Position numbers and translations under genes: made by a program
In this document: in pieces, positions 1-64,000 of the stretch
How positions within the stretch are numbered: position 1 is the stretch's first letter
Layout: the number at the start of each line of letters is the position of its first letter
The notes under the pieces: generated by a model
What the model was told of the DNA's origin: nothing
What the model saw: the letters and a program-made list of their open reading frames with translations, nothing else
Databases searched by the model: none
Assembly: GCA_022842785.1 (NCBI GenBank)
Contig: JALHOW010000006.1
Span: 62,001 to 126,000, forward strand
Direction: 5' to 3'
Length of the DNA: 64,000 nucleotides
Source of the DNA: Hyphomicrobiaceae bacterium
GTDB lineage: Bacteria; Pseudomonadota; Alphaproteobacteria; Rhizobiales; Hyphomicrobiaceae

Positions 1-992
1 ATCAGACCGCGCTCCTTCAGTTCCGACCAAAAGGCGGGCGGAATGCGTGCCGACATCCGCGCTGCGTTCTGGTTCACCTCGTCCGCGCTGATCCCACCGG
101 CCACCATGGAGACAACGCTCGGATGCGCGAGAGGGAACTGCAGCGCGGCAGTGGCCAGTTCGACGTTATGGCTCCGGCACACGCCTTCCAGGAGACGCAC
201 GCGATCCATAATCGGCGCGGGCGCAGGTTGATAATTATAGGCTGCGCCCGGCACGGCGCCGGTGGCGAGAATGCCGGAATTGAAGGGGCCGGCGGTCAGG
301 ATCGAGACGCCTTTCTGCTCGTACACCGGCAGCAGGTCATCGAGGGCACCTTGTTCGAGCAAAGTATATCTGCCCGCCAGCATGACGCAGTCGAGATCGG
401 CCTCGCGCACGAAGCGCAGCGACATGGCGCTTTCATTGAGACCGACGCCGATCGCCTTGATGACGCCAGCGCTGCGCAACTCCGCGAGAGCCGGAAAGCA
501 GCCGGCCATCGTCTCCTTGAAACGCTGGTCGGCGGCCTCTTGCGTTCCATGGGTCCACACATCGACGTCGTGAATGAGAGCGATATCGATGCGGTTCAAC
601 CCGAGACGCAATAGTGACTGCTCAAGGGAGCGCAGCGTACCATCGCGGCTGTAATCGAACGTCGGTTTGAACGACAGCCCACCCTTGCGCCAGCCGGCCA
701 CCTCTTCGTTGTCCGCCTTGGGCGACATCCAGCGGCCCACCTTGCTGGAAAGGACAAAGCTGTCGCGGTCGAGCGTGCGCAAAGCGTGCCCGAAAATGAG
801 CTCGCTGCGGCCGTAGCCATAGTATGGCGCGGTATCGAAATAGCGCACGCCATTCGCATACGCCGCCAGAAGTGTGTCGACGCCTTGCCGCTCGCTTACG
901 TTCACTCGGAACCCGCCCAGCGGAGCACCGCCGAAACCAAGCGTCGTGACGGTCAATCCCGTACGCCCAAGAGGCCTGCTCGCTATAGCCAT
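1..992 (-). CDS. Aldo/keto reductase, C-terminus cut by window edge
   Basis: NADPH-dependent aldo/keto reductase of the D-threo-aldose 1-dehydrogenase-like group. The reading frame starts at ATG 992-990 (MAIASRPLGRTGL...) and runs off the left edge at about residue 330. Visible family features are the N-terminal strand TTLGFGGAPLGG, the catalytic Asp/Tyr region YFDTAPYYGYGRSE, the Lys in VLSSKVGR and the His in ALIHDVD. The last readable residues (LKERGL) match the C-terminal end of the second aldo/keto reductase of this window, so probably only a few residues are missing. It is transcribed away from the ABC operon at 1283. The substrate is unknown, probably a sugar or small aldehyde. Confidence 0.88.
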   Translation of the reverse strand, partial: MAIASRPLGRTGLTVTTLGFGGAPLGGFRVNVSERQGVDTLLAAYANGVRYFDTAPYYGYGRSELIFGHALRTLDRDSFVLSSKVGRWMSPKADNEEVAGWRKGGLSFKPTFDYSRDGTLRSLEQSLLRLGLNRIDIALIHDVDVWTHGTQEAADQRFKETMAGCFPALAELRSAGVIKAIGVGLNESAMSLRFVREADLDCVMLAGRYTLLEQGALDDLLPVYEQKGVSILTAGPFNSGILATGAVPGAAYNYQPAPAPIMDRVRLLEGVCRSHNVELATAALQFPLAHPSVVSMVAGGISADEVNQNAARMSARIPPAFWSELKERGL

Positions 993-1093
993 CGTGCTTC
1001 CTTCCCCTATTGCCGTGTCGGCCGTGCTCTATTGCGACACCTTCATCCAGTCCCACTGTTATAGCAATCGGCACGACGTACATCACGGTCAAG

Positions 1094-1123
1094 GCATCGG
1101 ACCTCATTGCATCGGACCTCATT
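1094..1123. repeat. Perfect tandem duplication of a 15-bp unit
   Basis: Two adjacent identical copies of GCATCGGACCTCATT (1094-1108 and 1109-1123) lie in the divergent intergenic region between the aldo/keto reductase and the ABC ATPase. The rest of 993-1282 shows no promoter I would defend. The repeat may be a regulatory site or a recent slippage event. Confidence 0.7.
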
Positions 1124-1282
1124 CAGTCGAGCATCAGGCTGTACCCTGCCTGAACCAATCAGAGCGCTTCGCTGTTGCGTACAGTTGCGGTATGCATGAC
1201 TCAGGGACAATAGAGCCCGACCGGGGAGGCTCCGCCAGGCTAGCGGCGAGGTGTTTCCTTCAAGGCATATGGGGAGGGCGCG

Positions 1283-2344
1283 GTGGCATCTGTCGACTTG
1301 CGAAAACTGACCAAGAGATACGGAGCTCTTGCGGTCGTTGACGATGTCTCGCTGACCATCGCGCACGGCAGTCTCGTGTGTTTGTTGGGGCCTTCCGGAT
1401 GCGGCAAGACCACGACGTTACGGTTGATCGCGGGCTTCGTGGAGCCAACCGAAGGTGACATCCTCGTCGGTGATCGCGTGGTTTCGAGCCCGCAGCGATC
1501 GCTACCGCCCGAACGGCGCAACATGTCGATGATCTTCCAGAGCTATGCGCTCTGGCCACACATGACCGTTGCCGAGAACATTGTGTATGGCCTCAAGCTT
1601 CGCAAGACCGATGCGGCGACAACCCAGCGGAAGCTCGAGGCCATCCTCGCGACTACGCGGCTGGCTCCACTCGCGGGGCGCTACCCAGGCGAACTCTCCG
1701 GTGGGCAGCAGCAGCGGGTGGCACTCGCGCGCGCGCTGATCGTCGAGCCGGAGACGTTGCTGCTCGATGAACCGCTCTCCAATCTCGACGCCAATCTGCG
1801 CGAAGAGATGCGCTTCGAGATCCGCCGATTGCACGATGAGTACCGCTACACCACGATTTACGTGACACACGACCAATCCGAGGCGATGACGACGGCAGAT
1901 GTCATCTGCGTGATGAATGCGGGCAAGATCGAGCAGGCCGGCTCACCGGAGGACATCTACGACCGCCCCAACTCGGAGTTCGTCGCGCGCTTCATCGGCA
2001 TGAGCAATGTCGTGCGTGGCAAGACGCTCACCGAGGGGCGCGTCGACTTCTCGGGCGTGCCGCTGCGCGTGACCAACGCATCAGCAGGAATGGGCGGCGA
2101 TATCGCCGTGTCGATCCGCCAGCACAACATCCGACTGATGGCGAAGGAGCCCGCGGACAATGACAACGTGGTGCCGGCAACCGTTGTGCGCCAGGTCTTT
2201 CTCGGCTCGAGCCGCGATTATCTGGTGGAGGTTGCCGACGGCACGCAGCTCCGCGTGGTGACGCCATCGGGTGATGCCGTTGCGCCAGGCTCGAAGGTTT
2301 GGCTGCACATGCCGCACGACTGCTGCAGAGCGCTCGCCGGATGA
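1283..2344 (+). CDS. ABC transporter ATP-binding protein, Fe3+/polyamine type
   Basis: Cytoplasmic ATPase of a binding-protein-dependent importer of the FbpC/PotA type, 353 aa. Walker A GPSGCGKTT is at about residues 36-44, the Q-loop MIFQSYALWP near 83-92, the signature LSGGQQQ at 138-144, Walker B LLLDEP near 159-164 and the switch His in YVTHDQSE near 196. A C-terminal TOBE-like extension (about 240-353) is typical of this branch. The start is GTG 1283, chosen for the GGGGAGGG ribosome site at 1271-1278. It is the first gene of a four-gene operon (ATPase, two binding proteins, fused permease). The substrate could be ferric iron, a polyamine or another small anion complex. Confidence 0.93.
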   Translation: MASVDLRKLTKRYGALAVVDDVSLTIAHGSLVCLLGPSGCGKTTTLRLIAGFVEPTEGDILVGDRVVSSPQRSLPPERRNMSMIFQSYALWPHMTVAENIVYGLKLRKTDAATTQRKLEAILATTRLAPLAGRYPGELSGGQQQRVALARALIVEPETLLLDEPLSNLDANLREEMRFEIRRLHDEYRYTTIYVTHDQSEAMTTADVICVMNAGKIEQAGSPEDIYDRPNSEFVARFIGMSNVVRGKTLTEGRVDFSGVPLRVTNASAGMGGDIAVSIRQHNIRLMAKEPADNDNVVPATVVRQVFLGSSRDYLVEVADGTQLRVVTPSGDAVAPGSKVWLHMPHDCCRALAG

Positions 2345-2430
2345 CGATTTCAATGGCGAAGGAGACTGGTCACGCATGAGTGCCGGATGAACCGCAACAG
2401 CGGCATCCCGATTTCAGAGAGGAAGCGACA

Positions 2431-3492
2431 ATGGCGTGGACTTTTGACAGACGTGATGTGCTGAAGGGTGCGGGTGCGCTGGCGGCAACAGTGGCCGCGT
2501 CGCCGCTGAGAGCGCAGGCGCCGCCCTCGGTTGCCGTATCCGACGCGCTGATCGAGGCGGCCCGGAAGGAAGGGAGGGTCGTCTACTACACCTCCATCGA
2601 CCTGCCGATGGCCCAGCGGATCGGCAAGGCCTTCGAAACGAAATATCCCGGCATTTCCGTGCGCGTGGAGCGCACCGGCGCCGAGCGCGTATTCCAGCGC
2701 ATTGGGCAGGAGTACGCGAGCAAGATCCACGCGGTCGATGTGGTGAATTCGTCGGATGCGGCGCACCTGATCGTATGGAAGCGCGACGGCCTCCTCGCGC
2801 CCTATGTGCCGGAGGACGTGGCCAAGCACTATCCCGACGAACATCGCGATCCGGACGGCATGTTCGCAAGCTTCCGCGCGGGCCTGAGCGTCATGGCCTA
2901 CAACACCAACCTCGTGAAGGCCGAAGAGGCACCGAAGAGTTTCGCTGATTTGCTCGACCCGAAATGGGCCGGCAAGATTGTCAAGGCACACCCGTCCTAC
3001 AGCGGCACGATTCTGACCGCGACGTTCCAGATCGCGCGCGACCTCGGTTGGGACTACTTCGACAAGCTTGCCAAGCAGCGGGTCATGCAAGTGCAGTCGG
3101 CGACGGATCCGCCGAAGAAGCTGGCACTCGGCGAGCGCGCGGTGATGGCCGATGGCAATGAGTACATCGTCTTCCAGGTCAAGGAAGCCGGCCAGCCGGT
3201 CGAACCGATCTATCCCACCGAGGGAACACCGCTGGTCATCGGGCCGAACGCCGTATTCAAGGCCGCGCCCAATCCGAATGCGGCGCGGCTCTTCCAGTCG
3301 TACTGCTTCAGTGTCGAATGCCAGCAGCTCATCGTCGATTTCGGGGGGCTGCGTTCCCTGCATCCGCAAGTGAAGGAAAAGGCGGGCCACAGGCCGCTGA
3401 AGGACATCAAACTGATGAAGGAAGATGCCGACGGCGTCGAGAAGCAGAGCGACGAGATCAAGAAACGCTACACCCAGCTATTCAAGGTGTGA
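2431..3492 (+). CDS. Extracellular solute-binding protein (copy 1), Fe3+ type
   Basis: Periplasmic ligand-binding protein of 353 aa for the importer at 1283-6406. The N-terminus has a twin-arginine export signal (DRRDVLKGAG, then a hydrophobic stretch and an AQA cleavage region near residue 30). The mature part begins with the VVYYTSIDLPMAQ motif of family-1 iron-type binding proteins. ATG 2431 is preferred over an upstream in-frame ATG at 2380 because it has GAGGAAG about 8 bases upstream and begins right at the Tat signal. It is very similar along its whole length to the next gene. Tat export suggests folding, perhaps with ligand or metal, before export. Confidence 0.9.
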   Translation: MAWTFDRRDVLKGAGALAATVAASPLRAQAPPSVAVSDALIEAARKEGRVVYYTSIDLPMAQRIGKAFETKYPGISVRVERTGAERVFQRIGQEYASKIHAVDVVNSSDAAHLIVWKRDGLLAPYVPEDVAKHYPDEHRDPDGMFASFRAGLSVMAYNTNLVKAEEAPKSFADLLDPKWAGKIVKAHPSYSGTILTATFQIARDLGWDYFDKLAKQRVMQVQSATDPPKKLALGERAVMADGNEYIVFQVKEAGQPVEPIYPTEGTPLVIGPNAVFKAAPNPNAARLFQSYCFSVECQQLIVDFGGLRSLHPQVKEKAGHRPLKDIKLMKEDADGVEKQSDEIKKRYTQLFKV

Positions 3493-3499
3493 GGAGACG

Positions 3500-4579
3500 A
3501 TGATGAAGAAGAAGTTTGCGCGCCGGGATGTTCTCAAGGGCACGGCGGCCATTGCAGCTGCTGGACTGGGCGGCACTGTTTTTGCAGCCCCGGCCCGCGC
3601 TCAGGCACCGGCCGCATCGGAGATTACACCGGAGTTGATCGCAGCCGCGAAGAAGGAAGGCAAGGTCGTCTTCTACACGGCGATGGATCTGACGTTGGCT
3701 CAGCGCCTCGGGCGTTCCTTCGAGACCGCATATCCGGGCATCTCGGCGCGCGTCGAGCGTTCCGGTGCGGAGCGCGTGTTCACGCGCATTGCGCAGGAGT
3801 ACTCGAGCAACATCATGGCCGTCGATCTCGCCAACACCTCCGACCTCGCTCACGTGAGCCACTGGAAGCGGGATGGCTGGATCCAGCCGTACTTGCCGCA
3901 GGAGGTGGTGCAGCACTTTCCCAAGCAGTACTACGATCCGGACGGCTTGTTCATCGTGACCCGCGTCCTCGTTTCGCCGATCGGCTACAACACGAACATG
4001 GTGAAGCCCGAGGAGGCACCGAAGAGTTTCGCTGATCTGCTCGATCCCAAGTGGGCCGGCAAGATGGTGAAGGCGCATCCGGCCTACAGCGGCACCATCA
4101 TGAACTCGACGTACCAGACCGCACGCGACCTCGGCTGGGACTACTTCGAGAAGCTCTCCAAGCAGCGTGTCATGCAGGTCCAGTCGGCAACCGATACGCC
4201 GAAGAAGATCGCGCTCGGCGAACGCGCCGTCATGGTCGACGGCGCCGGCTACCTGATCATCCAGTACAAGGAGAAGGGCGATCCGGTCGAGATCGTCTAT
4301 CCGGAGGAAGGGACGCCGCTCGCGACGAGCCCGAGCGTGCTCTTCAAGAGCGCCCCAAACCCGAATGCCGGGCGCCTGTTCCAGAACTGGATGCATTCGC
4401 GCGAGGCACAGCAGATCCTCGTTGATTTCGCGCGCCAGTATTCGCCGCACGGCCAGACGGTGGAGAAGCCCGGCGTGCGACGACTGGCCGACATCAAGCT
4501 TATGAAGGAAGACGCCGACGCGATCGAGAAAGGTGCCGAGGATATCAAGAAGCGCTACTCGGCTCTGTTCAAGGTCTAA
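3500..4579 (+). CDS. Extracellular solute-binding protein (copy 2), Fe3+ type
   Basis: Second periplasmic binding protein, 359 aa, only 7 bases after copy 1. It too carries a Tat signal (ARRDVLKGTA..., AQA near residue 36). It shares long blocks with copy 1, such as EEAPKSFADLLDPKWAGK, DLGWDYF, KQRVMQVQSATD and the C-terminal KLMKEDAD...IKKRY, so the pair arose by tandem duplication. The start is ATG 3500 with GAGGAG at 3491-3496; ATG 3503 is equally placed. Divergence is concentrated in loops such as residues 120-140 and 260-310, where ligand preference could differ. Confidence 0.9.
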   Translation: MMKKKFARRDVLKGTAAIAAAGLGGTVFAAPARAQAPAASEITPELIAAAKKEGKVVFYTAMDLTLAQRLGRSFETAYPGISARVERSGAERVFTRIAQEYSSNIMAVDLANTSDLAHVSHWKRDGWIQPYLPQEVVQHFPKQYYDPDGLFIVTRVLVSPIGYNTNMVKPEEAPKSFADLLDPKWAGKMVKAHPAYSGTIMNSTYQTARDLGWDYFEKLSKQRVMQVQSATDTPKKIALGERAVMVDGAGYLIIQYKEKGDPVEIVYPEEGTPLATSPSVLFKSAPNPNAGRLFQNWMHSREAQQILVDFARQYSPHGQTVEKPGVRRLADIKLMKEDADAIEKGAEDIKKRYSALFKV

Positions 4580-4599
4580 AGCGTCGGGTTGGGGGCGGT

Positions 4600-4627
4600 G
4601 CGTGGGTGGCCGGTGGTGCACCCACGC
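4600..4627 (+). terminator. Stem-loop between binding-protein and permease genes
   Basis: A perfect 9-bp stem (GCGTGGGTG at 4600-4608 with CACCCACGC at 4619-4627) and a 10-base loop lie in the gap between the second binding-protein gene and the permease gene. There is no T-tract. It probably acts as a partial terminator or 3' mRNA stabiliser that keeps binding protein in excess over permease, a known arrangement in binding-protein-dependent operons. Confidence 0.5.
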
Positions 4628-4669
4628 TTAAATCAAACGCGTGCGAACAATGAGCGGGTTCATCGCATC

Positions 4670-6406
4670 ATGACACTTGCGCTACCGGGGCAGAAGGCTG
4701 GCCGGCAATCCTTCAAGGTCGATCTGTCGGTCCCTCTGCTGCTCACGTTCGCCGTGCTGCTGTGCGTTCTGATCCTCCTGCCGATCTCGTGGCTGGTGAT
4801 GTACAGCGTCACCATGGTTGATCCGGCGACCAAGGAGCGCGTTCTCACGCTGGCGCACTTTCGTACGCTCTTCAGCGATCCCGATCTCGTCGAGCCGCTG
4901 ATCACGACGATGATCGTGGCGGTCTGCTCCAGCGTGGCTTGCTGCCTCGTAGCGGCGCCCATGGGCTGGCTCGTCGCGCGCACGGACCTGCCGATGACAC
5001 GGCTCATTCGCGCGCTCGTTACAGCGTCGTTCGTGACGCCGCCCTTTCTCGGTGCGATCGCCTGGGAGATCCTCGCAGCACCCAACAGCGGCCTACTCAA
5101 CAAGTTCTATCGTACGGTCACCGGCGCGGAGATGGATTCCTATCTGTTCAACATCTACTCCATGCCCGGCCTGATCTTCGTTATCGCGTGCTACACATTT
5201 CCCTATGTTTTCGTGCTCGTTGCCAATGCTCTGGACCGCATTCCCGGTGATCTCGAGGACGCGTCGTCGATCCTCGGCGCGGGCACCTGGACCACGGCGC
5301 GGCGCGTGACGATCCCACTCGTGCTGCCAGCTTTGGTGGCCGGCGCACTCGTCGCGTTTCTGCAGGCAATGATCCTGTTCGGCTCGCCGGCGATCCTGGC
5401 CTTGCCGGCTGGTTTCCACACCATGACGACGAAGATCTGGAGCCTCTTCCAGTATCCGCCGAAGCCGGAGCTTGCGGCAGCGGCCTCACTGCCGCTCTTG
5501 TTCCTCACCGTGATGCTGCTGCGCGGGCAGCAGATGATCCTGGGTCGCAAGGGCTACTCGATCGTGGGTGGCAAGTCCGGCGAACCGCGGCTCATCCGGC
5601 TTGGCTGGTTCGTCGTACCGGCGATGGCCTTTGTCATCATCGTGCTGATGTTGCCGGTGTTCCTGCCCTACTTCGCGCTGCTCAACGCTGCGTTCTCACC
5701 CCTCGCAACGACACTGGTGACGCCGGAGACCTTCACCCTCAAGAACTTCTATTTCACATTTTTCGAACTCTCGACGACACATCTCGCGCTCAAGAACACG
5801 TTCATCCTCGGCGCGGCGGCAGCGACGATCGGAACCGTCCTCGCGCTCGTCATCAGCTACGCAACCGCGCGCAAGGCCGTCAGAGGTTACCAAGTTCTCG
5901 GCTTCCTGGCGACAGCGCCGCTCGCCATCCCCGGTATCGTGCTCGGCGTCGGATTGTTCCTCGCCTATACGCGGCCCCCGTTCGTGCTCTATGGCACGCT
6001 GTGGGTGCTCCTGCTCGCTTACATCACAATCGAGCTGCCGGCCGCCTATCAGCAACTCCAATCAGCGTTCCGCGCGGTGCATCCTGAACTCGAGGACGCG
6101 AGCCGGATTCTCGGAGCGACGCGCTTGAGGTCGCTGATCGATGTCACTGCACCGCTGCTGCGCACGAGCGTGCTCGCGACCTGGTGTTTCATCTTCGTAT
6201 CGACGATCCGTGAGCTTTCGGCGGCGATCATGCTCTTCACGTCGGAGACCAAAGTGGTGTCGGTCCTGATCTTCGATCTCAAGGAGAGCGGCGATCTCGG
6301 CGCCATCGCAATCCTGGGCCTGTCGATGTTGGTGCTCACCTTCACCGTCATCATCTTCGTGAACCGCATCCCTGGCTTTGGGAGCAGCGGCCTGCGCAAT
6401 ACTTGA
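4670..6406 (+). CDS. ABC transporter permease, fused double-domain Fe3+ type
   Basis: Inner-membrane channel of 578 aa in which two permease domains are fused, as in FbpB/ThiP-type importers. About 12 hydrophobic helices are visible. Each half has an EAA-type coupling loop (DLEDASSILGAGTWTTARRVTIPLVLPAL near residues 200-230 and ELEDASRILGATRLRSLIDVTAPLL near 475-505) for contact with the ATPase. ATG 4670 is used; a longer GTG start at 4589 would run through the upstream stem-loop and adds a non-membrane leader. A single gene supplies both halves, so no second permease is missing. Confidence 0.92.
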   Translation: MTLALPGQKAGRQSFKVDLSVPLLLTFAVLLCVLILLPISWLVMYSVTMVDPATKERVLTLAHFRTLFSDPDLVEPLITTMIVAVCSSVACCLVAAPMGWLVARTDLPMTRLIRALVTASFVTPPFLGAIAWEILAAPNSGLLNKFYRTVTGAEMDSYLFNIYSMPGLIFVIACYTFPYVFVLVANALDRIPGDLEDASSILGAGTWTTARRVTIPLVLPALVAGALVAFLQAMILFGSPAILALPAGFHTMTTKIWSLFQYPPKPELAAAASLPLLFLTVMLLRGQQMILGRKGYSIVGGKSGEPRLIRLGWFVVPAMAFVIIVLMLPVFLPYFALLNAAFSPLATTLVTPETFTLKNFYFTFFELSTTHLALKNTFILGAAAATIGTVLALVISYATARKAVRGYQVLGFLATAPLAIPGIVLGVGLFLAYTRPPFVLYGTLWVLLLAYITIELPAAYQQLQSAFRAVHPELEDASRILGATRLRSLIDVTAPLLRTSVLATWCFIFVSTIRELSAAIMLFTSETKVVSVLIFDLKESGDLGAIAILGLSMLVLTFTVIIFVNRIPGFGSSGLRNT

Positions 6407-6434
6407 CGAGGGCTGCCCTGAACGACAGCGGGCG

Positions 6435-6450
6435 CGCTAGGAAGCTAGCG
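6435..6450. terminator. Small hairpin between convergent genes
   Basis: CGCTAG (6435-6440) and CTAGCG (6445-6450) form a 6-bp stem with a GAAG loop between the convergent permease (ends 6406) and the oligopeptide ATPase (stop at 6437). A GCCC/GGGC pair lies just to the left. It is a weak candidate for a bidirectional end signal, with no T-tract. Confidence 0.25.
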
Positions 6451-7414
6451 GGTGGAAGCAGGCGAACATGCGCGTTGGGCTGGCGGGAGTGAGCGCCGGC
6501 TCGCTCTTTTGGCAATCATCCTGCGCCCGCACACAGCGCCCGGCAAAACGACAGCCCGGCGGAAGGTCGATCGGGCTCGGTACCTCGCCCGGCAGCGGAT
6601 CGGAGATCGGAGCGAAGAAGCGCGGCGAGGCATTCAGTAGCGCACGCGTATAGGGATGCGCCGGCGCCTTGAGTACCTCACGCGTCAGGCCCGCTTCGAC
6701 GACCCGACCGAGATACATGACGGCGATCCGATCGCACAGATAGGCCGCAACCCCGAGATCGTGCGTGATGAAGAGAAGGCTCAATCCCATTTCGCGCTGG
6801 AGATCACGCAGGAGCTTCAGGATCTGCGCTTGCGTCGAGACATCGAGACCGGACACGGCTTCGTCCGCGACGAGGACCGATGGCTCCGATGCGAGTGCGC
6901 GCGCAATGGCAATGCGGCGGAGCTGTCCGCCCGAGAGCGCGCTCACATAGCGTGACATCATCGCGGGCGAGAGCCCGACGCGCGACATCAATGCCGCGAC
7001 ACGGTCGCTGCGATCGGAATTGGTGCAGAGTTTATGGTGATCGAGTGGTTCAGCGATGAGATCGAGCACCGACATGCGCGGGTTGAGCGATCCGCGCGCA
7101 TCCTGGTAGATCGCCGCGACTTCACGGCAGAACCGATCGCGGTCGACACCATCGAGGCTTGCGATGTCCTTCTCGCGGAAGAGCGCGCGGCCGTCGGTTG
7201 GATGCGTGAGGCCGAGGAGTACGCGCAGCAGCGTCGTCTTGCCGGAGCCGCTCTCGCCCACGATGGCAAGGCTTTCACCGGGCGCCAGCGACAAACGAAC
7301 GCCGTCGAGCGCGCGCAGTCGCCGTTTGGCACGGCTGAAGAGCGAGCCGCCCTTGGCATCGACATCGTAGGCCTTCTGCACATCGAGAAGCCTGAAAATG
7401 GGCGCCGTGCTCAT
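6437..7414 (-). CDS. Dipeptide/oligopeptide ABC transporter ATP-binding protein (DppF/OppF type)
   Basis: Second ATPase of the dipeptide-type importer at 6437-11871, 325 aa. Walker A is GESGSGKTT, the signature LSGGQLRRIAIA and Walker B VLVADEAVSGLD. The C-terminus carries the oligopeptide-transporter extension (PLPGEVPSPIDLPPGCRF...C...C) with cysteines that often bind an iron-sulfur cluster in this family. ATG 7414 overlaps the stop of the preceding ATPase gene as ATGA, so translation is coupled. A GTG 18 bases upstream is less likely. It is the last gene of its operon. Confidence 0.92.
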   Translation of the reverse strand: MSTAPIFRLLDVQKAYDVDAKGGSLFSRAKRRLRALDGVRLSLAPGESLAIVGESGSGKTTLLRVLLGLTHPTDGRALFREKDIASLDGVDRDRFCREVAAIYQDARGSLNPRMSVLDLIAEPLDHHKLCTNSDRSDRVAALMSRVGLSPAMMSRYVSALSGGQLRRIAIARALASEPSVLVADEAVSGLDVSTQAQILKLLRDLQREMGLSLLFITHDLGVAAYLCDRIAVMYLGRVVEAGLTREVLKAPAHPYTRALLNASPRFFAPISDPLPGEVPSPIDLPPGCRFAGRCVRAQDDCQKSEPALTPASPTRMFACFHPLAS

Positions 7415-8442
7415 GGCAGTGGATTCCAGCACGCGAGCTTGCGACCGCGCGTCGCGACGAGCGGCGGCTTAGTTGCCGCGCATTTGTCCAGGGCACGCGC
7501 ACAGCGATCGGCAAAGCGGCATCCGGGTGACTTGGAAGCGAAAGACGGCGCACCGCTCGGCAAGGGTTCGAGTTCTTCGGTATCGAATTCGAGGACACAA
7601 CCCTTGAGCGCTTGCGTGTAAGGATGCATCGGCGCGTCAAGGACGATGCGGCTCGGTCCCGTCTCCACGACCTGCCCGCCGTAGAGAACGACAACGTCGT
7701 CGCAGCACTGGCTGGCAAGCGCGAGATCGTGCAGGACGAAGATGCAGCTCGCACTGCGGCGTCGCGTTTCCTCGAGGATCAGTCGGATGATCTGCGCCTG
7801 GATGGTGACGTCGAGCGCACTTGTCGGCTCATCCGCGAGCAGCAGATCGGGATTCGACGAGAGTGCGATGGCGATCATCACGCGTTGCTGCATGCCGCCC
7901 GAGAGCTGATGGGGGTAGGCGCTGAGCCGCGATGGCGCATCGTTGAGGCCAACGCTCTCCAGGAGCTCGATCGCGCGCACACGCGCTGCCGAGCGACCGA
8001 GCCCGAGCACACGTCGAAGCGGCGTCATGATCTGCCGGCCGATCGTAAAGCAGGGATTGAGCGCCGCCGAGGCATCCTGGAAGATCATCGCCACGCGGCG
8101 CCCGCGCAGCTTCAGCCAAGCTTTCTCCGGTGCATCGACGACATCGCCTTCGCCGTCGAGGGTAATCGTGCCGCTGAGACCGACCTCCGGCTTGCGCAGG
8201 AGGCCGATGAGCGCGAGGGCGATGGTGGATTTACCCGCGCCCGACTCACCGAGAAGGCCAAGCGTCGCGCCACGGCGAAGTGAGAAGGCAACCTCGTCAA
8301 GGATTAAGCTCTCTCCGCGCGTCAGCGAGAGGCCCTCCACCTTGAGCAATGGCTCAGTCCCAGCCGCCGGTTCGATGCGGCCTCCAAGCGCCGCCGGTAA
8401 CGTGGTCGAGGCGCGTGCGGTGCCGAGGTCCAATGGCTTCAT
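7411..8442 (-). CDS. Dipeptide/oligopeptide ABC transporter ATP-binding protein (DppD/OppD type)
   Basis: First ATPase of this importer, 343 aa. Walker A is GESGAGKST (about residue 60), the signature [15 protein letters not shown] and Walker [13 protein letters not shown]; the family C-terminal cysteine-rich extension ([17 protein letters not shown]) is present. The start is ATG 8442, which overlaps the permease stop as ATGA. The residues before the nucleotide-binding domain (about 35, Ala/Gly/Thr-rich) are longer than usual and may be a disordered leader. Confidence 0.92.
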
Positions 8443-9329
8443 CCCTGCTTCCTCAGCTTGGGATCGAAATGCTCGCGCACACCGTCGCCGACAATGCTGA
8501 GCGCGATGAGAAGGATCGCGAGTGCAGTGCCGGGCACGCCGGCAATCCAGGGGGCAAAGCTCACGAAGCTGCGACCTTCGGCAATCATGAGCCCCCAGTC
8601 GGGCGTCGGTGGTGCAACGCCGATACCGAGGAAGGACAGGCCAGACGACACGAGTACCGCATAACTGACGCGGATCGTCGCCTGAACGGCGAGGGGGAAG
8701 ATCACGTTGGGCAGGATGTGCCGCCAGATGATCGCGAGGCGCTTGACGCCCATGAGCCCGGCGGCTTCCACGAACGCTTGGGCCTTCACCTGCAGCACGT
8801 CCGCACGCACGGTTCGCGAGAACGGACCGATCAATGCGACGCCGACAGCCAGAATGACCTTGTCGACGCCTTGCCCGAGAATGGAGATGAACGCGATCGC
8901 CATGATCAGCGATGGCAGCGCCAACAGCGCATCGATGAAGCGCATAAGCGCCCACTCTGTGACGCCACCAGAAAGTCCGGCCGCGACGCCGACGATGAGC
9001 CCGCCGAGAGCGCCGATGAGCACGGCGCCGAAGCCGATTGCCAGCGCGTATCGTGCACCATAGATCGTGCGCGCCAGGAGGTCGCGCCCGAAGCTGTCCG
9101 TACCGAGCATATGGTTCTCGGTGAGCGGCGGCGACATGAAAGCAGCCATGTCCTGGTCGAGCGGCGGATGCGGCGAGACGAGCGGCGCGAACGTGGCCGA
9201 CAGGATGAAGAGCGCAACCACGATGGATGCGATGGCGAAATAGATGTTCGAGCGTGCAAGAGCGCGCAGCCCCTCCAGGCGGGTAGGACGCCGGGCCGCG
9301 AGGCGTGTATCCACCGGGATATCGACCAT
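8439..9329 (-). CDS. Dipeptide-type ABC transporter permease (DppC type)
   Basis: Inner-membrane permease of 296 aa with about six transmembrane helices after a cytoplasmic N-terminus. The sequence FGTDSFGRDLLARTIYGARYALAIG-like block (here beginning LGTDSFGRDLLAR) and the coupling loop EAAGLMGVKRLAIIWRHILPN identify the DppC/OppC branch. ATG 9329 overlaps the upstream permease stop as TGATG. It pairs with the DppB-type permease at 9329-10276. Confidence 0.92.
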   Translation of the reverse strand: MVDIPVDTRLAARRPTRLEGLRALARSNIYFAIASIVVALFILSATFAPLVSPHPPLDQDMAAFMSPPLTENHMLGTDSFGRDLLARTIYGARYALAIGFGAVLIGALGGLIVGVAAGLSGGVTEWALMRFIDALLALPSLIMAIAFISILGQGVDKVILAVGVALIGPFSRTVRADVLQVKAQAFVEAAGLMGVKRLAIIWRHILPNVIFPLAVQATIRVSYAVLVSSGLSFLGIGVAPPTPDWGLMIAEGRSFVSFAPWIAGVPGTALAILLIALSIVGDGVREHFDPKLRKQG

Positions 9330-10276
9330 CAGCGTGGCCTCAGGCGTGGATCGAGATAGGGATAGGCGAGATCGACAATGAGGTTCGTCGTGATGAACAG
9401 GCAGGCCGTGATCATGACGCCGGCCTGAACGATCCCGTATTCGCGATTGAGGACCGCATTGGTGATCATCTGACCGACGCCCGGAAGCGAGAAGACCGTC
9501 TCGGTCAGCACCGCGCCCTGGAGTAGGGCACCAAGTTGCAGCCCGAGGATCGTCACGAGCGGCATGAGGATGTTGCGCAATCCATGAACCCAGACGACGC
9601 GCCAGTTCGGCTCACCTCGGGCGCGCGCTGCCGCTATATAGGGTTGCTCGAGCACTTCGATGAGATTGGCGCGCGTCATGCGCACGATCATGGCGAGGAA
9701 GTAGATCGAGAGCGTGATGGCCGGCAGCGTCAAGTGGCTGACGCCCGCCCAGAAATCCTCCCAGGGTGCGACGAACCCCATGGTTGGGAAGAGGCCGAAC
9801 TTCACGCCGAACAACCAGATGAGCAGGATGCCGAGATAAAAGCTCGGGAACGACGTGCCGGTGAGCGTGAAGACCGAAGTTGCGGCATCCCAGATCGAAC
9901 CGCGTCGCGTCGCGGCGAGCACGCCGAGCGGCACTCCGATCAGGACCGAGAGCGCGAGCGCCGACGCCGCAAGCGTCAGCGTCACGGGCAGCGCCTCGAC
10001 GACTGCGAACTGGAAGATCGGCGCCTTGGACACATAAGACACGCCCCAATCGCCAGTGACGAAGCTGCCGAGCCAGCGCAGGTACTGCTCGATCATGGAC
10101 CGATCGAGCCCCAGCTGCTTCATCAGCGATGTGTATGCCTCCGGCGAGTACTCCGTTCCGAGCATGATCTGGATCGGATCGCCCGGCGCCAGCTTCAGCA
10201 ACGTGAAGCTGACGGCCGAGACGATCAGCAGGACCATCAGGGTCTGGAGTATCTTGCCGGCGGCAAACAGCAGCAT
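9329..10276 (-). CDS. Dipeptide-type ABC transporter permease (DppB type)
   Basis: Inner-membrane permease of 315 aa. An N-terminal helix is followed by LKLAPGDPIQIMLG and the GLD-R...QYLRWLG region diagnostic of DppB/OppB. The coupling loop is AARARGEPNWRVVWVHGLRN and the protein ends with DPRLRPR. The ATG at 10276-10274 overlaps the binding-protein stop as TGATG; longer frames upstream of this would lie inside the binding-protein gene. Confidence 0.92.
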   Translation of the reverse strand: MLLFAAGKILQTLMVLLIVSAVSFTLLKLAPGDPIQIMLGTEYSPEAYTSLMKQLGLDRSMIEQYLRWLGSFVTGDWGVSYVSKAPIFQFAVVEALPVTLTLAASALALSVLIGVPLGVLAATRRGSIWDAATSVFTLTGTSFPSFYLGILLIWLFGVKFGLFPTMGFVAPWEDFWAGVSHLTLPAITLSIYFLAMIVRMTRANLIEVLEQPYIAAARARGEPNWRVVWVHGLRNILMPLVTILGLQLGALLQGAVLTETVFSLPGVGQMITNAVLNREYGIVQAGVMITACLFITTNLIVDLAYPYLDPRLRPR

Positions 10277-11871
10277 CAGCCGAGGCTCACCGTATGCAGG
10301 TTGAGGCTGTCGACGGGGATGTACTTGAAGCCCTTCACCTTCTGCGAGAAGACCTTGAACACCGGCATGTGCGAGATGATCGCGATGGGCGCCTCGTCCA
10401 TCAGAATGTCGCAGGCCTCGGTGTAGAGCACCTTGCGCTTCGCCACATCGAGCGTGTCCTGCGCGTCCGTAACGAGCTGGTCGAAGCGCTTGTTCGACCA
10501 GCCGGGATAGTTCCACGGTTCGCCGGAGCGGAACTCGGGCGTGATAGTCTCATCGGGATCGAGGTCCGCCCACCAGTTGAAGTCGAAAAGATCCCAGTCG
10601 CCGGCATTGCGCTTCTGGATCCAGGCGGCGCGCTCGACGACCTCGATCTTCGGCTTGATGTCGATGGCGGCCAGCATGGGCAGTACGCTCTGCATGAGGC
10701 GCGTGCCGTAGATGCCCTGCTCGGTCGCGAGGAAGACAGGCTCGATCGTGCCCTTCACCTTCGATTTGGCGCGGAATTCCTTGGCCTTGGCCATGTCAAA
10801 GAATTGGCCACGACCGGATTTGGCGACATCGGGATCATAGAAGTCGCTCATGGGCGGCGAGATCGGCGTGTAGGCCTGGATGGCATGGCCGAAGAAGGCC
10901 TGCTTGATCACGATCTCGCGGTTGAGGGCGAATGCTACGGCGCGGCGCAGGTCCATGTCGTCGAACGGCGCGCGCTTGCAGTTCATGCCGACGTAGACGT
11001 AGTTGCCTTCGATCTCGCCGTAGACCTGCAGATTCTTCTGCGCCTGGATCTGGCTGACGAACTGCACCGGAATTTCGCTCATGCCGTCGATCTGGCCGGA
11101 GAGCATGGCCGCAATGGCCGCTGAAGCCTCCTTCATGATGACGAATGTCGCCCGGTCGAGCTTCGGCAGGCCCTTCTCGAAGTAGTCGGGATTCTTCTCG
11201 ACGACGATCGAGTCGTTCTCGCGCCAGCTGACGAACTTGAATGGTCCCGTGCCGACAGGATTGCGACCGAACTTGTCGCCGTATTTCTCAACAGCCGCCT
11301 TCGAGACGATCGTTCCCGCGCGGCCAGTGCTGCCTGTGAGTGCGACGGGAAGGAATGCGTACGGCTTGTTGAACGTCAGACGCACGGTCAGCGGATCGAG
11401 AACCTCGACATTGTTCAGCTCTTTGTACTTCCAGGCGTGCGGCGACTTCGGCGTGCCCTTCCACACCCGCTCGACGCTCCACTTGACGGCTTCGGCATCG
11501 CAGGGTGTGCCGTCATGGAACTTCACGCCCGGATGCAGCTTGAAGGTATGGACCTTGTCGTCATTGATTTCCCACGTCTGCGCGAGATCCGGCACGAAGG
11601 AGACGCGCTTGCCATCGTACTCGACCTTCAGCAGGCCGTTGTAGATGTTGTTGTGGATCTTCACCGCGCCGAGAAAGCCGGTGAAATGCGGGTCCAGCGT
11701 ATCGACGTGATCGATCCACGCGAGGCGGATGTGGCCACCATTGGCATGTGCCGGGCGCGAACCAAGACCCGTGGAGAGAACGGCTGCGCCCGCACCTAGA
11801 CCGCCCAACACCTGGCGGCGATTGATCTGGCCGAGAACCCGCTCTTCCAGAATGCTCTTGTGATCGACCAT
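10276..11871 (-). CDS. ABC transporter substrate-binding protein, family 5 (peptide/nickel type)
   Basis: Periplasmic receptor of the importer, 531 aa. It has a Tat signal (NRRQVLGGLGAGAA, arginines at 18-19, cleavage near AHA at 41-43) and the SBP_bac_5 fold marker VKFHDGTPCDAEAVKWSVER. It is first in a five-gene operon (receptor, two permeases, two ATPases) in which every junction overlaps by one or four bases. A sigma-54 promoter lies about 135 bases upstream on the same strand. The ligand may be a peptide, glutathione-like or opine-like compound; the sequence alone does not decide. Confidence 0.92.
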   Translation of the reverse strand: MVDHKSILEERVLGQINRRQVLGGLGAGAAVLSTGLGSRPAHANGGHIRLAWIDHVDTLDPHFTGFLGAVKIHNNIYNGLLKVEYDGKRVSFVPDLAQTWEINDDKVHTFKLHPGVKFHDGTPCDAEAVKWSVERVWKGTPKSPHAWKYKELNNVEVLDPLTVRLTFNKPYAFLPVALTGSTGRAGTIVSKAAVEKYGDKFGRNPVGTGPFKFVSWRENDSIVVEKNPDYFEKGLPKLDRATFVIMKEASAAIAAMLSGQIDGMSEIPVQFVSQIQAQKNLQVYGEIEGNYVYVGMNCKRAPFDDMDLRRAVAFALNREIVIKQAFFGHAIQAYTPISPPMSDFYDPDVAKSGRGQFFDMAKAKEFRAKSKVKGTIEPVFLATEQGIYGTRLMQSVLPMLAAIDIKPKIEVVERAAWIQKRNAGDWDLFDFNWWADLDPDETITPEFRSGEPWNYPGWSNKRFDQLVTDAQDTLDVAKRKVLYTEACDILMDEAPIAIISHMPVFKVFSQKVKGFKYIPVDSLNLHTVSLG

Positions 11872-12186
11872 CTGCTCACTTCTCTCCGTTTCATGCGGCC
11901 CAAGGGGAACATGCGCATTTGGATTTCGGTCGCTGGAGCACGTCTCATTAGTCCGAGCGCTATGGCTCAGACGCGCGGCATCCGTTCCGAAATCGGATGG
12001 AGCAGAGCAATTAGTGTGCCAATGCGGGATTGCGTGTTTCTTCGCAGCACACGCGGGCTCTGCTCGCGCATTGCGCGGTGAAACTGAGCAGGTTGCCAGG
12101 ATTAGTTGCTCAAATATCCGCAGAGAGCGTCGCCTATTGCCGGCATCGCAGCGAGCGCACCTCGAGCGTTGCGGCTTACATGCTCA
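11872..12186. other. Intergenic region between importer operon and MerR gene
   Basis: 315 bases without a convincing gene. It contains the minus-strand sigma-54 promoter at 12006-12022 and an expected 5' untranslated leader of about 125 bases for the binding-protein gene. Short frames in it have no ribosome site and look like noise. I saw no terminator for the MerR gene, which ends at 12187. Confidence 0.6.
12006..12022 (-). promoter_or_regulatory. Sigma-54 (RpoN) -24/-12 promoter
   Basis: On the minus strand the bases read TTGGCACACTAATTGCT. This matches the consensus TGGCAC-N5-TTGC, with the invariant GG (12020-12019) and GC (12008-12007) exactly 12 bases apart. It faces the binding-protein gene starting at 11871, with an expected start of transcription near 11995. 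RpoN promoters need an ATP-dependent activator, often NtrC under nitrogen limitation; no activator gene lies nearby. Confidence 0.75.
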
Positions 12187-12588
12187 TCACGGCGACAACG
12201 ACTCGATGATCCGGCAATTGGCGATGGTGCCATGGCGGCATTGCGTGATCATGTTGCTCAGCTCACGCCTCAGCGCGCGAAGGTCGGCGATCTTGCGATC
12301 GACTTCGGTCAGGTGCGTCTGGGCAATAATGTCGACGGCTTCGCATGGCCGCTCGCGGTCGTCGGAAAGGTCGAGCAGGGCGCGGACCTGCTCAAGTGAG
12401 AAGCCGAGATCGCGCGAGCGCCGGATGAAGCTCAGCCGGTTCAAGTGTTCCGCGCCATAAGCTCTGTAGTTGCCGGCCGTCCGCTCCGGCTTTGCGAGTA
12501 GGCCGATACGCTCGTAGTAGCGGATCGTCTCGACCTTTGTGCCGGTGAGCCTTCCAAGTTCGCCGATCGCAAGATGCCCGTCAGTCAT
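12187..12588 (-). CDS. MerR-family heavy-metal regulator (ZntR/CadR/PbrR-like)
   Basis: Cytoplasmic metal sensor of 133 aa that activates by untwisting a promoter with an over-long spacer. The N-terminal winged helix is IGELGRLTGTKVETIRYYERIGLL, followed by a long dimerisation helix. A single Cys precedes that helix (RERPCEAVD), and the C-terminal metal loop CRHGTIANC has two Cys separated by seven residues, as in CadR/PbrR/ZntR. ATG 12588 begins right before the HTH; an upstream in-frame ATG at 12633 would place the start inside the shared promoter dyad. It is divergent from the metal-exporting ATPase. Confidence 0.88.
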   Translation of the reverse strand: MTDGHLAIGELGRLTGTKVETIRYYERIGLLAKPERTAGNYRAYGAEHLNRLSFIRRSRDLGFSLEQVRALLDLSDDRERPCEAVDIIAQTHLTEVDRKIADLRALRRELSNMITQCRHGTIANCRIIESLSP

Positions 12589-12593
12589 GGCCC

Positions 12594-12626
12594 TTGACCC
12601 TGTAGTTGCTACAGGGTGCATATAGG
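12594..12626 (+). promoter_or_regulatory. MerR-type operator/promoter of the metal ATPase
   Basis: A perfect 9-bp dyad (ACCCTGTAG at 12597-12605, 3-base spacer, CTACAGGGT at 12609-12617) sits between a -35 TTGACC (12594-12599) and a -10-like CATATA/TATAGG (12619-12626). The spacing is 19 bp or more, longer than the usual 17, which is the hallmark of MerR-activated promoters. The dyad closely resembles CadR/PbrR/ZntR operators. It drives the P-type ATPase at 12660 and overlaps the region where the regulator's own transcript begins. Confidence 0.85.
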
Positions 12627-12659
12627 GTGTCACGTCGCATTCGTCGAGGTGACAACATA

Positions 12660-14783
12660 ATGACCGCTAGCAGCTTCAAGATACGTGTCGAGGGCATGGA
12701 TTGCCCGGCCTGCGCTCTCAAGATCGAGAATGCCGTGCGCCGGCTTCCGGGCGTCTCGGAAATCAATGTCAGCTACACATCAGGTACCCTGGCGCTCCAG
12801 GTCGATAAAGATCGCACGTCACCTCGCACGATCGAGGAGAAGGTCCGCGCGCTCGGGTACACGCCTGTCGTGGCCCACGCGCCCGGCGCCCAGATGCCGC
12901 AACGGCTGGCGTGGTCATGGTGGCAGGAAACCAAGGGGCAGCTCGTACTCGCGACGGGTGCGCTGTTTGTCCTGGCGTTCGTGCTCGCGTGGTTTCTGCC
13001 CGATTGGCAGCGATGGCTTTACTCAGCCGCAGCGCTGATCAGCGTGATCCCATTTGCTCGCCGTGCGCTTGCCGGCGCACTCTCAGGATCACCCTTCACT
13101 ATTGAAAGCCTCATGACGATTGCCGCGCTCGGAGCGGTCGCGATCGGCGAGGCAGAAGAGGCTGCGATTGTCATTTTCCTTTTCGCCGTGGGTGAGCTGC
13201 TGGAGACCGTCGCCGCAGGCCGTGCTCGCGCGGGAATAGAGGCGCTGATCGATCTCGTGCCGCGAACGGCAAGGCGGCAGCGCGGAACACGCGATGAAAT
13301 CGAGGAGGTGGCCGCGGCAGATCTCGCTGTCGGCGATGTGATCGTGATCCGCCCGGGTGATCGCATTCCGTCGGACGGCAAAGTCATCGACGGTGCTTCC
13401 GAGGTCGACGAAGCGCCGATCACGGGAGAGTCCGTGCCGGTCGCCAAGGAGCGCGGTGCCAAAGTATATGCCGGCAGTATCAATGCCCATGGTGAGCTGC
13501 GCGTCGAGGTCACTCACGCGGCCGCAGACAATACGATCGCTCGCATCATCCATCTCGTGGAGGAAGCACAGGAAGCGAAAGCGCCGACGGCGCGGATGAT
13601 CGACCGCTTCAGTCGGTGGTACACACCCGGCGCAATGCTTTTGGCCCTTTTGGTCATCGTCATTCCTCCTCTCGCCTTCGGCGGTGACTGGATGACCTGG
13701 ATCTATCGCGGTCTTGCCACACTGCTGATCGCTTGCCCGTGCGCATTGGTGATCTCAACGCCGGCCGCTATAGCCTCCGGTCTTGCTACAGGTGCCCGAA
13801 TGGGCTTGCTGATCAAGGGCGGCGCGGCTCTGGAGACACTCGGCAAGATAAGGACGGTGGCATTCGACAAGACCGGCACGCTGACGCGCGGCCGGCCGCA
13901 GGTAACGGATGTCATCGCTGTCGAGGGTGACGAGAACGTCGTGCTTGCAAAGGCTGCGGCTGTCGAACGCAACACGAGCCATCCTCTGGGACTGGCGATC
14001 GTGGAAGCTGCACAAGCGCGGAGCCTCGAACTGCCGACCACCTTCGGCGGTGCAACGGCAGTGCCGGGCAAAGCCGTGACCGCACGCTTGAAGAGTGGCT
14101 TCGCCTCAGTCGGCTCACCTCGTTACGCAGCCGAGCAGACGACAATCGCGCCGTATCTCGCTGAGAGAATCTCTGTGCTCGAAGGCGAGGGAAAGACCGT
14201 CGTCGTTCTCCTATCCGGCAAGGCCATCGACGGGTTGATCGCGCTGCGCGACGAACCGCGCGAGGATGCGGCGGAGGGTGTGAAACGGCTTGTCGAGCGT
14301 GGCATCCGAGCCGTGATGCTGACGGGCGACAATGCGCGCACGGCCGGCGCGATTGCCGGCAAGCTTGGCATCGAAGCGCGTGCGGAGCTGCTGCCCGATG
14401 CAAAGCTTGCCGAAATCGGCAGGCTCAAGGATATGGGGCCGATCGCGATGGTCGGTGATGGAATCAATGACGCTCCAGCCCTCGCTGCGGCATCGGTCGG
14501 TGTTGCCATGGGTGGCGGAACAGATGTCGCACTCGAGACGGCCGATGCAGCGCTGCTCATGAACCGCGTGACCGGCGTTGCGGAGCTGATCGCTCTTTCG
14601 CAAGCGACGCTCGCCAACATCTGGCAGAACATTGCCATCGCGCTCGGTCTCAAGGCCGTGTTTCTCGTGACCACTCTTCTTGGCGTTACCACGCTGTGGA
14701 TGGCGATCCTCGCCGATACCGGCGCCACGGTGCTCGTGACCGCCAACGCCCTCCGCCTGCTCACGATGCGGTCGTTTCGCTAG
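12660..14783 (+). CDS. zntA: Zn/Cd/Pb-exporting P1B-type ATPase
   Basis: Inner-membrane heavy-metal efflux pump of 707 aa. Domains in order: an N-terminal HMA metal-binding domain with GMDCPAC (about residues 11-17), membrane helices, the actuator motif ITGESVPV, the channel motif CPCALVIST, phosphorylation site FDKTGTLTRG, the SHPLGLAIVE nucleotide-binding motif, MLTGDN and VGDGINDAPALA. The last helix contains ADTGATVLVTANALRLL; that Asp is the extra ligand of Zn2+/Cd2+/Pb2+ pumps, setting it apart from Cu+ pumps. ATG 12660 is chosen because it starts at the HMA domain; the frame is open back to 12606. Regulation is by the divergent MerR protein. Confidence 0.93.
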   Translation: MTASSFKIRVEGMDCPACALKIENAVRRLPGVSEINVSYTSGTLALQVDKDRTSPRTIEEKVRALGYTPVVAHAPGAQMPQRLAWSWWQETKGQLVLATGALFVLAFVLAWFLPDWQRWLYSAAALISVIPFARRALAGALSGSPFTIESLMTIAALGAVAIGEAEEAAIVIFLFAVGELLETVAAGRARAGIEALIDLVPRTARRQRGTRDEIEEVAAADLAVGDVIVIRPGDRIPSDGKVIDGASEVDEAPITGESVPVAKERGAKVYAGSINAHGELRVEVTHAAADNTIARIIHLVEEAQEAKAPTARMIDRFSRWYTPGAMLLALLVIVIPPLAFGGDWMTWIYRGLATLLIACPCALVISTPAAIASGLATGARMGLLIKGGAALETLGKIRTVAFDKTGTLTRGRPQVTDVIAVEGDENVVLAKAAAVERNTSHPLGLAIVEAAQARSLELPTTFGGATAVPGKAVTARLKSGFASVGSPRYAAEQTTIAPYLAERISVLEGEGKTVVVLLSGKAIDGLIALRDEPREDAAEGVKRLVERGIRAVMLTGDNARTAGAIAGKLGIEARAELLPDAKLAEIGRLKDMGPIAMVGDGINDAPALAAASVGVAMGGGTDVALETADAALLMNRVTGVAELIALSQATLANIWQNIAIALGLKAVFLVTTLLGVTTLWMAILADTGATVLVTANALRLLTMRSFR

Positions 14784-14918
14784 CAGGCGGAGCCGGCCCG
14801 AGACCGGGCCACGTGACCGCGGCGTGCGTCGCACTCACGGGGGAATGCGCCGCCGCGCTCATTGCGCACCAGCGATCCGGATGGAGGGTTGAGAATCTAT
14901 GCACCTTCGGTCTACATC

Positions 14919-14947
14919 TTGACTCGGTCGATCGACCGAACTAATAT
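14919..14947 (+). promoter_or_regulatory. Sigma-70-type promoter with palindromic operator in the spacer
   Basis: TTGACT (14919-14924), a 17-base spacer and TAATAT (14942-14947) form a near-consensus promoter 26 bases before the TetR start codon. The spacer holds a perfect 16-bp palindrome, TCGGTCGATCGACCGA (14924-14939), the expected layout for an autorepressing TetR dimer blocking RNA polymerase. The rest of 14784-14918 has a small GGCCCG/CGGGCC hairpin (14795-14810) after the metal ATPase and nothing else I can support. Confidence 0.75.
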
Positions 14948-14972
14948 TTGATCAACCGGAGACACTCATCGC

Positions 14973-15587
14973 ATGTCGCGCGCGCTCTCGAAAAAGGCAG
15001 ATACCAGCGTCGCCCTTCTGGAGGCCGCCAAGAAGGTGCTGCGCCAGAAGGGGTATGCCGGTTTGTCGACGCGTGATGTCGCTACGGCTGCTGATGTTCC
15101 GTTGAGCCAGATTCACTATCACTTCGGCTCAAAGCAGGGGCTGATGCTGGCGCTGTTCGAGTACCTGAACACGCAGCTTCTCGAACGCCAGAACGCACTT
15201 TTCGGTGATCCTGCGCTCAAGCTCTCGGAGCAGTGGGACAAGGCATGCGATTATCTCGATGAGGATATCGCGTCGGGTTACGTGCGCGTTCTGCAGGAGC
15301 TGAACGCCGCGAGTTGGTCCGATCCCGAGGTCGCGAAAGTTGTCCGAACCGGTCTCAAGGGATGGATGGACCTTATTTCCGACCTCGCGCGCAGGGCCGA
15401 GCGGGAACTCGGCAGTCTTGGGCCATTCTCGCCGGAGGAGATTGGCGCACTTGTCGGCGGCGTCTTCATCGGAGCGGAAGTTCACTATCTGCTCGGTCTC
15501 GAGAGGAGAGGTATTCCCGTGCGTCAATCGTTGCGGCGCGTCGGCGATCTCATTCGCATTGCAGAGGGAAGTTCATTGAAGAGATGA
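14973..15587 (+). CDS. TetR-family transcriptional regulator
   Basis: DNA-binding repressor of 204 aa. The N-terminal helix-turn-helix (about residues 10-60) reads LLEAAKKVLRQKGYAGLSTRDVATAADVPLSQIHYHFGSKQGLM, typical of the family; the rest is a helical ligand-binding and dimerisation domain. It is the first gene of a three-gene unit with the hydrolase-glycosyltransferase fusion (14 bases downstream) and a methyltransferase. The palindrome in its own promoter suggests that it represses the whole unit until a small ligand binds. The ligand is unknown, perhaps the substrate or product of the two enzymes. Confidence 0.9.
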   Translation: MSRALSKKADTSVALLEAAKKVLRQKGYAGLSTRDVATAADVPLSQIHYHFGSKQGLMLALFEYLNTQLLERQNALFGDPALKLSEQWDKACDYLDEDIASGYVRVLQELNAASWSDPEVAKVVRTGLKGWMDLISDLARRAERELGSLGPFSPEEIGALVGGVFIGAEVHYLLGLERRGIPVRQSLRRVGDLIRIAEGSSLKR

Positions 15588-15601
15588 CATGAGGTGGTGA
15601 C

Positions 15602-17710
15602 ATGCGTGCCAAGCTGCCGGATCACGAAGGGTATGTCGAACGCGACGGGGTGAAGATCCACTACGAAGTGTGCGGTGATGGTGCGGAGACCATCGTATTC
15701 CCGCCGCCCTGGAGCATTGTTCATGCTCGCGTGTACAAGGCGCAGATCCCGTACTTCAGCGAGCGCTTCCGCTGCATTACCTTCGATCCGCGCGGCAACG
15801 GTCGCTCCGATCGACCCGGGGATGTCGCTGCCTACAGCCTCGACAACTACGTCGCCGACATCCTCGCTGTGCTGGATGAGGTGGCGGCCCACAAAGTCAT
15901 CATGGTGGGGCTCTCGGCTGCCGGAATTCACTCCTGCGTCCTGGCCGCTCATCACCCTGAGCGAGTCAAGGCCGCGATTCTCGTCGGCACAGCGGGCACG
16001 GTCGGTCCCGCCTACCCCTACATGCTGCCGCAGCACTTCGCGACCAAGCGGCAGACCTTTGAAGGTTGGGACAAGTACAACCGTGACTACTGGCTGACCA
16101 ACTATCGTGACTTCGCCGAGCACTTCGTCCGTCATATCTGCAGCGAACGTCATTCGAGCAAGCAGATCGAGGACGGCATCGCGTGGGCGAATGAGACCAC
16201 AGGTTTCATACTTGCCAAGACGGTGGAGGCGCGATCGATTCCGCCTTCGTTCGATGTCAGTGAAGCGATGTATCGAAAGATACGCTGCCCAATTCTGGCG
16301 ATACACGGCGATGACGACCAGATACAGCCCTGCGCCCGTGGAAGGTTCATCGCGGAGCTGACGGGCGCCGAGTTCGTCGGCATACCTGGCGGCGGTCACA
16401 ATGTGCTCGCGCGCTTCCCGGCCAAGTGCAACGAGCTTATCAATGACTTCCTCGACCGCAGGCTCGGCATTCCCGCACCGGGGCGGAGGCCGGCTTCGCG
16501 CACGGCTCGTGTCAAGAAGGCGCTGTATCTGTCCTCACCCATCGGTCTTGGTCATGGTCGTCGCGACATTGCCATTGCGCGAGAGCTGCGCAAGATCCAC
16601 CCGGATCTGCAAGTCGACTGGCTGGCGCAGGATCCGGTGACGCGCCTGCTCGATGCCAGTGGCGAGCATATCCACCCTCTCAGTGCGCGACTGGCGAGCG
16701 AATCGAAGCACATCGAACTCGAATCCGGTGAGCATGACCTCAATGCATTCCAGGCCATTCGCCGGATGGATGAGGTGCTGATCGCCAATTTCATGATCTT
16801 CCAGGATGCGGTGGACGACGGCGGCTATGATCTCGTGATCGCTGACGAGGCCTGGGACATCGATCACTTCTGGCATGAGCATCCAGAATTGAAGAAGACC
16901 AAGCTCGCCTGGCTCACGGACTTCGTCGGCTATGTGCCGATGCCGGCGAACGGTGCGCGAGAGGCGTTTCTCACGACAGACTACAACGCCGAGATGATCG
17001 GGCACGTCGAGCGGCATCCGCAGGTGCGTGACCGCGCGATATTCGTTGGTGAACCCGAGGACATCGTGCCGCTGTCATTCGGCCAGGATCTACCGGCGAT
17101 ACGCGACTGGGTGCCGAAGCATTTCGACTTCGCTGGTTATGTCATCGGCGAGCACCCAAAGTCATTCGGATCGCGTGCCGAACTGCGTCACAAGCTCGGC
17201 TACCGGCCGGATGAGCGCGTCTGCATCGTCACGGTCGGCGGATCGGGCGTCGGAACGCATCTGATCAAACGCATCCTGCAGAGCTACCCGATGGCGCGAG
17301 CCAGGATGCCCGATCTGCGCATGGTTCTCGTCGCGGGGCCGCGCATCGATCCTGCATCTCTGAATGCGCCGGCGGGGGTCGAGGTGCGTGCGTTCGTGCC
17401 GAATCTCGATCGCCATCTAGCGGCGTGCGATCTCGCGCTCGTGCAGGGTGGTCTCACGACCTGCATGGAGCTGACGGCCGCCGGGACGCCGTTCATCTAC
17501 TTCCCGCTCCGCAATCACTTCGAGCAGAACTTCCACGTCGCTCACCGCCTCGATCGCTACGGTGCAGGGCGGCGCATGGACTACGCAACCTCGCCCCCGG
17601 ACATGATCGCCAGCGCCATGGTCGAGGCACTGAAGTCTTCGACGCAGTTCAAACCCGTCGAAGCCGGCGGCGCCGCGCGAGCCGCTCGAATGCTGGCGGA
17701 ATTGATCTGA
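15602..17710 (+). CDS. Fusion of alpha/beta hydrolase and GT28/UGT-like glycosyltransferase
   Basis: A 702-residue protein with two enzyme domains in one uninterrupted frame. Residues 10-287 are an alpha/beta hydrolase: oxyanion region FPPPWSIVH, FDPRGNGRSDRP, nucleophile Ser105 in VGLSAAG (the fifth elbow position is Ala instead of Gly), acidic Asp237-239 and His266 in GGGHN. After a Pro/Arg-rich linker (288-304), residues 305-702 resemble MurG/UGT-type GT-B glycosyltransferases: SSPIGLGHGRRD at the start and the C-terminal donor-site block VQGGLTTCMELTAAGTP...HFEQN at 614-643. The start is ATG 15602 with GAGGTGG upstream. It could hydrolyse and glycosylate the same lipid or polyketide-like compound. 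No signal peptide is seen, so it is probably cytoplasmic or membrane-peripheral. Confidence 0.85.
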   Translation: MRAKLPDHEGYVERDGVKIHYEVCGDGAETIVFPPPWSIVHARVYKAQIPYFSERFRCITFDPRGNGRSDRPGDVAAYSLDNYVADILAVLDEVAAHKVIMVGLSAAGIHSCVLAAHHPERVKAAILVGTAGTVGPAYPYMLPQHFATKRQTFEGWDKYNRDYWLTNYRDFAEHFVRHICSERHSSKQIEDGIAWANETTGFILAKTVEARSIPPSFDVSEAMYRKIRCPILAIHGDDDQIQPCARGRFIAELTGAEFVGIPGGGHNVLARFPAKCNELINDFLDRRLGIPAPGRRPASRTARVKKALYLSSPIGLGHGRRDIAIARELRKIHPDLQVDWLAQDPVTRLLDASGEHIHPLSARLASESKHIELESGEHDLNAFQAIRRMDEVLIANFMIFQDAVDDGGYDLVIADEAWDIDHFWHEHPELKKTKLAWLTDFVGYVPMPANGAREAFLTTDYNAEMIGHVERHPQVRDRAIFVGEPEDIVPLSFGQDLPAIRDWVPKHFDFAGYVIGEHPKSFGSRAELRHKLGYRPDERVCIVTVGGSGVGTHLIKRILQSYPMARARMPDLRMVLVAGPRIDPASLNAPAGVEVRAFVPNLDRHLAACDLALVQGGLTTCMELTAAGTPFIYFPLRNHFEQNFHVAHRLDRYGAGRRMDYATSPPDMIASAMVEALKSSTQFKPVEAGGAARAARMLAELI

Positions 17711-17741
17711 AATCCTAGAAGTCCTTTCAGGAGTACGCGTC

Positions 17742-18815
17742 ATGTCACAGGCAACAACCCCTGTTGATGAGAATAAGCTCAACGCATTCATCGGTCAGAT
17801 GCTCTCCGACCTAGGCGGCGCGTCCAGCGTCGCGATGATCCGCATGGGCGATGCGCTCGGTCTGTATAAGTTGATCGACGCCAAGGGCCCAATGACTTCG
17901 TCCGAGCTTGCCAAGACTGCGAAAGTCGATGAGCGCTATGCTCGCGAATGGCTGTCCCATCAGGCAGCTTCGAACTACCTCACCTATGACCCTGCATCGG
18001 CCCGCTTCTCGTTGCCGCCCGAGCAGGCGATGGTGTTCGCCGATGAGCAAAGTCCCATCTATATGATGGGTGGCTTCGATCTGATGGCCGCGTTACTCGA
18101 GAACCAATCGAAGGTTCAAGCGGCATTCAAATCCGGTGGCGGCGTCGCATGGGGAGAGCAGGCGGGATGCATGTTCTGTGCAGTCGCCAGGTTCTTCCGG
18201 CCCGGCTATCAGAACAATCTCGTCGCTTCGTGGCTTCCCGCGCTCGATGGCGTCGTGGCGAAGCTCGAACGCGGCGCGAAAGTCGCTGACATCGGTTGCG
18301 GACATGGCTGGTCGACCGTGCTCATGGCCAAGTCGTTCCCGAAATCGCAGTTCATCGGGTTTGATTTTCATCCCGGCTCGATTGAGGACGCGCAAGCACA
18401 CGCGAAATCGCATGGTGTCTCGGAGAATGCGCGGTTCGAAGTCGGCTTGGCGAAAGATTATCCCGGTAAGGATTTCGACCTAGTGACGTGCTTCGACTGC
18501 CTGCATGACATGGGCGATCCTGCAGGCGCTGCGGCGCACATCCGTCAGTCTCTGAAAGCCGACGGGACATGGATGATTGTCGAACCTATCGCCGGCAACA
18601 GTCTCAATGAGAACCTCAATCCGGTCGGTCGCCTGTACTACGCAGCTTCGACAATGATCTGCATTCCCACTTCGCTGTCGCAAGAGGTTGGTTCGGCGCT
18701 CGGCGCTCAGGCCGGTGAGGCGAAGTTGCAGGAGGTCATCAAGGCCGGCGGCTTCAAGAGCGTCCGCCGAGCAACTGAAACACCCTTCAACATGATCCTC
18801 GAGGCGCGACCGTAG
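17742..18815 (+). CDS. SAM-dependent methyltransferase with N-terminal winged helix (Rv2258c-like)
   Basis: Class I methyltransferase of 357 aa. Residues 1-95 form a winged-helix dimerisation domain (GLYKLIDAKGPMTSSELAKTAKVDERYAREWL), as in Rv2258c-like and many small-molecule methyltransferases. The Rossmann domain follows, with motif I VADIGCGHGWST near 182-193, an acidic residue in FIGFDFHPGS and motif DLVTCFDCLHDMGDP near 246-260. It lies 31 bases after the hydrolase-glycosyltransferase gene with a ribosome site (CTTTCAGGAG) and is probably co-transcribed. The acceptor is unknown; context suggests modification of the same product. Confidence 0.88.
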   Translation: MSQATTPVDENKLNAFIGQMLSDLGGASSVAMIRMGDALGLYKLIDAKGPMTSSELAKTAKVDERYAREWLSHQAASNYLTYDPASARFSLPPEQAMVFADEQSPIYMMGGFDLMAALLENQSKVQAAFKSGGGVAWGEQAGCMFCAVARFFRPGYQNNLVASWLPALDGVVAKLERGAKVADIGCGHGWSTVLMAKSFPKSQFIGFDFHPGSIEDAQAHAKSHGVSENARFEVGLAKDYPGKDFDLVTCFDCLHDMGDPAGAAAHIRQSLKADGTWMIVEPIAGNSLNENLNPVGRLYYAASTMICIPTSLSQEVGSALGAQAGEAKLQEVIKAGGFKSVRRATETPFNMILEARP

Positions 18816-18843
18816 GCAGCGGCGCGCTGGCGCGCAGTCGGAA

Positions 18844-18896
18844 GCCCTATCGCCGGGTTACCTTCAGCCTTGGCCGCGAAGGCGAAGCGATAGGGC
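18844..18896. terminator. Nested hairpin between convergent genes
   Basis: An outer 10-bp perfect stem (GCCCTATCGC 18844-18853 with GCGATAGGGC 18887-18896) encloses an inner stem (CCTTC 18861-18865 with GAAGG 18878-18882, and a GCC/GGC pair inside). It lies between the convergent methyltransferase (ends 18815) and IclR gene (stop at 18864) and includes the last codons of the latter. It is a plausible bidirectional end structure, without a clear T-tract. Confidence 0.5.
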
Positions 18897-19658
18897 ATTG
18901 ACGGCCTCCATCGCGCAATCGCGCAGATCGCGCAGCTTCGGCAGCGTGAAGCGACTGCTCGGTCCCGACAGGCTGATGCCGCCGAGCGGTCGCTTGGCGG
19001 ACGCCTCGAATACAGGCACCGCAACGCAACGCATATCATCGGCAAACTCGAAGTCGTCGTACGCATATCCCTGCGCGCGCACTTTGAGCAGCTCCGCGCG
19101 GAAGCGCTGCGGAGTAGTGATCGTATTGCGCGCCTGCTTCGGCAGCCCCTGCCGAATAGCTGCCTCGATCATCGGTGCGTCTTCATAAGCGAGCAGCAGT
19201 TTGCCGATCGAGGTGCAGTGCAATGCCGCGCGATCGCCGATGTGGAAGTCTATCGCGACCAACTGTGTCCCCTTTGTGCGCTGCACGAGAATGGCGCAGT
19301 CGCGATCGAGCACGGAGTAATGAACGGCCTCGCCCGTGCGCGATGAGACTTCTCGCAGGCACTCCTGGATGAGTTCCGTTCTCTCGTCGTCGCTCAGCAG
19401 GCCACGGCTCAGCTTCAGGATCTTGTAGCCGAGCCGATATCCCCGCGTGCGCGGATCTCGCACGACATAGCCCGCCTCCATCAGCGTCATCAGCATCCGG
19501 TAGGCGGTGCTGCGCTCCGTTTCGATGATGCTCGCGACCTCGGAAGCGGACAGCGGCGCGCGCGCCTCCGCCAGCACCTCGACCACACGGAGTGCGCGCA
19601 GCGCCGTGGTGCTCTTGTTCGGATCGGCAGTTTTGAGCTGCGTGGGATGACGCCCCAA
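18864..19658 (-). CDS. IclR-family transcriptional regulator
   Basis: DNA-binding regulator of 264 aa. The N-terminal winged helix (about residues 15-75) includes ALRVVEVLAEARAPLSASEVASIIETERSTAYRMLMTL; the C-terminal effector domain includes HYSVLDRDCAILVQR, ALHCTSIGKLLLAY and VAVPVFEASAKRPLGGISLSGP. No ATG is available in frame near the HTH. TTG 19658 is chosen because GGAGA lies seven bases upstream and the length fits the family. It is divergent from the sugar ABC operon at 19853 and probably controls it. Sugar-acid or aromatic effectors are common for the family. Confidence 0.85.
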   Translation of the reverse strand: MGRHPTQLKTADPNKSTTALRALRVVEVLAEARAPLSASEVASIIETERSTAYRMLMTLMEAGYVVRDPRTRGYRLGYKILKLSRGLLSDDERTELIQECLREVSSRTGEAVHYSVLDRDCAILVQRTKGTQLVAIDFHIGDRAALHCTSIGKLLLAYEDAPMIEAAIRQGLPKQARNTITTPQRFRAELLKVRAQGYAYDDFEFADDMRCVAVPVFEASAKRPLGGISLSGPSSRFTLPKLRDLRDCAMEAVNALSLRLRGQG

Positions 19659-19681
19659 GTCTTTGTCTCCATTGCCACTCA

Positions 19682-19739
19682 GCAATATTTGTACGCATGA
19701 GATGCAGCTATTGCAATATTCGTTTGCAGCGTGCAATTC
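19682..19739. promoter_or_regulatory. Candidate IclR operator region with repeated GCAAT sites
   Basis: GCAATATT occurs at 19682-19689 and again at 19713-19720, exactly 31 bp (about three helical turns) apart. A further GTGCAATTC lies near 19731-19739, and ATTGCAAT is itself palindromic. The cluster sits in the divergent region between the IclR gene and the sugar importer, where a shared operator is expected. Confidence 0.4.
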
Positions 19740-19852
19740 TTGTTCATCAATGAAGAAGCTTGAACTGCAGGGGAGCGGATGAAGCGGAGGGGCGCAGAGT
19801 CGCGGCAATCGATCGGCGGTTGGTCGCGTGATGCTGCCTGCGGGAGGCTCAT

Positions 19853-21400
19853 ATGAGCGCCGCGGCTTCAGCGACGGCTGCGGTTCGAGCCGAGGCGAAT
19901 CCGCCATTCCTGAGCATGAGCGGCATCAGCAAGCGCTACGATGCAACGCAGGCGCTGCGCGACGTTGCCTTCTCGGCAGAAAGTGGTGTGGTGCACGCCC
20001 TCGTCGGCGAGAATGGCGCGGGCAAGAGCACGTTGGTGAAGATCATCACCGGAGCCGTGCAAGCGGACACGGGCCAGATCCTGGTGAACGGCGCGCCGAT
20101 GGGGATCGAGAGCCCGCTGGCCGCGCAGCGCCTTGGCATCCGCGTCGTGCATCAGCACGTGAGCTTGGTGCCGCACCTTTCCGTCAGTGAAAACATCCAT
20201 CTCGGCGCGATGCCGACTCGCATTGGTGGTCTCTGGATCGACTGGCGTGCAGCGCACGAGCGGGCCGAACGCGCGCTTGAGGCGATCGGCTTCAGCGGCA
20301 TCGACGTTCGTCTTCCGGTCTCCAGCTTGAGTCTTGGCCAGCGCAAAATTGTCGAGATTACCAAGGCGTGCGTGGTCCGCCCGCGCATACTCATCATGGA
20401 CGAGCCGTCGGCCGCTCTGTCGTTCGACGAACGTGGGCGACTGTTCGATCTCATTCGCCAGCTCAAATCGGACGCGACGTCGATCATCTACATCTCACAC
20501 GATCTCGATGAAGTGCTCGAGATCGCCGATCGCGTGACGGTGCTGCGTGATGGGATGATCATCGGGACGATGCCTGCCGCCACGACGGATAAGCGGCAGA
20601 TCGTCGAGATGATGGTGGGACGCGTCGTCAATGACATCTTTCCGGATCGGCACGCACGTCCAGGTCGGCAAGAAGAAGTCCTGAGCCTCAAGGGTCTTAG
20701 TTGCGGAGCGCGCTTTGATGATGTGTCGTTCACCGTTGCCAAAGGCGAGATTGTCGGTCTTTACGGGCTGATCGGAAGTGGTCGCACCGAAGTCGCGCGC
20801 TGCATCTTCGGCGCTGACCAGCCGACGAGCGGCGAGATCCAGCTCAAGGGCCGTGTGGTACGGCCACGCTCGCCGCGTGATGCTCTCAGAGCCGGCATAG
20901 CCATGCTGACCGAGGATCGCACGCGTGACGGCCTCGTGCTGTTTCTCTCGACATGCGACAACATCAGCCTCGCCAATTTCGATCGCACGAGCCGGTACGG
21001 GCTCATCCAGCGTCGCCGCCAGCGCGCCATGGTGACCGAAAAGGTCGCAGAGCTCGGGATCCGACCGAAGAATATCGATCAGCCTGTTCGCTCACTCAGC
21101 GGCGGCAATCAGCAGAAAGTGGCACTCGCAAAGTGGCTGCTCGCTCGGGTCGACGTACTCATTCTCGATGAGCCGACCTGGGGCGTGGACATTGCCGCTA
21201 AGCAGGACATCTACGAAGTCATTCGACGCGTCGCCGCAGAAGGCATGGCCATCCTGCTGATCTCGTCGGAGCTTCCCGAGGTCATCGGCATGAGCGACCG
21301 TATTCTTGTCATGCGCCGTGGCCGCCTTGTTGGCGAGGTGCCTCGGCGTGACGCAACAGAACGCAATCTGGTGGCGCTCGCTGCCGGCAGCATGGGATAG
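19853..21400 (+). CDS. Sugar ABC transporter ATP-binding protein (RbsA/MglA type)
   Basis: Double ATPase of 515 aa that powers a ribose-type sugar importer. The first nucleotide-binding domain has Walker A GENGAGKST, a relaxed signature LSLGQRKIVEI and Walker B ILIMDEPSAALS. The second has the degenerate Walker A GLIGSGRTE typical of this family, a canonical LSGGNQQKVALAKWL and Walker B LILDEPTWGVD. The order ATPase, permease, binding protein follows at 19853-23443. The pentose, hexose or polyol carried cannot be told from the sequence. Confidence 0.92.
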   Translation: MSAAASATAAVRAEANPPFLSMSGISKRYDATQALRDVAFSAESGVVHALVGENGAGKSTLVKIITGAVQADTGQILVNGAPMGIESPLAAQRLGIRVVHQHVSLVPHLSVSENIHLGAMPTRIGGLWIDWRAAHERAERALEAIGFSGIDVRLPVSSLSLGQRKIVEITKACVVRPRILIMDEPSAALSFDERGRLFDLIRQLKSDATSIIYISHDLDEVLEIADRVTVLRDGMIIGTMPAATTDKRQIVEMMVGRVVNDIFPDRHARPGRQEEVLSLKGLSCGARFDDVSFTVAKGEIVGLYGLIGSGRTEVARCIFGADQPTSGEIQLKGRVVRPRSPRDALRAGIAMLTEDRTRDGLVLFLSTCDNISLANFDRTSRYGLIQRRRQRAMVTEKVAELGIRPKNIDQPVRSLSGGNQQKVALAKWLLARVDVLILDEPTWGVDIAAKQDIYEVIRRVAAEGMAILLISSELPEVIGMSDRILVMRRGRLVGEVPRRDATERNLVALAAGSMG

Positions 21401-21405
21401 GCGCA

Positions 21406-22362
21406 GTGGTTTCGACGACGCAGAAATGGTGGCCAACACGCAGCGAACTCAGGCTGTCCTGGCTCGATCTCGGCCTGATCGTTGCGCTCGTGGTGCTCGT
21501 CATTGCGGGCACGTGGTTTGCCGAATCCTTCCTCACGCAGCGTAATTTCTCGAACCTACTCCGCCAGATCGTGGCCAATGGCCTCGTCAGTCTCGGCATG
21601 CTGATCGTGATTCTCACGGGTGGGATCGATCTGAGCGTCGGATCGATCGTAGCACTCGGTGGTGTGTTGTTTGCAGGTCTCACGGATCAGATCGGCATTG
21701 GCCCTGCAATCCTGGTCGCCATGGCGGCCGGCGCTGCCGTCGGGATTGTGAACGGTACGGCGATCGCGCGCTTCAAGCTGCAACCCTTCATCGTGACGCT
21801 CGCCACCATGGGAATCGTACGCGGCATCGTCTTCATCTACACCGAGACGCCGATCGTGCCCGCGCATGCGGGCTTCCGCGACCTGGGCTCGTCGGTTGTT
21901 GGGCTGGTCTCCGTCGGCATGATCATCATGCTCGCTTGCTATGCGCTCGGCTGGATCTTTCTCAACCGCACACCGGCAGGTCGCGCGACCGTCGCCGTTG
22001 GTGGAAACGAGGAAGCTGTCCGCCTCGCGGGCATCAATGTGAACCGCACGATCGTCCTTGCCTACACACTCTGCGGCGTGCTGTCGGCACTGTCCGGCGC
22101 CATTCTCGTATCGCGCCTCGGTATCGCACAACCGAGCCTCGGTGTTGCCTACGAGCTGGACGCCATTGCCGCCTGCGTGATCGGCGGTGCCGTGCTCGGC
22201 GGCGGAGGCGGTGGCGTCATCGGCACGTTTCTCGGCGTGCTCACGCTCGGGCTCATCAACAATCTGCTCAATCTCATGGGCGTCAAGAGCTTCTACCAGG
22301 AGATCGTGAAGGGCTCCCTGATCCTGCTGGCCGTGCTGATCGCCAGCAGAAGGAAGCGATAG
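21406..22362 (+). CDS. Sugar ABC transporter permease (RbsC type)
   Basis: Inner-membrane permease of 318 aa with 8-10 hydrophobic helices. Family blocks include LIVILTGGIDLSVGSIVALGG, FIVTLATMGIVRG, AVGGNEEAVRLAGINV (cytoplasmic coupling loop) and YELDAIAACVIGGAVLGGG. The start is GTG 21406, five bases after the ATPase stop; the ribosome site is weak, which suggests coupled translation. It forms a homodimeric channel in characterised relatives. Confidence 0.9.
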   Translation: MVSTTQKWWPTRSELRLSWLDLGLIVALVVLVIAGTWFAESFLTQRNFSNLLRQIVANGLVSLGMLIVILTGGIDLSVGSIVALGGVLFAGLTDQIGIGPAILVAMAAGAAVGIVNGTAIARFKLQPFIVTLATMGIVRGIVFIYTETPIVPAHAGFRDLGSSVVGLVSVGMIIMLACYALGWIFLNRTPAGRATVAVGGNEEAVRLAGINVNRTIVLAYTLCGVLSALSGAILVSRLGIAQPSLGVAYELDAIAACVIGGAVLGGGGGGVIGTFLGVLTLGLINNLLNLMGVKSFYQEIVKGSLILLAVLIASRRKR

Positions 22363-22495
22363 GGAGCTGTTTCGATGGATCGGTCGCTCGGCAAGAAAGG
22401 AGGATGAAGCGGTCGACAGCAGCATCTGAAATCGAGAAGAACAATGGCTCGGGCGCTCAAGCGGACCGCGCTGAAATCAGTGAGGAGGAACGAAG

Positions 22496-23443
22496 ATGAA
22501 GCAGATACTGGCCGCGGGCCTTTGCGCGCTCGCCCTCTCGGGCTTCTCTATCCCGGCTCAAGCCCAAGCCAAGAAGGAACTCAAGATCGGTGTCGTGACG
22601 CTGCAGATGAAGGCGCCGTTCTTCATTGCCGTCGTGCGCGCGCTCGAGGCCGAGGCCCCGCAATACAAGAACGTCAAGATCATTGTCGCGGACGGCAATG
22701 GCGATGTCGCCAAGGTCAGCTCCGACATCGAGGACCTGCTCGCTCAGAACGTGGACGGGTTCATCATGAACATCAGCCCGCTCGAGGCGCTTCCTGGCCC
22801 ACTCGAGGCGATCAAGGAAGCAGGCAAGCCGATCGTGCTGCTGAATCGCAAGCTCAAGGGCGGGGAGTACGACACGTGGATCGGCGCGGACAATCTCGCG
22901 ATCGGCGCGGGAGTCGGCGAGGCCATCGCGAAGAGCATGGGGGGTAAGGGCACGCTCCTCATGATCCGCGGTGGTCCCGCCGACAACAGCACGGGCAACG
23001 CGCGGCGCGATGGCGTTCTCTCGAAGGTCAAGGACACGTCGATCAATGTGGTTTCCGCTCCGGAGTTCGGCCGCTGGTCCGAGGATGGCGGTATCCGGAT
23101 CATGGAAGACATGCTCACAAAGCACAAAGAGATCGATGCGGTGTTCTGCGAGAACGATGCCATGTGTCTCGGTGCGCAGAAGGCGATTGCAGACGCCAAG
23201 AAATCCGGCCAGATCAAGGTCTTCGGGATCGATGGTCAGAAGGCCGCGCTCGCCCAGATTCAGCAGGGCACGAACTACACGGCGAGCGGCCTCAACTCGG
23301 CGGATATTCTCGCGCGTATGGGATTCCAGCGCATGATGGCCATTCTCGCCGGTGCCGTTCCCGAGAAAGATACGACGACACCCGTCATCGTCATCAACAA
23401 GGACAATGTCGGGTCCTTTTATAATCCGAATTCTATCTTCTAG
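22496..23443 (+). CDS. Sugar ABC transporter substrate-binding protein (RbsB type)
   Basis: Periplasmic receptor of 315 aa with a Sec signal peptide (MKQILAAGLCALALSGFSIPAQAQA, cleavage near residue 22-24) and the periplasmic-binding-protein type 1 fold, e.g. IGVVTLQMKAPFFIAVVRALEAEA, DLLAQNVDGFIMNISP and AVFCENDAMCLGAQKAI. A strong site, GAGGAACGAAG, precedes ATG 22496. A 133-base gap separates it from the permease gene and holds two very short coupled reading frames (see findings). A hairpin follows the gene. Confidence 0.92.
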   Translation: MKQILAAGLCALALSGFSIPAQAQAKKELKIGVVTLQMKAPFFIAVVRALEAEAPQYKNVKIIVADGNGDVAKVSSDIEDLLAQNVDGFIMNISPLEALPGPLEAIKEAGKPIVLLNRKLKGGEYDTWIGADNLAIGAGVGEAIAKSMGGKGTLLMIRGGPADNSTGNARRDGVLSKVKDTSINVVSAPEFGRWSEDGGIRIMEDMLTKHKEIDAVFCENDAMCLGAQKAIADAKKSGQIKVFGIDGQKAALAQIQQGTNYTASGLNSADILARMGFQRMMAILAGAVPEKDTTTPVIVINKDNVGSFYNPNSIF

Positions 23444-23451
23444 ATGCAGTC

Positions 23452-23478
23452 GGGCCCCGTGCGGATTTCGCGGGGCCC
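23452..23478 (+). terminator. GC-rich hairpin after the sugar-binding protein gene
   Basis: GGGCCCCG (23452-23459) and CGGGGCCC (23471-23478) form a perfect 8-bp stem with an 11-base loop, eight bases after the stop codon. No strong T-run follows, so it may end transcription imperfectly or protect the 3' end. A perfect inverted repeat AGCTGTT-T-AACAGCT follows at 23483-23497 and could be part of the end structure or a protein site. Confidence 0.55.
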
Positions 23479-23584
23479 AGCCAGCTGTTTAACAGCTTTC
23501 CTCTGTTCCGCCGCTGTCTGCCTATTCCTCGCATTCAGCGGTGTGGCTGCCGATCAATAGATATTTGCGATTGCAGCATTGGAG

Positions 23585-23657
23585 GCGCCGCCTTGATGGG
23601 GGTGGCGCATAGGCGTCTTCTCCTTGGAAGGACAATAAGAATCCTTTCAAGGAGGTG
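23585..23657 (+). promoter_or_regulatory. Structured 5' leader of the formate dehydrogenase operon
   Basis: Two consecutive hairpins precede fdoG. Hairpin 1 pairs 23585-23592 with 23601-23608 (8 bp, one G-U, 8-base loop). Hairpin 2 pairs CCTTGGAAGGA (23622-23632) with TCCTTTCAAGG (23642-23652), 11 bp with one G-U and a 9-base loop. The right arm of hairpin 2 includes the AAGG of the strong ribosome site AAGGAGGTG (23649-23657), so folding would hide part of it. It resembles a translational switch or an RNA-binding-protein site. I could not match it to a known riboswitch class. Confidence 0.5.
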
Positions 23658-23665
23658 GCTGACCC

Positions 23666-26600
23666 ATGAACATCGAAGTCTCTCGCCGAAGGTTCTTGCA
23701 GCTGGCTGGTGCCGGCGCAGCGGGAACCGCTATCGGCGCGCTCGGCTTTGGAGAGGCGGAGGCGCAAGTCTCGGCTCTCGTCAAGCCCTTCAGGCTTGTC
23801 CAGACCAAGGAAGCGCGCACGACGTGCCCATACTGCGCCGTGAGCTGCGGAATGCTGGCTTACGCGGCGCCCAGCAAGACCAACAAGGGAAAGCTCGAGG
23901 TCGTCCACATCGAGGGTGATGCGGACCATCCGGTCAATCGCGGAACACTGTGCCCGAAGGGTGCCGCCGCGATCGATTACATCCATTCAGCGACGCGGGT
24001 GAAGACGCCGATGTACCGGAAGCCCGGTACGGCGAAGTTCGAGCCCGTGACCTGGGATTTCGCGATGGAACGTATCGCGAAGCTCATGAAAGACGACCGC
24101 GACGCGAACTTCGTCGAGAAGAACGCGGCGGGCACGACCGTCAATCGCTGGACGACGACGGCATTCCTCTCAGGCAGCTCGGTCACGAACGAGACCGGCT
24201 GGGTGACGTACAAGGTCGCGCGTGGCCTCGGTCTCCTGCAGATCGAAAACCAGGCGAGGATCTGACACGGACCGACGGTGTCCAGTCTGGGCCCGACATT
24301 CGGTCGCGGAGCGATGACCAACAGTTGGACGGATATCAGGAATACTGATCTCGTCCTGATTATGGGCGGCAATGCCGCCGAAGCTCACCCCTGCGGATTC
24401 AAGTGGGTCACGGAGGCGAAAGCCGAGCGTGGCGCCAAGCTCATGGTGGTTGATCCGCGCTTCACGCGGTCGGCGGCTGTGGCTGACCACTATGCGCCCA
24501 TCCGGCCAGGAAGCGACGTCGCCTTCCTTTCGGGCGTCGTGAACTACCTTCTCAGCAACGACAAGATCCACAAGGAGTACGTCCGCCACTACACGAACTC
24601 GGCCTATCTGGTGAAGGAAGGCTATGCCTTCGACGAAGGCTTCTTCTCCGGGTACGACGAGTCGAAGGCGACGTACGATCGCAGCTCCTGGGAATACGAG
24701 ATCGGTGCGGACGGCTATGCCGTGCGCGACATGACTCTCGAGCACCCGCGCTCGGTCTTCCAGCTCATGAAGAAGCATTTCGCGCCTTACACGCCCGAAA
24801 TGGTTGCGCGCGTGAGCGGAACACCGCAGGACAAGTTCCTGAAGGTCTGCGATTGGATCGCCTCGACCGCCAACGGCGAGCGGGCGATGACGATCATGTA
24901 CGCGCTCGGCTGGACGCAGCACTCGCACGGTGCTCAGAACATCCGCACCGCGGCGATGATCCAGCTCCTGTGCGGCAACATCGGCATTCCCGGCGGCGGC
25001 GTGAACGCACTACGCGGACACTCCAACGTCCAGGGCATCACCGATGTCGGTACGCTGACGGCAGCCATTCCCGGCTACCTAGCTCTGCCCACGGAAAGCG
25101 AGCCGACGCTCGAGTCGCACTTGGGCAAACGCACGTTCAAACCGCTCCAAGCCAATCAGACGAGCTACTGGCAGAACTACCGGAAGTTCTATGTGAGCTT
25201 CCTGAAGTCGTACTTCGGCGCCAAGGCGACGCCCGAGAACAACTTCGGCTATGACTGGCTGCCCAAGCTCGACGTGGCTTACGACTGCCTGCGGATGTTC
25301 GATCTGATCAACCAGGGCAAGACGACCGGACTGATCTGCCAGGGTTTCAACCCGCTCATGGCCATCGCGAGCTCTAACAAGAGCGCTGCCGGCCTCGCGA
25401 AGTTGAAGTTCCTTGTCAGCATCGACCCGATCGAGACCGACACGGCCCGCTTCTGGGAGAATCACGGCGAGTTCAACGACGTCGATCCCGCCAAGATCCA
25501 AACGGAAGTGTTCATGCTGCCGGTCACCTCGTTCGCCGAGGAAGCAGGCAGCCTGACGAACTCGAGCCGCTGCATCTCGTGGAAATGGCAGGCGGCGGAT
25601 CCCTATCATGACTCACGCACAGACGTGGTCATTCTGGCGGATCTGTTCAACCGCATTCGCAAGCTCTACGAGACCCAGGGCGGCAAGGGTGCCGAGCCGC
25701 TCATGGCTGTCGACTGGTCGTACAAGGATCCGGCTGAGCCGAGCGCCGACGAGCTTTTGAAGGAGCTCAACGGCAAGGCGCTGGTGGATCTCAAGGACGC
25801 CAGCGGCAAGGTCACGCGTCAAGCAGGCTCGCAGCTCGCGAGCTTCGGCGAGATGCGCGACGACGGCTCGACCGATGGTGCCATGTGGATCTACACGGGC
25901 GTCTACGGCCCTGCGGGCAATCTCTCGCAGCGTCGTGACAATGCAGATCCGTCAGGCCTCGGCGTCTACGGCAACTGGGGCTTCTCGTGGCCTGCCAATC
26001 GCCGCATCCAGTACAATCGCGCCTCGGCCGATCCGGAAGGCAAGCCGTGGAGCGAGCGCAAGAAGTTTATGTTCTGGAACGGCGAGCGCTGGACTGGACC
26101 GGATGTGCCGGACTACGTGCCGACCATCCCGCCATCCCAGGCGACGGGCCCCTTTATCATGAACCCCGAAGGCGTCTCCCGCCTCTGGGTGCGCGGGCTG
26201 ATGGCGGACGGACCGTTCCCGGTCCACTACGAGCCGTTCGAGTCGCCGGTGACGAACCCGGTCTACCCGAAGCTGAAAGGCAATCCGGCCGCGCGCGTGT
26301 TCGAGCGTGACCGGGCGTCGTTCGGCAACGCAAAGGAGTTCCCGATCGTCGCCACGACCTATCGTCTCGTCGAGCATTTCCACTACTGGACGAAGGGGGT
26401 GCACATGAATGCGGTCGTGCAGCCCGAGTTCTTCGTGGAGATGTCCGAACAGCTTGCGGCCGAAAAGGGCATCAAGCATGGCGGCTGGGTGCGTGTGTGG
26501 TCCAAGCGCGGATCGGTCAAGGGCAAGGCTGTCGTGACGAAGCGGCTGAAGCCTCTGACGATCGACGGGAAGACGGTTCACACCGTCGGACTGCCGCTCA

Positions 26601-26740
26601 ACTTCGGCTTCATCGGTGTGGCTCGCAAAGCCAATCCGATCAACGGGCTGACGCCGCCGGTCGGTGACGCCAACTCGCAGACGCCGGAGTACAAGGCATT
26701 TCTCGTCAACGTCGAGCCCATCGTCGGGCCGGTGGCATAG
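23666..26740 (+). CDS. fdoG: Formate dehydrogenase alpha subunit, selenoprotein (FdoG/FdnG type)
   Basis: Catalytic subunit of a periplasm-facing, membrane-bound formate dehydrogenase, 1024 aa including selenocysteine. It oxidises formate to CO2 at a molybdenum (or tungsten) bis-MGD cofactor. A Tat signal ([12 protein letters not shown], arginines at 7-9) is followed by the 4Fe-4S ligands Cys54, Cys57, Cys61 and Cys96. The codon at 24263-24265 is TGA in the context NQARI-U-HGPTV, exactly where E. coli FdnG has Sec; it is residue 200, and the frame continues without shift to 26740. A SECIS hairpin follows at once. The C-terminal molybdopterin-dinucleotide domain ends near VVTKRLKPL...VNVEPIVGP. 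Reading it as two separate genes or a pseudogene would be wrong. SelABCD must exist elsewhere in the genome. Confidence 0.95.
24263..24294 (+). promoter_or_regulatory. UGA selenocysteine codon and bacterial SECIS element
   Basis: TGA at 24263-24265 is followed by a hairpin at 24277-24294. GG pairs with CC at the base, then comes a single bulged U at 24279, GUCC pairs with GGGC, and the apical loop is AGUCU. Counting the U of UGA as 1, the bulged U is at 17 and the loop G and U at 23 and 24, the same positions required for SelB binding in E. coli fdhF and present in fdnG. This directs insertion of selenocysteine. Confidence 0.88.
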
Positions 26741-26754
26741 GGGAGAGCACAGAC

Positions 26755-27693
26755 ATGTTTCCAGCAATCCCCAATCCCACCACGGAGAAGTCCGCCGCCA
26801 AATTCGGCGAGAAGGACATGATCCGCCGCTCGGCCTCCACGATCACGCCGCCTGCCAAACGGCAGACGGAGGTCGCGAAGCTGATCGATGTGTCGAAGTG
26901 CATCGGCTGCAAGGCATGTCAGACGGCTTGCCTCGAATGGAACCAGTTGACGGAGGAGGTCGGCGTCAATGTGGGTGTCTATGACAACCCACACGACCTG
27001 ACGGCCAACAGCTGGACGCTGATGCGCTACACCGAGTACGAGAACCCGGAGAGCGGCAATCTTGAGTGGCTGATCCGCAAGGACGGCTGCATGCACTGCG
27101 AGGATCCGGGCTGTCTGAAAGCGTGCCCATCACCGGGCGCGATCGTGCAGTACTCCAACGGCATCGTCGACTTCGTGAAGGAGAACTGCATCGGCTGCGG
27201 GTATTGCGTGAAGGGCTGTCCCTTCAACATTCCCCGCATCTCGAAGGCCGATCACAAGGCCTACAAGTGCACGCTCTGCTCTGACCGCGTTGCGGTTGGT
27301 CAGGGCCCGGCCTGCCAGAAGGCTTGCCCGACCCAGGCCATCGTGTTCGGCACGAAGGACGAGATGAAAGCCTGGGCTGCAAAGCGCATCGCCGACTTGA
27401 AGTCTCGCGGCTTCGACAAGGCGGGGCTCTATGATCCGCCAGGTGTGCAGGGCACGCACGTCATGTACGTGCTTCATCACGCCGACAAGCCGCAGCTCTA
27501 TGCCGGTCTTGCCAACAACCCACGCATCAGTCCGCTCGTCGAGGCCTGGAAGGGTGTCGGAAAGTACGCGGGCCTTGCGTTGATCGGCCTGACGGCTGCT
27601 GCTGGCGTGATCCACCACATCCTGCAAGGCCCCAATCGCGTCTCCAAGGAAGACGAGGAGAATGCCGAGAAGCTGGCGGGAGGTAAGTCGTGA
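26755..27693 (+). CDS. fdoH: Formate dehydrogenase beta subunit, four 4Fe-4S clusters
   Basis: Electron-transfer subunit of 312 aa carrying electrons from FdoG to the membrane cytochrome. Four cysteine groups are visible: Cys49/52/55/59 ([11 protein letters not shown]), Cys112/115/120/124 ([13 protein letters not shown]), Cys145/148/151/155 ([11 protein letters not shown]) and Cys172/175/187/191 (CTLC...CQKAC). A single C-terminal membrane anchor ([19 protein letters not shown]) follows. It starts 14 bases after fdoG and overlaps fdoI by four bases. It has no signal of its own and is expected to travel through Tat with FdoG. Confidence 0.95.
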
Positions 27694-28391
27694 GCGCACA
27701 TGATCGGGACAGCGGCGCACACACGCGTGTGCCCCGCTATTCGGGAAGTGCCCGCATCAACCATTGGATCGTCGCGATCAGCTTCGTTCTATTGCTGTTG
27801 AGCGGGCTTTCGCTCTTCCATCCGAGCCTCTTCTGGCTGAGTGCGCTCTTCGGTGGCGGGGCGACGGTGCGCTGGCTCCATCCTTGGATCGGCGTTGTGC
27901 TCGTCGTCGGCTTCATCGGGCTTTTTATCCGCTTCTTCGCGCAGAATTTGCCCGAGCGCACGGACTGGGTGTGGCTCGCACGCATCCGCCATGTGTTGAG
28001 CGGCAACGACGAGTATCTGCCGGAAGTCGGCAAGTACAATGCCGGGCAGAAGTTCGTCTTCTGGTCGCAGTCTGTGCTGGTGGCGGTAATGTTCGTGACG
28101 GGCGTCGGGCTGTGGGAGCCGGGCCTTGCGTACTTCGAGAGCCTTTTCGGGTTCAAGGCGACGATCGACCAGCTTCGCGCTGCAGCTCTCATTCATGCCG
28201 CTGCAGCTGTGCTCACGATCACGATATGGATCGTCCACGTCTACGCGGCGATTTGGGTGCGTGGCACGTTCAGCGCCATGACTCGTGGTTTCGTCACCGG
28301 CGGTTGGGGCTGGCGGCATCACCGCAAGTGGCTGCGCAAGGAAGTCGACGAAGGCAAAGTCGAGCGGCAGAATGTGACACCTGCCGAATAG
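27690..28391 (+). CDS. fdoI: Formate dehydrogenase gamma subunit, cytochrome b556
   Basis: Inner-membrane di-haem cytochrome b of 233 aa that passes electrons to quinone. Four hydrophobic helices are visible, with candidate haem His residues in [10 protein letters not shown] (His25), near [10 protein letters not shown], and in [26 protein letters not shown] 27690 overlaps the fdoH stop as GTGA. E. coli FdnI is of similar length. A strong terminator follows the gene, so the structural operon fdoGHI appears to end here. Confidence 0.93.
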
Positions 28392-28400
28392 GCAATCTAC

Positions 28401-28443
28401 GGTTCTTTCGGCATTCCCAGGTTTGCCGGAAGAACCCCTTTTT
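28401..28443 (+). terminator. Rho-independent terminator between fdoI and fdhE
   Basis: GGTTCTTTCGGCA (28401-28413) pairs with TGCCGGAAGAACC (28424-28436) over 13 bp with one T-G wobble and a 10-base loop. It is followed by CC and TTTTT (28439-28443). This is the clearest intrinsic terminator in the window. It separates the structural genes from fdhE. Confidence 0.85.
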
Positions 28444-28530
28444 GCCGTTTCATGCTTCGCGTCGTGCATGGCGCGCTCGAGCGTTCTCGACATGAGCGTC
28501 CGACAATCGAAGACAACAGCAGAGGTGCCA

Positions 28531-29448
28531 ATGCCCGGTGGACGCCGCATAGTCGGCGACATGAGCGATATCGGAGAGCAGGCGAAGCCCCCCTTCGCCG
28601 TGCTCCCTGATCCATCCGCGCTGTTTCTGAGCCGTGCCGAGCGTCTTGCGCAATTGGCGCGCTCTGGCCACAAACTCGGCCCCTATCTCGACTTTCTCGC
28701 AAGGCTCGCCTCGGCGCAGCATGACATCGTGGCCACGCTGCCACCCCTATCCTTGCCGTCCGCAGACGTTATTGCGCGCGCACAGCAGAACGGCATGCCG
28801 CCGATCGCACGCGGAACGCTCGAGCCCGACGGTGCAATGCTGGCTGCCGTCGAGCAGATTGCCGCCCGGCTTCGCCAGACGCCCTTGCCTGCGACGACTG
28901 CGGCAGCTGTCGATGCGCTCGTCGAGGCTCTTCCCTCGGGCGGGCGCGAACTCGTGTCGGGGGCATTGAAGGATCTACCCGCCGACGACATGGCCCAGCG
29001 CGTTCTGATCCTTGCAGGGCTCCAGGTGCATTTCACGCGACTGGCGGCGATGCTGGATGCCGAGGCGCTGACACTGGTCGCCAATGCGGCGTGTCCCTCT
29101 TGCGGCAGCCCACCCGTCGCGAGCAGCGTGGTCGGGTGGCCTAAGGCCTACAACACGCGCTACTGCACGTGCGGTCTCTGCGGGACCATGTGGAACGTGA
29201 TCCGCGTCATGTGCGTGCTGTGCGGATCGACGGATGGCGTGAGCTTCCGCGGAATCGAGGATCAGCCCGATACGGTGAAGGCCGAGACGTGCGAGACTTG
29301 CCGCGGCTACGTGAAGATCGTCTACCAGGTCAACGACGTCGCGCTCGAGCCGCTCAGCGACGACGTGGCCAGCGTCGGCCTCGATATGCTGCTTGCCGAG
29401 GAAGGCTGGAAGCGCGGCAGCCAGAACCCCTTCCTGCTGGGCTACTGA
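28531..29448 (+). CDS. fdhE: Formate dehydrogenase accessory protein FdhE
   Basis: Cytoplasmic maturation factor of 305 aa needed for active, exported formate dehydrogenases; the E. coli protein is 309 aa. Rubredoxin-like CXXC metal sites are visible in the C-terminal half: CPSCGSPPVAS, CTCGLCGTMW, MCVLCGS and CETCRGY. ATG 28531 is chosen for AGAGGT four bases upstream; other in-frame ATGs at 28423 and 28561 lack such a site. It lies 88 bases after the terminator of fdoGHI, so it either has its own promoter or receives read-through. Confidence 0.92.
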   Translation: MPGGRRIVGDMSDIGEQAKPPFAVLPDPSALFLSRAERLAQLARSGHKLGPYLDFLARLASAQHDIVATLPPLSLPSADVIARAQQNGMPPIARGTLEPDGAMLAAVEQIAARLRQTPLPATTAAAVDALVEALPSGGRELVSGALKDLPADDMAQRVLILAGLQVHFTRLAAMLDAEALTLVANAACPSCGSPPVASSVVGWPKAYNTRYCTCGLCGTMWNVIRVMCVLCGSTDGVSFRGIEDQPDTVKAETCETCRGYVKIVYQVNDVALEPLSDDVASVGLDMLLAEEGWKRGSQNPFLLGY

Positions 29449-29488
29449 CAGCGCCTGCACCACGCTTCCAATAAGGGCCGCACTCCCG

Positions 29489-30124
29489 CTACTTCGTTCC
29501 GTACATCCTGTCGCCAGCATCGCCGAGGCCTGGGACGATATAGGCGTGGTCGTTGAGCGCGCGATCGATGGCGGCGGTCAGGATCGGCACGTCGGGATGC
29601 GCAGCGGCGAAGGTGTCGATGCCCGCCGGGGCGGCAAGCAGACAGACGAACTTGATGCGCCGTGCACCGGCTTCCTTGATGCGTTGGACGGCGGCAACAG
29701 CAGAGTTACCCGTCGCCAGCATGGGATCGACGCAGATGCAGACTCGATCCTCGATGTGGTCGGGAAGTTTCAGGTAGTACTCAATGGGCTTCAGTGTCTT
29801 TGGATCGCGATAGAGTCCGATGTGGCCGACGCGTGCGGATGGCACGAGGTCGAGCATGCCATCCAGCAGTCCGTTCCCGGCGCGCAGGATCGAGATGAAG
29901 CAGAGCTTCTTGCCTTCGAGGCGCGGTGCCATGAAAGTCTCGAGCGGTGTTGTGGTCTCGACCATCTCGGTCTCGAGATCACGGCAGATCTCGTAGGTGA
30001 GGAGCAGGCTGATCTCGCGCAGTAGAGTCCTGAACTTTGACGTCGTGGTGCTGACATCTCTCATGAGAGTCAATTTGTGCTGGACCAGCGGGTGCGAGAT
30101 GACGGTGACATTGGCTGGCATCAT
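29489..30124 (-). CDS. upp: Uracil phosphoribosyltransferase
   Basis: Cytoplasmic salvage enzyme making UMP from uracil and PRPP, 211 aa. Features are the N-terminal [13 protein letters not shown], the PRPP loop [13 protein letters not shown] near 130-142 and the uracil-binding C-terminus [16 protein letters not shown]. The length equals the family norm of about 210 aa when counted from ATG 30124 or 30121, which have GAGG just upstream. ATG 30139 is a longer alternative without a ribosome site. It is convergent with fdhE. Confidence 0.93.
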
Positions 30125-30243
30125 GAGCCTCGGTTTCATGCGGTGACGGGGCGGCGCCAGACATTGGTACGAGGATGGCTGGCGCGGGCAGATGGCGCCC
30201 GTCCCATCTTAGCGCAGTGTGCAATCGGCCGCTCGTGCCGCGC

Positions 30244-31458
30244 TCAGGTCGCTTTGCGGCTGCGGGTGCCGATCCAGAATGCGAGCTGCCCGATGACACT
30301 TGCAGTGGCGAGGATGATACCTGCCGCGAGCGCGGGATCATTGCCGAGTGCGACGAGGCCTGCGCACAAGGCGCCGATACCCATCTGGGCGGAGCCATAG
30401 AGGCCCGACGCCGATCCTACAATGCGCGGGTTGACGCCGAGAGCCTGCGTAAGTGCCGTCGGCGAGGAGATCCCGGCCCCGACCGTGAAAACGACCATCG
30501 GGATGACCGCAAGAGCGACGTTCAAGTGGCCTGACAGCGCCGCGCCAAGAAAGCAGAACGCGGCGACTGCGCTGAGCAGGCTTGAGCGAGCCAGAAGCCT
30601 GCCGATCGGAATGCCGGGAATGAGCCGCGTTGCGAGTATGGTCCCGAACGAGAAGCCGCCGACTAGCAGCCCGAGATAGATGCCGACCTCGTAGGCTGGC
30701 CGGTGAAGTTCTTCGACGAGAATGAAGGGAGCGGCGGCGACGAACGCATACATGGATGTCGTTGCGCAGCCGCCGCCGATTGCGTAGCCGACGAACGAGG
30801 GCGACCGCAGCAGATTGCCGTAGTCACGCAGGATCGTCCCGGTGCTTACGTTGTCTGTGACAGGGCGCGTCTCGGGCAGCAGGCGCCACAGGAAAATAAG
30901 GTTCACGACGCCGAGTGCGCCGAGCGAGACGAAGATTGCACGCCAACCGAACGATGCCGAGAGCACGCCGCCAATGACGGGCGCCATGCCCGGGCCCAGC
31001 GTCACCATCAGGTTCATGAGGGCGAGCTGGCGCGCGACATCCAACGGTCCTGCTGTGTCGCGCACGATCGCGCGGCCCAATGCCAGGCCAGCGCCTCCGC
31101 CGAAAGCCTGGAACACGCGCGCCGCAATGAGCGCTTGAACATTCGGGGCCAGCGCTGCGGCCATGCCCGCGATGGCATAGAGTCCAAGTCCCGCCATCAG
31201 AACCGGCCGGCGACCGAAACGATCGGATACCGGCCCGTATCCAAGCTGCCCCACGGCCATGCCCAGAATGTACAGGCTGATCGTGAGCTGCATGGCGGCG
31301 GCGGATGTGCCGAGGTCCCGTGCCGCATGCGGTAGCGCGGGCACCAGCATGTGCATGGCGATCGGCCCGGTCAGCGTGAACAGGGCAATGAGCCATAGCG
31401 GCACGCGCGGGGTGGTGCTGGGTGGCTGACCCGGAGGATCTGCGGCCTTCGGTGTCAC
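30244..31458 (-). CDS. MFS drug exporter, Bcr/CflA family
   Basis: Proton-driven inner-membrane exporter of 404 aa with 12 predicted helices. The Bcr/CflA branch is marked by MHMLVPALPHAARDLGTSAAAMQLTISLYILGMAVGQLGYGPVSDRFGRRPVL (motif A) and LGRAIVRDTAGP. It may export antibiotics, sulfonamides or small metabolites. It is downstream of the D-carbamoylase gene on the same strand with a gap of about 48 bases, so it could be the tail of that operon, but no functional link is evident. Confidence 0.88.
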   Translation of the reverse strand: MTPKAADPPGQPPSTTPRVPLWLIALFTLTGPIAMHMLVPALPHAARDLGTSAAAMQLTISLYILGMAVGQLGYGPVSDRFGRRPVLMAGLGLYAIAGMAAALAPNVQALIAARVFQAFGGGAGLALGRAIVRDTAGPLDVARQLALMNLMVTLGPGMAPVIGGVLSASFGWRAIFVSLGALGVVNLIFLWRLLPETRPVTDNVSTGTILRDYGNLLRSPSFVGYAIGGGCATTSMYAFVAAAPFILVEELHRPAYEVGIYLGLLVGGFSFGTILATRLIPGIPIGRLLARSSLLSAVAAFCFLGAALSGHLNVALAVIPMVVFTVGAGISSPTALTQALGVNPRIVGSASGLYGSAQMGIGALCAGLVALGNDPALAAGIILATASVIGQLAFWIGTRSRKAT

Positions 31459-31506
31459 GGCAACTCGCCCATGTCTGGAGTATCGTCTCTCAATCGGGCC
31501 GCCACC

Positions 31507-32442
31507 TCAGTCCGGAAGCTTCGCGCCCCTGCGCTCGACGATCAGCTTATAGTGCTCAGGGCGCCGATGACGGGCGAAATTGAAGACCGTCGATTTGTAG
31601 GAAACGGTCAGATCGAGATCGCAGTGCGCAACGGCCAACTCGTCGCCGAGCGTGGTGCACATGGCGACTCTTTCGCCTGATGGCGCGATGATCTGCGATT
31701 GGCCGAGATGCATGACCCCTTCCTCGACGCCGGCCTTCGCGACGCCCACCACCCAGGTGCCGTTCTGATAGGCGCCTGATTGCATAACGAGCGTATTGTG
31801 GAAGTTGCCGAGCGCGTCGTGCTCCGGCGCGGGTGGATTGTGCAGTGGGGTGTTGTAGCCGAGCAGGATCATCTCGACGCCTTGCAGGCCCATGACGCGA
31901 TACGTCTCCGGCCAGCGCCGGTCATTGCAAATGCACATGCCGATGATGCCGCCGAACGCGCGCCAGACAGGAAAGCCGAGATCGCCGACGTCGAAGTAGC
32001 GCTTCTCAAGATGCTGGAATGCGCGGGTGGGCTCGTGATCGGCGTGGCCCGGCAAGTGGACTTTTCGGTACTTGGCGACGATGCTGCCCGACTTGTTCAC
32101 CAGGATAGCTGTATTGAAGCGCCGTGTGTGCCCAGCTTCCTGCACGAGCTCGGCATAGCCAAGATGAAAGCCGATGTCGAGCTCGCGTGCCGTCTCGAAG
32201 AGCGGCGCCGTTTCTAGCGAAGGCATCTCGCGCTCGAAGTAGGTGTCGATCTCGCGTTGATCTTCCAAGTACCAGCGCGGAAAGAACGTCGTGAGGGCCA
32301 GCTCGGGATAGACGACGATATCGCAGCCGGCGTCTTTCGCCTGGCGCATGAGCGCAATGAGCCGAGCGACCACCTCACGGCGGGTCTCCGCGCGCGCGAT
32401 CGGTCCGAGCTGGGCGGCGCCCACTTTCACACGTCTTGGCAT
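31507..32442 (-). CDS. N-carbamoyl-D-amino-acid hydrolase (nitrilase superfamily)
   Basis: Cytoplasmic amidohydrolase of 311 aa releasing a D-amino acid, CO2 and NH3 from N-carbamoyl-D-amino acids. The catalytic triad is Glu47 (VVYPELAL), Lys127 (YRKVHLPG) and Cys172 (CICNDRRWPE), each one residue beyond the numbering of the Agrobacterium D-carbamoylase (46/126/171), whose active-site signature ICNDRRWPE is identical. It follows a complete dipeptide-type importer after only nine bases and is probably co-transcribed, so the imported ligand may be a carbamoyl- or hydantoin-type compound. No hydantoinase gene is in the window. Confidence 0.88.
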   Translation of the reverse strand: MPRRVKVGAAQLGPIARAETRREVVARLIALMRQAKDAGCDIVVYPELALTTFFPRWYLEDQREIDTYFEREMPSLETAPLFETARELDIGFHLGYAELVQEAGHTRRFNTAILVNKSGSIVAKYRKVHLPGHADHEPTRAFQHLEKRYFDVGDLGFPVWRAFGGIIGMCICNDRRWPETYRVMGLQGVEMILLGYNTPLHNPPAPEHDALGNFHNTLVMQSGAYQNGTWVVGVAKAGVEEGVMHLGQSQIIAPSGERVAMCTTLGDELAVAHCDLDLTVSYKSTVFNFARHRRPEHYKLIVERRGAKLPD

Positions 32443-32451
32443 CGGAAGTCC

Positions 32452-33446
32452 TCACACCGTCTGTACGGGCTCGCCTTCACGCAGGTGGCAGGCCGCGAAG
32501 TGCCCCGGCTTCGTCTCGCGCATGACTGGGCGCTCCACCTTGCAGCGCTCCACGGCATAGGGGCATCGCGTATGGAAGTGACAGCCGGGCGGCGGTTTGA
32601 TTGGGCTCGGCACATCACCCTGCAAGATGATGCGGTTCGGTTTGACTGTCGGATCAGGCACCGGAACAGCCGACAGCAGCGCCTCCGTGTAGGGGTGCTG
32701 CGGGCTCGCGAAGAGCGATGCCTTGTCAGCAATCTCGACAATGCGGCCGAGGTACATGACCGCCACACGATGGCTGATGTGCTCGACGACTGCGAGATCG
32801 TGCGCGATGAAGAGGTACGCGACGCCGAACTCCTTCTGCAGATCGATCAGCAGATTGATGACCTGTGCCTGCACGGAGACGTCGAGTGCAGAGACGGGCT
32901 CGTCGCACACGATGAGGCTTGGACGCACGGCAAGTGCGCGCGCAATGACGAGCCGCTGGCGCTGGCCTCCAGAGAACTCGTGCGGAAAGCGCGATAGCTG
33001 ATCGCTGCGCAGACCGACGTTGTCGAAGAGCTGGCTCACGCGCTTGTCGATCTCACCTTCGCCGATTGCCTCGAAATTGCGCAGTGGTTCGGCGACGATG
33101 TCGCGGGCGCGCATGCGAGGATTGAGCGACGAGTACGGATCCTGGAAGACGACCTGCATGGTGCGGCGGCAATCGCGCATGCTTTCGCCGCCGAGTTCGT
33201 CGATGCGACGGCCACCGAGGCGGATCTCGCCCGCCGTCGACGGGATGAGCTTGAGAATGAGCTTGCCTGCCGTGGACTTGCCGCAGCCGGACTCGCCGAC
33301 GAGGCCGAGTGTTTCACTCTCGCCAATGGAGAAGCTGATGCCGTCAACGGCGTGAACGTATGCACCCGGACGACCGAAGAGGCCCTTCTTGACGGGAAAA
33401 TCCTTCTTGAGGTTCTTGACCTCCAGAACGGGTGGCAGATTGGGCT

Positions 33447-33450
<4 letters not shown>
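32452..33450 (-). CDS. Dipeptide-type ABC transporter ATP-binding protein (DppF type)
   Basis: ATPase of 332 aa. Walker [10 protein letters not shown], signature [15 protein letters not shown] and Walker [13 protein letters not shown] are intact; the C-terminal family extension ([23 protein letters not shown]) is present. ATG 33450 overlaps the stop of the upstream ATPase as ATGA. It is the last transporter gene before the D-carbamoylase. Confidence 0.92.
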
Positions 33451-34436
<986 letters not shown>

Positions 34437-34440
34437 CACA

Positions 34441-35361
34441 CTAGAGCCTCTTCGCCATGCGGGGATCGACGGCATCGCGCAGACCGTCACCCAGAAGATT
34501 GACCGCGAGGACCGTGAGCGAGAGGAAGATTGCCGGGAAGAACACGATGAAGGGCTTCACCTGCCACAGCGCGCGGCCGTCCGCCATGATGTTACCCCAG
34601 GAAGGAATGATCGGCGGCGTGCCAGCGCCGATGAACGAGAGAATCGATTCCGTGATCATGGCGCTCGCACAGATGTACGTGGCCTGCACGGAAAGCGGCG
34701 CGATCGTGTTCGGCAGGATGTGGCGGATGATGATCATGGGCGTGCGCGTGCCCGCGGCCACGGCTGCCTCCACGTAGGGCTGCTCGCGCAGTGACAGCAC
34801 CACACCGCGCACGAGGCGCGTCACGCGAGGGAACTCAGCGACCGCAATCGCGGCTATGACGTTCCCCACGCTGCCGCGGGTGAGCGCCATGAGTGCCACG
34901 GCGAGGAGGATGGGCGGGATCGACATCATGCCATCCATGATGCGCATGATGATGCTGTCCGCCCACCGCACGAAGCCCGAGATGAGGCCGACGACGAGAC
35001 CGGCGATCGAGGCTATGATGGCGACCGAAAAGCCGACGACCAGCGAGACGCGGGCGCCGTAAATGACGCGTGAGTAGATGTCGCGGCCCATCATGTCGGA
35101 CCCGAACCAGAACTCTGCGGACGGCGATCGCGTGCGCTTGGCTGGCGCGAGTGCTGAAGGGTCGGTCGTACCGAGAAACGGCGCGAGGATCGCCATGAGA
35201 ATGAGCAGCAGCAACATGAAGCCGCCGATGGCGATCGCGGGATGACGATAGGCGAAGCCGCTGATGCCGTGACGCTGCTTGACCGGCGGCAGGATGTCAG
35301 GAAGCTCCGGCTCGCCGACGAGCACGGGCACTTCAGCCGGAGAGGAGGCGGTGGCTGTCAA
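34441..35361 (-). CDS. Dipeptide-type ABC transporter permease (DppC type)
   Basis: Permease of 306 aa with a long cytoplasmic N-terminus and about six helices. [24 protein letters not shown] and the coupling loop [20 protein letters not shown] identify the DppC branch. No ATG is available near the N-terminus. The likely start is TTG 35361, which overlaps the upstream permease stop (TTGA) and has GAGG eight bases upstream; an internal GTG is an alternative. The stop codon (34441-34443) falls in a 10-base fragment that also occurs in the palindromic repeat at 36469. Confidence 0.88.
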
Positions 35362-36299
35362 TAGCGGATCCTCGGATCGAGCACTGTGTAGATGAGATCT
35401 ACGATCAGATTGACGAGCACGTAGATGAAGCTGAAGAGCAGCACGATGCCCTGGATGACAGGATAGTCGCGCCGCAGAATGGCATCGATTGTCAGGCGGC
35501 CGAGGCCGGGAATAGCGAACACGCTCTCCGTCACGACGGCACCACCGATCAGGAGTGCCATGCCGATGCCGATCACAGTGACGATGGGAATTGCTGCATT
35601 CTTGAGCGCGTGCAGGAAGAGAATGGGTCTCTGCCCGAGACCCTTGGCTCTCGCCGTGCGGATATAATCCTGCTGCAGCACCTCGAGCATGGAGGCGCGC
35701 GTGATGCGCGCAATGAGCGCGATATAGACGCAGCCGAGCGCGATCGATGGCAGAATGAGGTTCTCGAACCAGGGCCAGAGACCCGCGGACAAGGGCGTGT
35801 AGCCCTGCACGGGCAGCAGTTCGAGCTCCAGCGCGAAGACGTAGGCCAGCACGTAGCCGACGACGAATACCGGCACGGAGAAGCCGAACACCGCGAAGCC
35901 CATGAGTACGCGATCGATCCAGCTCCCGGCTTTCCACGCTGCGACGACGCCCATCGGCACCGCGATGACGATCGAAAGTATGAGCGTGATCACCATCAGC
36001 GAGAGCGTCGGCTCGAGGCGTTGGCCGATGAGCTGTGTCACCGGCATTCCCGTGAACATCGACGTGCCGAGATCACCGTGCAGAATGCGCCAGGACCATT
36101 CAGCGAAGCGCTCGAGGAAGGGTCGGTCGAGACCGAGGGCGGTCCGAATGCGCTCGACATCCTGCGGCGTCGCCTGGTCACCGGCGATGACCACGGCAGG
36201 ATCGCCCGGCGCAATGTAGAGCAGGCTGAAGACGAACAGAGCGACGATCCCCATGACGGGGATCGTCGAGATGATGCGCCTTAAGATGAAGCCGAGCAT
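35358..36299 (-). CDS. Dipeptide-type ABC transporter permease (DppB type)
   Basis: Permease of 313 aa. LYIAPGDPAVVIAGD, the GLDRPFLERFAEW region and the coupling loop TARAKGLGQRPILFLHALKNAAIPIVT are the DppB signatures; the protein ends DPRIRY. It is separated from its binding-protein gene by the palindromic repeat pair at 36311-36478, a layout that would allow more binding protein than permease to be made. Confidence 0.92.
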   Translation of the reverse strand: MLGFILRRIISTIPVMGIVALFVFSLLYIAPGDPAVVIAGDQATPQDVERIRTALGLDRPFLERFAEWSWRILHGDLGTSMFTGMPVTQLIGQRLEPTLSLMVITLILSIVIAVPMGVVAAWKAGSWIDRVLMGFAVFGFSVPVFVVGYVLAYVFALELELLPVQGYTPLSAGLWPWFENLILPSIALGCVYIALIARITRASMLEVLQQDYIRTARAKGLGQRPILFLHALKNAAIPIVTVIGIGMALLIGGAVVTESVFAIPGLGRLTIDAILRRDYPVIQGIVLLFSFIYVLVNLIVDLIYTVLDPRIRY

Positions 36300-36310
36300 G
36301 TTTCGGCCAA

Positions 36311-36390
36311 TCTAGTGTCCCGATTCCGAAATTCGCCAAAGCTCGATGCTAGCGCCCCGAGAGAACTTCGGAATCAATTGGGACACTAGA
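36311..36390. repeat. Palindromic repeat A (CTAG-ended)
   Basis: Left arm 36311-36334 begins TCTAGTGTCCC-GATTCCGAA; right arm 36363-36390 carries TTCGGAATC, four extra bases (AATT) and GGGACACTAGA. The arms pair over about 23 bp with one mismatch and one 4-base bulge, with a loop of about 28 bases. It lies in the intergenic region between the DppB permease and its binding-protein gene. The form fits the extragenic palindromes of Rhizobiales genomes; no transposase is present. Confidence 0.75.
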
Positions 36391-36402
36391 AAATTGGTCC
36401 TT

Positions 36403-36478
36403 CTAGTGTGATTCAGATCGAGAAATTCGCTCGATACCGTGCCGCGAGACGTGGCGAATTTCTCGATCATCACACTAG
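36403..36478. repeat. Palindromic repeat B (CTAG-ended), overlapping a stop codon
   Basis: CTAGTGTGAT (36403-36412) and GATCGAGAAATTCGC (36416-36430) pair with GCGAATTTCTCGATC (36454-36468) and ATCACACTAG (36469-36478), giving 25 bp of stem with a 3-base bulge and a 23-base loop. It has the same CTAGTGT end as repeat A. The CTA at 36475-36477 is the minus-strand TAG stop of the binding-protein gene, so the repeat abuts and ends that gene. Confidence 0.78.
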
Positions 36479-38073
36479 CCTTTCTTGACGTTCCAGAAGA
36501 ACGGCAGCGGACCGCCAACGACGCCGCTAATGTTGCTGCGCCAGGCCTGGAAGCCTTTGTAGAAGCCGGTCGGGATATAGACGACGTCGTCCATGGCCGC
36601 TTTATTTATGCGGGCCATGGCGGACTTCTCTTCATCCGCATTTTTGGCTTCGAACCAGGCTTCGATCTCTTTTTCGGTGTTGGGGCTGTTGGGCCAGCCG
36701 AACCACGCATTGTCGCCGGTCCCGCGGAGCGCGTTATAGGCGGCGGGCGTAGCGCAGTCGGCGCCTGCGTGCCACGTGTGGAACATGCCCCAGCCGCCCT
36801 GTCCCGGCGGCGACTTGGATGCACGACGCTGGCCGACCGTACCCCAGTCCGTAGCGACGAAATCCACGGTCATGCCGATCTTCTTCAGCAGGTCCGCCGT
36901 CACTTCACCCATGGCCTTGAGGGGAGCCTGATCCTGCGCCACGATGCAGGTCACGGGCTGGCCCGAATAGCCGGCTTCAGCGAGCAGCTTTTTCGCACCA
37001 TCGATACTGCGAGGGCCCTTGAGGATGTCGCCACCCTCTTCGGTGTAGAATGGCGTGCCGGGCGTGAAGAAGCTTGGCAGCAGTTGCCACAGGCTGTCGT
37101 CGCTACCGACGACGGCGCGCATGTAGTCTTCCTGGCTGAGCGCCATTTGCACGGCCTTGCGCACCTTCAGGTTATCGAAGGGCGGATGCATGTGGTTGAG
37201 GCGGAAGGATCCGACGTTGCCGAGCGGGTCGGCGATGTCGACTTTGATGTTGCGGTTGCGCTTCAGGACGGGGATGAGATCGGGGATGGGGGTCTCCCAC
37301 CAATCGATCTCGCCACTTTGGAGCGCCGCCGACGCCGTCGCGGGATCGGGCATGATCACCCACTCGAGGCGATCGATGGCAATGACCTTGCCGCCAGCGA
37401 GCCAGCTCGCCGGTTCCGAGCGCGGCACGTAATCGGCGAATTTCTCGAAGACGGCCTTCGCGCCCGGCACCCACTCCTTCTGCGCGAACTTCATCGGGCC
37501 GCTGCCGACGTACTCGGTGATCTGCTTGAACGGGTCGGTTTGCGCGATCCGCTCGGGCATGATGAAGGCGATCGGCGTGTTGTTCTTTCCGAGCGCGAAA
37601 CGCATCTTCGGGAAGGGCTTCGAGAGCACCCACTTCACGGTCTTGTCGTCGACCGCCGCCAATTCCTTCTGGATGGCCTTGATCATGAGGCCCATGGGAT
37701 CGCGAGCACACCAGCGCGTGAGCGACGCGACGACGTCCTTGGCGAGCACGGGCTCGCCCGTGTGGAACTTCAGACCCGAGCGGAGCTTGAAGGTCCAGGT
37801 GAGGCCGTCGCTCGAAACTTCGTCGCCCTCGACCATCTGGGGCTGCGCTTCGAGCTTGTCATTGACTCCGTAGAGCGTGTCCCACACGAGCATCGAGGCA
37901 TTGCGCACGACGTACTGCGTGCCCCAGATGGGATCGAAGTTCGCGAGATTGGCCTGGGGCACGAACTTGAGGGTCTTTGCGGCACCTTGCGCAATGGCCG
38001 GTGCCGCGATGCCGCCCGATGCGGCCAACGCGCCAACGCTCAGTGAGGATTTGAGAAAACTTCTGCGGTCCAT
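36475..38073 (-). CDS. ABC transporter substrate-binding protein, family 5
   Basis: Periplasmic receptor of 532 aa, first gene of the operon receptor - DppB - DppC - DppD - DppF - D-carbamoylase. A Tat signal is present (DRRSFLKSSLSVGALAASGG, arginines at 3-4, AIAQ cleavage region near 28). The fold markers are LRSGLKFHTGEPVLAKDVVASL and the C-terminal FYKGFQAWRSNISGVVGGPLPFFWNVKKG. The stop codon lies inside palindromic repeat B. The ligand is probably a carbamoylated or peptide-like nitrogen compound, inferred from the downstream hydrolase. Confidence 0.92.
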   Translation of the reverse strand: MDRRSFLKSSLSVGALAASGGIAAPAIAQGAAKTLKFVPQANLANFDPIWGTQYVVRNASMLVWDTLYGVNDKLEAQPQMVEGDEVSSDGLTWTFKLRSGLKFHTGEPVLAKDVVASLTRWCARDPMGLMIKAIQKELAAVDDKTVKWVLSKPFPKMRFALGKNNTPIAFIMPERIAQTDPFKQITEYVGSGPMKFAQKEWVPGAKAVFEKFADYVPRSEPASWLAGGKVIAIDRLEWVIMPDPATASAALQSGEIDWWETPIPDLIPVLKRNRNIKVDIADPLGNVGSFRLNHMHPPFDNLKVRKAVQMALSQEDYMRAVVGSDDSLWQLLPSFFTPGTPFYTEEGGDILKGPRSIDGAKKLLAEAGYSGQPVTCIVAQDQAPLKAMGEVTADLLKKIGMTVDFVATDWGTVGQRRASKSPPGQGGWGMFHTWHAGADCATPAAYNALRGTGDNAWFGWPNSPNTEKEIEAWFEAKNADEEKSAMARINKAAMDDVVYIPTGFYKGFQAWRSNISGVVGGPLPFFWNVKKG

Positions 38074-38280
38074 CGTTGGAACTCCCCTTGACCGAAAATC
38101 GTGGCAAGCTAGGTGTGCGGACGACAGTGCGTGAGCAAACGATAGCCCGAGATGTTCGTGCCTGCCTAATCATCATTTCGCACTGCACCATCGCCTACGG
38201 TCAAGGCGGCAAGACCGGGCATCATGCTGGATGATTGTGCAGGCATCGGTGGGACGCACTGAACAAGAGAGACATTCGAG

Positions 38281-38913
38281 ATGGCGCTGAAGATCAACGA
38301 CACCGATGTCCTGCTGGTCGTCGACATCCAGAATGACTTCTGTCCGGGCGGTAGCCTCGCCGTGCCGGCGGGCGATGAGATCGTGCTGCTCGTCAATCGT
38401 CTCGCCGCGAAATTCCAGCACGTCGTGTTGACGCAGGACTGGCATCCTGCCGGGCACAGCTCGTTTGCCTCGGTTCATCCCGGGCGGAAGCCATTCGAGG
38501 TGGTCACGTTTCCGTATGGCCCGCAGGTTCTGTGGCCCGACCATTGTGTGCAGGGGAGCGTCGGCGCCGAGTTCCATGCTGGATTGGATGTCCCTCATGC
38601 GGAGCTGATCATCCGCAAGGGCTATCGGCGCGCCGTCGATTCCTATTCGGCGTTCTTCGAGAATGACCGCAAAACGCCAACGGGCCTCGCGGGCTATCTG
38701 CGCGAGCGTGAGCTCAGTCGTGTCTTCATCGTCGGCCTCGCGCTCGATTTCTGCGTGCGCTACTCCGCAGAAGACGGGCATCGGAGCGGCTTCGAAATGG
38801 TCGTGATCGAGGAGGCAAGCCGCGGCATCGATCTCGACGGGTCGATTGACGCCGCGCGCCGTGCTTTTGTCGAGCTCTCCATTCCCGCGATGCCTATCGA
38901 CGGCATCCGCTGA
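38281..38913 (+). CDS. pncA: Nicotinamidase (isochorismatase-like cysteine hydrolase)
   Basis: Converts nicotinamide to nicotinic acid and ammonia in NAD salvage, 210 aa. The catalytic triad is Asp15 (VDIQNDF), Lys113 (IIRKG) and Cys158 (LALDFCVRYSA); the metal ligands are Asp53, His55 and His59 (DWHPAGHSSF). VLWPDHCVQGS is diagnostic for PncA within the superfamily. It stands alone between two transporter operons. The 207-base gap before it has a TTGACC at 38088 without a matching -10, so I annotate no promoter. Confidence 0.92.
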   Translation: MALKINDTDVLLVVDIQNDFCPGGSLAVPAGDEIVLLVNRLAAKFQHVVLTQDWHPAGHSSFASVHPGRKPFEVVTFPYGPQVLWPDHCVQGSVGAEFHAGLDVPHAELIIRKGYRRAVDSYSAFFENDRKTPTGLAGYLRERELSRVFIVGLALDFCVRYSAEDGHRSGFEMVVIEEASRGIDLDGSIDAARRAFVELSIPAMPIDGIR

Positions 38914-39235
38914 GAAAGCGGATCGCGTCGATGCGCATTTGGGCACGCAACCCAGCGACGCTTCGCTCCTCGCTTCGGTGCGTACCGCTGCGCGATCAGC
39001 GCTGCTCCGAGGTACTCGCGCGGGCTAATTTTCAGGCGTTTGTATGCGATTTTGTATGCAAACCTGCACATGCGAGCGAACGAAGCTGATCTCGCTTCGC
39101 GAAAGAAACGCGTGGAATAATCATTTTACATCAATTCATTGATCGAAATCGGGACGGCGTGTTCAGAGTTGGCACAAAGGTTGCTGTTAACCCTTCAGTA
39201 GCGTTTTGGGCTCGCACGCAACGAAGGGATTGCTC
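38914..39235. other. Intergenic region upstream of the sigma-54 operon
   Basis: 322 bases without a gene. From left to right it holds a GC-rich stretch, two copies of TTGTATGC near 39040-39060, an inverted repeat CGAAGC-N7-GCTTCG (39081-39099), an AT-rich segment (39119-39150) and the sigma-54 promoter at 39169-39185. The inverted repeat lies about 85 bases upstream of the -24 element, a normal distance for an activator site, but I cannot assign it to a protein. Confidence 0.5.
39169..39185 (+). promoter_or_regulatory. Sigma-54 (RpoN) -24/-12 promoter
   Basis: TTGGCACAAAGGTTGCT matches the RpoN consensus TGGCAC-N5-TTGCT, with GG at 39171-39172 and GC at 39183-39184, exactly 12 bases apart. 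Transcription should start near 39195, about 40 bases before the ATG at 39236. It heads the transporter/AtzGEH operon, in line with nitrogen-limitation control known for atz and related nitrogen-scavenging genes. Confidence 0.8.
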
Positions 39236-40855
39236 ATGAAACGTCGCACGTTCCTGAAGTCATTGTCTGCTGCCAGCGCAGCCTCCGCGCTCCCCATCCC
39301 GGCCGTCTGGTCCAGCGCCAAAGCACAAGCCCGACAGGAAACGCTGCTCGTCGTTTCGGAGAGCGGTCCCAACAACGTCGACATCCACGGAGTTGGGACG
39401 AACGTGCCCGGCTACGAGGTGTCGTGGAACTGCTACGACCGGCTCATCAGCCACGAGATGAAGACGCTGCCGAACGGCACGCAGTACTACGATCGCGACA
39501 AGTTCAAGATGGAGCTCGCGGAAGACATGAACGTCGGCGACATGTCGGCGACGTTCAAGCTGCGCAAGGACGCGAAGTTCCAGGATGGAACGCCGGTTAC
39601 GGCAAAGGATGTGAAATGGTCGCTTGATCGCGCCGTCAGCGTCGGCGGTTTCCCAACGTTCCAGATGGGCGCCGGCTCACTCACGAAGCGCGAGCAGTTC
39701 GTAGTCGTCGATGACCACACCGTGCGTGTCGACTTCATTAAGAAGGACCGCCTGACGATCCCGGATCTGGCGGTGATCGTTCCCTGCATTATCAACTCTG
39801 GTCTCGTGCAGAAGCATGCCACGGAAAAGGATCCGTGGGGGCTCGAGTACACGAAGCTCAATACGGTCGGTGGCGGCGCCTACAAGATGACGAAATGGCA
39901 GCCGGGCGCCGAAGTGATCCTCGAGCGCAACGACGACTGGAAGCTTGGTCCGCAGCCGAAGGTCCGCCGCATCATCTGGCGCATGGTACCGTCGGCCGGC
40001 AACCGTCGCGCGCTGCTCGAGCGTGGTGATGCTGACATCTCATATGAGCTGCCGAACAAGGATTTTGTCGAGCTGCGCGAGGCCGGCAAGCTTAGTATCG
40101 TCTCGACGCCGTTCTCTAACGGCTGCCAGTATATCGGCATGAACGTGACGAAGCCGCCGTTCGACAATCTCAAAGTGCGCCAGGCTGTTGCGTATGCGAT
40201 CCCCTACCAGAAGATCATGGATGCGGCGCTGTACGGGCTTGCAAAGCCGCTCTACGGCTCGGGTCTCGACAAGGTCAAGGATGCCGCTTGGCCCGTTGCA
40301 CACAACTATAACACCGACATCGCCAAGGCGAAGCAGCTCCTAGCTGAAGCCGGCTATCCGAATGGGTTTGAGACAAGCATTTCGTTCGACCTGGGCTTCG
40401 CGACGATCAATGAGCCGCTCTGCGTGCTGGTGCAGGAGAGCCTCGCACAAATCGGCATCAAGGCCGAGATCAACAAGGTCACCGGAGCCAACTGGCGCAC
40501 CGAGCTCAACAAGAAGACGATGCCGCTCTACACCAACGTGTTCTCGGGCTGGCTCGACTATCCGGAATACTTCTTCATCTGGTGCTATCACGGCCGGAAT
40601 TCGATCTTCAACACGATGGGCTATCAGTCCAAGGAGATGGACGCGTTCATCGACGGCGCTGGCGATGCTGCTACGGCCGGCAACGCGGCCGCCTACGAGA
40701 CGAATGTAAAGGGCTTCCTCGATCTCGCTTTCACCGACATTCCCCGCATCCCGATTTTCCAGCCACTCTCCAACGTCGCGATGCAGAAGAACGTGTCGGG
40801 TTACCAGTACTGGTTCCACCGTCGCCTCGACTATCGCTCGCTCGTGAAGGGATAA
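39236..40855 (+). CDS. ABC transporter substrate-binding protein, family 5
   Basis: Periplasmic receptor of 539 aa and first gene of the operon running to 47270. Tat signal KRRTFLKSLSAASAASALPIPAVW with cleavage near AKAQA (about residue 31). LRKDAKFQDGTPVTAKDVKWSLDRAVS is the family block. ATG 39236 follows AAGGGA at a good distance; a frame from 39206 would start in the untranslated leader. Clustering with AtzG/E/H suggests a ureide-, amide- or carboxybiuret-like ligand. Confidence 0.92.
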   Translation: MKRRTFLKSLSAASAASALPIPAVWSSAKAQARQETLLVVSESGPNNVDIHGVGTNVPGYEVSWNCYDRLISHEMKTLPNGTQYYDRDKFKMELAEDMNVGDMSATFKLRKDAKFQDGTPVTAKDVKWSLDRAVSVGGFPTFQMGAGSLTKREQFVVVDDHTVRVDFIKKDRLTIPDLAVIVPCIINSGLVQKHATEKDPWGLEYTKLNTVGGGAYKMTKWQPGAEVILERNDDWKLGPQPKVRRIIWRMVPSAGNRRALLERGDADISYELPNKDFVELREAGKLSIVSTPFSNGCQYIGMNVTKPPFDNLKVRQAVAYAIPYQKIMDAALYGLAKPLYGSGLDKVKDAAWPVAHNYNTDIAKAKQLLAEAGYPNGFETSISFDLGFATINEPLCVLVQESLAQIGIKAEINKVTGANWRTELNKKTMPLYTNVFSGWLDYPEYFFIWCYHGRNSIFNTMGYQSKEMDAFIDGAGDAATAGNAAAYETNVKGFLDLAFTDIPRIPIFQPLSNVAMQKNVSGYQYWFHRRLDYRSLVKG

Positions 40856-40888
40856 GTCTCCGTCACGACCTCGAAGAGGAGGTGGGCT

Positions 40889-41902
40889 ATGCTGAGAATG
40901 GTTCTGAAGCGCCTCATGCTCGCGATTCCGAGCCTGATCGGTGTCGTGATCGTGACTTTTCTGCTGACGCGTGCGCTCCCGGGTGATCCCGCAGCGTACT
41001 TCGCCGGCCCGGCGGCAACGGAAGAAGCTGTTGCCCAGATCAGAAAGCAGCTCGGACTGGATCAGCCCTTACCGCAGCAGTTCGTGCGGTACGTCAGTGA
41101 TCTCTCTCGTGGTGATATGGGCGTGGCGCTGACGACCGGACAGCCGGTTGCCGCGGAGATCATGTCGCGGTTGCCGGCTTCGGCGGAGCTTACTCTGCTC
41201 GGGCTGATCGTGTCGGTCCTCATCGCAGTGCCGCTCGGCATTCTGGCCGCGACAAGCCCGGGGTCGATGATCGATCATACATGCCGTATTGTCACAACGG
41301 CCGGCGTGTCGCTGCCGGTCTTCTTCACGGGCCTGGTTTTGGTCTACTTCTTTTACTATCAGCTCGGGGTCGCGCCGGCACCCCTCGGGCGCCTCGATGT
41401 CTATTTCAGTGCACCGCCGCAGATCACCGGCTTCTATCTGATCGACAGTCTCATCGCGCGTGATGGTGAGACGTTCGTCGCGAGCCTGAAGCAGCTCATT
41501 CTACCTGCTGCAACCCTGGCGATTTTTGCGCTGGCGCCCATCGCACGTATGACGCGCGCGTCGATGCTGGCCGTGCTCGGCTCCGAGTTCGTGCGTACGG
41601 CGCGCGCGAGTGGCCTCTCGCCCGGCACGGTGATCGTCACGTATGCCTTTCGCAACGCCATGCTGCCGGTCATCACGACGCTCGGTATGGTCTTCTCCTT
41701 CCTGCTCGGTGCAAACGTGCTGGTCGAGAAGGTGTTCGCCTGGCCCGGCATTGGCTCGTATGCAGTAGAGGCGCTCATCGCGTCCGACTTCGCGCCGGTG
41801 CAAGGTTTCGTGCTCACCATGGCGGTGATGTACGTCATGCTCAATCTTCTGATCGATGTTCTTTACGGACTGATCGATCCGCGCGTGAGGATCGAGGCAT
41901 GA
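40889..41902 (+). CDS. Dipeptide-type ABC transporter permease (DppB type)
   Basis: Permease of 337 aa. TRALPGDPAAYFAGPAATEEAV, the LGLDQPLPQQFVRYVSDLSRGDMG block and the coupling loop TARASGLSPGTVIVTYAFRNAMLPVIT place it in the DppB family. AGGAGG lies close upstream of ATG 40889. A small ACCTC/GAGGT hairpin covers that ribosome site. Overlaps the next permease as ATGA. Confidence 0.92.
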   Translation: MLRMVLKRLMLAIPSLIGVVIVTFLLTRALPGDPAAYFAGPAATEEAVAQIRKQLGLDQPLPQQFVRYVSDLSRGDMGVALTTGQPVAAEIMSRLPASAELTLLGLIVSVLIAVPLGILAATSPGSMIDHTCRIVTTAGVSLPVFFTGLVLVYFFYYQLGVAPAPLGRLDVYFSAPPQITGFYLIDSLIARDGETFVASLKQLILPAATLAIFALAPIARMTRASMLAVLGSEFVRTARASGLSPGTVIVTYAFRNAMLPVITTLGMVFSFLLGANVLVEKVFAWPGIGSYAVEALIASDFAPVQGFVLTMAVMYVMLNLLIDVLYGLIDPRVRIEA

Positions 41903-42786
41903 GCGACGCGACCGCCACTCCCGCCGCGCCGACGCACGGCATTGGTGCCATCCTGCGACATGCGCAGTACGTGATCGGCGAGAACAAGGTCACAGGCTTT
42001 GCTTTCGGGCTTTTCCTGCTGATCGTTCTGGCTGCACTCATCGGGCCGTATATCGTGCCGCACGATCCGCTTGCGAGCAACACGTCGGCGGCCTTGCAGG
42101 GACCATCGGCAAAGTACTGGTTCGGCACGGATCAGCTCGGCCGCGATGTCTTCAGTCGCGTGATCGTTGCGACGCGGCTCGATTTTGCGATTGCGATCTT
42201 CTCGGTTGCCCTGGTCTTTCTCATGGGCGGCCTCGCGGGCGTGGCCGCAGGATTCTTCGGCGGCTGGACGGATCGCATCGTCAGCCGGATTGCCGACACG
42301 ATCATGGCCTTTCCGCTGTTCGTTCTCGCCATGGGCATCGTCGCGGCGCTCGGCAATACCGTCGAGAACATCATACTCGCGACGGCCATCGTGAACTTCC
42401 CGCTCTACGCGCGTATTGCCCGCGCCGAGGCGAACGTGCGGCGCGAGGCGGGCTTCGTGCAGGCCGCGCGTCTCTCCGGCAATGGCGAATTCCGCATTCT
42501 GCTCGGGCATATCCTGCCGAACATCATGCCCATCATGGTCGTGCAGATGTCGCTGACCATGGGCTACGCAATCCTCAACGCCGCCGGTCTCTCGTTCATC
42601 GGTCTCGGCGTGCGGCCGCCGACACCCGAGTGGGGCATCATGGTGGCCGAGGGGGCTGCGTTCATGGTTTCTGGCGAGTGGTGGATCGCCTTCTTTCCGG
42701 GCCTCGCGCTCATGCTCGCGGTCTTCTGCTTCAATCTGCTCGGTGACGGTCTGCGCGACATCATCGATCCGCAGCGGCGTACGTGA
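41899..42786 (+). CDS. Dipeptide-type ABC transporter permease (DppC type)
   Basis: Permease of 295 aa with about six helices. YWFGTDQLGRDVFSRVIVATRLDFAIAI and the coupling loop AARLSGNGEFRILLGHILPNIMPIM are DppC features; it ends DGLRDIIDPQRRT. Its ATG overlaps the preceding stop by four bases. It partners the DppB permease at 40889. Confidence 0.92.
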   Translation: MSDATATPAAPTHGIGAILRHAQYVIGENKVTGFAFGLFLLIVLAALIGPYIVPHDPLASNTSAALQGPSAKYWFGTDQLGRDVFSRVIVATRLDFAIAIFSVALVFLMGGLAGVAAGFFGGWTDRIVSRIADTIMAFPLFVLAMGIVAALGNTVENIILATAIVNFPLYARIARAEANVRREAGFVQAARLSGNGEFRILLGHILPNIMPIMVVQMSLTMGYAILNAAGLSFIGLGVRPPTPEWGIMVAEGAAFMVSGEWWIAFFPGLALMLAVFCFNLLGDGLRDIIDPQRRT

Positions 42787-42796
42787 GGGACACGCC

Positions 42797-44569
42797 ATGA
42801 CAGCAGCAATTCCAAATGCACCGGCAGAAGTCCCGCTTCTCGATGTGCGCGATCTCACGGTCGAGTTCTCGACACGGCGCGGGGCGGTGCAGGCGGTCAA
42901 GCACGTCGACGTGACGGTCGGCAAGGGAGAGACTGTCGCGATCGTTGGGGAATCCGGCTCCGGAAAATCGGTGACATCCTACGCAGTCATGCGCATTCTC
43001 GATCGCGCTGGGCGCATCGCCGATGGAACGATCACCTTCGGCGGCGTAGATGTCGGCAAGGCCGGGGAACGGGAGATGCGCGATCTCCGGGGGCGGGAGA
43101 TTTCGATGATCTTCCAGAACCCGCGCGCCGCTCTGAACCCCATCCGCAAAGTCGGGCATCAGATCGAGGATGTGCTGCGCCAGCACGCGCAGGCGGGATC
43201 GGATGACTCCAAGGCCAAGGCGATCGCGATCCTCGAGCAGGTTCGCATTGCTCGGCCCGATGAGCGCTATCATGCCTTTCCCTTCGAACTTTCGGGCGGC
43301 ATGTGCCAGCGCGTCGTCATTGCGCTCGCGCTTGCGTGCCGTCCGCAGCTCCTGATTGCCGACGAGCCGACGACCGGGCTTGACGTGACGACACAGAAGA
43401 CGGTCATGGATCTCGTCGTCGAACTCACGCGACAGCGCGGCATGTCGACAATCCTCATCACGCACGACCTCGGACTTGCAGCAGCCTACTGCGACCGTGT
43501 CGTGGTCATGGAGAAGGGCCGCGTCGTAGAGACAGCCAATTCTCACGCGATATTTTCAGCACCTAATCATCCTTATACTCGCAAGCTCGTGCGGGCGACG
43601 CCGCGCCTCGGCGTGACACTTTCCGATCTCCTGCCTGAGGAAGAGGGCGTCGCGCGCAAAGCCTCCCGCGCGAGCAACGGCGCGAACGGTGCGAATGGCG
43701 CCGGGCACGCATCCTCGGATGAGCAGCCGCTGCTCGTCGTCGAGGGGCTCGTCAAGGAATACCCACGCAAGGACACCGGTGGCGGTTCGCTGAAATCGCT
43801 GTTCAAGCGGAACGGCGCTGCCACCGCGCCGGAGGGGCCACCGCCGGTTTTTCGCGCCGTAGATGGCATCAGCTTCAGCGTGCGTCGCGGGGAGAGCGTC
43901 GGGCTCGTCGGCGAGTCCGGTTGCGGCAAGTCCACGACCTCGACCATGGTCATGCGGCTCATCGATAAGACGGGCGGGCAGATCCTCTTCGACGGCGAGG
44001 ACATCGGCGCCATACCGGCACGCCAGTTCGCGCGTCTTCCCCTTAGGAAGCGCATTCAGATGGTGTTCCAGGATCCGACAGAAAGCCTCAACCCGCGCTT
44101 TACAGCGGTGCGTGCGATAGCTGATCCGATCCTGCGCATGGGCGAGTCGATGAGCGCCAAAGCCGTACGGGCGCGCTGCGAGGAGCTGGCGACGCAGGTT
44201 GGCTTGCCGCTCGAATTTCTCGATCGATTTCCGCACCAGCTATCCGGCGGACAGAAAGCCCGCGTCGGGATTGCGCGCGCCATTGCTTTGAAACCCGATC
44301 TCGTCATCCTCGACGAACCGACGGCGGCGCTCGACGTTTCGGTGCAGGCCGTTGTGTTGAACCTGCTTCAGGACCTCAAGGAGCAGCTCGGCATGAGCTA
44401 TCTCTTCGTGTCGCACGACCTCAATGTGGTACGCTTGCTCTGCGATCGTGTGATCGTGATGCAGGCCGGACGCATCGTCGAGGAGGGGCCGACCGAGAAG
44501 GTGTTGGGAGCGCCGGCAGCCGCATACACGCGCGAGCTGCTGTCCGCCATCCCGCATCCGCCGCTGTAG
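42797..44569 (+). CDS. Fused dipeptide-type ABC ATPase (DppD-DppF in one chain)
   Basis: A 590-residue protein with two nucleotide-binding domains, so one gene replaces the usual dppD and dppF. Domain 1: Walker A GESGSGKSV (51-59), signature LSGGMCQRVVIALAL, Walker [13 protein letters not shown]. Domain 2: Walker [10 protein letters not shown], signature LSGGQKARVGIARAI, Walker B LVILDEPTAALD. The linker (about 280-345) is rich in Ala, Asn and Gly. ATG 42797 has GAGGGA seven bases upstream; an earlier in-frame start at 42743 lies inside the permease gene. Confidence 0.93.
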   Translation: MTAAIPNAPAEVPLLDVRDLTVEFSTRRGAVQAVKHVDVTVGKGETVAIVGESGSGKSVTSYAVMRILDRAGRIADGTITFGGVDVGKAGEREMRDLRGREISMIFQNPRAALNPIRKVGHQIEDVLRQHAQAGSDDSKAKAIAILEQVRIARPDERYHAFPFELSGGMCQRVVIALALACRPQLLIADEPTTGLDVTTQKTVMDLVVELTRQRGMSTILITHDLGLAAAYCDRVVVMEKGRVVETANSHAIFSAPNHPYTRKLVRATPRLGVTLSDLLPEEEGVARKASRASNGANGANGAGHASSDEQPLLVVEGLVKEYPRKDTGGGSLKSLFKRNGAATAPEGPPPVFRAVDGISFSVRRGESVGLVGESGCGKSTTSTMVMRLIDKTGGQILFDGEDIGAIPARQFARLPLRKRIQMVFQDPTESLNPRFTAVRAIADPILRMGESMSAKAVRARCEELATQVGLPLEFLDRFPHQLSGGQKARVGIARAIALKPDLVILDEPTAALDVSVQAVVLNLLQDLKEQLGMSYLFVSHDLNVVRLLCDRVIVMQAGRIVEEGPTEKVLGAPAAAYTRELLSAIPHPPL

Positions 44570-44585
44570 TCGACGGGAGATTCGC

Positions 44586-44777
44586 ATGAGCGAAATCGAT
44601 AACCAGGCCCTCGAGGTTTACATAAGGACCGCAGCAACGGCGCTCGGCATTCCGCTCGAGGAGGCCTGGATACCGTCCATACGTACAAATCTCGCGATCT
44701 CCCTTCGGCTCGCGGCGACAGTCGCAGAGTTCGAGCTGCCAGATGAGAGCGAACCGGCACCCGTGTTCGAGGCCTGA
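44586..44777 (+). CDS. atzG: AtzG-like small subunit (DUF4089)
   Basis: A 63-residue protein whose composition and position (immediately before an AtzE-type amidase, three bases apart) match AtzG, the small partner that forms a stable complex with AtzE in cyanuric-acid degradation. The core LGIPLEEAWIPSIRTNLAISLRLAATVAEFELPDESEPAPVF is typical of the family: two helices and an acidic, Pro-containing tail. GGGAG precedes ATG 44586. In other bacteria AtzG-like proteins also pair with amidases of different substrate. Confidence 0.82.
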   Translation: MSEIDNQALEVYIRTAATALGIPLEEAWIPSIRTNLAISLRLAATVAEFELPDESEPAPVFEA

Positions 44778-44780
44778 GAC

Positions 44781-46166
44781 ATGGAAACCTGGCCCACAGC
44801 TGCCGAGATTGCCGATGCCGTTGCACAAGGGCGCACGAGCGCCACTGCTGTGACCGATGCCGCGCTGTCGCGCATCGAACAGCAGAACGGCGTGCTCAAT
44901 GCGTTCACCGCGGTGACAGCCGCGCGCGCCCGCGCGAAGGCCCGCGAGGTCGACGCCGCCCGCGCGGCCGGCAAGCCGCTCGGTCCGCTGGCCGGCGTAC
45001 CTTTTGCGGTCAAGAATCTGTTCGATGTCGCCGGCACTTCCACGCTCGCCGGCTCCAAGATCAATCGCGAGCGTGAGCCTGCGTCAGCTGACTCGCCGCT
45101 CATCACGCGCCTGGAGAGCGCAGGCGCTATTCTCGTCGGCGCGCTCAATATGGGCGAGTATGCCTACGACTTCACCGGTGAGAACGTGCACGATGGCCCC
45201 TCGCGCAATCCACACGACACTGGGCGCATGACGGGTGGCTCGTCGGGCGGTTCCGGCGGCGCGGTGGCTGGCGGTCTCGTGCCGCTTTCGCTCGGATCGG
45301 ATACGAATGGATCGATCCGCGTGCCCTCGTCGTTCTGCGGACTGTTCGGATTGAAGCCGACGTACGGGCGATTGACGCGTGCGCGCACATTTCCTTTCGT
45401 AGCGAGCCTCGATCACCTCGGGCCGCTCGCACGCAGCACACGCGACCTCGCGCTCGCCTATGATGCCATGCAGGGACCCGATGCCGAGGATCCGGTGTGC
45501 ACGACGCGCGCTTCCGAATCCGCGTTGCCGACGCTTGGTTCGGGCATTGGTGGCTTGCGTGTCGTCGTGGCAGGCGGCTATTTCGAGCGTGGCGCAGGAG
45601 CCGAGGCGCTTTCGGCGCTCGCGACGGTGGCCAAGGCGCTCGGCGCCGAGCAGCGCATCGAAATTCCCGAAGCCGCGCGCGCACGAGCTGCGGCTTTCAT
45701 CATCACGACCACAGAGGGCGGTGCGCTGCATATGGATCGTCTGCGCACGAACGCGGACGATTTTGATCCCGCGACGCGCGATCGGCTGATCTCGGGCCTG
45801 ATGATCCCGGCGTCGCTCGTGGTCAAGGCGCAGAAGTTCCGGCGCTTGTATCGGGAGCAGGTGTTGAAATTGTTCGAGCACCATGACGCGATCCTCGCAC
45901 CCGCCACGCCCATGGTTGCGCCGCGTCTTGGACAGCAGACGATGATGCTCGAGGGTGCCGAGGTGCCGCTCCGCGCGAACATCGGGATCTACACGCAGCC
46001 GATCTCCTTCATCGGCCTGCCGGTGGTGTGCGTGCCAGTGCCCTTGCAGCCGCTACCCATTGGCGTACAGATCATCGCCGCGCCGTGGCGCGAGGATGTC
46101 GCGTTGCGCATTGCGCACTATCTGGAGACGGCGCATGTCGCGAAGGCGACGCGCCCACCGCTGTAG
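44781..46166 (+). CDS. atzE: AtzE-type amidase (1-carboxybiuret hydrolase-like)
   Basis: Amidase-signature hydrolase of 461 aa. The Ser-cisSer-Lys triad is visible: Lys78 (FAVKNLFDVAG), cis-Ser154 (MTGGSSGGS) and nucleophile Ser178 (SDTNGSIRVPSSFCG). The Asn in DTNGS and the ending are like AtzE. AtzE with AtzG deaminates 1-carboxybiuret to 1,3-dicarboxyurea, feeding allophanate hydrolase. Together with AtzG, AtzH and AtzF in this window this assignment is strong, but oxalurate- or ureide-type substrates of relatives (HpxY-like) remain possible. Confidence 0.82.
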   Translation: METWPTAAEIADAVAQGRTSATAVTDAALSRIEQQNGVLNAFTAVTAARARAKAREVDAARAAGKPLGPLAGVPFAVKNLFDVAGTSTLAGSKINREREPASADSPLITRLESAGAILVGALNMGEYAYDFTGENVHDGPSRNPHDTGRMTGGSSGGSGGAVAGGLVPLSLGSDTNGSIRVPSSFCGLFGLKPTYGRLTRARTFPFVASLDHLGPLARSTRDLALAYDAMQGPDAEDPVCTTRASESALPTLGSGIGGLRVVVAGGYFERGAGAEALSALATVAKALGAEQRIEIPEAARARAAAFIITTTEGGALHMDRLRTNADDFDPATRDRLISGLMIPASLVVKAQKFRRLYREQVLKLFEHHDAILAPATPMVAPRLGQQTMMLEGAEVPLRANIGIYTQPISFIGLPVVCVPVPLQPLPIGVQIIAAPWREDVALRIAHYLETAHVAKATRPPL

Positions 46167-46176
46167 GACGAGAACC

Positions 46177-46566
46177 ATGGAAATCAATCTGCCTGATGTC
46201 GTTGCAGAAGTGAGCGCGCTCTTCGAGCGCTACGAGAAGGCGCTGACGACGAACGATGTGGCAACGCTGACGGCGCTCTTCCGCAAGGCGCCTCAGACGA
46301 TCCGTTATGGAATCGGCGAGAACCTCTACGGCGCGGATGAGATCGCGGCTTTCCGCAATGCGCGACCAGCCATCAATCTCGAGCGTACGATCGATCGGAC
46401 GGTCATTACGACCTATGGCCGCGACTACGCGACGGCATCGACGCTGTTTCATCGCGCGATGATGGGGGATCGCAAGATTGGCCGGCAGATGCAGACATGG
46501 GTCCGCTTTCCTGATGGCTGGTTCATTGTTACCGCTCACGTCAGCATCATCGACAAGCCCGCATAG
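46177..46566 (+). CDS. atzH: AtzH/HpxZ-like NTF2-fold protein
   Basis: A 129-residue protein of the NTF2/SnoaL fold (DUF3225), with LFERYEKALTTNDVATLTALFRKAPQTIRYGIGENLYGADEIAAFRNAR and a C-terminal WVRFPDGWFIVTAHVS. AtzH is reported to act as a dicarboxyurea decarboxylase bridging AtzE and AtzF; HpxZ is the homologue in oxalurate clusters. ATG 46177 follows AGGACGAG; longer frames run back through atzE. It is 10 bases after atzE and 5 bases before the GntR gene. Confidence 0.82.
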   Translation: MEINLPDVVAEVSALFERYEKALTTNDVATLTALFRKAPQTIRYGIGENLYGADEIAAFRNARPAINLERTIDRTVITTYGRDYATASTLFHRAMMGDRKIGRQMQTWVRFPDGWFIVTAHVSIIDKPA

Positions 46567-46571
46567 TTCTG

Positions 46572-47270
46572 GTGAATCGCATGCCCAAGCTGCACGAGAC
46601 TGCTGAAGTCGAGGGCGATCGGCCCGCGGTTGCAGTCAAGACGCTGGCCGCGCGCCTGCGGGAGCAGCTTGCCGATGATATCGTCCGTGGCGCGCTGGCG
46701 CCGGGCGTGTCGCTCGAGGAGGCGGAGCTGGCCAGGCGCTTCGAAGTCTCGCGCACACCCGTGCGAGAGGCCATCCGGCTTCTGGTCGCGAGCGGGCTCG
46801 TCGAGGCACGGCCGCATCGCAGTGCCGTAGTTGCGCGCGCGACCGAGGTTGAACTCGCCGGCATGTTCGAGGCGCTACGCGAACTCGAATGCCTCTGCGC
46901 GGGTTTTTCGGCGGAGCGCATGACGGCTGCCGAGTGCACGGAACTCAAGCGCATCCACGCCGCCCTCCTGCGTGTCGTGCGGGCTGGAGATCCGCAGCGC
47001 TATCACGAGCTCAATGAGCAATTCCACTCGATCATCTATGCTGGATGCCACAATGACTACCTCGAGCGCCTGACGCTGGAGACGCGGGCGCGCATTGCGC
47101 CGTTCAGCCGTGCCCAGTTCCGTGCGCTCGGACGTCTCGCCCGCTCGCACGCCGAGCACGAGACCATCGTGCGAGCCATTCTCGACAGAAAACCCGATCG
47201 CGCGTCTGCAGCGATGAAGGCGCACATTGGCAGCGTGCACGACGCCTACGCAACTTATCGCGGCAGTTGA
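46572..47270 (+). CDS. GntR-family regulator with FCD domain
   Basis: DNA-binding regulator of 232 aa, last gene of the operon starting at 39236. The winged helix (about 20-85) includes LREQLADDIVRGALAPGVSLEEAELARRFEVSRTPVREAIRLLVASGLVEARPHRSAVV; the FCD domain (about 95-225) binds a metal and a carboxylic-acid effector through His residues such as those in ELNEQFHSIIYAGCHNDY and SHAEHETI. GTG 46572 or ATG 46581 may be the start. It probably senses the pathway substrate. Control by both RpoN (nitrogen) and this repressor would give dual input. Confidence 0.88.
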   Translation: MNRMPKLHETAEVEGDRPAVAVKTLAARLREQLADDIVRGALAPGVSLEEAELARRFEVSRTPVREAIRLLVASGLVEARPHRSAVVARATEVELAGMFEALRELECLCAGFSAERMTAAECTELKRIHAALLRVVRAGDPQRYHELNEQFHSIIYAGCHNDYLERLTLETRARIAPFSRAQFRALGRLARSHAEHETIVRAILDRKPDRASAAMKAHIGSVHDAYATYRGS

Positions 47271-47279
47271 GCCGCTGCC

Positions 47280-49067
47280 TTAGCGCGAGGCCATGAAGGC
47301 GCGCCAGCCGCCGAATTCGGAAATGTCACGCGCATCGCGGACGGCCTCGGCTTCGACGAGAAAGCCTTTCATTGCGCGCCCGCCTTCGAGACGTAGTGTT
47401 CCGATCGACAGTGGCGGCGGAACGGCATCGACGAAGCGTGCAAAGCCTTCGGCGGGGAGGGCCCAGATTTCGACGGCAATGGATGCGCCCGTGCCGCTGG
47501 CAACGCGCAGCAGGCCTGGCTTCGGTACGTCCGTGTTCAGTGCGAACAGACGGTAGTCGGGTGGGGTTTCCGCAGCGGCGATGAAACGTCCCTTGAGTGC
47601 CGTCAGCTCGTGATTGAGCGGCATGCCTGAGAGATGAGCGCCCACAACGGCGATTGTGATCTCACCGGCGGCGATGTTGCCGGCCGGTGCTGTCCACGGC
47701 GGCGGTGGTGCGTCGAGTGCGCCGAGGGGGAGCCCACTGCGATCGTGGATGGTCGCGCCGAGGCTCGCAAGGAAAGCATCGCGACCGCTCGGCGCGAGCA
47801 GCGTTACGCCATGGGCGGTGCGATCGGCGGCAAGCGTGGTGGGAACGGCGAGGCCTGCGAGATCGAGGAGATTGACGAAGTTCGTGTAGGTGCCGAGCCC
47901 GGAGTTTGGCCCGATCGGGTCGGCAACGAGTTCGGCTGCCCTCACCGGCCGCGGGAATGTCGGGACCATGAGGGTGTCGAAGCCGGCGAACATTTTGGAG
48001 GCGACGCCGCGATAGGCAGCGAGCTTGTAAAAGGCGCTGAAGGTATCGACGGCCGATTTGTCAGCGCCGGGTGCGATGATCGCCTTGGTTACGGGATGCA
48101 CGGCGTCGGGGTGCTTGGCAATGAATGCACCGACGGCAGCCGTGCGCTCGGCAACCCAGGGGCCTTCGTACAGCAGCCGCGCCGTTTCGAAGAGCGGCGT
48201 GAGATCGATCTCGACGATTACCGCGCCGAGCCCGCGCACCATTTCAATAGCGGTGGCAAAAGCCGCTTCAGCCTGAGCGTCACCGAAGTGAATGCGATCG
48301 GCAGGACGAGGCACTGCAATCCGGAGGGCGGGCTGAATGCCGGACAATGGCCCGAGCTGCATGGAGCGGGAGAAGACATCACTTTCGTCATGGCCTGCCA
48401 TGACTGAAAGGGCGGCAAATGCATCCTCGGTCGTGAGCGCGAAGATCGACACGCAGTCGAGCGAGCGGCAGGCCGGGACGACGCCGGTCGTGGAGATGAG
48501 GCCGAGGCTGGGCTTCAGCCCGACGATGTTGTTGAGGCCCGCAGGCACGCGCCCTGAACCAGCAGTGTCCGTGCCGAGAGCCAGTGGAACGATGCCGCGG
48601 GCCACGGCGACAGCAGATCCGGAACTCGAGCCGCCCGAGACCAGATCCTCTCGGAGTGCATTGCGCGGCATACCATAAGGTGAGCGTGCGCCGACGAGGC
48701 CGGTCGCGAACTGCTCGAGGTTTGTCTTGCCGATAATGAGCGCGCCCGCGCGGCGAAGGCGTGCCACGGCTTCGGCGTCGGCCTTTGGTGTGTAGGCATA
48801 GGCAGGGCAGGCTGCCGTGGTCGGCAGGCCCGCAACATCGATGTTGTCCTTGATGGCAATAGGAATGCCATAGAGCGGCAGTGTGGCCGGGTCGCGTGCG
48901 GCGAGGGCGCGTGCTTCCTCCAGAACGGCTGCCTCGTCGCGCACGGAGATGAAGATCGCGGGATCATTGGCCTCACGAAGCCGGCGGAATGTCCGGCTGA
49001 TCGTATCGGATACCGCAATCGTACCGGATTGGTGGCCGGCGAGCAGGGAAGCGACCGTTTCGGCCAC
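47280..49067 (-). CDS. atzF: Allophanate hydrolase
   Basis: Cytoplasmic amidase of 595 aa that hydrolyses allophanate to ammonia and CO2. Residues 1-450 are the amidase-signature domain, with Lys73 (IAIKDNIDVAG), cis-Ser147 (SGGSSSGS) and nucleophile Ser171 (GTDTAGSGRVPAG). Residues about 470-595 are the C-terminal domain with GAHLSGMPLNHELTALKGRF and YRLFALNTD, diagnostic of AtzF. No biotin or carboxylase domain is attached, so this is the stand-alone type. The start is GTG 49067, supported by AAGGAG six bases upstream; an ATG far upstream would add an unrelated leader. It converges on the AtzGEH operon. Confidence 0.92.
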   Translation of the reverse strand: MAETVASLLAGHQSGTIAVSDTISRTFRRLREANDPAIFISVRDEAAVLEEARALAARDPATLPLYGIPIAIKDNIDVAGLPTTAACPAYAYTPKADAEAVARLRRAGALIIGKTNLEQFATGLVGARSPYGMPRNALREDLVSGGSSSGSAVAVARGIVPLALGTDTAGSGRVPAGLNNIVGLKPSLGLISTTGVVPACRSLDCVSIFALTTEDAFAALSVMAGHDESDVFSRSMQLGPLSGIQPALRIAVPRPADRIHFGDAQAEAAFATAIEMVRGLGAVIVEIDLTPLFETARLLYEGPWVAERTAAVGAFIAKHPDAVHPVTKAIIAPGADKSAVDTFSAFYKLAAYRGVASKMFAGFDTLMVPTFPRPVRAAELVADPIGPNSGLGTYTNFVNLLDLAGLAVPTTLAADRTAHGVTLLAPSGRDAFLASLGATIHDRSGLPLGALDAPPPPWTAPAGNIAAGEITIAVVGAHLSGMPLNHELTALKGRFIAAAETPPDYRLFALNTDVPKPGLLRVASGTGASIAVEIWALPAEGFARFVDAVPPPLSIGTLRLEGGRAMKGFLVEAEAVRDARDISEFGGWRAFMASR

Positions 49068-49315
49068 AGGCAGCTCCTTAGGGAAATTCGACTTCGCGAG
49101 GCGGGGAATTTGTGAGCAAGGGCTATCGCGTCGGTGCGCTGCACGCAAGGCCAAGCATCGCCGCGTTTGGTGCGCGACTGCCCAAATTGCGGGCGCTCGG
49201 CCGGCGACAATATCGGTATCGGCCGGCACGCGCTTGATGCCGGAGCGTGTGGCGGCCATGATGCGCGGCCGCCATCGATCGGGGGCAACGAACAATAAGA
49301 CTTGAAGGAGGAACG

Positions 49316-50101
49316 ATGGATCTCGGGCTCAAGGGCAAGAATGCGGTTGTGACCGGCGGGAGCCGCGGCCTCGGCTGGGCCATTGCCGAGGTGCTGGCCA
49401 GCGAAGGCATGAATGTCATGCTCATCGCGCGCGACAAGGGCGCGCTGGACACGAATGCGGCCTCGCTGCAAACGCGCTTTGGCGTGCGCGCCGCTGCCCA
49501 CGCCGCTGACCTCACGGATATTCCTCAGATCGAGGCTGCTGCTGCGGCGGCCGTGACGGCGCTCGGCGCGGTGGATGTACTGGTCAACTCAGCGGGGGCC
49601 ACGAAGCGCGGCGACTTCTTCGCGCTTACGGATGCGGACTGGGACAGTGGCTTCGGTCTCAAGTTCTTCGGTGCCATGCGCCTGAGCCGCGCGCTGTGGC
49701 CGGCCCTCAAGAAGAGCCGTGGCGCCATCGTCAACATAGTTGGTCTGGGCGCGCGTATGCCAGGCGCCGATTTCACCATCGGGGGATCGGTGAATGCGGC
49801 GCTGCTGCATTTCACGAAAGCGCTCTCGACGGTTGGCACGCGGGACGGCGTGCGCGTGAATGCGATCAACCCGGGTGTCTTCGAAACGGGTCGCCTGCAG
49901 CAGTCGCTGCGGTCGGCCGCCGAGCAGGCGAATGTGCCCATCGAGAAGGCAGCGGAGGTTTTGCTCGGGAAGCTCGGCGTGCCGCGTTTTGGCAAGCCCG
50001 AGGAAGTGGCGCGGCTGGTTGCCTACATGGCATCGCATCATGCGGCCTACATGAACGGCTCCGCGATCGAGATCGATGGCGGATCACAGCGCAACATCTG
50101 A
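49316..50101 (+). CDS. SDR-family protein with altered catalytic residues
   Basis: Short-chain dehydrogenase/reductase fold of 261 aa: NAD(P) motif GGSRGLGW near residue 14, NSAGATKRG and a C-terminal AAYMNGSAIEIDGG. The normal Tyr-X3-Lys motif is absent; at that place the sequence is DFTIGGSVNAALLHFTKAL, so Gly and Asn stand where Tyr and Lys are expected. A recognised SDR subgroup has the same change. It is the first gene of the set SDR, aldo/keto reductase, FAD oxidoreductase. The 248-base gap before it shows GGCCGGC repeats but no promoter I would defend. Confidence 0.85.
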   Translation: MDLGLKGKNAVVTGGSRGLGWAIAEVLASEGMNVMLIARDKGALDTNAASLQTRFGVRAAAHAADLTDIPQIEAAAAAAVTALGAVDVLVNSAGATKRGDFFALTDADWDSGFGLKFFGAMRLSRALWPALKKSRGAIVNIVGLGARMPGADFTIGGSVNAALLHFTKALSTVGTRDGVRVNAINPGVFETGRLQQSLRSAAEQANVPIEKAAEVLLGKLGVPRFGKPEEVARLVAYMASHHAAYMNGSAIEIDGGSQRNI

Positions 50102-50116
50102 GCAGCAGGCGGCCAC

Positions 50117-51169
50117 ATGGATCCCTTTCTCACACGCAAGGTCGGCAGAACCGCGTTTGAGGTGACGCAGCTCGGCATGGGCGGCGCCAGCCTCGGCGAC
50201 TCGCGCGAAGCCATTCCCGAGCCGCAGGCTGAGGCAGCATTGGATGCCGCACATACCGCGGGCATCGGCTACTTCGACACCTCGCCCTGGTACGGCAATG
50301 GCAAAAGCGAGCTGCGGTTCGGTCGCGTATTGCGCACCAAGCCGCGTTCGAGCTTCGTCATCTCCACTAAAGTGGGGCGCCTCCATTCGTCTCCGGCGGA
50401 ACCCGATACGTACGTCCATCCGCGATGGCTCGGCGGCCTGCCTTTCGAACCGCGCTTCGACTACACGCACGATGCCGTGCTCAGGAGCTACGAGACGAGT
50501 CTCGCGCGTCTCGGCCTCAACCGTGTCGATGCGCTTCTAATCCACGATCTCGATCCGCGCCATCAGCAGACCGAGGAGAATGTTCGACGCGGCCTCGACC
50601 AGCTAGATGCCGGGCGCGGCTATCGGGCGCTTGCCGATCTAAAGGTGCGCGGCGAGATCAAGGCGATCGGTGCCGGCATCAATCATATCGGCATGATTCC
50701 GCGCTTTCTCGAGCGCTTCGATATCGATTTCTTCCTCGTCGCCATGCCCTATACGCTCATGGAGCAGGATGCGCTCGATGGCGAGCTGCAGCTTTGTGCG
50801 GAGCGCGGTATCTCCATCGTGATCGGTGCGCCCTTTGCATCCGGCATTCTGGCGCGTGGTCCGGCGCCCGGTGCGCTCTATCGCTACAACCCGGCCGAGC
50901 CCGATGTCATCGAGCGCGCGCGGCGCATTGCTGCCGTGTGTGGGCGCCACGGCGTGCCGCTCGGCGCGGCGGCGCTGCAATTCCCATTCGGCCATCCGAG
51001 CATCGTTTCTGTTATTCCAGGACCTATCGCGACGGAGGAAGTGCGGATGAACTTCGCCTGGATGCGTACGGCGATCCCGAATGCATTGTGGGATGAACTC
51101 AAATCCGACGGTCTGATCCGGCAGGACGCGCCGACGCCGCGCGAGGGCAATGAAGGGACGAACGCATGA
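50117..51169 (+). CDS. Aldo/keto reductase (D-threo-aldose 1-dehydrogenase-like)
   Basis: NAD(P)-dependent oxidoreductase of 350 aa with TIM-barrel signatures: Asp/Tyr region YFDTSPWYGNGKSE, Lys in VISTKVGRLH and His in ALLIHDLDPRH, plus LQFPFGHPSIVSVIPGP. It is a close relative of the truncated gene at 1-992, sharing the pattern of all these blocks. It lies 15 bases after the SDR and overlaps the FAD oxidoreductase by four bases, so the three act together, perhaps in oxidation of a sugar or amino-sugar derivative. Confidence 0.9.
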   Translation: MDPFLTRKVGRTAFEVTQLGMGGASLGDSREAIPEPQAEAALDAAHTAGIGYFDTSPWYGNGKSELRFGRVLRTKPRSSFVISTKVGRLHSSPAEPDTYVHPRWLGGLPFEPRFDYTHDAVLRSYETSLARLGLNRVDALLIHDLDPRHQQTEENVRRGLDQLDAGRGYRALADLKVRGEIKAIGAGINHIGMIPRFLERFDIDFFLVAMPYTLMEQDALDGELQLCAERGISIVIGAPFASGILARGPAPGALYRYNPAEPDVIERARRIAAVCGRHGVPLGAAALQFPFGHPSIVSVIPGPIATEEVRMNFAWMRTAIPNALWDELKSDGLIRQDAPTPREGNEGTNA

Positions 51170-52272
51170 AAGCAGTTGTTGTTGGCGCCGGCATTCTCGG
51201 CGCGAGCGCGGCGTATAATCTCGTGCGCGCAGGATGCGACGTGACGCTCGTGGATCGGGCCGACGAGGGACGCGCGACGTCGGCTGGTGCCGGCATCGTC
51301 TGCCCCTGGGGCTCGCCGACGATGGATGAGGCTTACTATGCCTTGCTCGCGCATGGGGCGCGCTACTATCCGCAGCTCGTCGAGATGCTCAGGGAAGATG
51401 GCGAATCCGATCTCGGCTATGCCAAGGTCGGCGGGCTCTACGTGCCCTCGGATCCGGCAGAACTCGATGCAGCCGAGCGACGGGCGCGGACACGTGCTGC
51501 CAATGCACCCGAGGCCGGCAGCATCGAGCGCCTCTCGCCAGCGGACGCGCGTCGTCTATTTCCAGCTCTCCGGCCGGATCAGCCGGCGCTGTTCGTTTCA
51601 GGTGGTGCTCGTGTCGATGGCCGACGTGTTGCTGTCGCCATGCAGCGGGCAGCTGGCAAGCATGGCGCACGCAACATCACCGGCTCGGCCGAGCTTGTGA
51701 TGCGCGCTGGCCGGGCGACCGGTGTGCGTGTCGATGGCGAGCTGATCGAGGCCGATGTCGTCGTGGCGACGGCAGGCGCCTGGGCGCCGGAGTTTCTCGA
51801 GCCCGCAGACGTGAAAGTCGGCGTGGCGCCGCAGCGCGGCCAGATTATTCATCTGCGCTTGCCGGGCACCGAGACGGCGCACTGGCCGATCCTGCAACCG
51901 CTCAACAGCTACTATCTGCTGGCCTTCGAGGATTCGCGCGTGGTCATTGGTGCTTCGCGCGAGGCAGGTAGCGGCTTCGACTATCGTTTGACCGCGGCCG
52001 GCGTTGCGGAAGTTCTCAACGCCGGTCTTGCCGTGGCGCCGGGGCTCGCGAGCTGGACACTGCATGAGGTCCGCATTGGCTTCCGCCCGCTCGCCGATGA
52101 TCACCGGCCAAAACTCGGCCGTGCGCCGGGCATCGACAACCTGATCATCGGCAATGGTCTCGGGCCGAGCGGTCTCACCATGGGCCCATTCGGGGGGGAG
52201 GAGCTCGCGAGGATCGCACTCGGCAAACCAACGGAGCTCGCACTCGATCCTTACGCACTGCCCGGGAGCTGA
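51166..52272 (+). CDS. FAD-dependent oxidoreductase (glycine/D-amino-acid oxidase family)
   Basis: Flavoprotein of 368 aa of the DAO family. The dinucleotide motif VVGAGILGASAAYNLVRAGCDVTLVD is at the N-terminus and the C-terminal FAD block is GFRPLADDHRPKLGRAPGIDNLIIGNGLGPSGLTMGP. Members oxidise secondary or primary amines of amino acids (sarcosine, glycine, D-amino acids). ATG 51166 overlaps the aldo/keto reductase stop. No signal peptide is evident, so it is cytoplasmic or membrane-peripheral. The gene is convergent with the SDR at 52283, ten bases away. Confidence 0.9.
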   Translation: MKAVVVGAGILGASAAYNLVRAGCDVTLVDRADEGRATSAGAGIVCPWGSPTMDEAYYALLAHGARYYPQLVEMLREDGESDLGYAKVGGLYVPSDPAELDAAERRARTRAANAPEAGSIERLSPADARRLFPALRPDQPALFVSGGARVDGRRVAVAMQRAAGKHGARNITGSAELVMRAGRATGVRVDGELIEADVVVATAGAWAPEFLEPADVKVGVAPQRGQIIHLRLPGTETAHWPILQPLNSYYLLAFEDSRVVIGASREAGSGFDYRLTAAGVAEVLNAGLAVAPGLASWTLHEVRIGFRPLADDHRPKLGRAPGIDNLIIGNGLGPSGLTMGPFGGEELARIALGKPTELALDPYALPGS

Positions 52273-52282
52273 AGTCCCGCCG

Positions 52283-53053
52283 CTACCAAATGGTCGCCCC
52301 GCTATCGACGGGAATGACCTGTCCGGTCGTGATCGCGGCCTCGTCGGAGGCGAGGTAGACGGCCATGTTGGCGATGTGGATGGGCTGGCCGAGGCCGAGC
52401 AGATGCGAGGCGGCGATGCGCTCGGTTGCGTTGCCGCTGCCATCGAGCATTTTCTTCACGCGATCGGTGAGCGTGACCGAGGGCGCAATGGCGTTCACCC
52501 GGATCTTGTGAGGGGCGTACTCGACGGCCATCGAGCGCGTGAGGGCGGAGATGCCGCCCTTCGCCATGGTGTAGCAATCGCGATTGGGCAGTGCCATGAG
52601 CGCAACAATCGAGGACATGTTGATGATCGCGCCACCGCCGGCCCTGATGATGTGCGGGATGCCGACTTTCGAGCACAGGAACGTGCCGTAGAGGTCGAGC
52701 TTGATGGCGCGCCAGAATTCCTCGTCGGCCACTTCGGTGACGGGGCCATCGGCGGGCTGCGCGCCGCCGGCGTTATTGTGCAGGATGTCCAGCTTGCCAA
52801 AGCGCGCGACCGTTTCAGCCATCGCCGCCTCGACGCTGGACTTCTCGGTTACGTCGCAGCGAATGAAACAGGCATCGCCACCGCCGTTCGCAGCTTGCGC
52901 ACGCGCTGCCATCGCCGCTGCCTCGCCTGCATTGGCGTCGATTTCGGCGATGACAACCTTTGCGCCCTCCTCAACAAAGCGTGCGGCAGTGGCGCGGCCG
53001 ATGCCACCGCCACCGCCGGTGATGAAAGCGACTTTGCCCGCCAAGCGACCCAT
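52283..53053 (-). CDS. SDR-family oxidoreductase
   Basis: Classical short-chain dehydrogenase of 256 aa: cofactor motif TGGGGGIGRATA near residue 12-20 with Asp in EID after strand 2 (NAD preference), NNAG, catalytic Ser in INMSSIVAL and Tyr-X3-Lys in CYTMAKGG, C-terminal GQVIPVDSGATIW. ATG 53053 has GGAGA nine bases upstream. Unlike the SDR at 49316, its active site is complete. Substrate unknown. Confidence 0.9.
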   Translation of the reverse strand: MGRLAGKVAFITGGGGGIGRATAARFVEEGAKVVIAEIDANAGEAAAMAARAQAANGGGDACFIRCDVTEKSSVEAAMAETVARFGKLDILHNNAGGAQPADGPVTEVADEEFWRAIKLDLYGTFLCSKVGIPHIIRAGGGAIINMSSIVALMALPNRDCYTMAKGGISALTRSMAVEYAPHKIRVNAIAPSVTLTDRVKKMLDGSGNATERIAASHLLGLGQPIHIANMAVYLASDEAAITTGQVIPVDSGATIW

Positions 53054-53156
53054 GGAGCATCTCCCTCGTGATTGAGGGGGCATTCCTATGCCGCCATCCA
53101 GCTCGGCTCAAGCGAGCGTTCCGTCAGCACGCGCACCGGTTCAGCCGATGCAGGTA

Positions 53157-53585
53157 TCAGACCAGCTTGGCATCGAGTGTGATCTCGGCCTTGAAGAGCT
53201 TGGAGACGGGGCAGTTCTCCTTCGCCTTCTTGGCGAGCTCGGCAAACTTGGCCTGGTCCGTACCGGGGATCTGCGCCTTGAGGTCCAGGTGGATAGCGGT
53301 GATGGAGAACCCGCCGTCTTTCTGCTCGAGGGTCACCGTGGCCGTCGTGTCCATTTTGGTGGCGGTGAGGTTGGCCTGTCCGAGAATGTTCGAGAGGGCC
53401 ATCGTGAAGCAGCCTGCGTGTGCGGCGCCGATCAGCTCCTCGGGGTTCGTACCCTTCACGCCCTCGAAGCGCATCGCGAACCCGTAAGGGTGCGCTGCCA
53501 GGGCCCCGCTCTCGGTACTGATCGTTCCCTTGCCGTCCTTCAGGCCGCCGCTCCAGCTCGCACTGCCCTTCCGGTTGATCTTCAT
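53157..53585 (-). CDS. OsmC-family peroxiredoxin
   Basis: Thiol-dependent organic hydroperoxide reductase of 142 aa. The two redox Cys are Cys59 (HAGCFTMAL) and Cys125 (ENCPVSKLF), and the N-terminal WSGGLKDGKGTISTESGAL and GTNPEELIGAAHA blocks are typical of OsmC rather than Ohr. It protects against peroxides and osmotic stress. It stands alone with about 100 bases on each side. Confidence 0.93.
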   Translation of the reverse strand: MKINRKGSASWSGGLKDGKGTISTESGALAAHPYGFAMRFEGVKGTNPEELIGAAHAGCFTMALSNILGQANLTATKMDTTATVTLEQKDGGFSITAIHLDLKAQIPGTDQAKFAELAKKAKENCPVSKLFKAEITLDAKLV

Positions 53586-53710
53586 GACTTCGGTCTCCCT
53601 TGGCGTGGGCGGGGACCGGTGCGGTCCCGCTCTTTACTGAATGGGGATCTCCGATGCCGAGTTCCAGGGGCCATCACGGCGATGCGATCGGCTGCGGGCG
53701 TGATGAAGGC

Positions 53711-54022
53711 TCAGGCCATACCGCCCGAAGGAAGCCGCTTTCCGGGGGCGCCCGCCCGATCGGGGCCGCTCCGTGACCCGGATTGCGCCGGCTGCGCGCC
53801 TTCAGCCTCCTCGGGAATTGCAGGCCGGTCATCCCCCGTCAGAACCTTGAAAGCGGCGTGCGTGGCCGCCTGACGCGGCGCCTCTTGGCGGCGGGTCGTC
53901 TCATAGGTGTCCTCGGCCGCAATTGATGCACGCCACGCCCGTGACCAATGGTGGAGTGCTCGCGAGAAGCGGCGAAGCAGACCGGTACGAGGCGAGTGGC
54001 TCCGGAATGAAGGGTCATCCAT
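53711..54022 (-). CDS. Hypothetical protein
   Basis: A 103-residue basic protein that I do not recognise. ATG 54022 has GGGAG seven bases upstream. The central part, LLRRFSRALHHWSRAWRASIAAEDTYE, looks like an amphipathic helix with three Trp/His-rich turns; the C-terminal third is Glu/Pro/Gly-rich and probably disordered. There is no membrane segment or signal. It may be a genuine small lineage-specific protein. The frame is open upstream to 54067, and no gene lies opposite. Confidence 0.45.
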   Translation of the reverse strand: MDDPSFRSHSPRTGLLRRFSRALHHWSRAWRASIAAEDTYETTRRQEAPRQAATHAAFKVLTGDDRPAIPEEAEGAQPAQSGSRSGPDRAGAPGKRLPSGGMA

Positions 54023-54638
54023 GTGCATCTCCCAGGCAGGCCGGGGCGGCACGGCAGGGCCACCCAATCCGGTTGGCGGGACAGTAGGGGGAGCTCGTCA
54101 GGCGGGCGTTCGGTGGCTGTCACGGGCGCGCCGGGCCAGATCCGACTTCAATTGACGATGGCTTGACGGAGATGCGCCTAATCTCGATTCGCGCAGTTTG
54201 CGGAGGCGATGCGGCATAGCGTTGGAAGCCGGGTATGTGCAGCTTCGATCAGTTCCGCTCTACGGCGGCCCGGCGCTTAAGCCGGCAAGATCCATTTCCT
54301 GATTATCCGAATACTTTCTATTTGCATTCGAGCAGACAAATTTATTCACTCGCCAGTAATTTCATCACATATGACTTATGGCAGGCGCCGTCTTCAGACC
54401 GGCCGGGCGAGCGGCACGGACTGAGGATATTGTCGATTGCCGACAAACGCGCCCTGCCCACTACCCTTCCATTTCACCGCTCGTGTGCTTCGAGGCGGCG
54501 CATTCGATCCGTGGCGGCGGGTCGGCGCACGATGGGCAGCGGCAAGCGCCTACGCGCGCTCCGTTCGCTCATCGTCGCCGGAACGATCCGCGGCCCTGGA
54601 ACCATGCGTGCCTGAAAGCACCACGCCGTCGGGTCGAT
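54023..54638. other. Long intergenic region with an AT-rich island
   Basis: About 615 bases without a convincing gene. The left part is GC-rich leader for the hypothetical gene; 54296-54375 is clearly AT-rich compared with all neighbouring sequence; the right part is GC-rich again. A plus-strand frame 54235-54615 spans the island but has no ribosome site, recognisable domain or typical composition, so I do not call it a gene. The island could be promoter DNA, a small RNA gene or a remnant of transfer. Confidence 0.4.
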
Positions 54639-54833
54639 TCAGGCGTGCGCCGTGAGGCGCGCAATTGCCGGAGATAGACCCGCGGCGGGAGCACCTGCGC
54701 CCGCCAGTCCCTCCCGCAGGTGCTCCCAATCTTCCATACGGCGCATGGGAAACAGGTGAAGGAACCACCGTGCCATCGCCTCTTCGGTCGGGTGTGAAGA
54801 TCCGCACCAGCGTTTGGCGACCATGCGCGCCAC
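54639..54833 (-). CDS. Possible small protein downstream of the deoxyribosyltransferase
   Basis: A 64-codon frame from GTG 54833, seven bases after the stop of the nucleoside deoxyribosyltransferase gene on the same strand. The product (MARMVAKRWCGSSHP..., then ARWFLHLFPMRRMEDWEHLREGL) has no recognised domain. No clear ribosome site is seen, and the second half overlaps a 13-bp perfect hairpin (54687-54727), so the region may be an RNA structure instead of a gene. Confidence 0.22.
   Translation of the reverse strand: MARMVAKRWCGSSHPTEEAMARWFLHLFPMRRMEDWEHLREGLAGAGAPAAGLSPAIARLTAHA
54687..54727. repeat. Perfect 13-bp inverted repeat
   Basis: GGGAGCACCTGCG (54687-54699) and CGCAGGTGCTCCC (54715-54727) form a perfect stem with a 15-base loop, downstream of the nucleoside deoxyribosyltransferase gene (minus strand). 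There is no T-tract on either side. It may protect the 3' end of that transcript or be an extragenic palindrome. Confidence 0.6.
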
Positions 54834-54840
54834 CGCAGGC

Positions 54841-55332
54841 TCACTTGAGAAGTGTGGCGGCTGCGAGACGGATGCTCTCTTCAGGAGAGGTCGCGAGGTG
54901 CAGGATGGCTTCGGCCAGCATGGCGTTGTGGGCGCGGTCGAAGTTCTCGATTAGCAGGCCCTTGTCGTCCCGTACGTGCCCCGTTGTGGCGCGCGTGCCG
55001 TCAATGCGGTCGATGAGCGGGCGTGGATCGGTGGTGTATGCCCAGATCGGCAGGCCGAGCGCATGAGCGAAGCCGAGCTCGAAGGCTGTCCCGTCATCGG
55101 CATGCGGGCCGCGGAAGGGACTGAGGTCGGCGACGACGCCGTCTGCGGTCCTGAGTTCCCGGAGGCAGGCAGCCTGGATGGCGCGGGAGGACATCGGGCC
55201 ATCAAGGTCGAAGTCGAGCGGATAGAGGCCGTCACATCCGTACTGCTCGCACAGCGCGACGAGCCGGGCGCCGGCATCGTCGGCGTCGGCCTGGAAGACC
55301 GTCGGGCCGGCAAGATAGATACGTGGGCGCAT
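54841..55332 (-). CDS. Nucleoside 2-deoxyribosyltransferase
   Basis: Small enzyme of 163 aa exchanging the base on 2'-deoxynucleosides, or hydrolysing nucleoside monophosphates. It has the N-terminal IYLAGPTVFQAD motif, DGVVADLSPFRGPHADDGTAFELGFAHALG with the nucleophilic Glu in GTAFELG, and a C-terminal NAMLAEAI. Length fits the family. It lies next to a Nudix hydrolase on the other strand; both are nucleotide-pool housekeeping types. The 130-base gap between them shows nothing notable. Confidence 0.9.
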   Translation of the reverse strand: MRPRIYLAGPTVFQADADDAGARLVALCEQYGCDGLYPLDFDLDGPMSSRAIQAACLRELRTADGVVADLSPFRGPHADDGTAFELGFAHALGLPIWAYTTDPRPLIDRIDGTRATTGHVRDDKGLLIENFDRAHNAMLAEAILHLATSPEESIRLAAATLLK

Positions 55333-55462
55333 GGCAGCTCCGGCGCAAGCGAATCATCGTAGGAAAGGCCAAATCATAGTTTAGACGGCTAGCCGTGATC
55401 GACAAGCGATGGGTGCGCAGTCAAGTATTGCCATTGCGCTGGGATCGTGACGGACTAACATC

Positions 55463-55927
55463 ATGCTCGATGAACGCGCAGGGAGAAAGGCGGACGTGGC
55501 TGAGCTCGCACAATGTGCCGCTCTTCCTTATGTGCTGCTCCAGGGGGAGGTGTACGTCTGCCTGATCACGAGCCGGGGCACGAGGCGATGGGTCATCCCC
55601 AAGGGCTGGCCCAAGCCGCCATCAGAGCCCTATGAGCAAGCTGCCCGCGAGGCCATCGAGGAGGCCGGACTTCTCGGCGTGATCGCGACCCAGCCCATCG
55701 GCACCTACGCCTATCGCAAGCGTCTGCATTTCCTCGCGACCGCGAATTGTCGTGTGGCCGTCTATCCACTGCTGGTGACGGCTCAATACGGGCATTGGCC
55801 CGAGCAGGCCGAGCGAGAGCTCAATTGGGTTCCGGCTCTGTCAGCCGCTGCCATGGTGCAGGAAGAGACGCTCGGCCGCCTTTTTGCCGAACTGCCCGAA
55901 TGGATCGCGGCCCAATCCCTGCCCTGA
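55463..55927 (+). CDS. Nudix hydrolase (diphosphoinositol polyphosphate phosphohydrolase-like)
   Basis: Hydrolase of 154 aa acting on X-linked nucleoside diphosphates. The Nudix box is G-WPKPP-S-EPYEQAA-REAIEEAGLLG near residues 52-75: REXXEEXG is complete, but the first Glu of the canonical GX5E is Ser, as happens in the short DIPP-like subgroup beginning PKGWP. VIPKGWPKPPSEPYEQAAREA marks that subgroup. Substrate may be a diadenosine polyphosphate or similar. Confidence 0.88.
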   Translation: MLDERAGRKADVAELAQCAALPYVLLQGEVYVCLITSRGTRRWVIPKGWPKPPSEPYEQAAREAIEEAGLLGVIATQPIGTYAYRKRLHFLATANCRVAVYPLLVTAQYGHWPEQAERELNWVPALSAAAMVQEETLGRLFAELPEWIAAQSLP

Positions 55928-56063
55928 GGCCACCGCCGGGCGAGATGTTTCCCCATACTTGTCAGCGAGATCGCTTGTCATATTGAGCTTGCGCACGTAT
56001 GCGGGCCCAGGATGACATTGATCTGCGCGGCCTGAGATCGCGCATCTTGGGGGGTAAACGACC

Positions 56064-57593
56064 ATGACGACGACGACCGGCCGTGGCCGGCCCGCCGCCG
56101 AGCACAAGCTCAAGAAATCCTCCCTCGACAAAGATCTAAGCAAGATTGCCCAGATCGAGGACGCCACCCGAGCGAACTCGCTGAATATTGTCGCGCTCAG
56201 CGGTGGCATTCTTTTTCTGGCGGCGGCAGGCCTCATCGCTGCTTCGCAGATTGCGGGTGAGCCACGCGGAGCCCTGATCGTCGTCGGTGCAATCCTCGCC
56301 GGCTACATGGCAATGAACATTGGCGCTAACGACGTCGCCAACAACGTAGGGCCGGCTGTCGGCTCGCGCGCGCTGACGATGACTGGCGCACTCGTCATCG
56401 CGGCGATCTTCGAGGTCGCAGGTGCACTCATTGCAGGCGGCGATGTGGTGACGACCATATCGAGCGGCATCATCGACCAGCGCTCGATTTCGGACCCCGG
56501 GATCTTCATCTGGGCCATGATGGCGGCGCTTTTTTCATCCGCGCTCTGGGTGAATCTCGCGACCTATCTTGGCGCGCCCGTTTCGACGACGCACGCAGTT
56601 GTCGGCGGCGTAGCTGGCGCAGGCATTGCTGCTGCTGGCTTCAACGCCGTGCAGTGGGACACCATGGGCGCCATAGCTGCGAGCTGGGTGATCTCGCCTA
56701 TACTTGGCGGCATCATTGCTGCGGCCTTCCTCGCTTTCATCAAGTCGTTCATCATCTACCAGGATGACAAGTTGGCCGCCGCTCGGCGCTGGGTGCCGCT
56801 GCTGCTCGCGATCATGACCTCGAGTTTCGCCGCGTATCTGATGATGAAGGGCTTGAGGAAGGTCTGGCCCGTTTCGAGCGCGACGATTGCGGTCGCCACG
56901 GTCGCGGTATTTCTCCTGTCGGTGATCGCGTTGCGCCCCATCATTCGCCGGCAGTCGCGCGATCTCGAAAATCGCAATCAGTCGCTCCGCCTGCTGTTTC
57001 ACTGGCCGCTCATATTCGCGGCTGCCCTGCTCTCGTTCGCGCACGGTGCCAATGATGTCGCCAACGCCGTTGGTCCGCTTGCGGCCATCATCGAAGCTTC
57101 CAGGGCGGGCGACGTGGCAAGCATCGTGCACATTCCTGTCTGGGTCATGGTAATCGGCGCCTTCGGCATCAGCTTCGGGCTCTTCTTCTATGGGCCTCGC
57201 CTCATTCGCACCGTCGGCGAGCAGATCACCAAGATGAACCCCATGCGGGCGTTCTGCGTGGCGCTCTCCGCAGCGCTCACGGTCATCGTCGCCTCGGCAC
57301 TCGGGATGCCGGTCAGCTCGACGCACATCGCCGTCGGCGCGGTGTTTGGCGTCGGCTTCTTCCGCGAGTACTACACGACGCACAGTCGACGTCGCCGCGC
57401 CTATATCCACACGCCGGACGGTGAGAAGATCAACATCGCGGAGCACGCGGTGCCCGATCCGGAAGAGCTGCTCCGGCGCAAGCTCGTCAGGCGGTCGCAT
57501 TTCATGGTGATCGTGGCGGCGTGGGTGATTACCGTGCCGGCCTCGGCGCTGCTGGCGGCCGGCATCTTTCTCGGCTTGATGCAGTTCCGGTGA
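56064..57593 (+). CDS. Inorganic phosphate transporter, PiT family
   Basis: Inner-membrane low-affinity phosphate (metal-phosphate/H+) symporter of 509 aa. The two inverted PiT signatures are present: NIGANDVANNVGPAVGSRAL near residue 90-110 and HGANDVANAVGPLAAI near 328-343, with about 11-12 helices in all. A charged N-terminal tail of about 45 residues and a cytoplasmic insertion around 435-475 are visible. No accessory PhoU-like gene is adjacent. The 136-base upstream gap contains a CTTGTCA pair that does not have Pho-box spacing. Confidence 0.92.
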   Translation: MTTTTGRGRPAAEHKLKKSSLDKDLSKIAQIEDATRANSLNIVALSGGILFLAAAGLIAASQIAGEPRGALIVVGAILAGYMAMNIGANDVANNVGPAVGSRALTMTGALVIAAIFEVAGALIAGGDVVTTISSGIIDQRSISDPGIFIWAMMAALFSSALWVNLATYLGAPVSTTHAVVGGVAGAGIAAAGFNAVQWDTMGAIAASWVISPILGGIIAAAFLAFIKSFIIYQDDKLAAARRWVPLLLAIMTSSFAAYLMMKGLRKVWPVSSATIAVATVAVFLLSVIALRPIIRRQSRDLENRNQSLRLLFHWPLIFAAALLSFAHGANDVANAVGPLAAIIEASRAGDVASIVHIPVWVMVIGAFGISFGLFFYGPRLIRTVGEQITKMNPMRAFCVALSAALTVIVASALGMPVSSTHIAVGAVFGVGFFREYYTTHSRRRRAYIHTPDGEKINIAEHAVPDPEELLRRKLVRRSHFMVIVAAWVITVPASALLAAGIFLGLMQFR

Positions 57594-57594
57594 T

Positions 57595-58536
57595 CTAGGT
57601 CGTCGTCGACGCTGCGGCATCGCCCGCGGTGATCTCGATGAGCGTGCCAGCGGTATCGAGCGCGAAGACCTCGCGCTCGGGAAGCTCGCTCTTGATGCGG
57701 CGGGCGAGAGCCAAGCCCTGCTCGATATGCTGTCGGTGCCGTTCCTCGGGCCACTTGCTGTTGGTCGGATCGTCCGTGTTGAGCGACATGTCGAACTCTG
57801 CGGCCCAGGCCCAAAGATCGTTCTCCAATTCCAGCGACACGAAAAGGTGGTACGGCGAGAAGGGGCCGATCTTTCCGTCGTCCATGGCCCAAAGTGGATA
57901 GCATCCGTAGTCGGCCATGACTTTGATGCGCCGCGAGTCGGCGACATCGGCGCCGGTATCATCGGGTTCATCCGCGGCATCGCTCTCGTCATCGCCACCG
58001 CTGAAACCCGAGAAGACCGGCTTACGCTCAGGCGGCATGAGTGTGTGCCGCAGGATGTAGCCGAGATGGAGAGCGATTGCCCCGGCAGCCGAGCCCCAGA
58101 GCAGAGGTGATGCATCCGCGAGCTTTGTCAGGCGTCCTGTATAGGCCGCCCAGATCGTGAAGAGGGTGGCCGCGCCGAATACGACGAAGGCATTGATGCT
58201 GCGCTGGCGGGCCTCAGGAGGTGGTGGATCAGCGACATCGAAGTAGTAGGGACCAAGGAAGAGAAAGAAGAAGATCTGTATGAGCGCGGAGATCGCAAAG
58301 AGCCACGCCGCCGGCTCGAGTAGCAGCATGAGGCAGACGCCGCCGGCAAAGAACAGAACCGAGAGGCTGAGCAGCCAGATGGTGCGATGCTTCTCGACCC
58401 GCTCGGTCTTCTTCATGCTGATGGCAGCAATGGCCTCATCGATCAGGTTCGAGGTCAGCGCCGCGCGGGCCGTGAAGTAGCCCGCTACAACATAGAACGC
58501 GCCGATGACGCGCAAAGCGATGCCAAAGCCGTCCAT
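57595..58536 (-). CDS. Hypothetical membrane protein
   Basis: A 313-residue protein that I do not recognise. Residues 1-28 and about 53-105 contain three hydrophobic helices (LLSLSVLFFAGGVCLML, PAAWLFAISALIQIFFFLFL), followed by two more at about 115-140 and 150-170, then a soluble acidic C-terminal domain with DYGCYPLWAMDDGKIGPFSPYHLFVSLELENDLWAW. ATG 58536 starts at the first helix; longer frames upstream read through Arg-rich non-coding sequence. It is convergent with the phosphate transporter, two bases apart. No catalytic motif is evident. Confidence 0.7.
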   Translation of the reverse strand: MDGFGIALRVIGAFYVVAGYFTARAALTSNLIDEAIAAISMKKTERVEKHRTIWLLSLSVLFFAGGVCLMLLLEPAAWLFAISALIQIFFFLFLGPYYFDVADPPPPEARQRSINAFVVFGAATLFTIWAAYTGRLTKLADASPLLWGSAAGAIALHLGYILRHTLMPPERKPVFSGFSGGDDESDAADEPDDTGADVADSRRIKVMADYGCYPLWAMDDGKIGPFSPYHLFVSLELENDLWAWAAEFDMSLNTDDPTNSKWPEERHRQHIEQGLALARRIKSELPEREVFALDTAGTLIEITAGDAAASTTT

Positions 58537-58646
58537 TCTGCCCGCCCATCCCCGTCGATGCCCGTTCAACGCATAGCGCAGCCAGAATGAGGACGGAACC
58601 GTGGAAAGCGGCCTCCGGCAGGGTGCCGCAGAGGGCCTCCGGCGGG

Positions 58647-58675
58647 TTGCGGGCGCCTCTCGATCGTGTGATAAG
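58647..58675 (+). promoter_or_regulatory. Candidate promoter of the SRP RNA gene
   Basis: TTGCGG (58647-58652), 17 bases, then GATAAG (58670-58675). The predicted start, about seven bases downstream, falls at 58682-58683, where the SRP RNA stem begins. The -10 matches four of six consensus positions. Confidence 0.5.
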
Positions 58676-58682
58676 CGGCGCG

Positions 58683-58775
58683 GGAGGCTGGCGGCGGACG
58701 GATCCCTCGCCAACCGGGTCAGATCCGGAAGGAAGCAGCCCTAACGATCAGGGTTCGGGTCGTTCGCCGGTCTCC
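58683..58775 (+). ncRNA. ffs: Bacterial small signal recognition particle RNA (4.5S)
   Basis: The conserved apical domain GGGTCAGATCCGGAAGGAAG (58717-58736) followed by CAGCCC is the Ffh-binding hairpin of 4.5S RNA, with the GGAA tetraloop. The flanks close into a long stem: GGAGGCTGGCG (58683-58693) with CGCCGGTCTCC (58765-58775), allowing wobbles. TTTTT at 58776-58780 ends it as an intrinsic terminator. Length is about 93 nt. Ends are estimated from the stem. The gene sits directly upstream of dnaX, an arrangement I know from other alphaproteobacteria. Confidence 0.92.
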
Positions 58776-58830
58776 TTTTTACCGCCCCCGTAAGGGCTTA
58801 CGCAGGCCTGGGGGTGTACTTTCCACGAGG

Positions 58831-60798
58831 ATGTCGGGCGGCATGGCGCGCAGGAAAGGTTCCGGCAGCGACGACGAGGGGCCGCACACCTCCGCGGATG
58901 ACGACGCGGCCGAGCCGGCCGGGATCGACGACGGCCCGTCCTTCTTCTCCGATACCGAGATGGCGCCGGCCGGCAAGCCCGCCGAGGGCGGCTATGTGGT
59001 GCTTGCCCGCAAGTACCGGCCCGAGACTTTCAACGACCTGATCGGCCAGGAGGCCATGGTCACGACGCTGCGCAATGCCTTCGCGGCGGACCGCATCGCG
59101 CAGGGCTACATGCTGACCGGCGTCCGCGGTGTCGGCAAGACGACGACGGCCCGCATTCTCGCCCGCGCACTCAACTACGTGAAACCGGGTTTGCCGGATC
59201 GCCCGACCGTCGAGATGGACGGCTATGGCGCGCACTGCGAAGCGATCATCCAGAGCCGCCATCCCGATGTCATCGAGATCGACGCGGCGTCGAATACGGG
59301 CGTGGACAACGTCCGCGAGATCATCGAGAGCGCGCGCTACAAGCCCATGGCCGCGCGCTACAAGGTTTTCATCATCGACGAGGTTCACATGCTGTCGAAG
59401 GGCGCGTTCAACGCGCTCCTGAAGACGCTGGAGGAACCGCCGCCGCACGTGAAGTTCATCTTCGCGACGACGGAAGTACGCAAGGTGCCGGTGACGGTGC
59501 TCTCGCGCTGCCAGCGCTTTGACCTGCGCCGCGTCGAGGTGCCGGTGCTCGCCGATCATTTCCGTCGGATCGCCGGCAAAGAAGGCGCGACCGTCGAAGA
59601 CGAGGCCGTGCTCTTGATCGCGCGCGCCGCCGAGGGCTCAGTGCGCGATGGCCTCTCGATCCTCGATCAGGCCATTGCCATGGGCGAAGGCGCTGTCACG
59701 GGACCGACCGTGCGCGCCATGTTGGGCCTTGCGGATCGCGGCCGCATTTACGATCTCATCGAGCACACGCTTTCCGGGCGCACGGCCGAGGCGTTGAAGT
59801 CGCTCGACGGCCTTTATGCGGATGGTGCCGATCCGCTGGAAGTTCTAGGCGATCTTGCAGAGGCTGTGCACGCGGCGACCCGCATCAAGGTGGCGGGCGC
59901 GGGCACCGAGCGGGAGGTGCTCTCGGGAGAAGAGTTGCGTCGTGCTTCGGCAATTGCAGAGCGACTGTCGATCCCGCTGCTCGCGCGCGTGTGGCAGATG
60001 CTGCTCAAGGGTATCGACGAGGCCGGTCGCGCGCCGGACGTGCGGGCAGCAGCCGAGATGGTGATCATTCGAATTGCGCACACGGCGGATCTGCCGGCCC
60101 CCGACGAGATTATCCGCGCGCTGGGCGGCGCGCCTTCGTCGCGTCGGAGTGAAACCAAGCCATCCTCTGAAAGCCGGGCCGCTGGGAAGGTCGAGGCGAG
60201 GGCGACGACCGCCGCCGTGGCGAAGTCATCCGTGTCGCAGGATGAGGCCGACGATGAAGGACGCTTTGCCCCGCCGCTCGACGAGGTTCCGGAGCCTGCG
60301 ATCGCACCGGATGTTTTCGACGAGAGCGAGACCGAGGATGACGACCTCGGCCCCTCGGCGATCGAACGTCCTGAGGACATCGTCCTCAACACATTTCAGG
60401 ATGTGGTCAACCTCGTCGGCCGCAAGCGCGACGCGCGCCTCAAGGTGCACCTCGAGGAGCACGTAAGCCTCGTGAAGTTCGATCCCGCAGCAGGGATCGA
60501 GCTGCATCTGCTCGACGGCGCGCCGCCCGAGATCGCGAACGAGCTGCGCGAGAAGCTGAATAAATGGACGGCACGGCGCTGGACCATCGCGCTGAGCCGA
60601 CGCCTCGGCGAGCTGCCGCTCGGTGAGCAGAAGCGCGCCGAGGAAGCCGCAGAAATCGAGGCGCTGAAGCAGCATCCTTCGGTGCGCGCCGTATTCGAGC
60701 AATTCCCGGATGCCGAGATCGCGAGCGTCAAACCGATTGCGGCACCGCTTGCGGATGAGGGCGAAGATGAGCCCGGCGAGGACAGTGCAGTGGGCTGA
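58831..60798 (+). CDS. dnaX: DNA polymerase III subunit gamma/tau
   Basis: Clamp-loader ATPase of the replisome, 655 aa. A 55-residue disordered acidic N-terminus precedes the AAA+ module: ARKYRPETFNDLIGQE, Walker A GVRGVGKTT (97-105), Walker B FIIDEVHMLS and the Arg finger in LSRCQRFDLRR. The zinc module has only one Cys (YGAHCEAI) where E. coli has four, as in related rhizobial DnaX. Residues about 390-510 are a variable linker and the rest is a tau C-terminal domain contacting DnaE/DnaB. I saw no A-rich slippery site for a gamma product. The start may be ATG 58831 or ATG 58843. Confidence 0.93.
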   Translation: MSGGMARRKGSGSDDEGPHTSADDDAAEPAGIDDGPSFFSDTEMAPAGKPAEGGYVVLARKYRPETFNDLIGQEAMVTTLRNAFAADRIAQGYMLTGVRGVGKTTTARILARALNYVKPGLPDRPTVEMDGYGAHCEAIIQSRHPDVIEIDAASNTGVDNVREIIESARYKPMAARYKVFIIDEVHMLSKGAFNALLKTLEEPPPHVKFIFATTEVRKVPVTVLSRCQRFDLRRVEVPVLADHFRRIAGKEGATVEDEAVLLIARAAEGSVRDGLSILDQAIAMGEGAVTGPTVRAMLGLADRGRIYDLIEHTLSGRTAEALKSLDGLYADGADPLEVLGDLAEAVHAATRIKVAGAGTEREVLSGEELRRASAIAERLSIPLLARVWQMLLKGIDEAGRAPDVRAAAEMVIIRIAHTADLPAPDEIIRALGGAPSSRRSETKPSSESRAAGKVEARATTAAVAKSSVSQDEADDEGRFAPPLDEVPEPAIAPDVFDESETEDDDLGPSAIERPEDIVLNTFQDVVNLVGRKRDARLKVHLEEHVSLVKFDPAAGIELHLLDGAPPEIANELREKLNKWTARRWTIALSRRLGELPLGEQKRAEEAAEIEALKQHPSVRAVFEQFPDAEIASVKPIAAPLADEGEDEPGEDSAVG

Positions 60799-60866
60799 GC
60801 GCGGCTCGGTTCCTATATAGACGAGATAGCAGGCCCGGCTGGCGGTCGCGCAAAGAGGACACGGCA

Positions 60867-61187
60867 ATGAAAGACCTCATGGGGATGATGAAGAAGGCCC
60901 AGGAACTCCAGGGCCGGATGCAGCAGATGCAGGAGGAACTGGCAGCGCTCGAGGTCTCCGGCCAGTCCGGCGCCGGCCTCGTAAAAATCACGCTTAACGG
61001 CAAGGGCGAGATGCGTGCCGTGAAGATCGATCCGAGCCTCCTCAAGCCCGACGACGCGGAGATCGTCGAGGATCTCGTGCTGGCGGCCTTCCAGGATGCC
61101 AAGGGCAAGGTCGAGGTTGAGATGCAGAAGCGCATGCAGGAGGTCGCGGGTGGCCTGCCGCTTCCGCCGGGTCTCAAGCTTTTCTGA
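60867..61187 (+). CDS. ybaB: Nucleoid-associated protein YbaB/EbfC
   Basis: A 106-residue DNA-binding dimer forming a tweezer-like structure. An N-terminal helix rich in Met and Gln (LMGMMKKAQELQGRMQQMQEELAALEV) is followed by the beta core VKITLNGKGEMRAVKIDPSLL. AGAGGA precedes the ATG. It follows dnaX by about 70 bases, the usual order in bacteria, but the customary recR is not next; a GNAT gene is. Confidence 0.93.
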   Translation: MKDLMGMMKKAQELQGRMQQMQEELAALEVSGQSGAGLVKITLNGKGEMRAVKIDPSLLKPDDAEIVEDLVLAAFQDAKGKVEVEMQKRMQEVAGGLPLPPGLKLF

Positions 61188-61221
61188 GATCGTCGCAGCG
61201 CTGCGCACGTAGATTTCAACC

Positions 61222-61704
61222 ATGCGCATTCGAGACTATGCCGAGGCGGATCGTGCGCGCGTCAACGAGGTGGCGCTGGCCGCCTTCGCACAATTCAGCG
61301 CGTTGTACGATGACTGGCCGGCCATGGCTGCTGGCATCGGCAACATGGCATCGCTCGCAGACAAGGGCGAGATCGTCGTCGCCGAGCAGGATGGGGCGAT
61401 CGCCGGAGCGGTCGTCTACATGCCGCCGCACGCCCCCAAGGCCGATTACTTCGAGCCGGCGTGGCCGATCATCAGAATGCTGGTCGTGGATCCGCAGGCG
61501 CGTGGCCTGGGCGCTGGGCGTGCGCTGACCAATGAGTGCCTTGCGCGGGCTCGCCGAGACGGCAGTTCCGTCATTGCCTTGCATACGAGCCCGATCATGG
61601 GCGTCGCGCTGCCGATGTATTTGCGCATGGGGTTCACGAAGCTCAGGGATGCGCCGCCGATCCGCGGTGTCGCGTACGCGGTCTACCTCAAGCAGCTCGT
61701 CTGA
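61222..61704 (+). CDS. GNAT-family N-acetyltransferase
   Basis: Acetyl-CoA-dependent acetyltransferase of 160 aa. The fold is visible: N-terminal IRDYAEADRARVNEVALAAF, the strand GAIAGAVVYMPP, the acetyl-CoA loop VDPQARGLGAGRALTNECL (motif A, RGLGAG) and C-terminal MGVALPMYLRMGFTKL. It starts 35 bases after ybaB and may be in the same transcript. Substrate unknown. Confidence 0.88.
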   Translation: MRIRDYAEADRARVNEVALAAFAQFSALYDDWPAMAAGIGNMASLADKGEIVVAEQDGAIAGAVVYMPPHAPKADYFEPAWPIIRMLVVDPQARGLGAGRALTNECLARARRDGSSVIALHTSPIMGVALPMYLRMGFTKLRDAPPIRGVAYAVYLKQLV

Positions 61705-61725
61705 CGAGATCGGGGCGGCGCAGCT

Positions 61726-63012
61726 TCAGCGCTCGTTGAAAGGCGCCCATTTCGGCGTGGGCGCGAACCCGAGCACGGGGGCCGAGGGCTGCACGGTCGA
61801 AACCCAGGCCGATGTCGCCTTCGGCTGTTCCGGCTGCTTGACCTGCTGCGTCACGGGAGGCTTTGCGGGCGCCGCGGGGCTCGCGGGCCGCTTCGTCCGC
61901 TCCACTTTGACAGCCTGACGCGATACGGGTTCGGGCTCGATCACCGGCCTGTGCGCGGTATCTGCCGCGGCGGGCTCGAAGAGCGCAGCCGGTGCGATCT
62001 GCGCGGGGGCGCTCGAAGTCCGCACGACGTGGATCTGGAACGCACTCGCCGCAAGCTCGCGGCTGTTCGCGGCAAGCACACGCACTGAAAGCTCGAGGCG
62101 ATCCGGCGTTGTCGGCGGAAGTGACAGCACGGCGTGGCCGACGTCGTCGATGCCGACCGTCCACGTGTCAGGAGCGATCTTCATGCCGTGGGACACGCGG
62201 GCGTCCGTGGGCAGGCCGTCGATGATGACGGCGCTGCCGGACCACGAGGGGCCGCCGCCCGAGACGAGCATGGGCAGGCTGAGGCGCTGGAGGTCGCTCT
62301 CGGCAACTGTCAGTCTCGTCGTCGGGCTTGTCGTTGTGCTTGGGCCCGTGGGCGTGCGGCTTTCCCGGGTAATCGGCGAGGTTTCGGGCGCGTCGTCTAG
62401 CGCCGGGAGGGCAGCAGGCGGCGCGGGTGCCGCGGCTTCACTTTGGGCACTCATCGGTGCTCCAAATCGCGCCTGACCAAGCCCGCGCGCCGCGAATTGC
62501 TCTGTGCGGACCGCCACCTCGACTGCGGGGAGCGCCGACAACGTTGCTGCGGGCACCGGTTCCTGTGTCGTGAGATGCCAGACCGAGGGGATGATGGCGG
62601 TCGCGGAGAGCAGCAACAGGCTGCATCCACCGATGACCGCGTGACGGCGCAAGGTCCTGGGGCGCGCCATCACCGGCAGATCCGCGTCTTCGTCGGCCGG
62701 GTGGCGCTGAGGTACACCGAGGGCGGCAGCGCGGACGGGTGGTGCAAGTCCGATGGGGCGGCCAAGACGTGTCGGCAGGCCCATTGGATCGCGCGCCGGG
62801 TGAGAGAGCCGCACAGATGCGTCGCCGCTCAGGCGATTGAGCTGCTCCTCCAGAATTCGAAGCTGCTCGCTCAGCGAGCGTGGCAGATCGCTGCCGAGCT
62901 TCTGGTCATGGGACGCCAAATTCGTACTCCACAGACACGCAAGGGCGGCGCCGGCAAACGCAGCTGCGCCTCGTGCCCTTACAAGCGCAATGAGCACAAC
63001 ACCGCTCGACAA
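61726..63012 (-). CDS. Hypothetical envelope protein
   Basis: An approximately 428-residue protein that I do not recognise. Hydrophobic segments lie near residues 3-30 (VVLIALVRARGAAAFAGAALACLW) and 124-145 (AVIGGCSLLLLSATAIIPSVW). A heptad-like SEQLRILEEQLNRL follows the first. The middle is Pro/Ala/Thr-rich. A more ordered region, RVSHGMKIAPDTWTVGIDDVGHAVLSLPPTTPDRLELSVRVLAA, resembles a beta-sandwich. The C-terminus is Pro/Lys-rich. No ATG exists upstream of the first membrane segment; TTG 63012 or GTG 62997 may be the start, or a later ATG if that segment is not used. Confidence 0.6.
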   Translation of the reverse strand: MSSGVVLIALVRARGAAAFAGAALACLWSTNLASHDQKLGSDLPRSLSEQLRILEEQLNRLSGDASVRLSHPARDPMGLPTRLGRPIGLAPPVRAAALGVPQRHPADEDADLPVMARPRTLRRHAVIGGCSLLLLSATAIIPSVWHLTTQEPVPAATLSALPAVEVAVRTEQFAARGLGQARFGAPMSAQSEAAAPAPPAALPALDDAPETSPITRESRTPTGPSTTTSPTTRLTVAESDLQRLSLPMLVSGGGPSWSGSAVIIDGLPTDARVSHGMKIAPDTWTVGIDDVGHAVLSLPPTTPDRLELSVRVLAANSRELAASAFQIHVVRTSSAPAQIAPAALFEPAAADTAHRPVIEPEPVSRQAVKVERTKRPASPAAPAKPPVTQQVKQPEQPKATSAWVSTVQPSAPVLGFAPTPKWAPFNER

Positions 63013-63123
63013 TAGAGGACCGGGCAGGGCGAATCGAATCGCGCCGCGTGCTGAACCTTAAGTATCTGTGGATAAATTTGGCTTGCCACACCGTGTCTTG
63101 CAGGTGCCGTAATTATTGCGCGC

Positions 63124-63603
63124 CTACTTCTCCGGGATGGTGATCGGCACACCAGCTTCGTATTTGGCGCGTCTCAAAACGAGCGTCGTCTTGACGCTGG
63201 CCACGTTCGGAAGCGCGGTGAGCTTGCCGAGCACGAACTCCTGGAAGCCCGGAAGATCGGGCGCGACACAGCGCAACATGTAGTCCATGTCGCCCGAGAG
63301 CATGTACGCCTCGCGCACGAGCGGCCACATGAGGATCTGCTTCTCGAACTCGCGCAGGTCGGCTTCGCCCTGGGCATGAAGGCGCACGGAGGCGAATGCC
63401 GTGACTTCGAAGCCGGTCGACGCTTCGTCGAGTTCGGCATGATAGCCGCGAACGAGGCCGGCCTCCTCGAGGGCCCTGACGCGCCTGAGGCACGGGGGCG
63501 GCGACAGGCCAACACGCGCCGCCAGCGCCACATTGGTGATGCGGCCGTCCGCCTGCAGTTCCTTGAGGATGCGCCAGTCCGTGGCGTCGAGTTCAGCGCG
63601 CAT
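63124..63603 (-). CDS. Lrp/AsnC-family transcriptional regulator
   Basis: Feast/famine regulator of 159 aa. Winged helix at 5-60 (DATDWRILKELQADGRITNVALAARVGLSPPPCLRRVRALEEAGLV) and a C-terminal RAM ligand domain with MLSGDMDYMLRCVAPDL and VASVKTTLVLRRAKYE. Such proteins respond to amino acids and form octamers. In this window it is the only global-type regulator of amino-acid metabolism. The stop is 112 bases from the hypothetical gene start; that gap contains one DnaA-box-like sequence at 63067-63075. Confidence 0.92.
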   Translation of the reverse strand: MRAELDATDWRILKELQADGRITNVALAARVGLSPPPCLRRVRALEEAGLVRGYHAELDEASTGFEVTAFASVRLHAQGEADLREFEKQILMWPLVREAYMLSGDMDYMLRCVAPDLPGFQEFVLGKLTALPNVASVKTTLVLRRAKYEAGVPITIPEK

Positions 63604-63753
63604 GCTATGAGGGCTGCCACTGCCGTGAGGTTGAGGAATCGTGCGGAAATCTATTCCGCTGGCCCGCCCTCAAGCAAGAATATTGCGTCGAACAGGCGCC
63701 GCGAGACGCATCGTGGCGCGAATTGGAGCGGATCAGCGTTGTCGTCCAAGGAA

Positions 63754-64000
63754 ATGCTGCTGGCGGCCGTGCGCGGCCGGACAGGCTGGATCATCAGCGA
63801 CGGCAAGGCCGGTCATGAGGGCCAGTGCCGCGGCGTGTTCGAGGCCATGGGGCTCGCCTATGAGGTAAAGCGCATACAGCCGGGACGTCTCCAGCAGGCG
63901 CTGGCGCCCTACGTGCCGGTGGCGCGGTCCGAGCGGTTCGGACAGCCGGGATCGACCTTCGCGCCGCCATGGCCGGACTTCGCCATTGCCGCCGGCCGCC
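63754..64000 (+). CDS. ELM1-family protein, N-terminal part (cut by window edge)
   Basis: The first 82 codons of a mitochondrial-fission-ELM1-like bacterial protein (DUF1022; a GT-B-like fold of unknown activity). The family start GWIISDGKAGHEGQCRGVFEAMGLAYEVKRIQPG is clear. The frame begins at ATG 63754 (AAGGA three bases upstream) or at TTG 63739 (GGAG ten bases upstream), and runs off the right edge. Common in alphaproteobacteria. Confidence 0.75.
   Translation, partial: MLLAAVRGRTGWIISDGKAGHEGQCRGVFEAMGLAYEVKRIQPGRLQQALAPYVPVARSERFGQPGSTFAPPWPDFAIAAGR

Follow-up and report, generated by a model that had tools for sequence, protein, structure and literature searches.

Why should a bacterium carry an alpha/beta-hydrolase and a glycosyltransferase in one polypeptide, and what does such an enzyme do with the genes around it? 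The question is raised by a gene in a 64,000-nucleotide stretch of a Hyphomicrobiaceae contig (hereafter the window), whose parts are as follows:

15602..17710, plus strand: hydrolase-glycosyltransferase fusion, ATG start, 702 aa, a single open frame
15602..16471, plus strand: alpha/beta-hydrolase half, residues 1-290, from Pfam, conservation and fold matches
15914-15916, 16316-16318 and 16397-16399, plus strand: codons of the triad Ser105, Asp239 and His266 in the hydrolase half
16472..16516, plus strand: variable Pro/Arg-rich linker, residues 291-305, of low conservation
16517..17707, plus strand: GT-B (GT1-like) half, residues 306-702, from Pfam, conservation and fold matches
16553-16555 (His318), 16844-16846 (Asp415), 17444-17491 (donor block) and 17522-17527 (Glu641-Gln642), plus strand: sites of the glycosyltransferase half

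The results show that the fusion is real: an alpha/beta-hydrolase is joined to a glycosyltransferase that has the GT-B fold and resembles antibiotic/UGT-type enzymes. As the preliminary description had claimed, one open frame holds both, and Pfam recognises each half (Abhydrolase_1 at residues 45-269, 2.2e-23; Glyco_tran_28_C at residues 542-687, 7.6e-10). Conservation was assessed over 76 distinct homologues of 680-760 aa, with 10 shorter or broken ones excluded. Ser105, Asp239 and His266 are unchanged in all 76, as are His318, Asp415, Glu641 and Gln642. The same description had named Ser105, His266 and an acid at Asp237-239; the serine and the histidine stand, and the acid is Asp239 (76/76) rather than Asp237, which is retained in 55/76 homologues. 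The donor block that it had pointed to, QGGLTTCMELTAAGTP, is present at residues 615-630 and is mostly invariant, while mean conservation falls to 0.32 in the linker, against 0.60 and 0.77 for the two halves.

Structure prediction gives two enzyme folds in one chain, with an AlphaFold pLDDT of 92. Since the hydrolase half filled the list of fold matches of the full model, the glycosyltransferase half was folded and searched separately. The first half has the alpha/beta-hydrolase fold with a Ser-Asp-His triad on the nucleophile elbow, and the second has the GT-B fold with an N-terminal His paired with an Asp and a C-terminal donor motif ending in an acidic residue and Gln; both are predicted to be catalytic. 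The roles of His318, Asp415, Glu641 and Gln642 are those which we take to apply from GT1 enzymes. Many of the fold matches of the glycosyltransferase half are antibiotic-biosynthetic transferases, and the 50 listed also include 9 UDP-GlcNAc 2-epimerases and 2 MurG entries; the non-hydrolysing epimerases have the same fold.

The relatives of the two halves are remote. Antibiotic/macrolide and UGT-type glycosyltransferases (2iya, CalG1, CalG2, YojK, UGT109A1) are 17-20% identical to the second half, whose donor block differs from theirs in starting with Gln-Gly-Gly, and we know of none that is fused to a hydrolase. The best sequence relatives of the first half are esterases, one of which degrades acyl-homoserine lactones. 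The esterase and enol-lactonase structures 5egn (Est816), 3t4u and 2xua share its fold and its Ser-Asp-His triad at 23-28% identity, with Est816 matched by phmmer at 2.6e-20 over residues 11-139; here the hydrolase is fused to a glycosyltransferase. Named identities were rejected on their curated NCBIfam cut-offs: for the hydrolase half PcaD, a 3-oxoadipate enol-lactonase (91.2 against 255.85), and EstT, a macrolide esterase (42.1 against 450), and for the other half the macrolide glycosyltransferase TIGR01426 (41.5 against 260) and MurG TIGR01133 (29.4 against 250.25).

The same domain order recurs in other genomes, so that an artificial joining of two genes by sequencing or assembly is rejected. 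The glycosyltransferase half matches 276 places in public genomes, to which it is 67-89% identical across the best 80 of the 276 loci; because only these best 80 were kept, our counts lean to close relatives. In a set of 87 loci with the glycosyltransferase half, several of which are one genome counted twice, a whole hydrolase lies in frame with the glycosyltransferase in 80, only the hydrolase end in 4, and none of it in 3. The order is maintained in many Alphaproteobacteria and also in assemblies labelled Betaproteobacteria and SAR324. The fusion is the sole full-length match in its own 4.98-Mb genome, and, with that genome counted, full-length copies occur in 4/5 genomes of the genus, among them Hyphomicrobium sp. 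CS1BSMeth3 (L016 = G003), and in 7/103 of the family. Across 385 Alphaproteobacteria genomes, own genome included, the profile of the glycosyltransferase half matches in 8: 7 have the full fusion and the eighth only a C-terminal remnant of 110 residues, so that the view of the halves as normally separate proteins is not supported within the family of the fusion.

Departures from the fused form are few. The glycosyltransferase has its own frame in L058, L067 and L068, the last truncated by the contig end. In L058 a stop followed by an ATG falls within the linker; this looks like a natural split of the fusion, and it suggests that covalent joining of the halves is dispensable in the strict sense. 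An additional stand-alone hydrolase precedes the fusion in L070 (1930-4976), and L067 (4894-7194) shows a similar reduced arrangement, in which a hydrolase with its own stop is followed by an apparent second hydrolase frame and then by the glycosyltransferase frame; hydrolase copy number therefore varies. Remnants of the glycosyltransferase persist in two genomes (L101/L107 and L192), in L192 with mddA, the gene of the methanethiol S-methyltransferase MddA, still beside the remnant. A distant copy (L104/L106, 46%) is likewise fused and has a TetR gene upstream, and a TetR gene also precedes the copy on a Deinococcus plasmid (52.5%), whose annotation shows two genes and which is broken within the glycosyltransferase half. 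In L106 (2938-8912) the distant copy adjoins an enoyl-CoA-hydratase-like gene, a SnoaL-like protein and an AtuA-like gene, the first and the last named by reading; such neighbours may hint that a carbon source is involved.

Upstream of the fusion lie a regulator gene and its promoter:

14919..14947, plus strand: sigma-70-type promoter, TTGACT at 14919-14924, 17-nt spacer, TAATAT at 14942-14947
14924..14939, no strand: probable TetR operator TCGGTCGATCGACCGA, a perfect palindrome across the promoter spacer
14973..15587, plus strand: TetR-family regulator, 204 aa (Pfam TetR_N 4.7e-13)

The tetR gene ends 14 bases 5' of the fusion on the same strand, and a TetR gene adjoins the fusion in 72 of the 73 loci (out of 85) that are well flanked, meaning that no less than 1.4 kb of upstream and 1 kb of downstream sequence is available. 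The sigma-70 scan returned 2 overlapping promoter forms against a mean of 1.2 in shuffles, a result that is weak alone and that coincides with the conserved palindrome. This palindrome, TCGGTCG-N2-CGACCGA, is the sole perfect copy in the 4.98-Mb genome, where one-mismatch copies occur at six other places. The exact form TCGGTC-N4-GACCGA stands in 40/72 extractable leaders, and strict forms were found in 39/71 leaders, with no further copies in the remainder of these loci. A palindrome-like site scores above 8 bits ahead of the lead gene in 69/72 leaders, as opposed to 6/1440 letter-shuffled leaders, by a profile refined on the same leaders and with shuffles that control only for composition. 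The leaders lacking the site are those of L025 and L049, both near contig starts, and L057. The site has diverged in Rhodobacterales-like loci, for example to ATTCGTTCGAACGAAT. With tetR adjoining the gene it presumably controls and the promoter containing a palindrome, the arrangement has the features of a TetR-autoregulated operon, and the palindrome is the probable TetR operator. TetR relatives in the PDB gave no pointer to the ligand.

The third gene of the operon follows directly:

17742..18815, plus strand: SAM-dependent methyltransferase, 357 aa, with winged-HTH and Methyltransf_31 domains

It begins 31 bases 3' of the fusion on the same strand, and elsewhere it is often replaced by MddA, which lies next to tetR or to the fusion. 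We searched the neighbours by tblastn (E <= 1e-10, within up to ~6 kb each side). Among 85 non-redundant loci, window included, 37 have MddA, 13 the window-type methyltransferase, none both and 35 neither; for the 73 well-flanked loci the figures are 34, 12, 0 and 27. The preliminary description had placed a TetR gene and a methyltransferase beside the fusion, and both are there. As conserved neighbours only the TetR survives, together with the idea of a compact TetR-led cluster, whereas a constant trio of TetR, fusion and methyltransferase is rejected by the 13/85 loci with the window-type enzyme. In L094 a UbiE-type methyltransferase lies downstream instead. DUF1326 and/or PpoB2 (Pfam copper chaperone, PF09948) occur in 14 of the 35 loci that have neither methyltransferase. 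Both lie downstream of the fusion in the Rhodobacterales-like loci L055, L058, L060, L064, L067, L068, L082, L083, L085, L086 and L090, and one of the two only in L070, L072 and L081; a literature search pairing DUF1326 with DUF2182 found none.

The MddA equivalog cut-off (NF045656, 270 bits) is passed at 339-377 bits by the copies of L018, L029, L036, L040 and L061, and by 5/5 fusion-linked copies in the family genomes, the activity being predicted, while at the remaining loci the assignment to MddA rests solely on a tblastn match with the L018 copy. MddA has no match in the PDB. In the family MddA exceeds the cut-off in 13/103 genomes: it adjoins the fusion in 5 of the 7 fusion-bearing genomes and occurs in 8/96 genomes that have no fusion. 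The other two of the 7, the window's own (G000) and G004, have no match to NF045656, which also dismisses an MddA elsewhere in the window's genome, and carry the window-type methyltransferase. Relatives of the latter (E <= 1e-40) are found in 20/103 family genomes, so that both methyltransferases also occur independently of the fusion. The window's genome holds a second copy, 46% identical (G000:C6:296518-297567, L161), with no fusion there. With relatedness ignored, Fisher tests gave p 2.7e-4 for the fusion with MddA in the family and p 2.1e-4 for the mutual exclusion of the two methyltransferases. In Bradyrhizobium (the genus of G678, by tree placement) the fusion family occurs in 21/195 genomes, which overlap with the 85 loci: 15 have MddA, 5 the window type, none both and 1 neither (L190, a short contig), and TetR is present in 20/21.

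The palindrome precedes methyltransferase genes of either kind. Of the 28 leaders in which mddA comes first, 27 have the site ahead of it, and mddA therefore appears to be part of the regulon; in L035 and L052 the window-type gene is divergent and a site lies on each arm, both with one mismatch in L052. Quick trees, with SH-aLRT support only, indicate how the exchange may have come about. In the fusion tree the window-type label requires 5 changes, 2 of them forced by strong branches. In the MddA tree (51 rows) 2 changes are forced, and MddA sequences from outside the operon surround those of the L014, L029 and L036 operons (SH-aLRT 98). Given this placement and the downstream position of MddA in L029, L036 and L061, renewed recruitment is the simplest account, and a methyltransferase has apparently been recruited more than once; escape of operon MddA copies may also explain the MddA tree.

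Beyond the operon, the window has on its upstream side a solute-binding protein of family 5 (10276-11871, minus strand) and, directly upstream, a MerR-type regulator (12187-12633, minus strand) divergent from a heavy-metal P-type ATPase (12606-14783, plus strand). On the other side lie an IclR regulator (18864-19907, minus strand) and an ABC transporter cluster (19853-23443, plus strand), called sugar-type from reading translations.

Based on these results, we propose, with about even confidence, that the operon is a TetR-repressed inducible module for the modification, most likely the disarming, of a single kind of small molecule. The TetR repressor would occupy the spacer palindrome, flanked by the -35 and -10 boxes, and would release the DNA upon binding its putative ligand, the molecule itself or a relative. 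In the presumed order of reactions, the hydrolase half would use its Ser-Asp-His triad to cleave an ester, lactone or similar bond of the supposed substrate, and the glycosyltransferase half would glycosylate the same molecule at a hydroxyl or thiol group, with His318 as the base, aided by Asp415, and the nucleotide sugar bound at Glu641-Gln642. One of two unrelated methyltransferases, the membrane MddA or the soluble window enzyme, would then cap another nucleophile, probably a thiol in the case of MddA, and detoxification would be the outcome. The constant core is the TetR-linked fusion, and methylation would be an optional third step. This disarming reading fits best because hydrolysis, glycosylation and methylation stand behind a repressor of the ligand-sensing type, with a patchy spread and varying helpers. 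Against it count the 35/85 loci with neither methyltransferase, the occurrence of both kinds in family genomes that have no fusion, and the UDP-GlcNAc 2-epimerase and MurG entries among the fold matches; the high conservation of the glycosyltransferase half points to one fixed or defined acceptor and so speaks against broad detoxification. Only tentatively do we suggest that the operon is a previously unrecognised module that confers resistance to a natural product with thiol and ester groups: the fusion would open the ester or lactone and attach a sugar, and MddA, associated until now with dimethylsulfide formation, would S-methylate that product.

The operon could instead tailor a product of the organism's own, a possibility which we consider rather unlikely: the hydrolase would free or cyclise the acceptor, the glycosyltransferase would glycosylate it, the methyltransferase would finish it and TetR would time production. 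The highly conserved glycosyltransferase half and its many antibiotic-biosynthetic fold matches are consistent with this, as is the closest relative of the window methyltransferase, TnmJ, which the accessible part of PMC9464397 assigns to tiancimycin biosynthesis; however, no scaffold-making genes were noticed beside the fusion in a survey by clustering of open frames, and the neighbours other than TetR vary. We regard as improbable a sulfide/methanethiol stress operon, in which MddA (or a substitute) would be the main enzyme, yielding dimethylsulfide, and the fusion would handle by-products. MddA is indeed found in 37/85 loci, mostly behind the shared palindrome, and S-methylation of H2S and MeSH is a likely detoxification according to the accessible part of PMC12904073, but it is TetR and the fusion that stay constant, 35/85 loci have neither methyltransferase and 13/85 the other kind, and the branches adjoining the distant L106 in the fusion tree, by midpoint rooting only, have neither. 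Least of all do we expect the hydrolase to act after the glycosyltransferase, removing an acyl group from the glycoside, as the preliminary description had offered for its second option: the fold suits esterases, but the closest sequence relatives include one that degrades acyl-homoserine lactones.

No description of a hydrolase-glycosyltransferase fusion or of a like operon was found in the open-licence literature searched, which agrees with the earlier statement that the cluster is undescribed. Other enzyme-glycosyltransferase fusions in natural-product pathways likewise join a pathway enzyme to a glycosyltransferase; one such case is a fungal triterpene enzyme, neither an alpha/beta-hydrolase nor bacterial. 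TnmJ (8g5s) and the methyltransferase 5f8c are relatives of the window methyltransferase (E 1.2e-54 and 3.6e-39) from a different genomic setting. The window enzyme carries the Pfam 'Rv2258c-like winged HTH domain', and at 357 aa it is longer than the thiol methyltransferases MddM1 (210 aa) and MddM2 (204 aa), whose sizes are given in PMC12904073. The MddA copies described here, behind a TetR-type palindrome and beside the fusion, are unlike the known MddA setting, and the available portions of the MddA papers PMC5607357, PMC6524544 and PMC12904073 hold nothing on a fusion or on TetR-type neighbours. Two distinct MddA forms are reported for many Rhizobiales in the portion of PMC5607357 available, and the operon MddA may be one of them.

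The operon promoter offers a handle on the inducer, and the inducer would point to the substrate. Through the fusion operon, mddA, a gene used as a marker for the production of dimethylsulfide, is tied to an inducible enzyme with hydrolase and glycosyltransferase halves. If the palindrome-linked MddA uses another substrate, soil mddA gene counts would overstate the dimethylsulfide pathway; and if the operon is a resistance module, drug modification and not dimethylsulfide formation would be the role of some MddA enzymes in Bradyrhizobium, Reyranella and Hyphomicrobium relatives.
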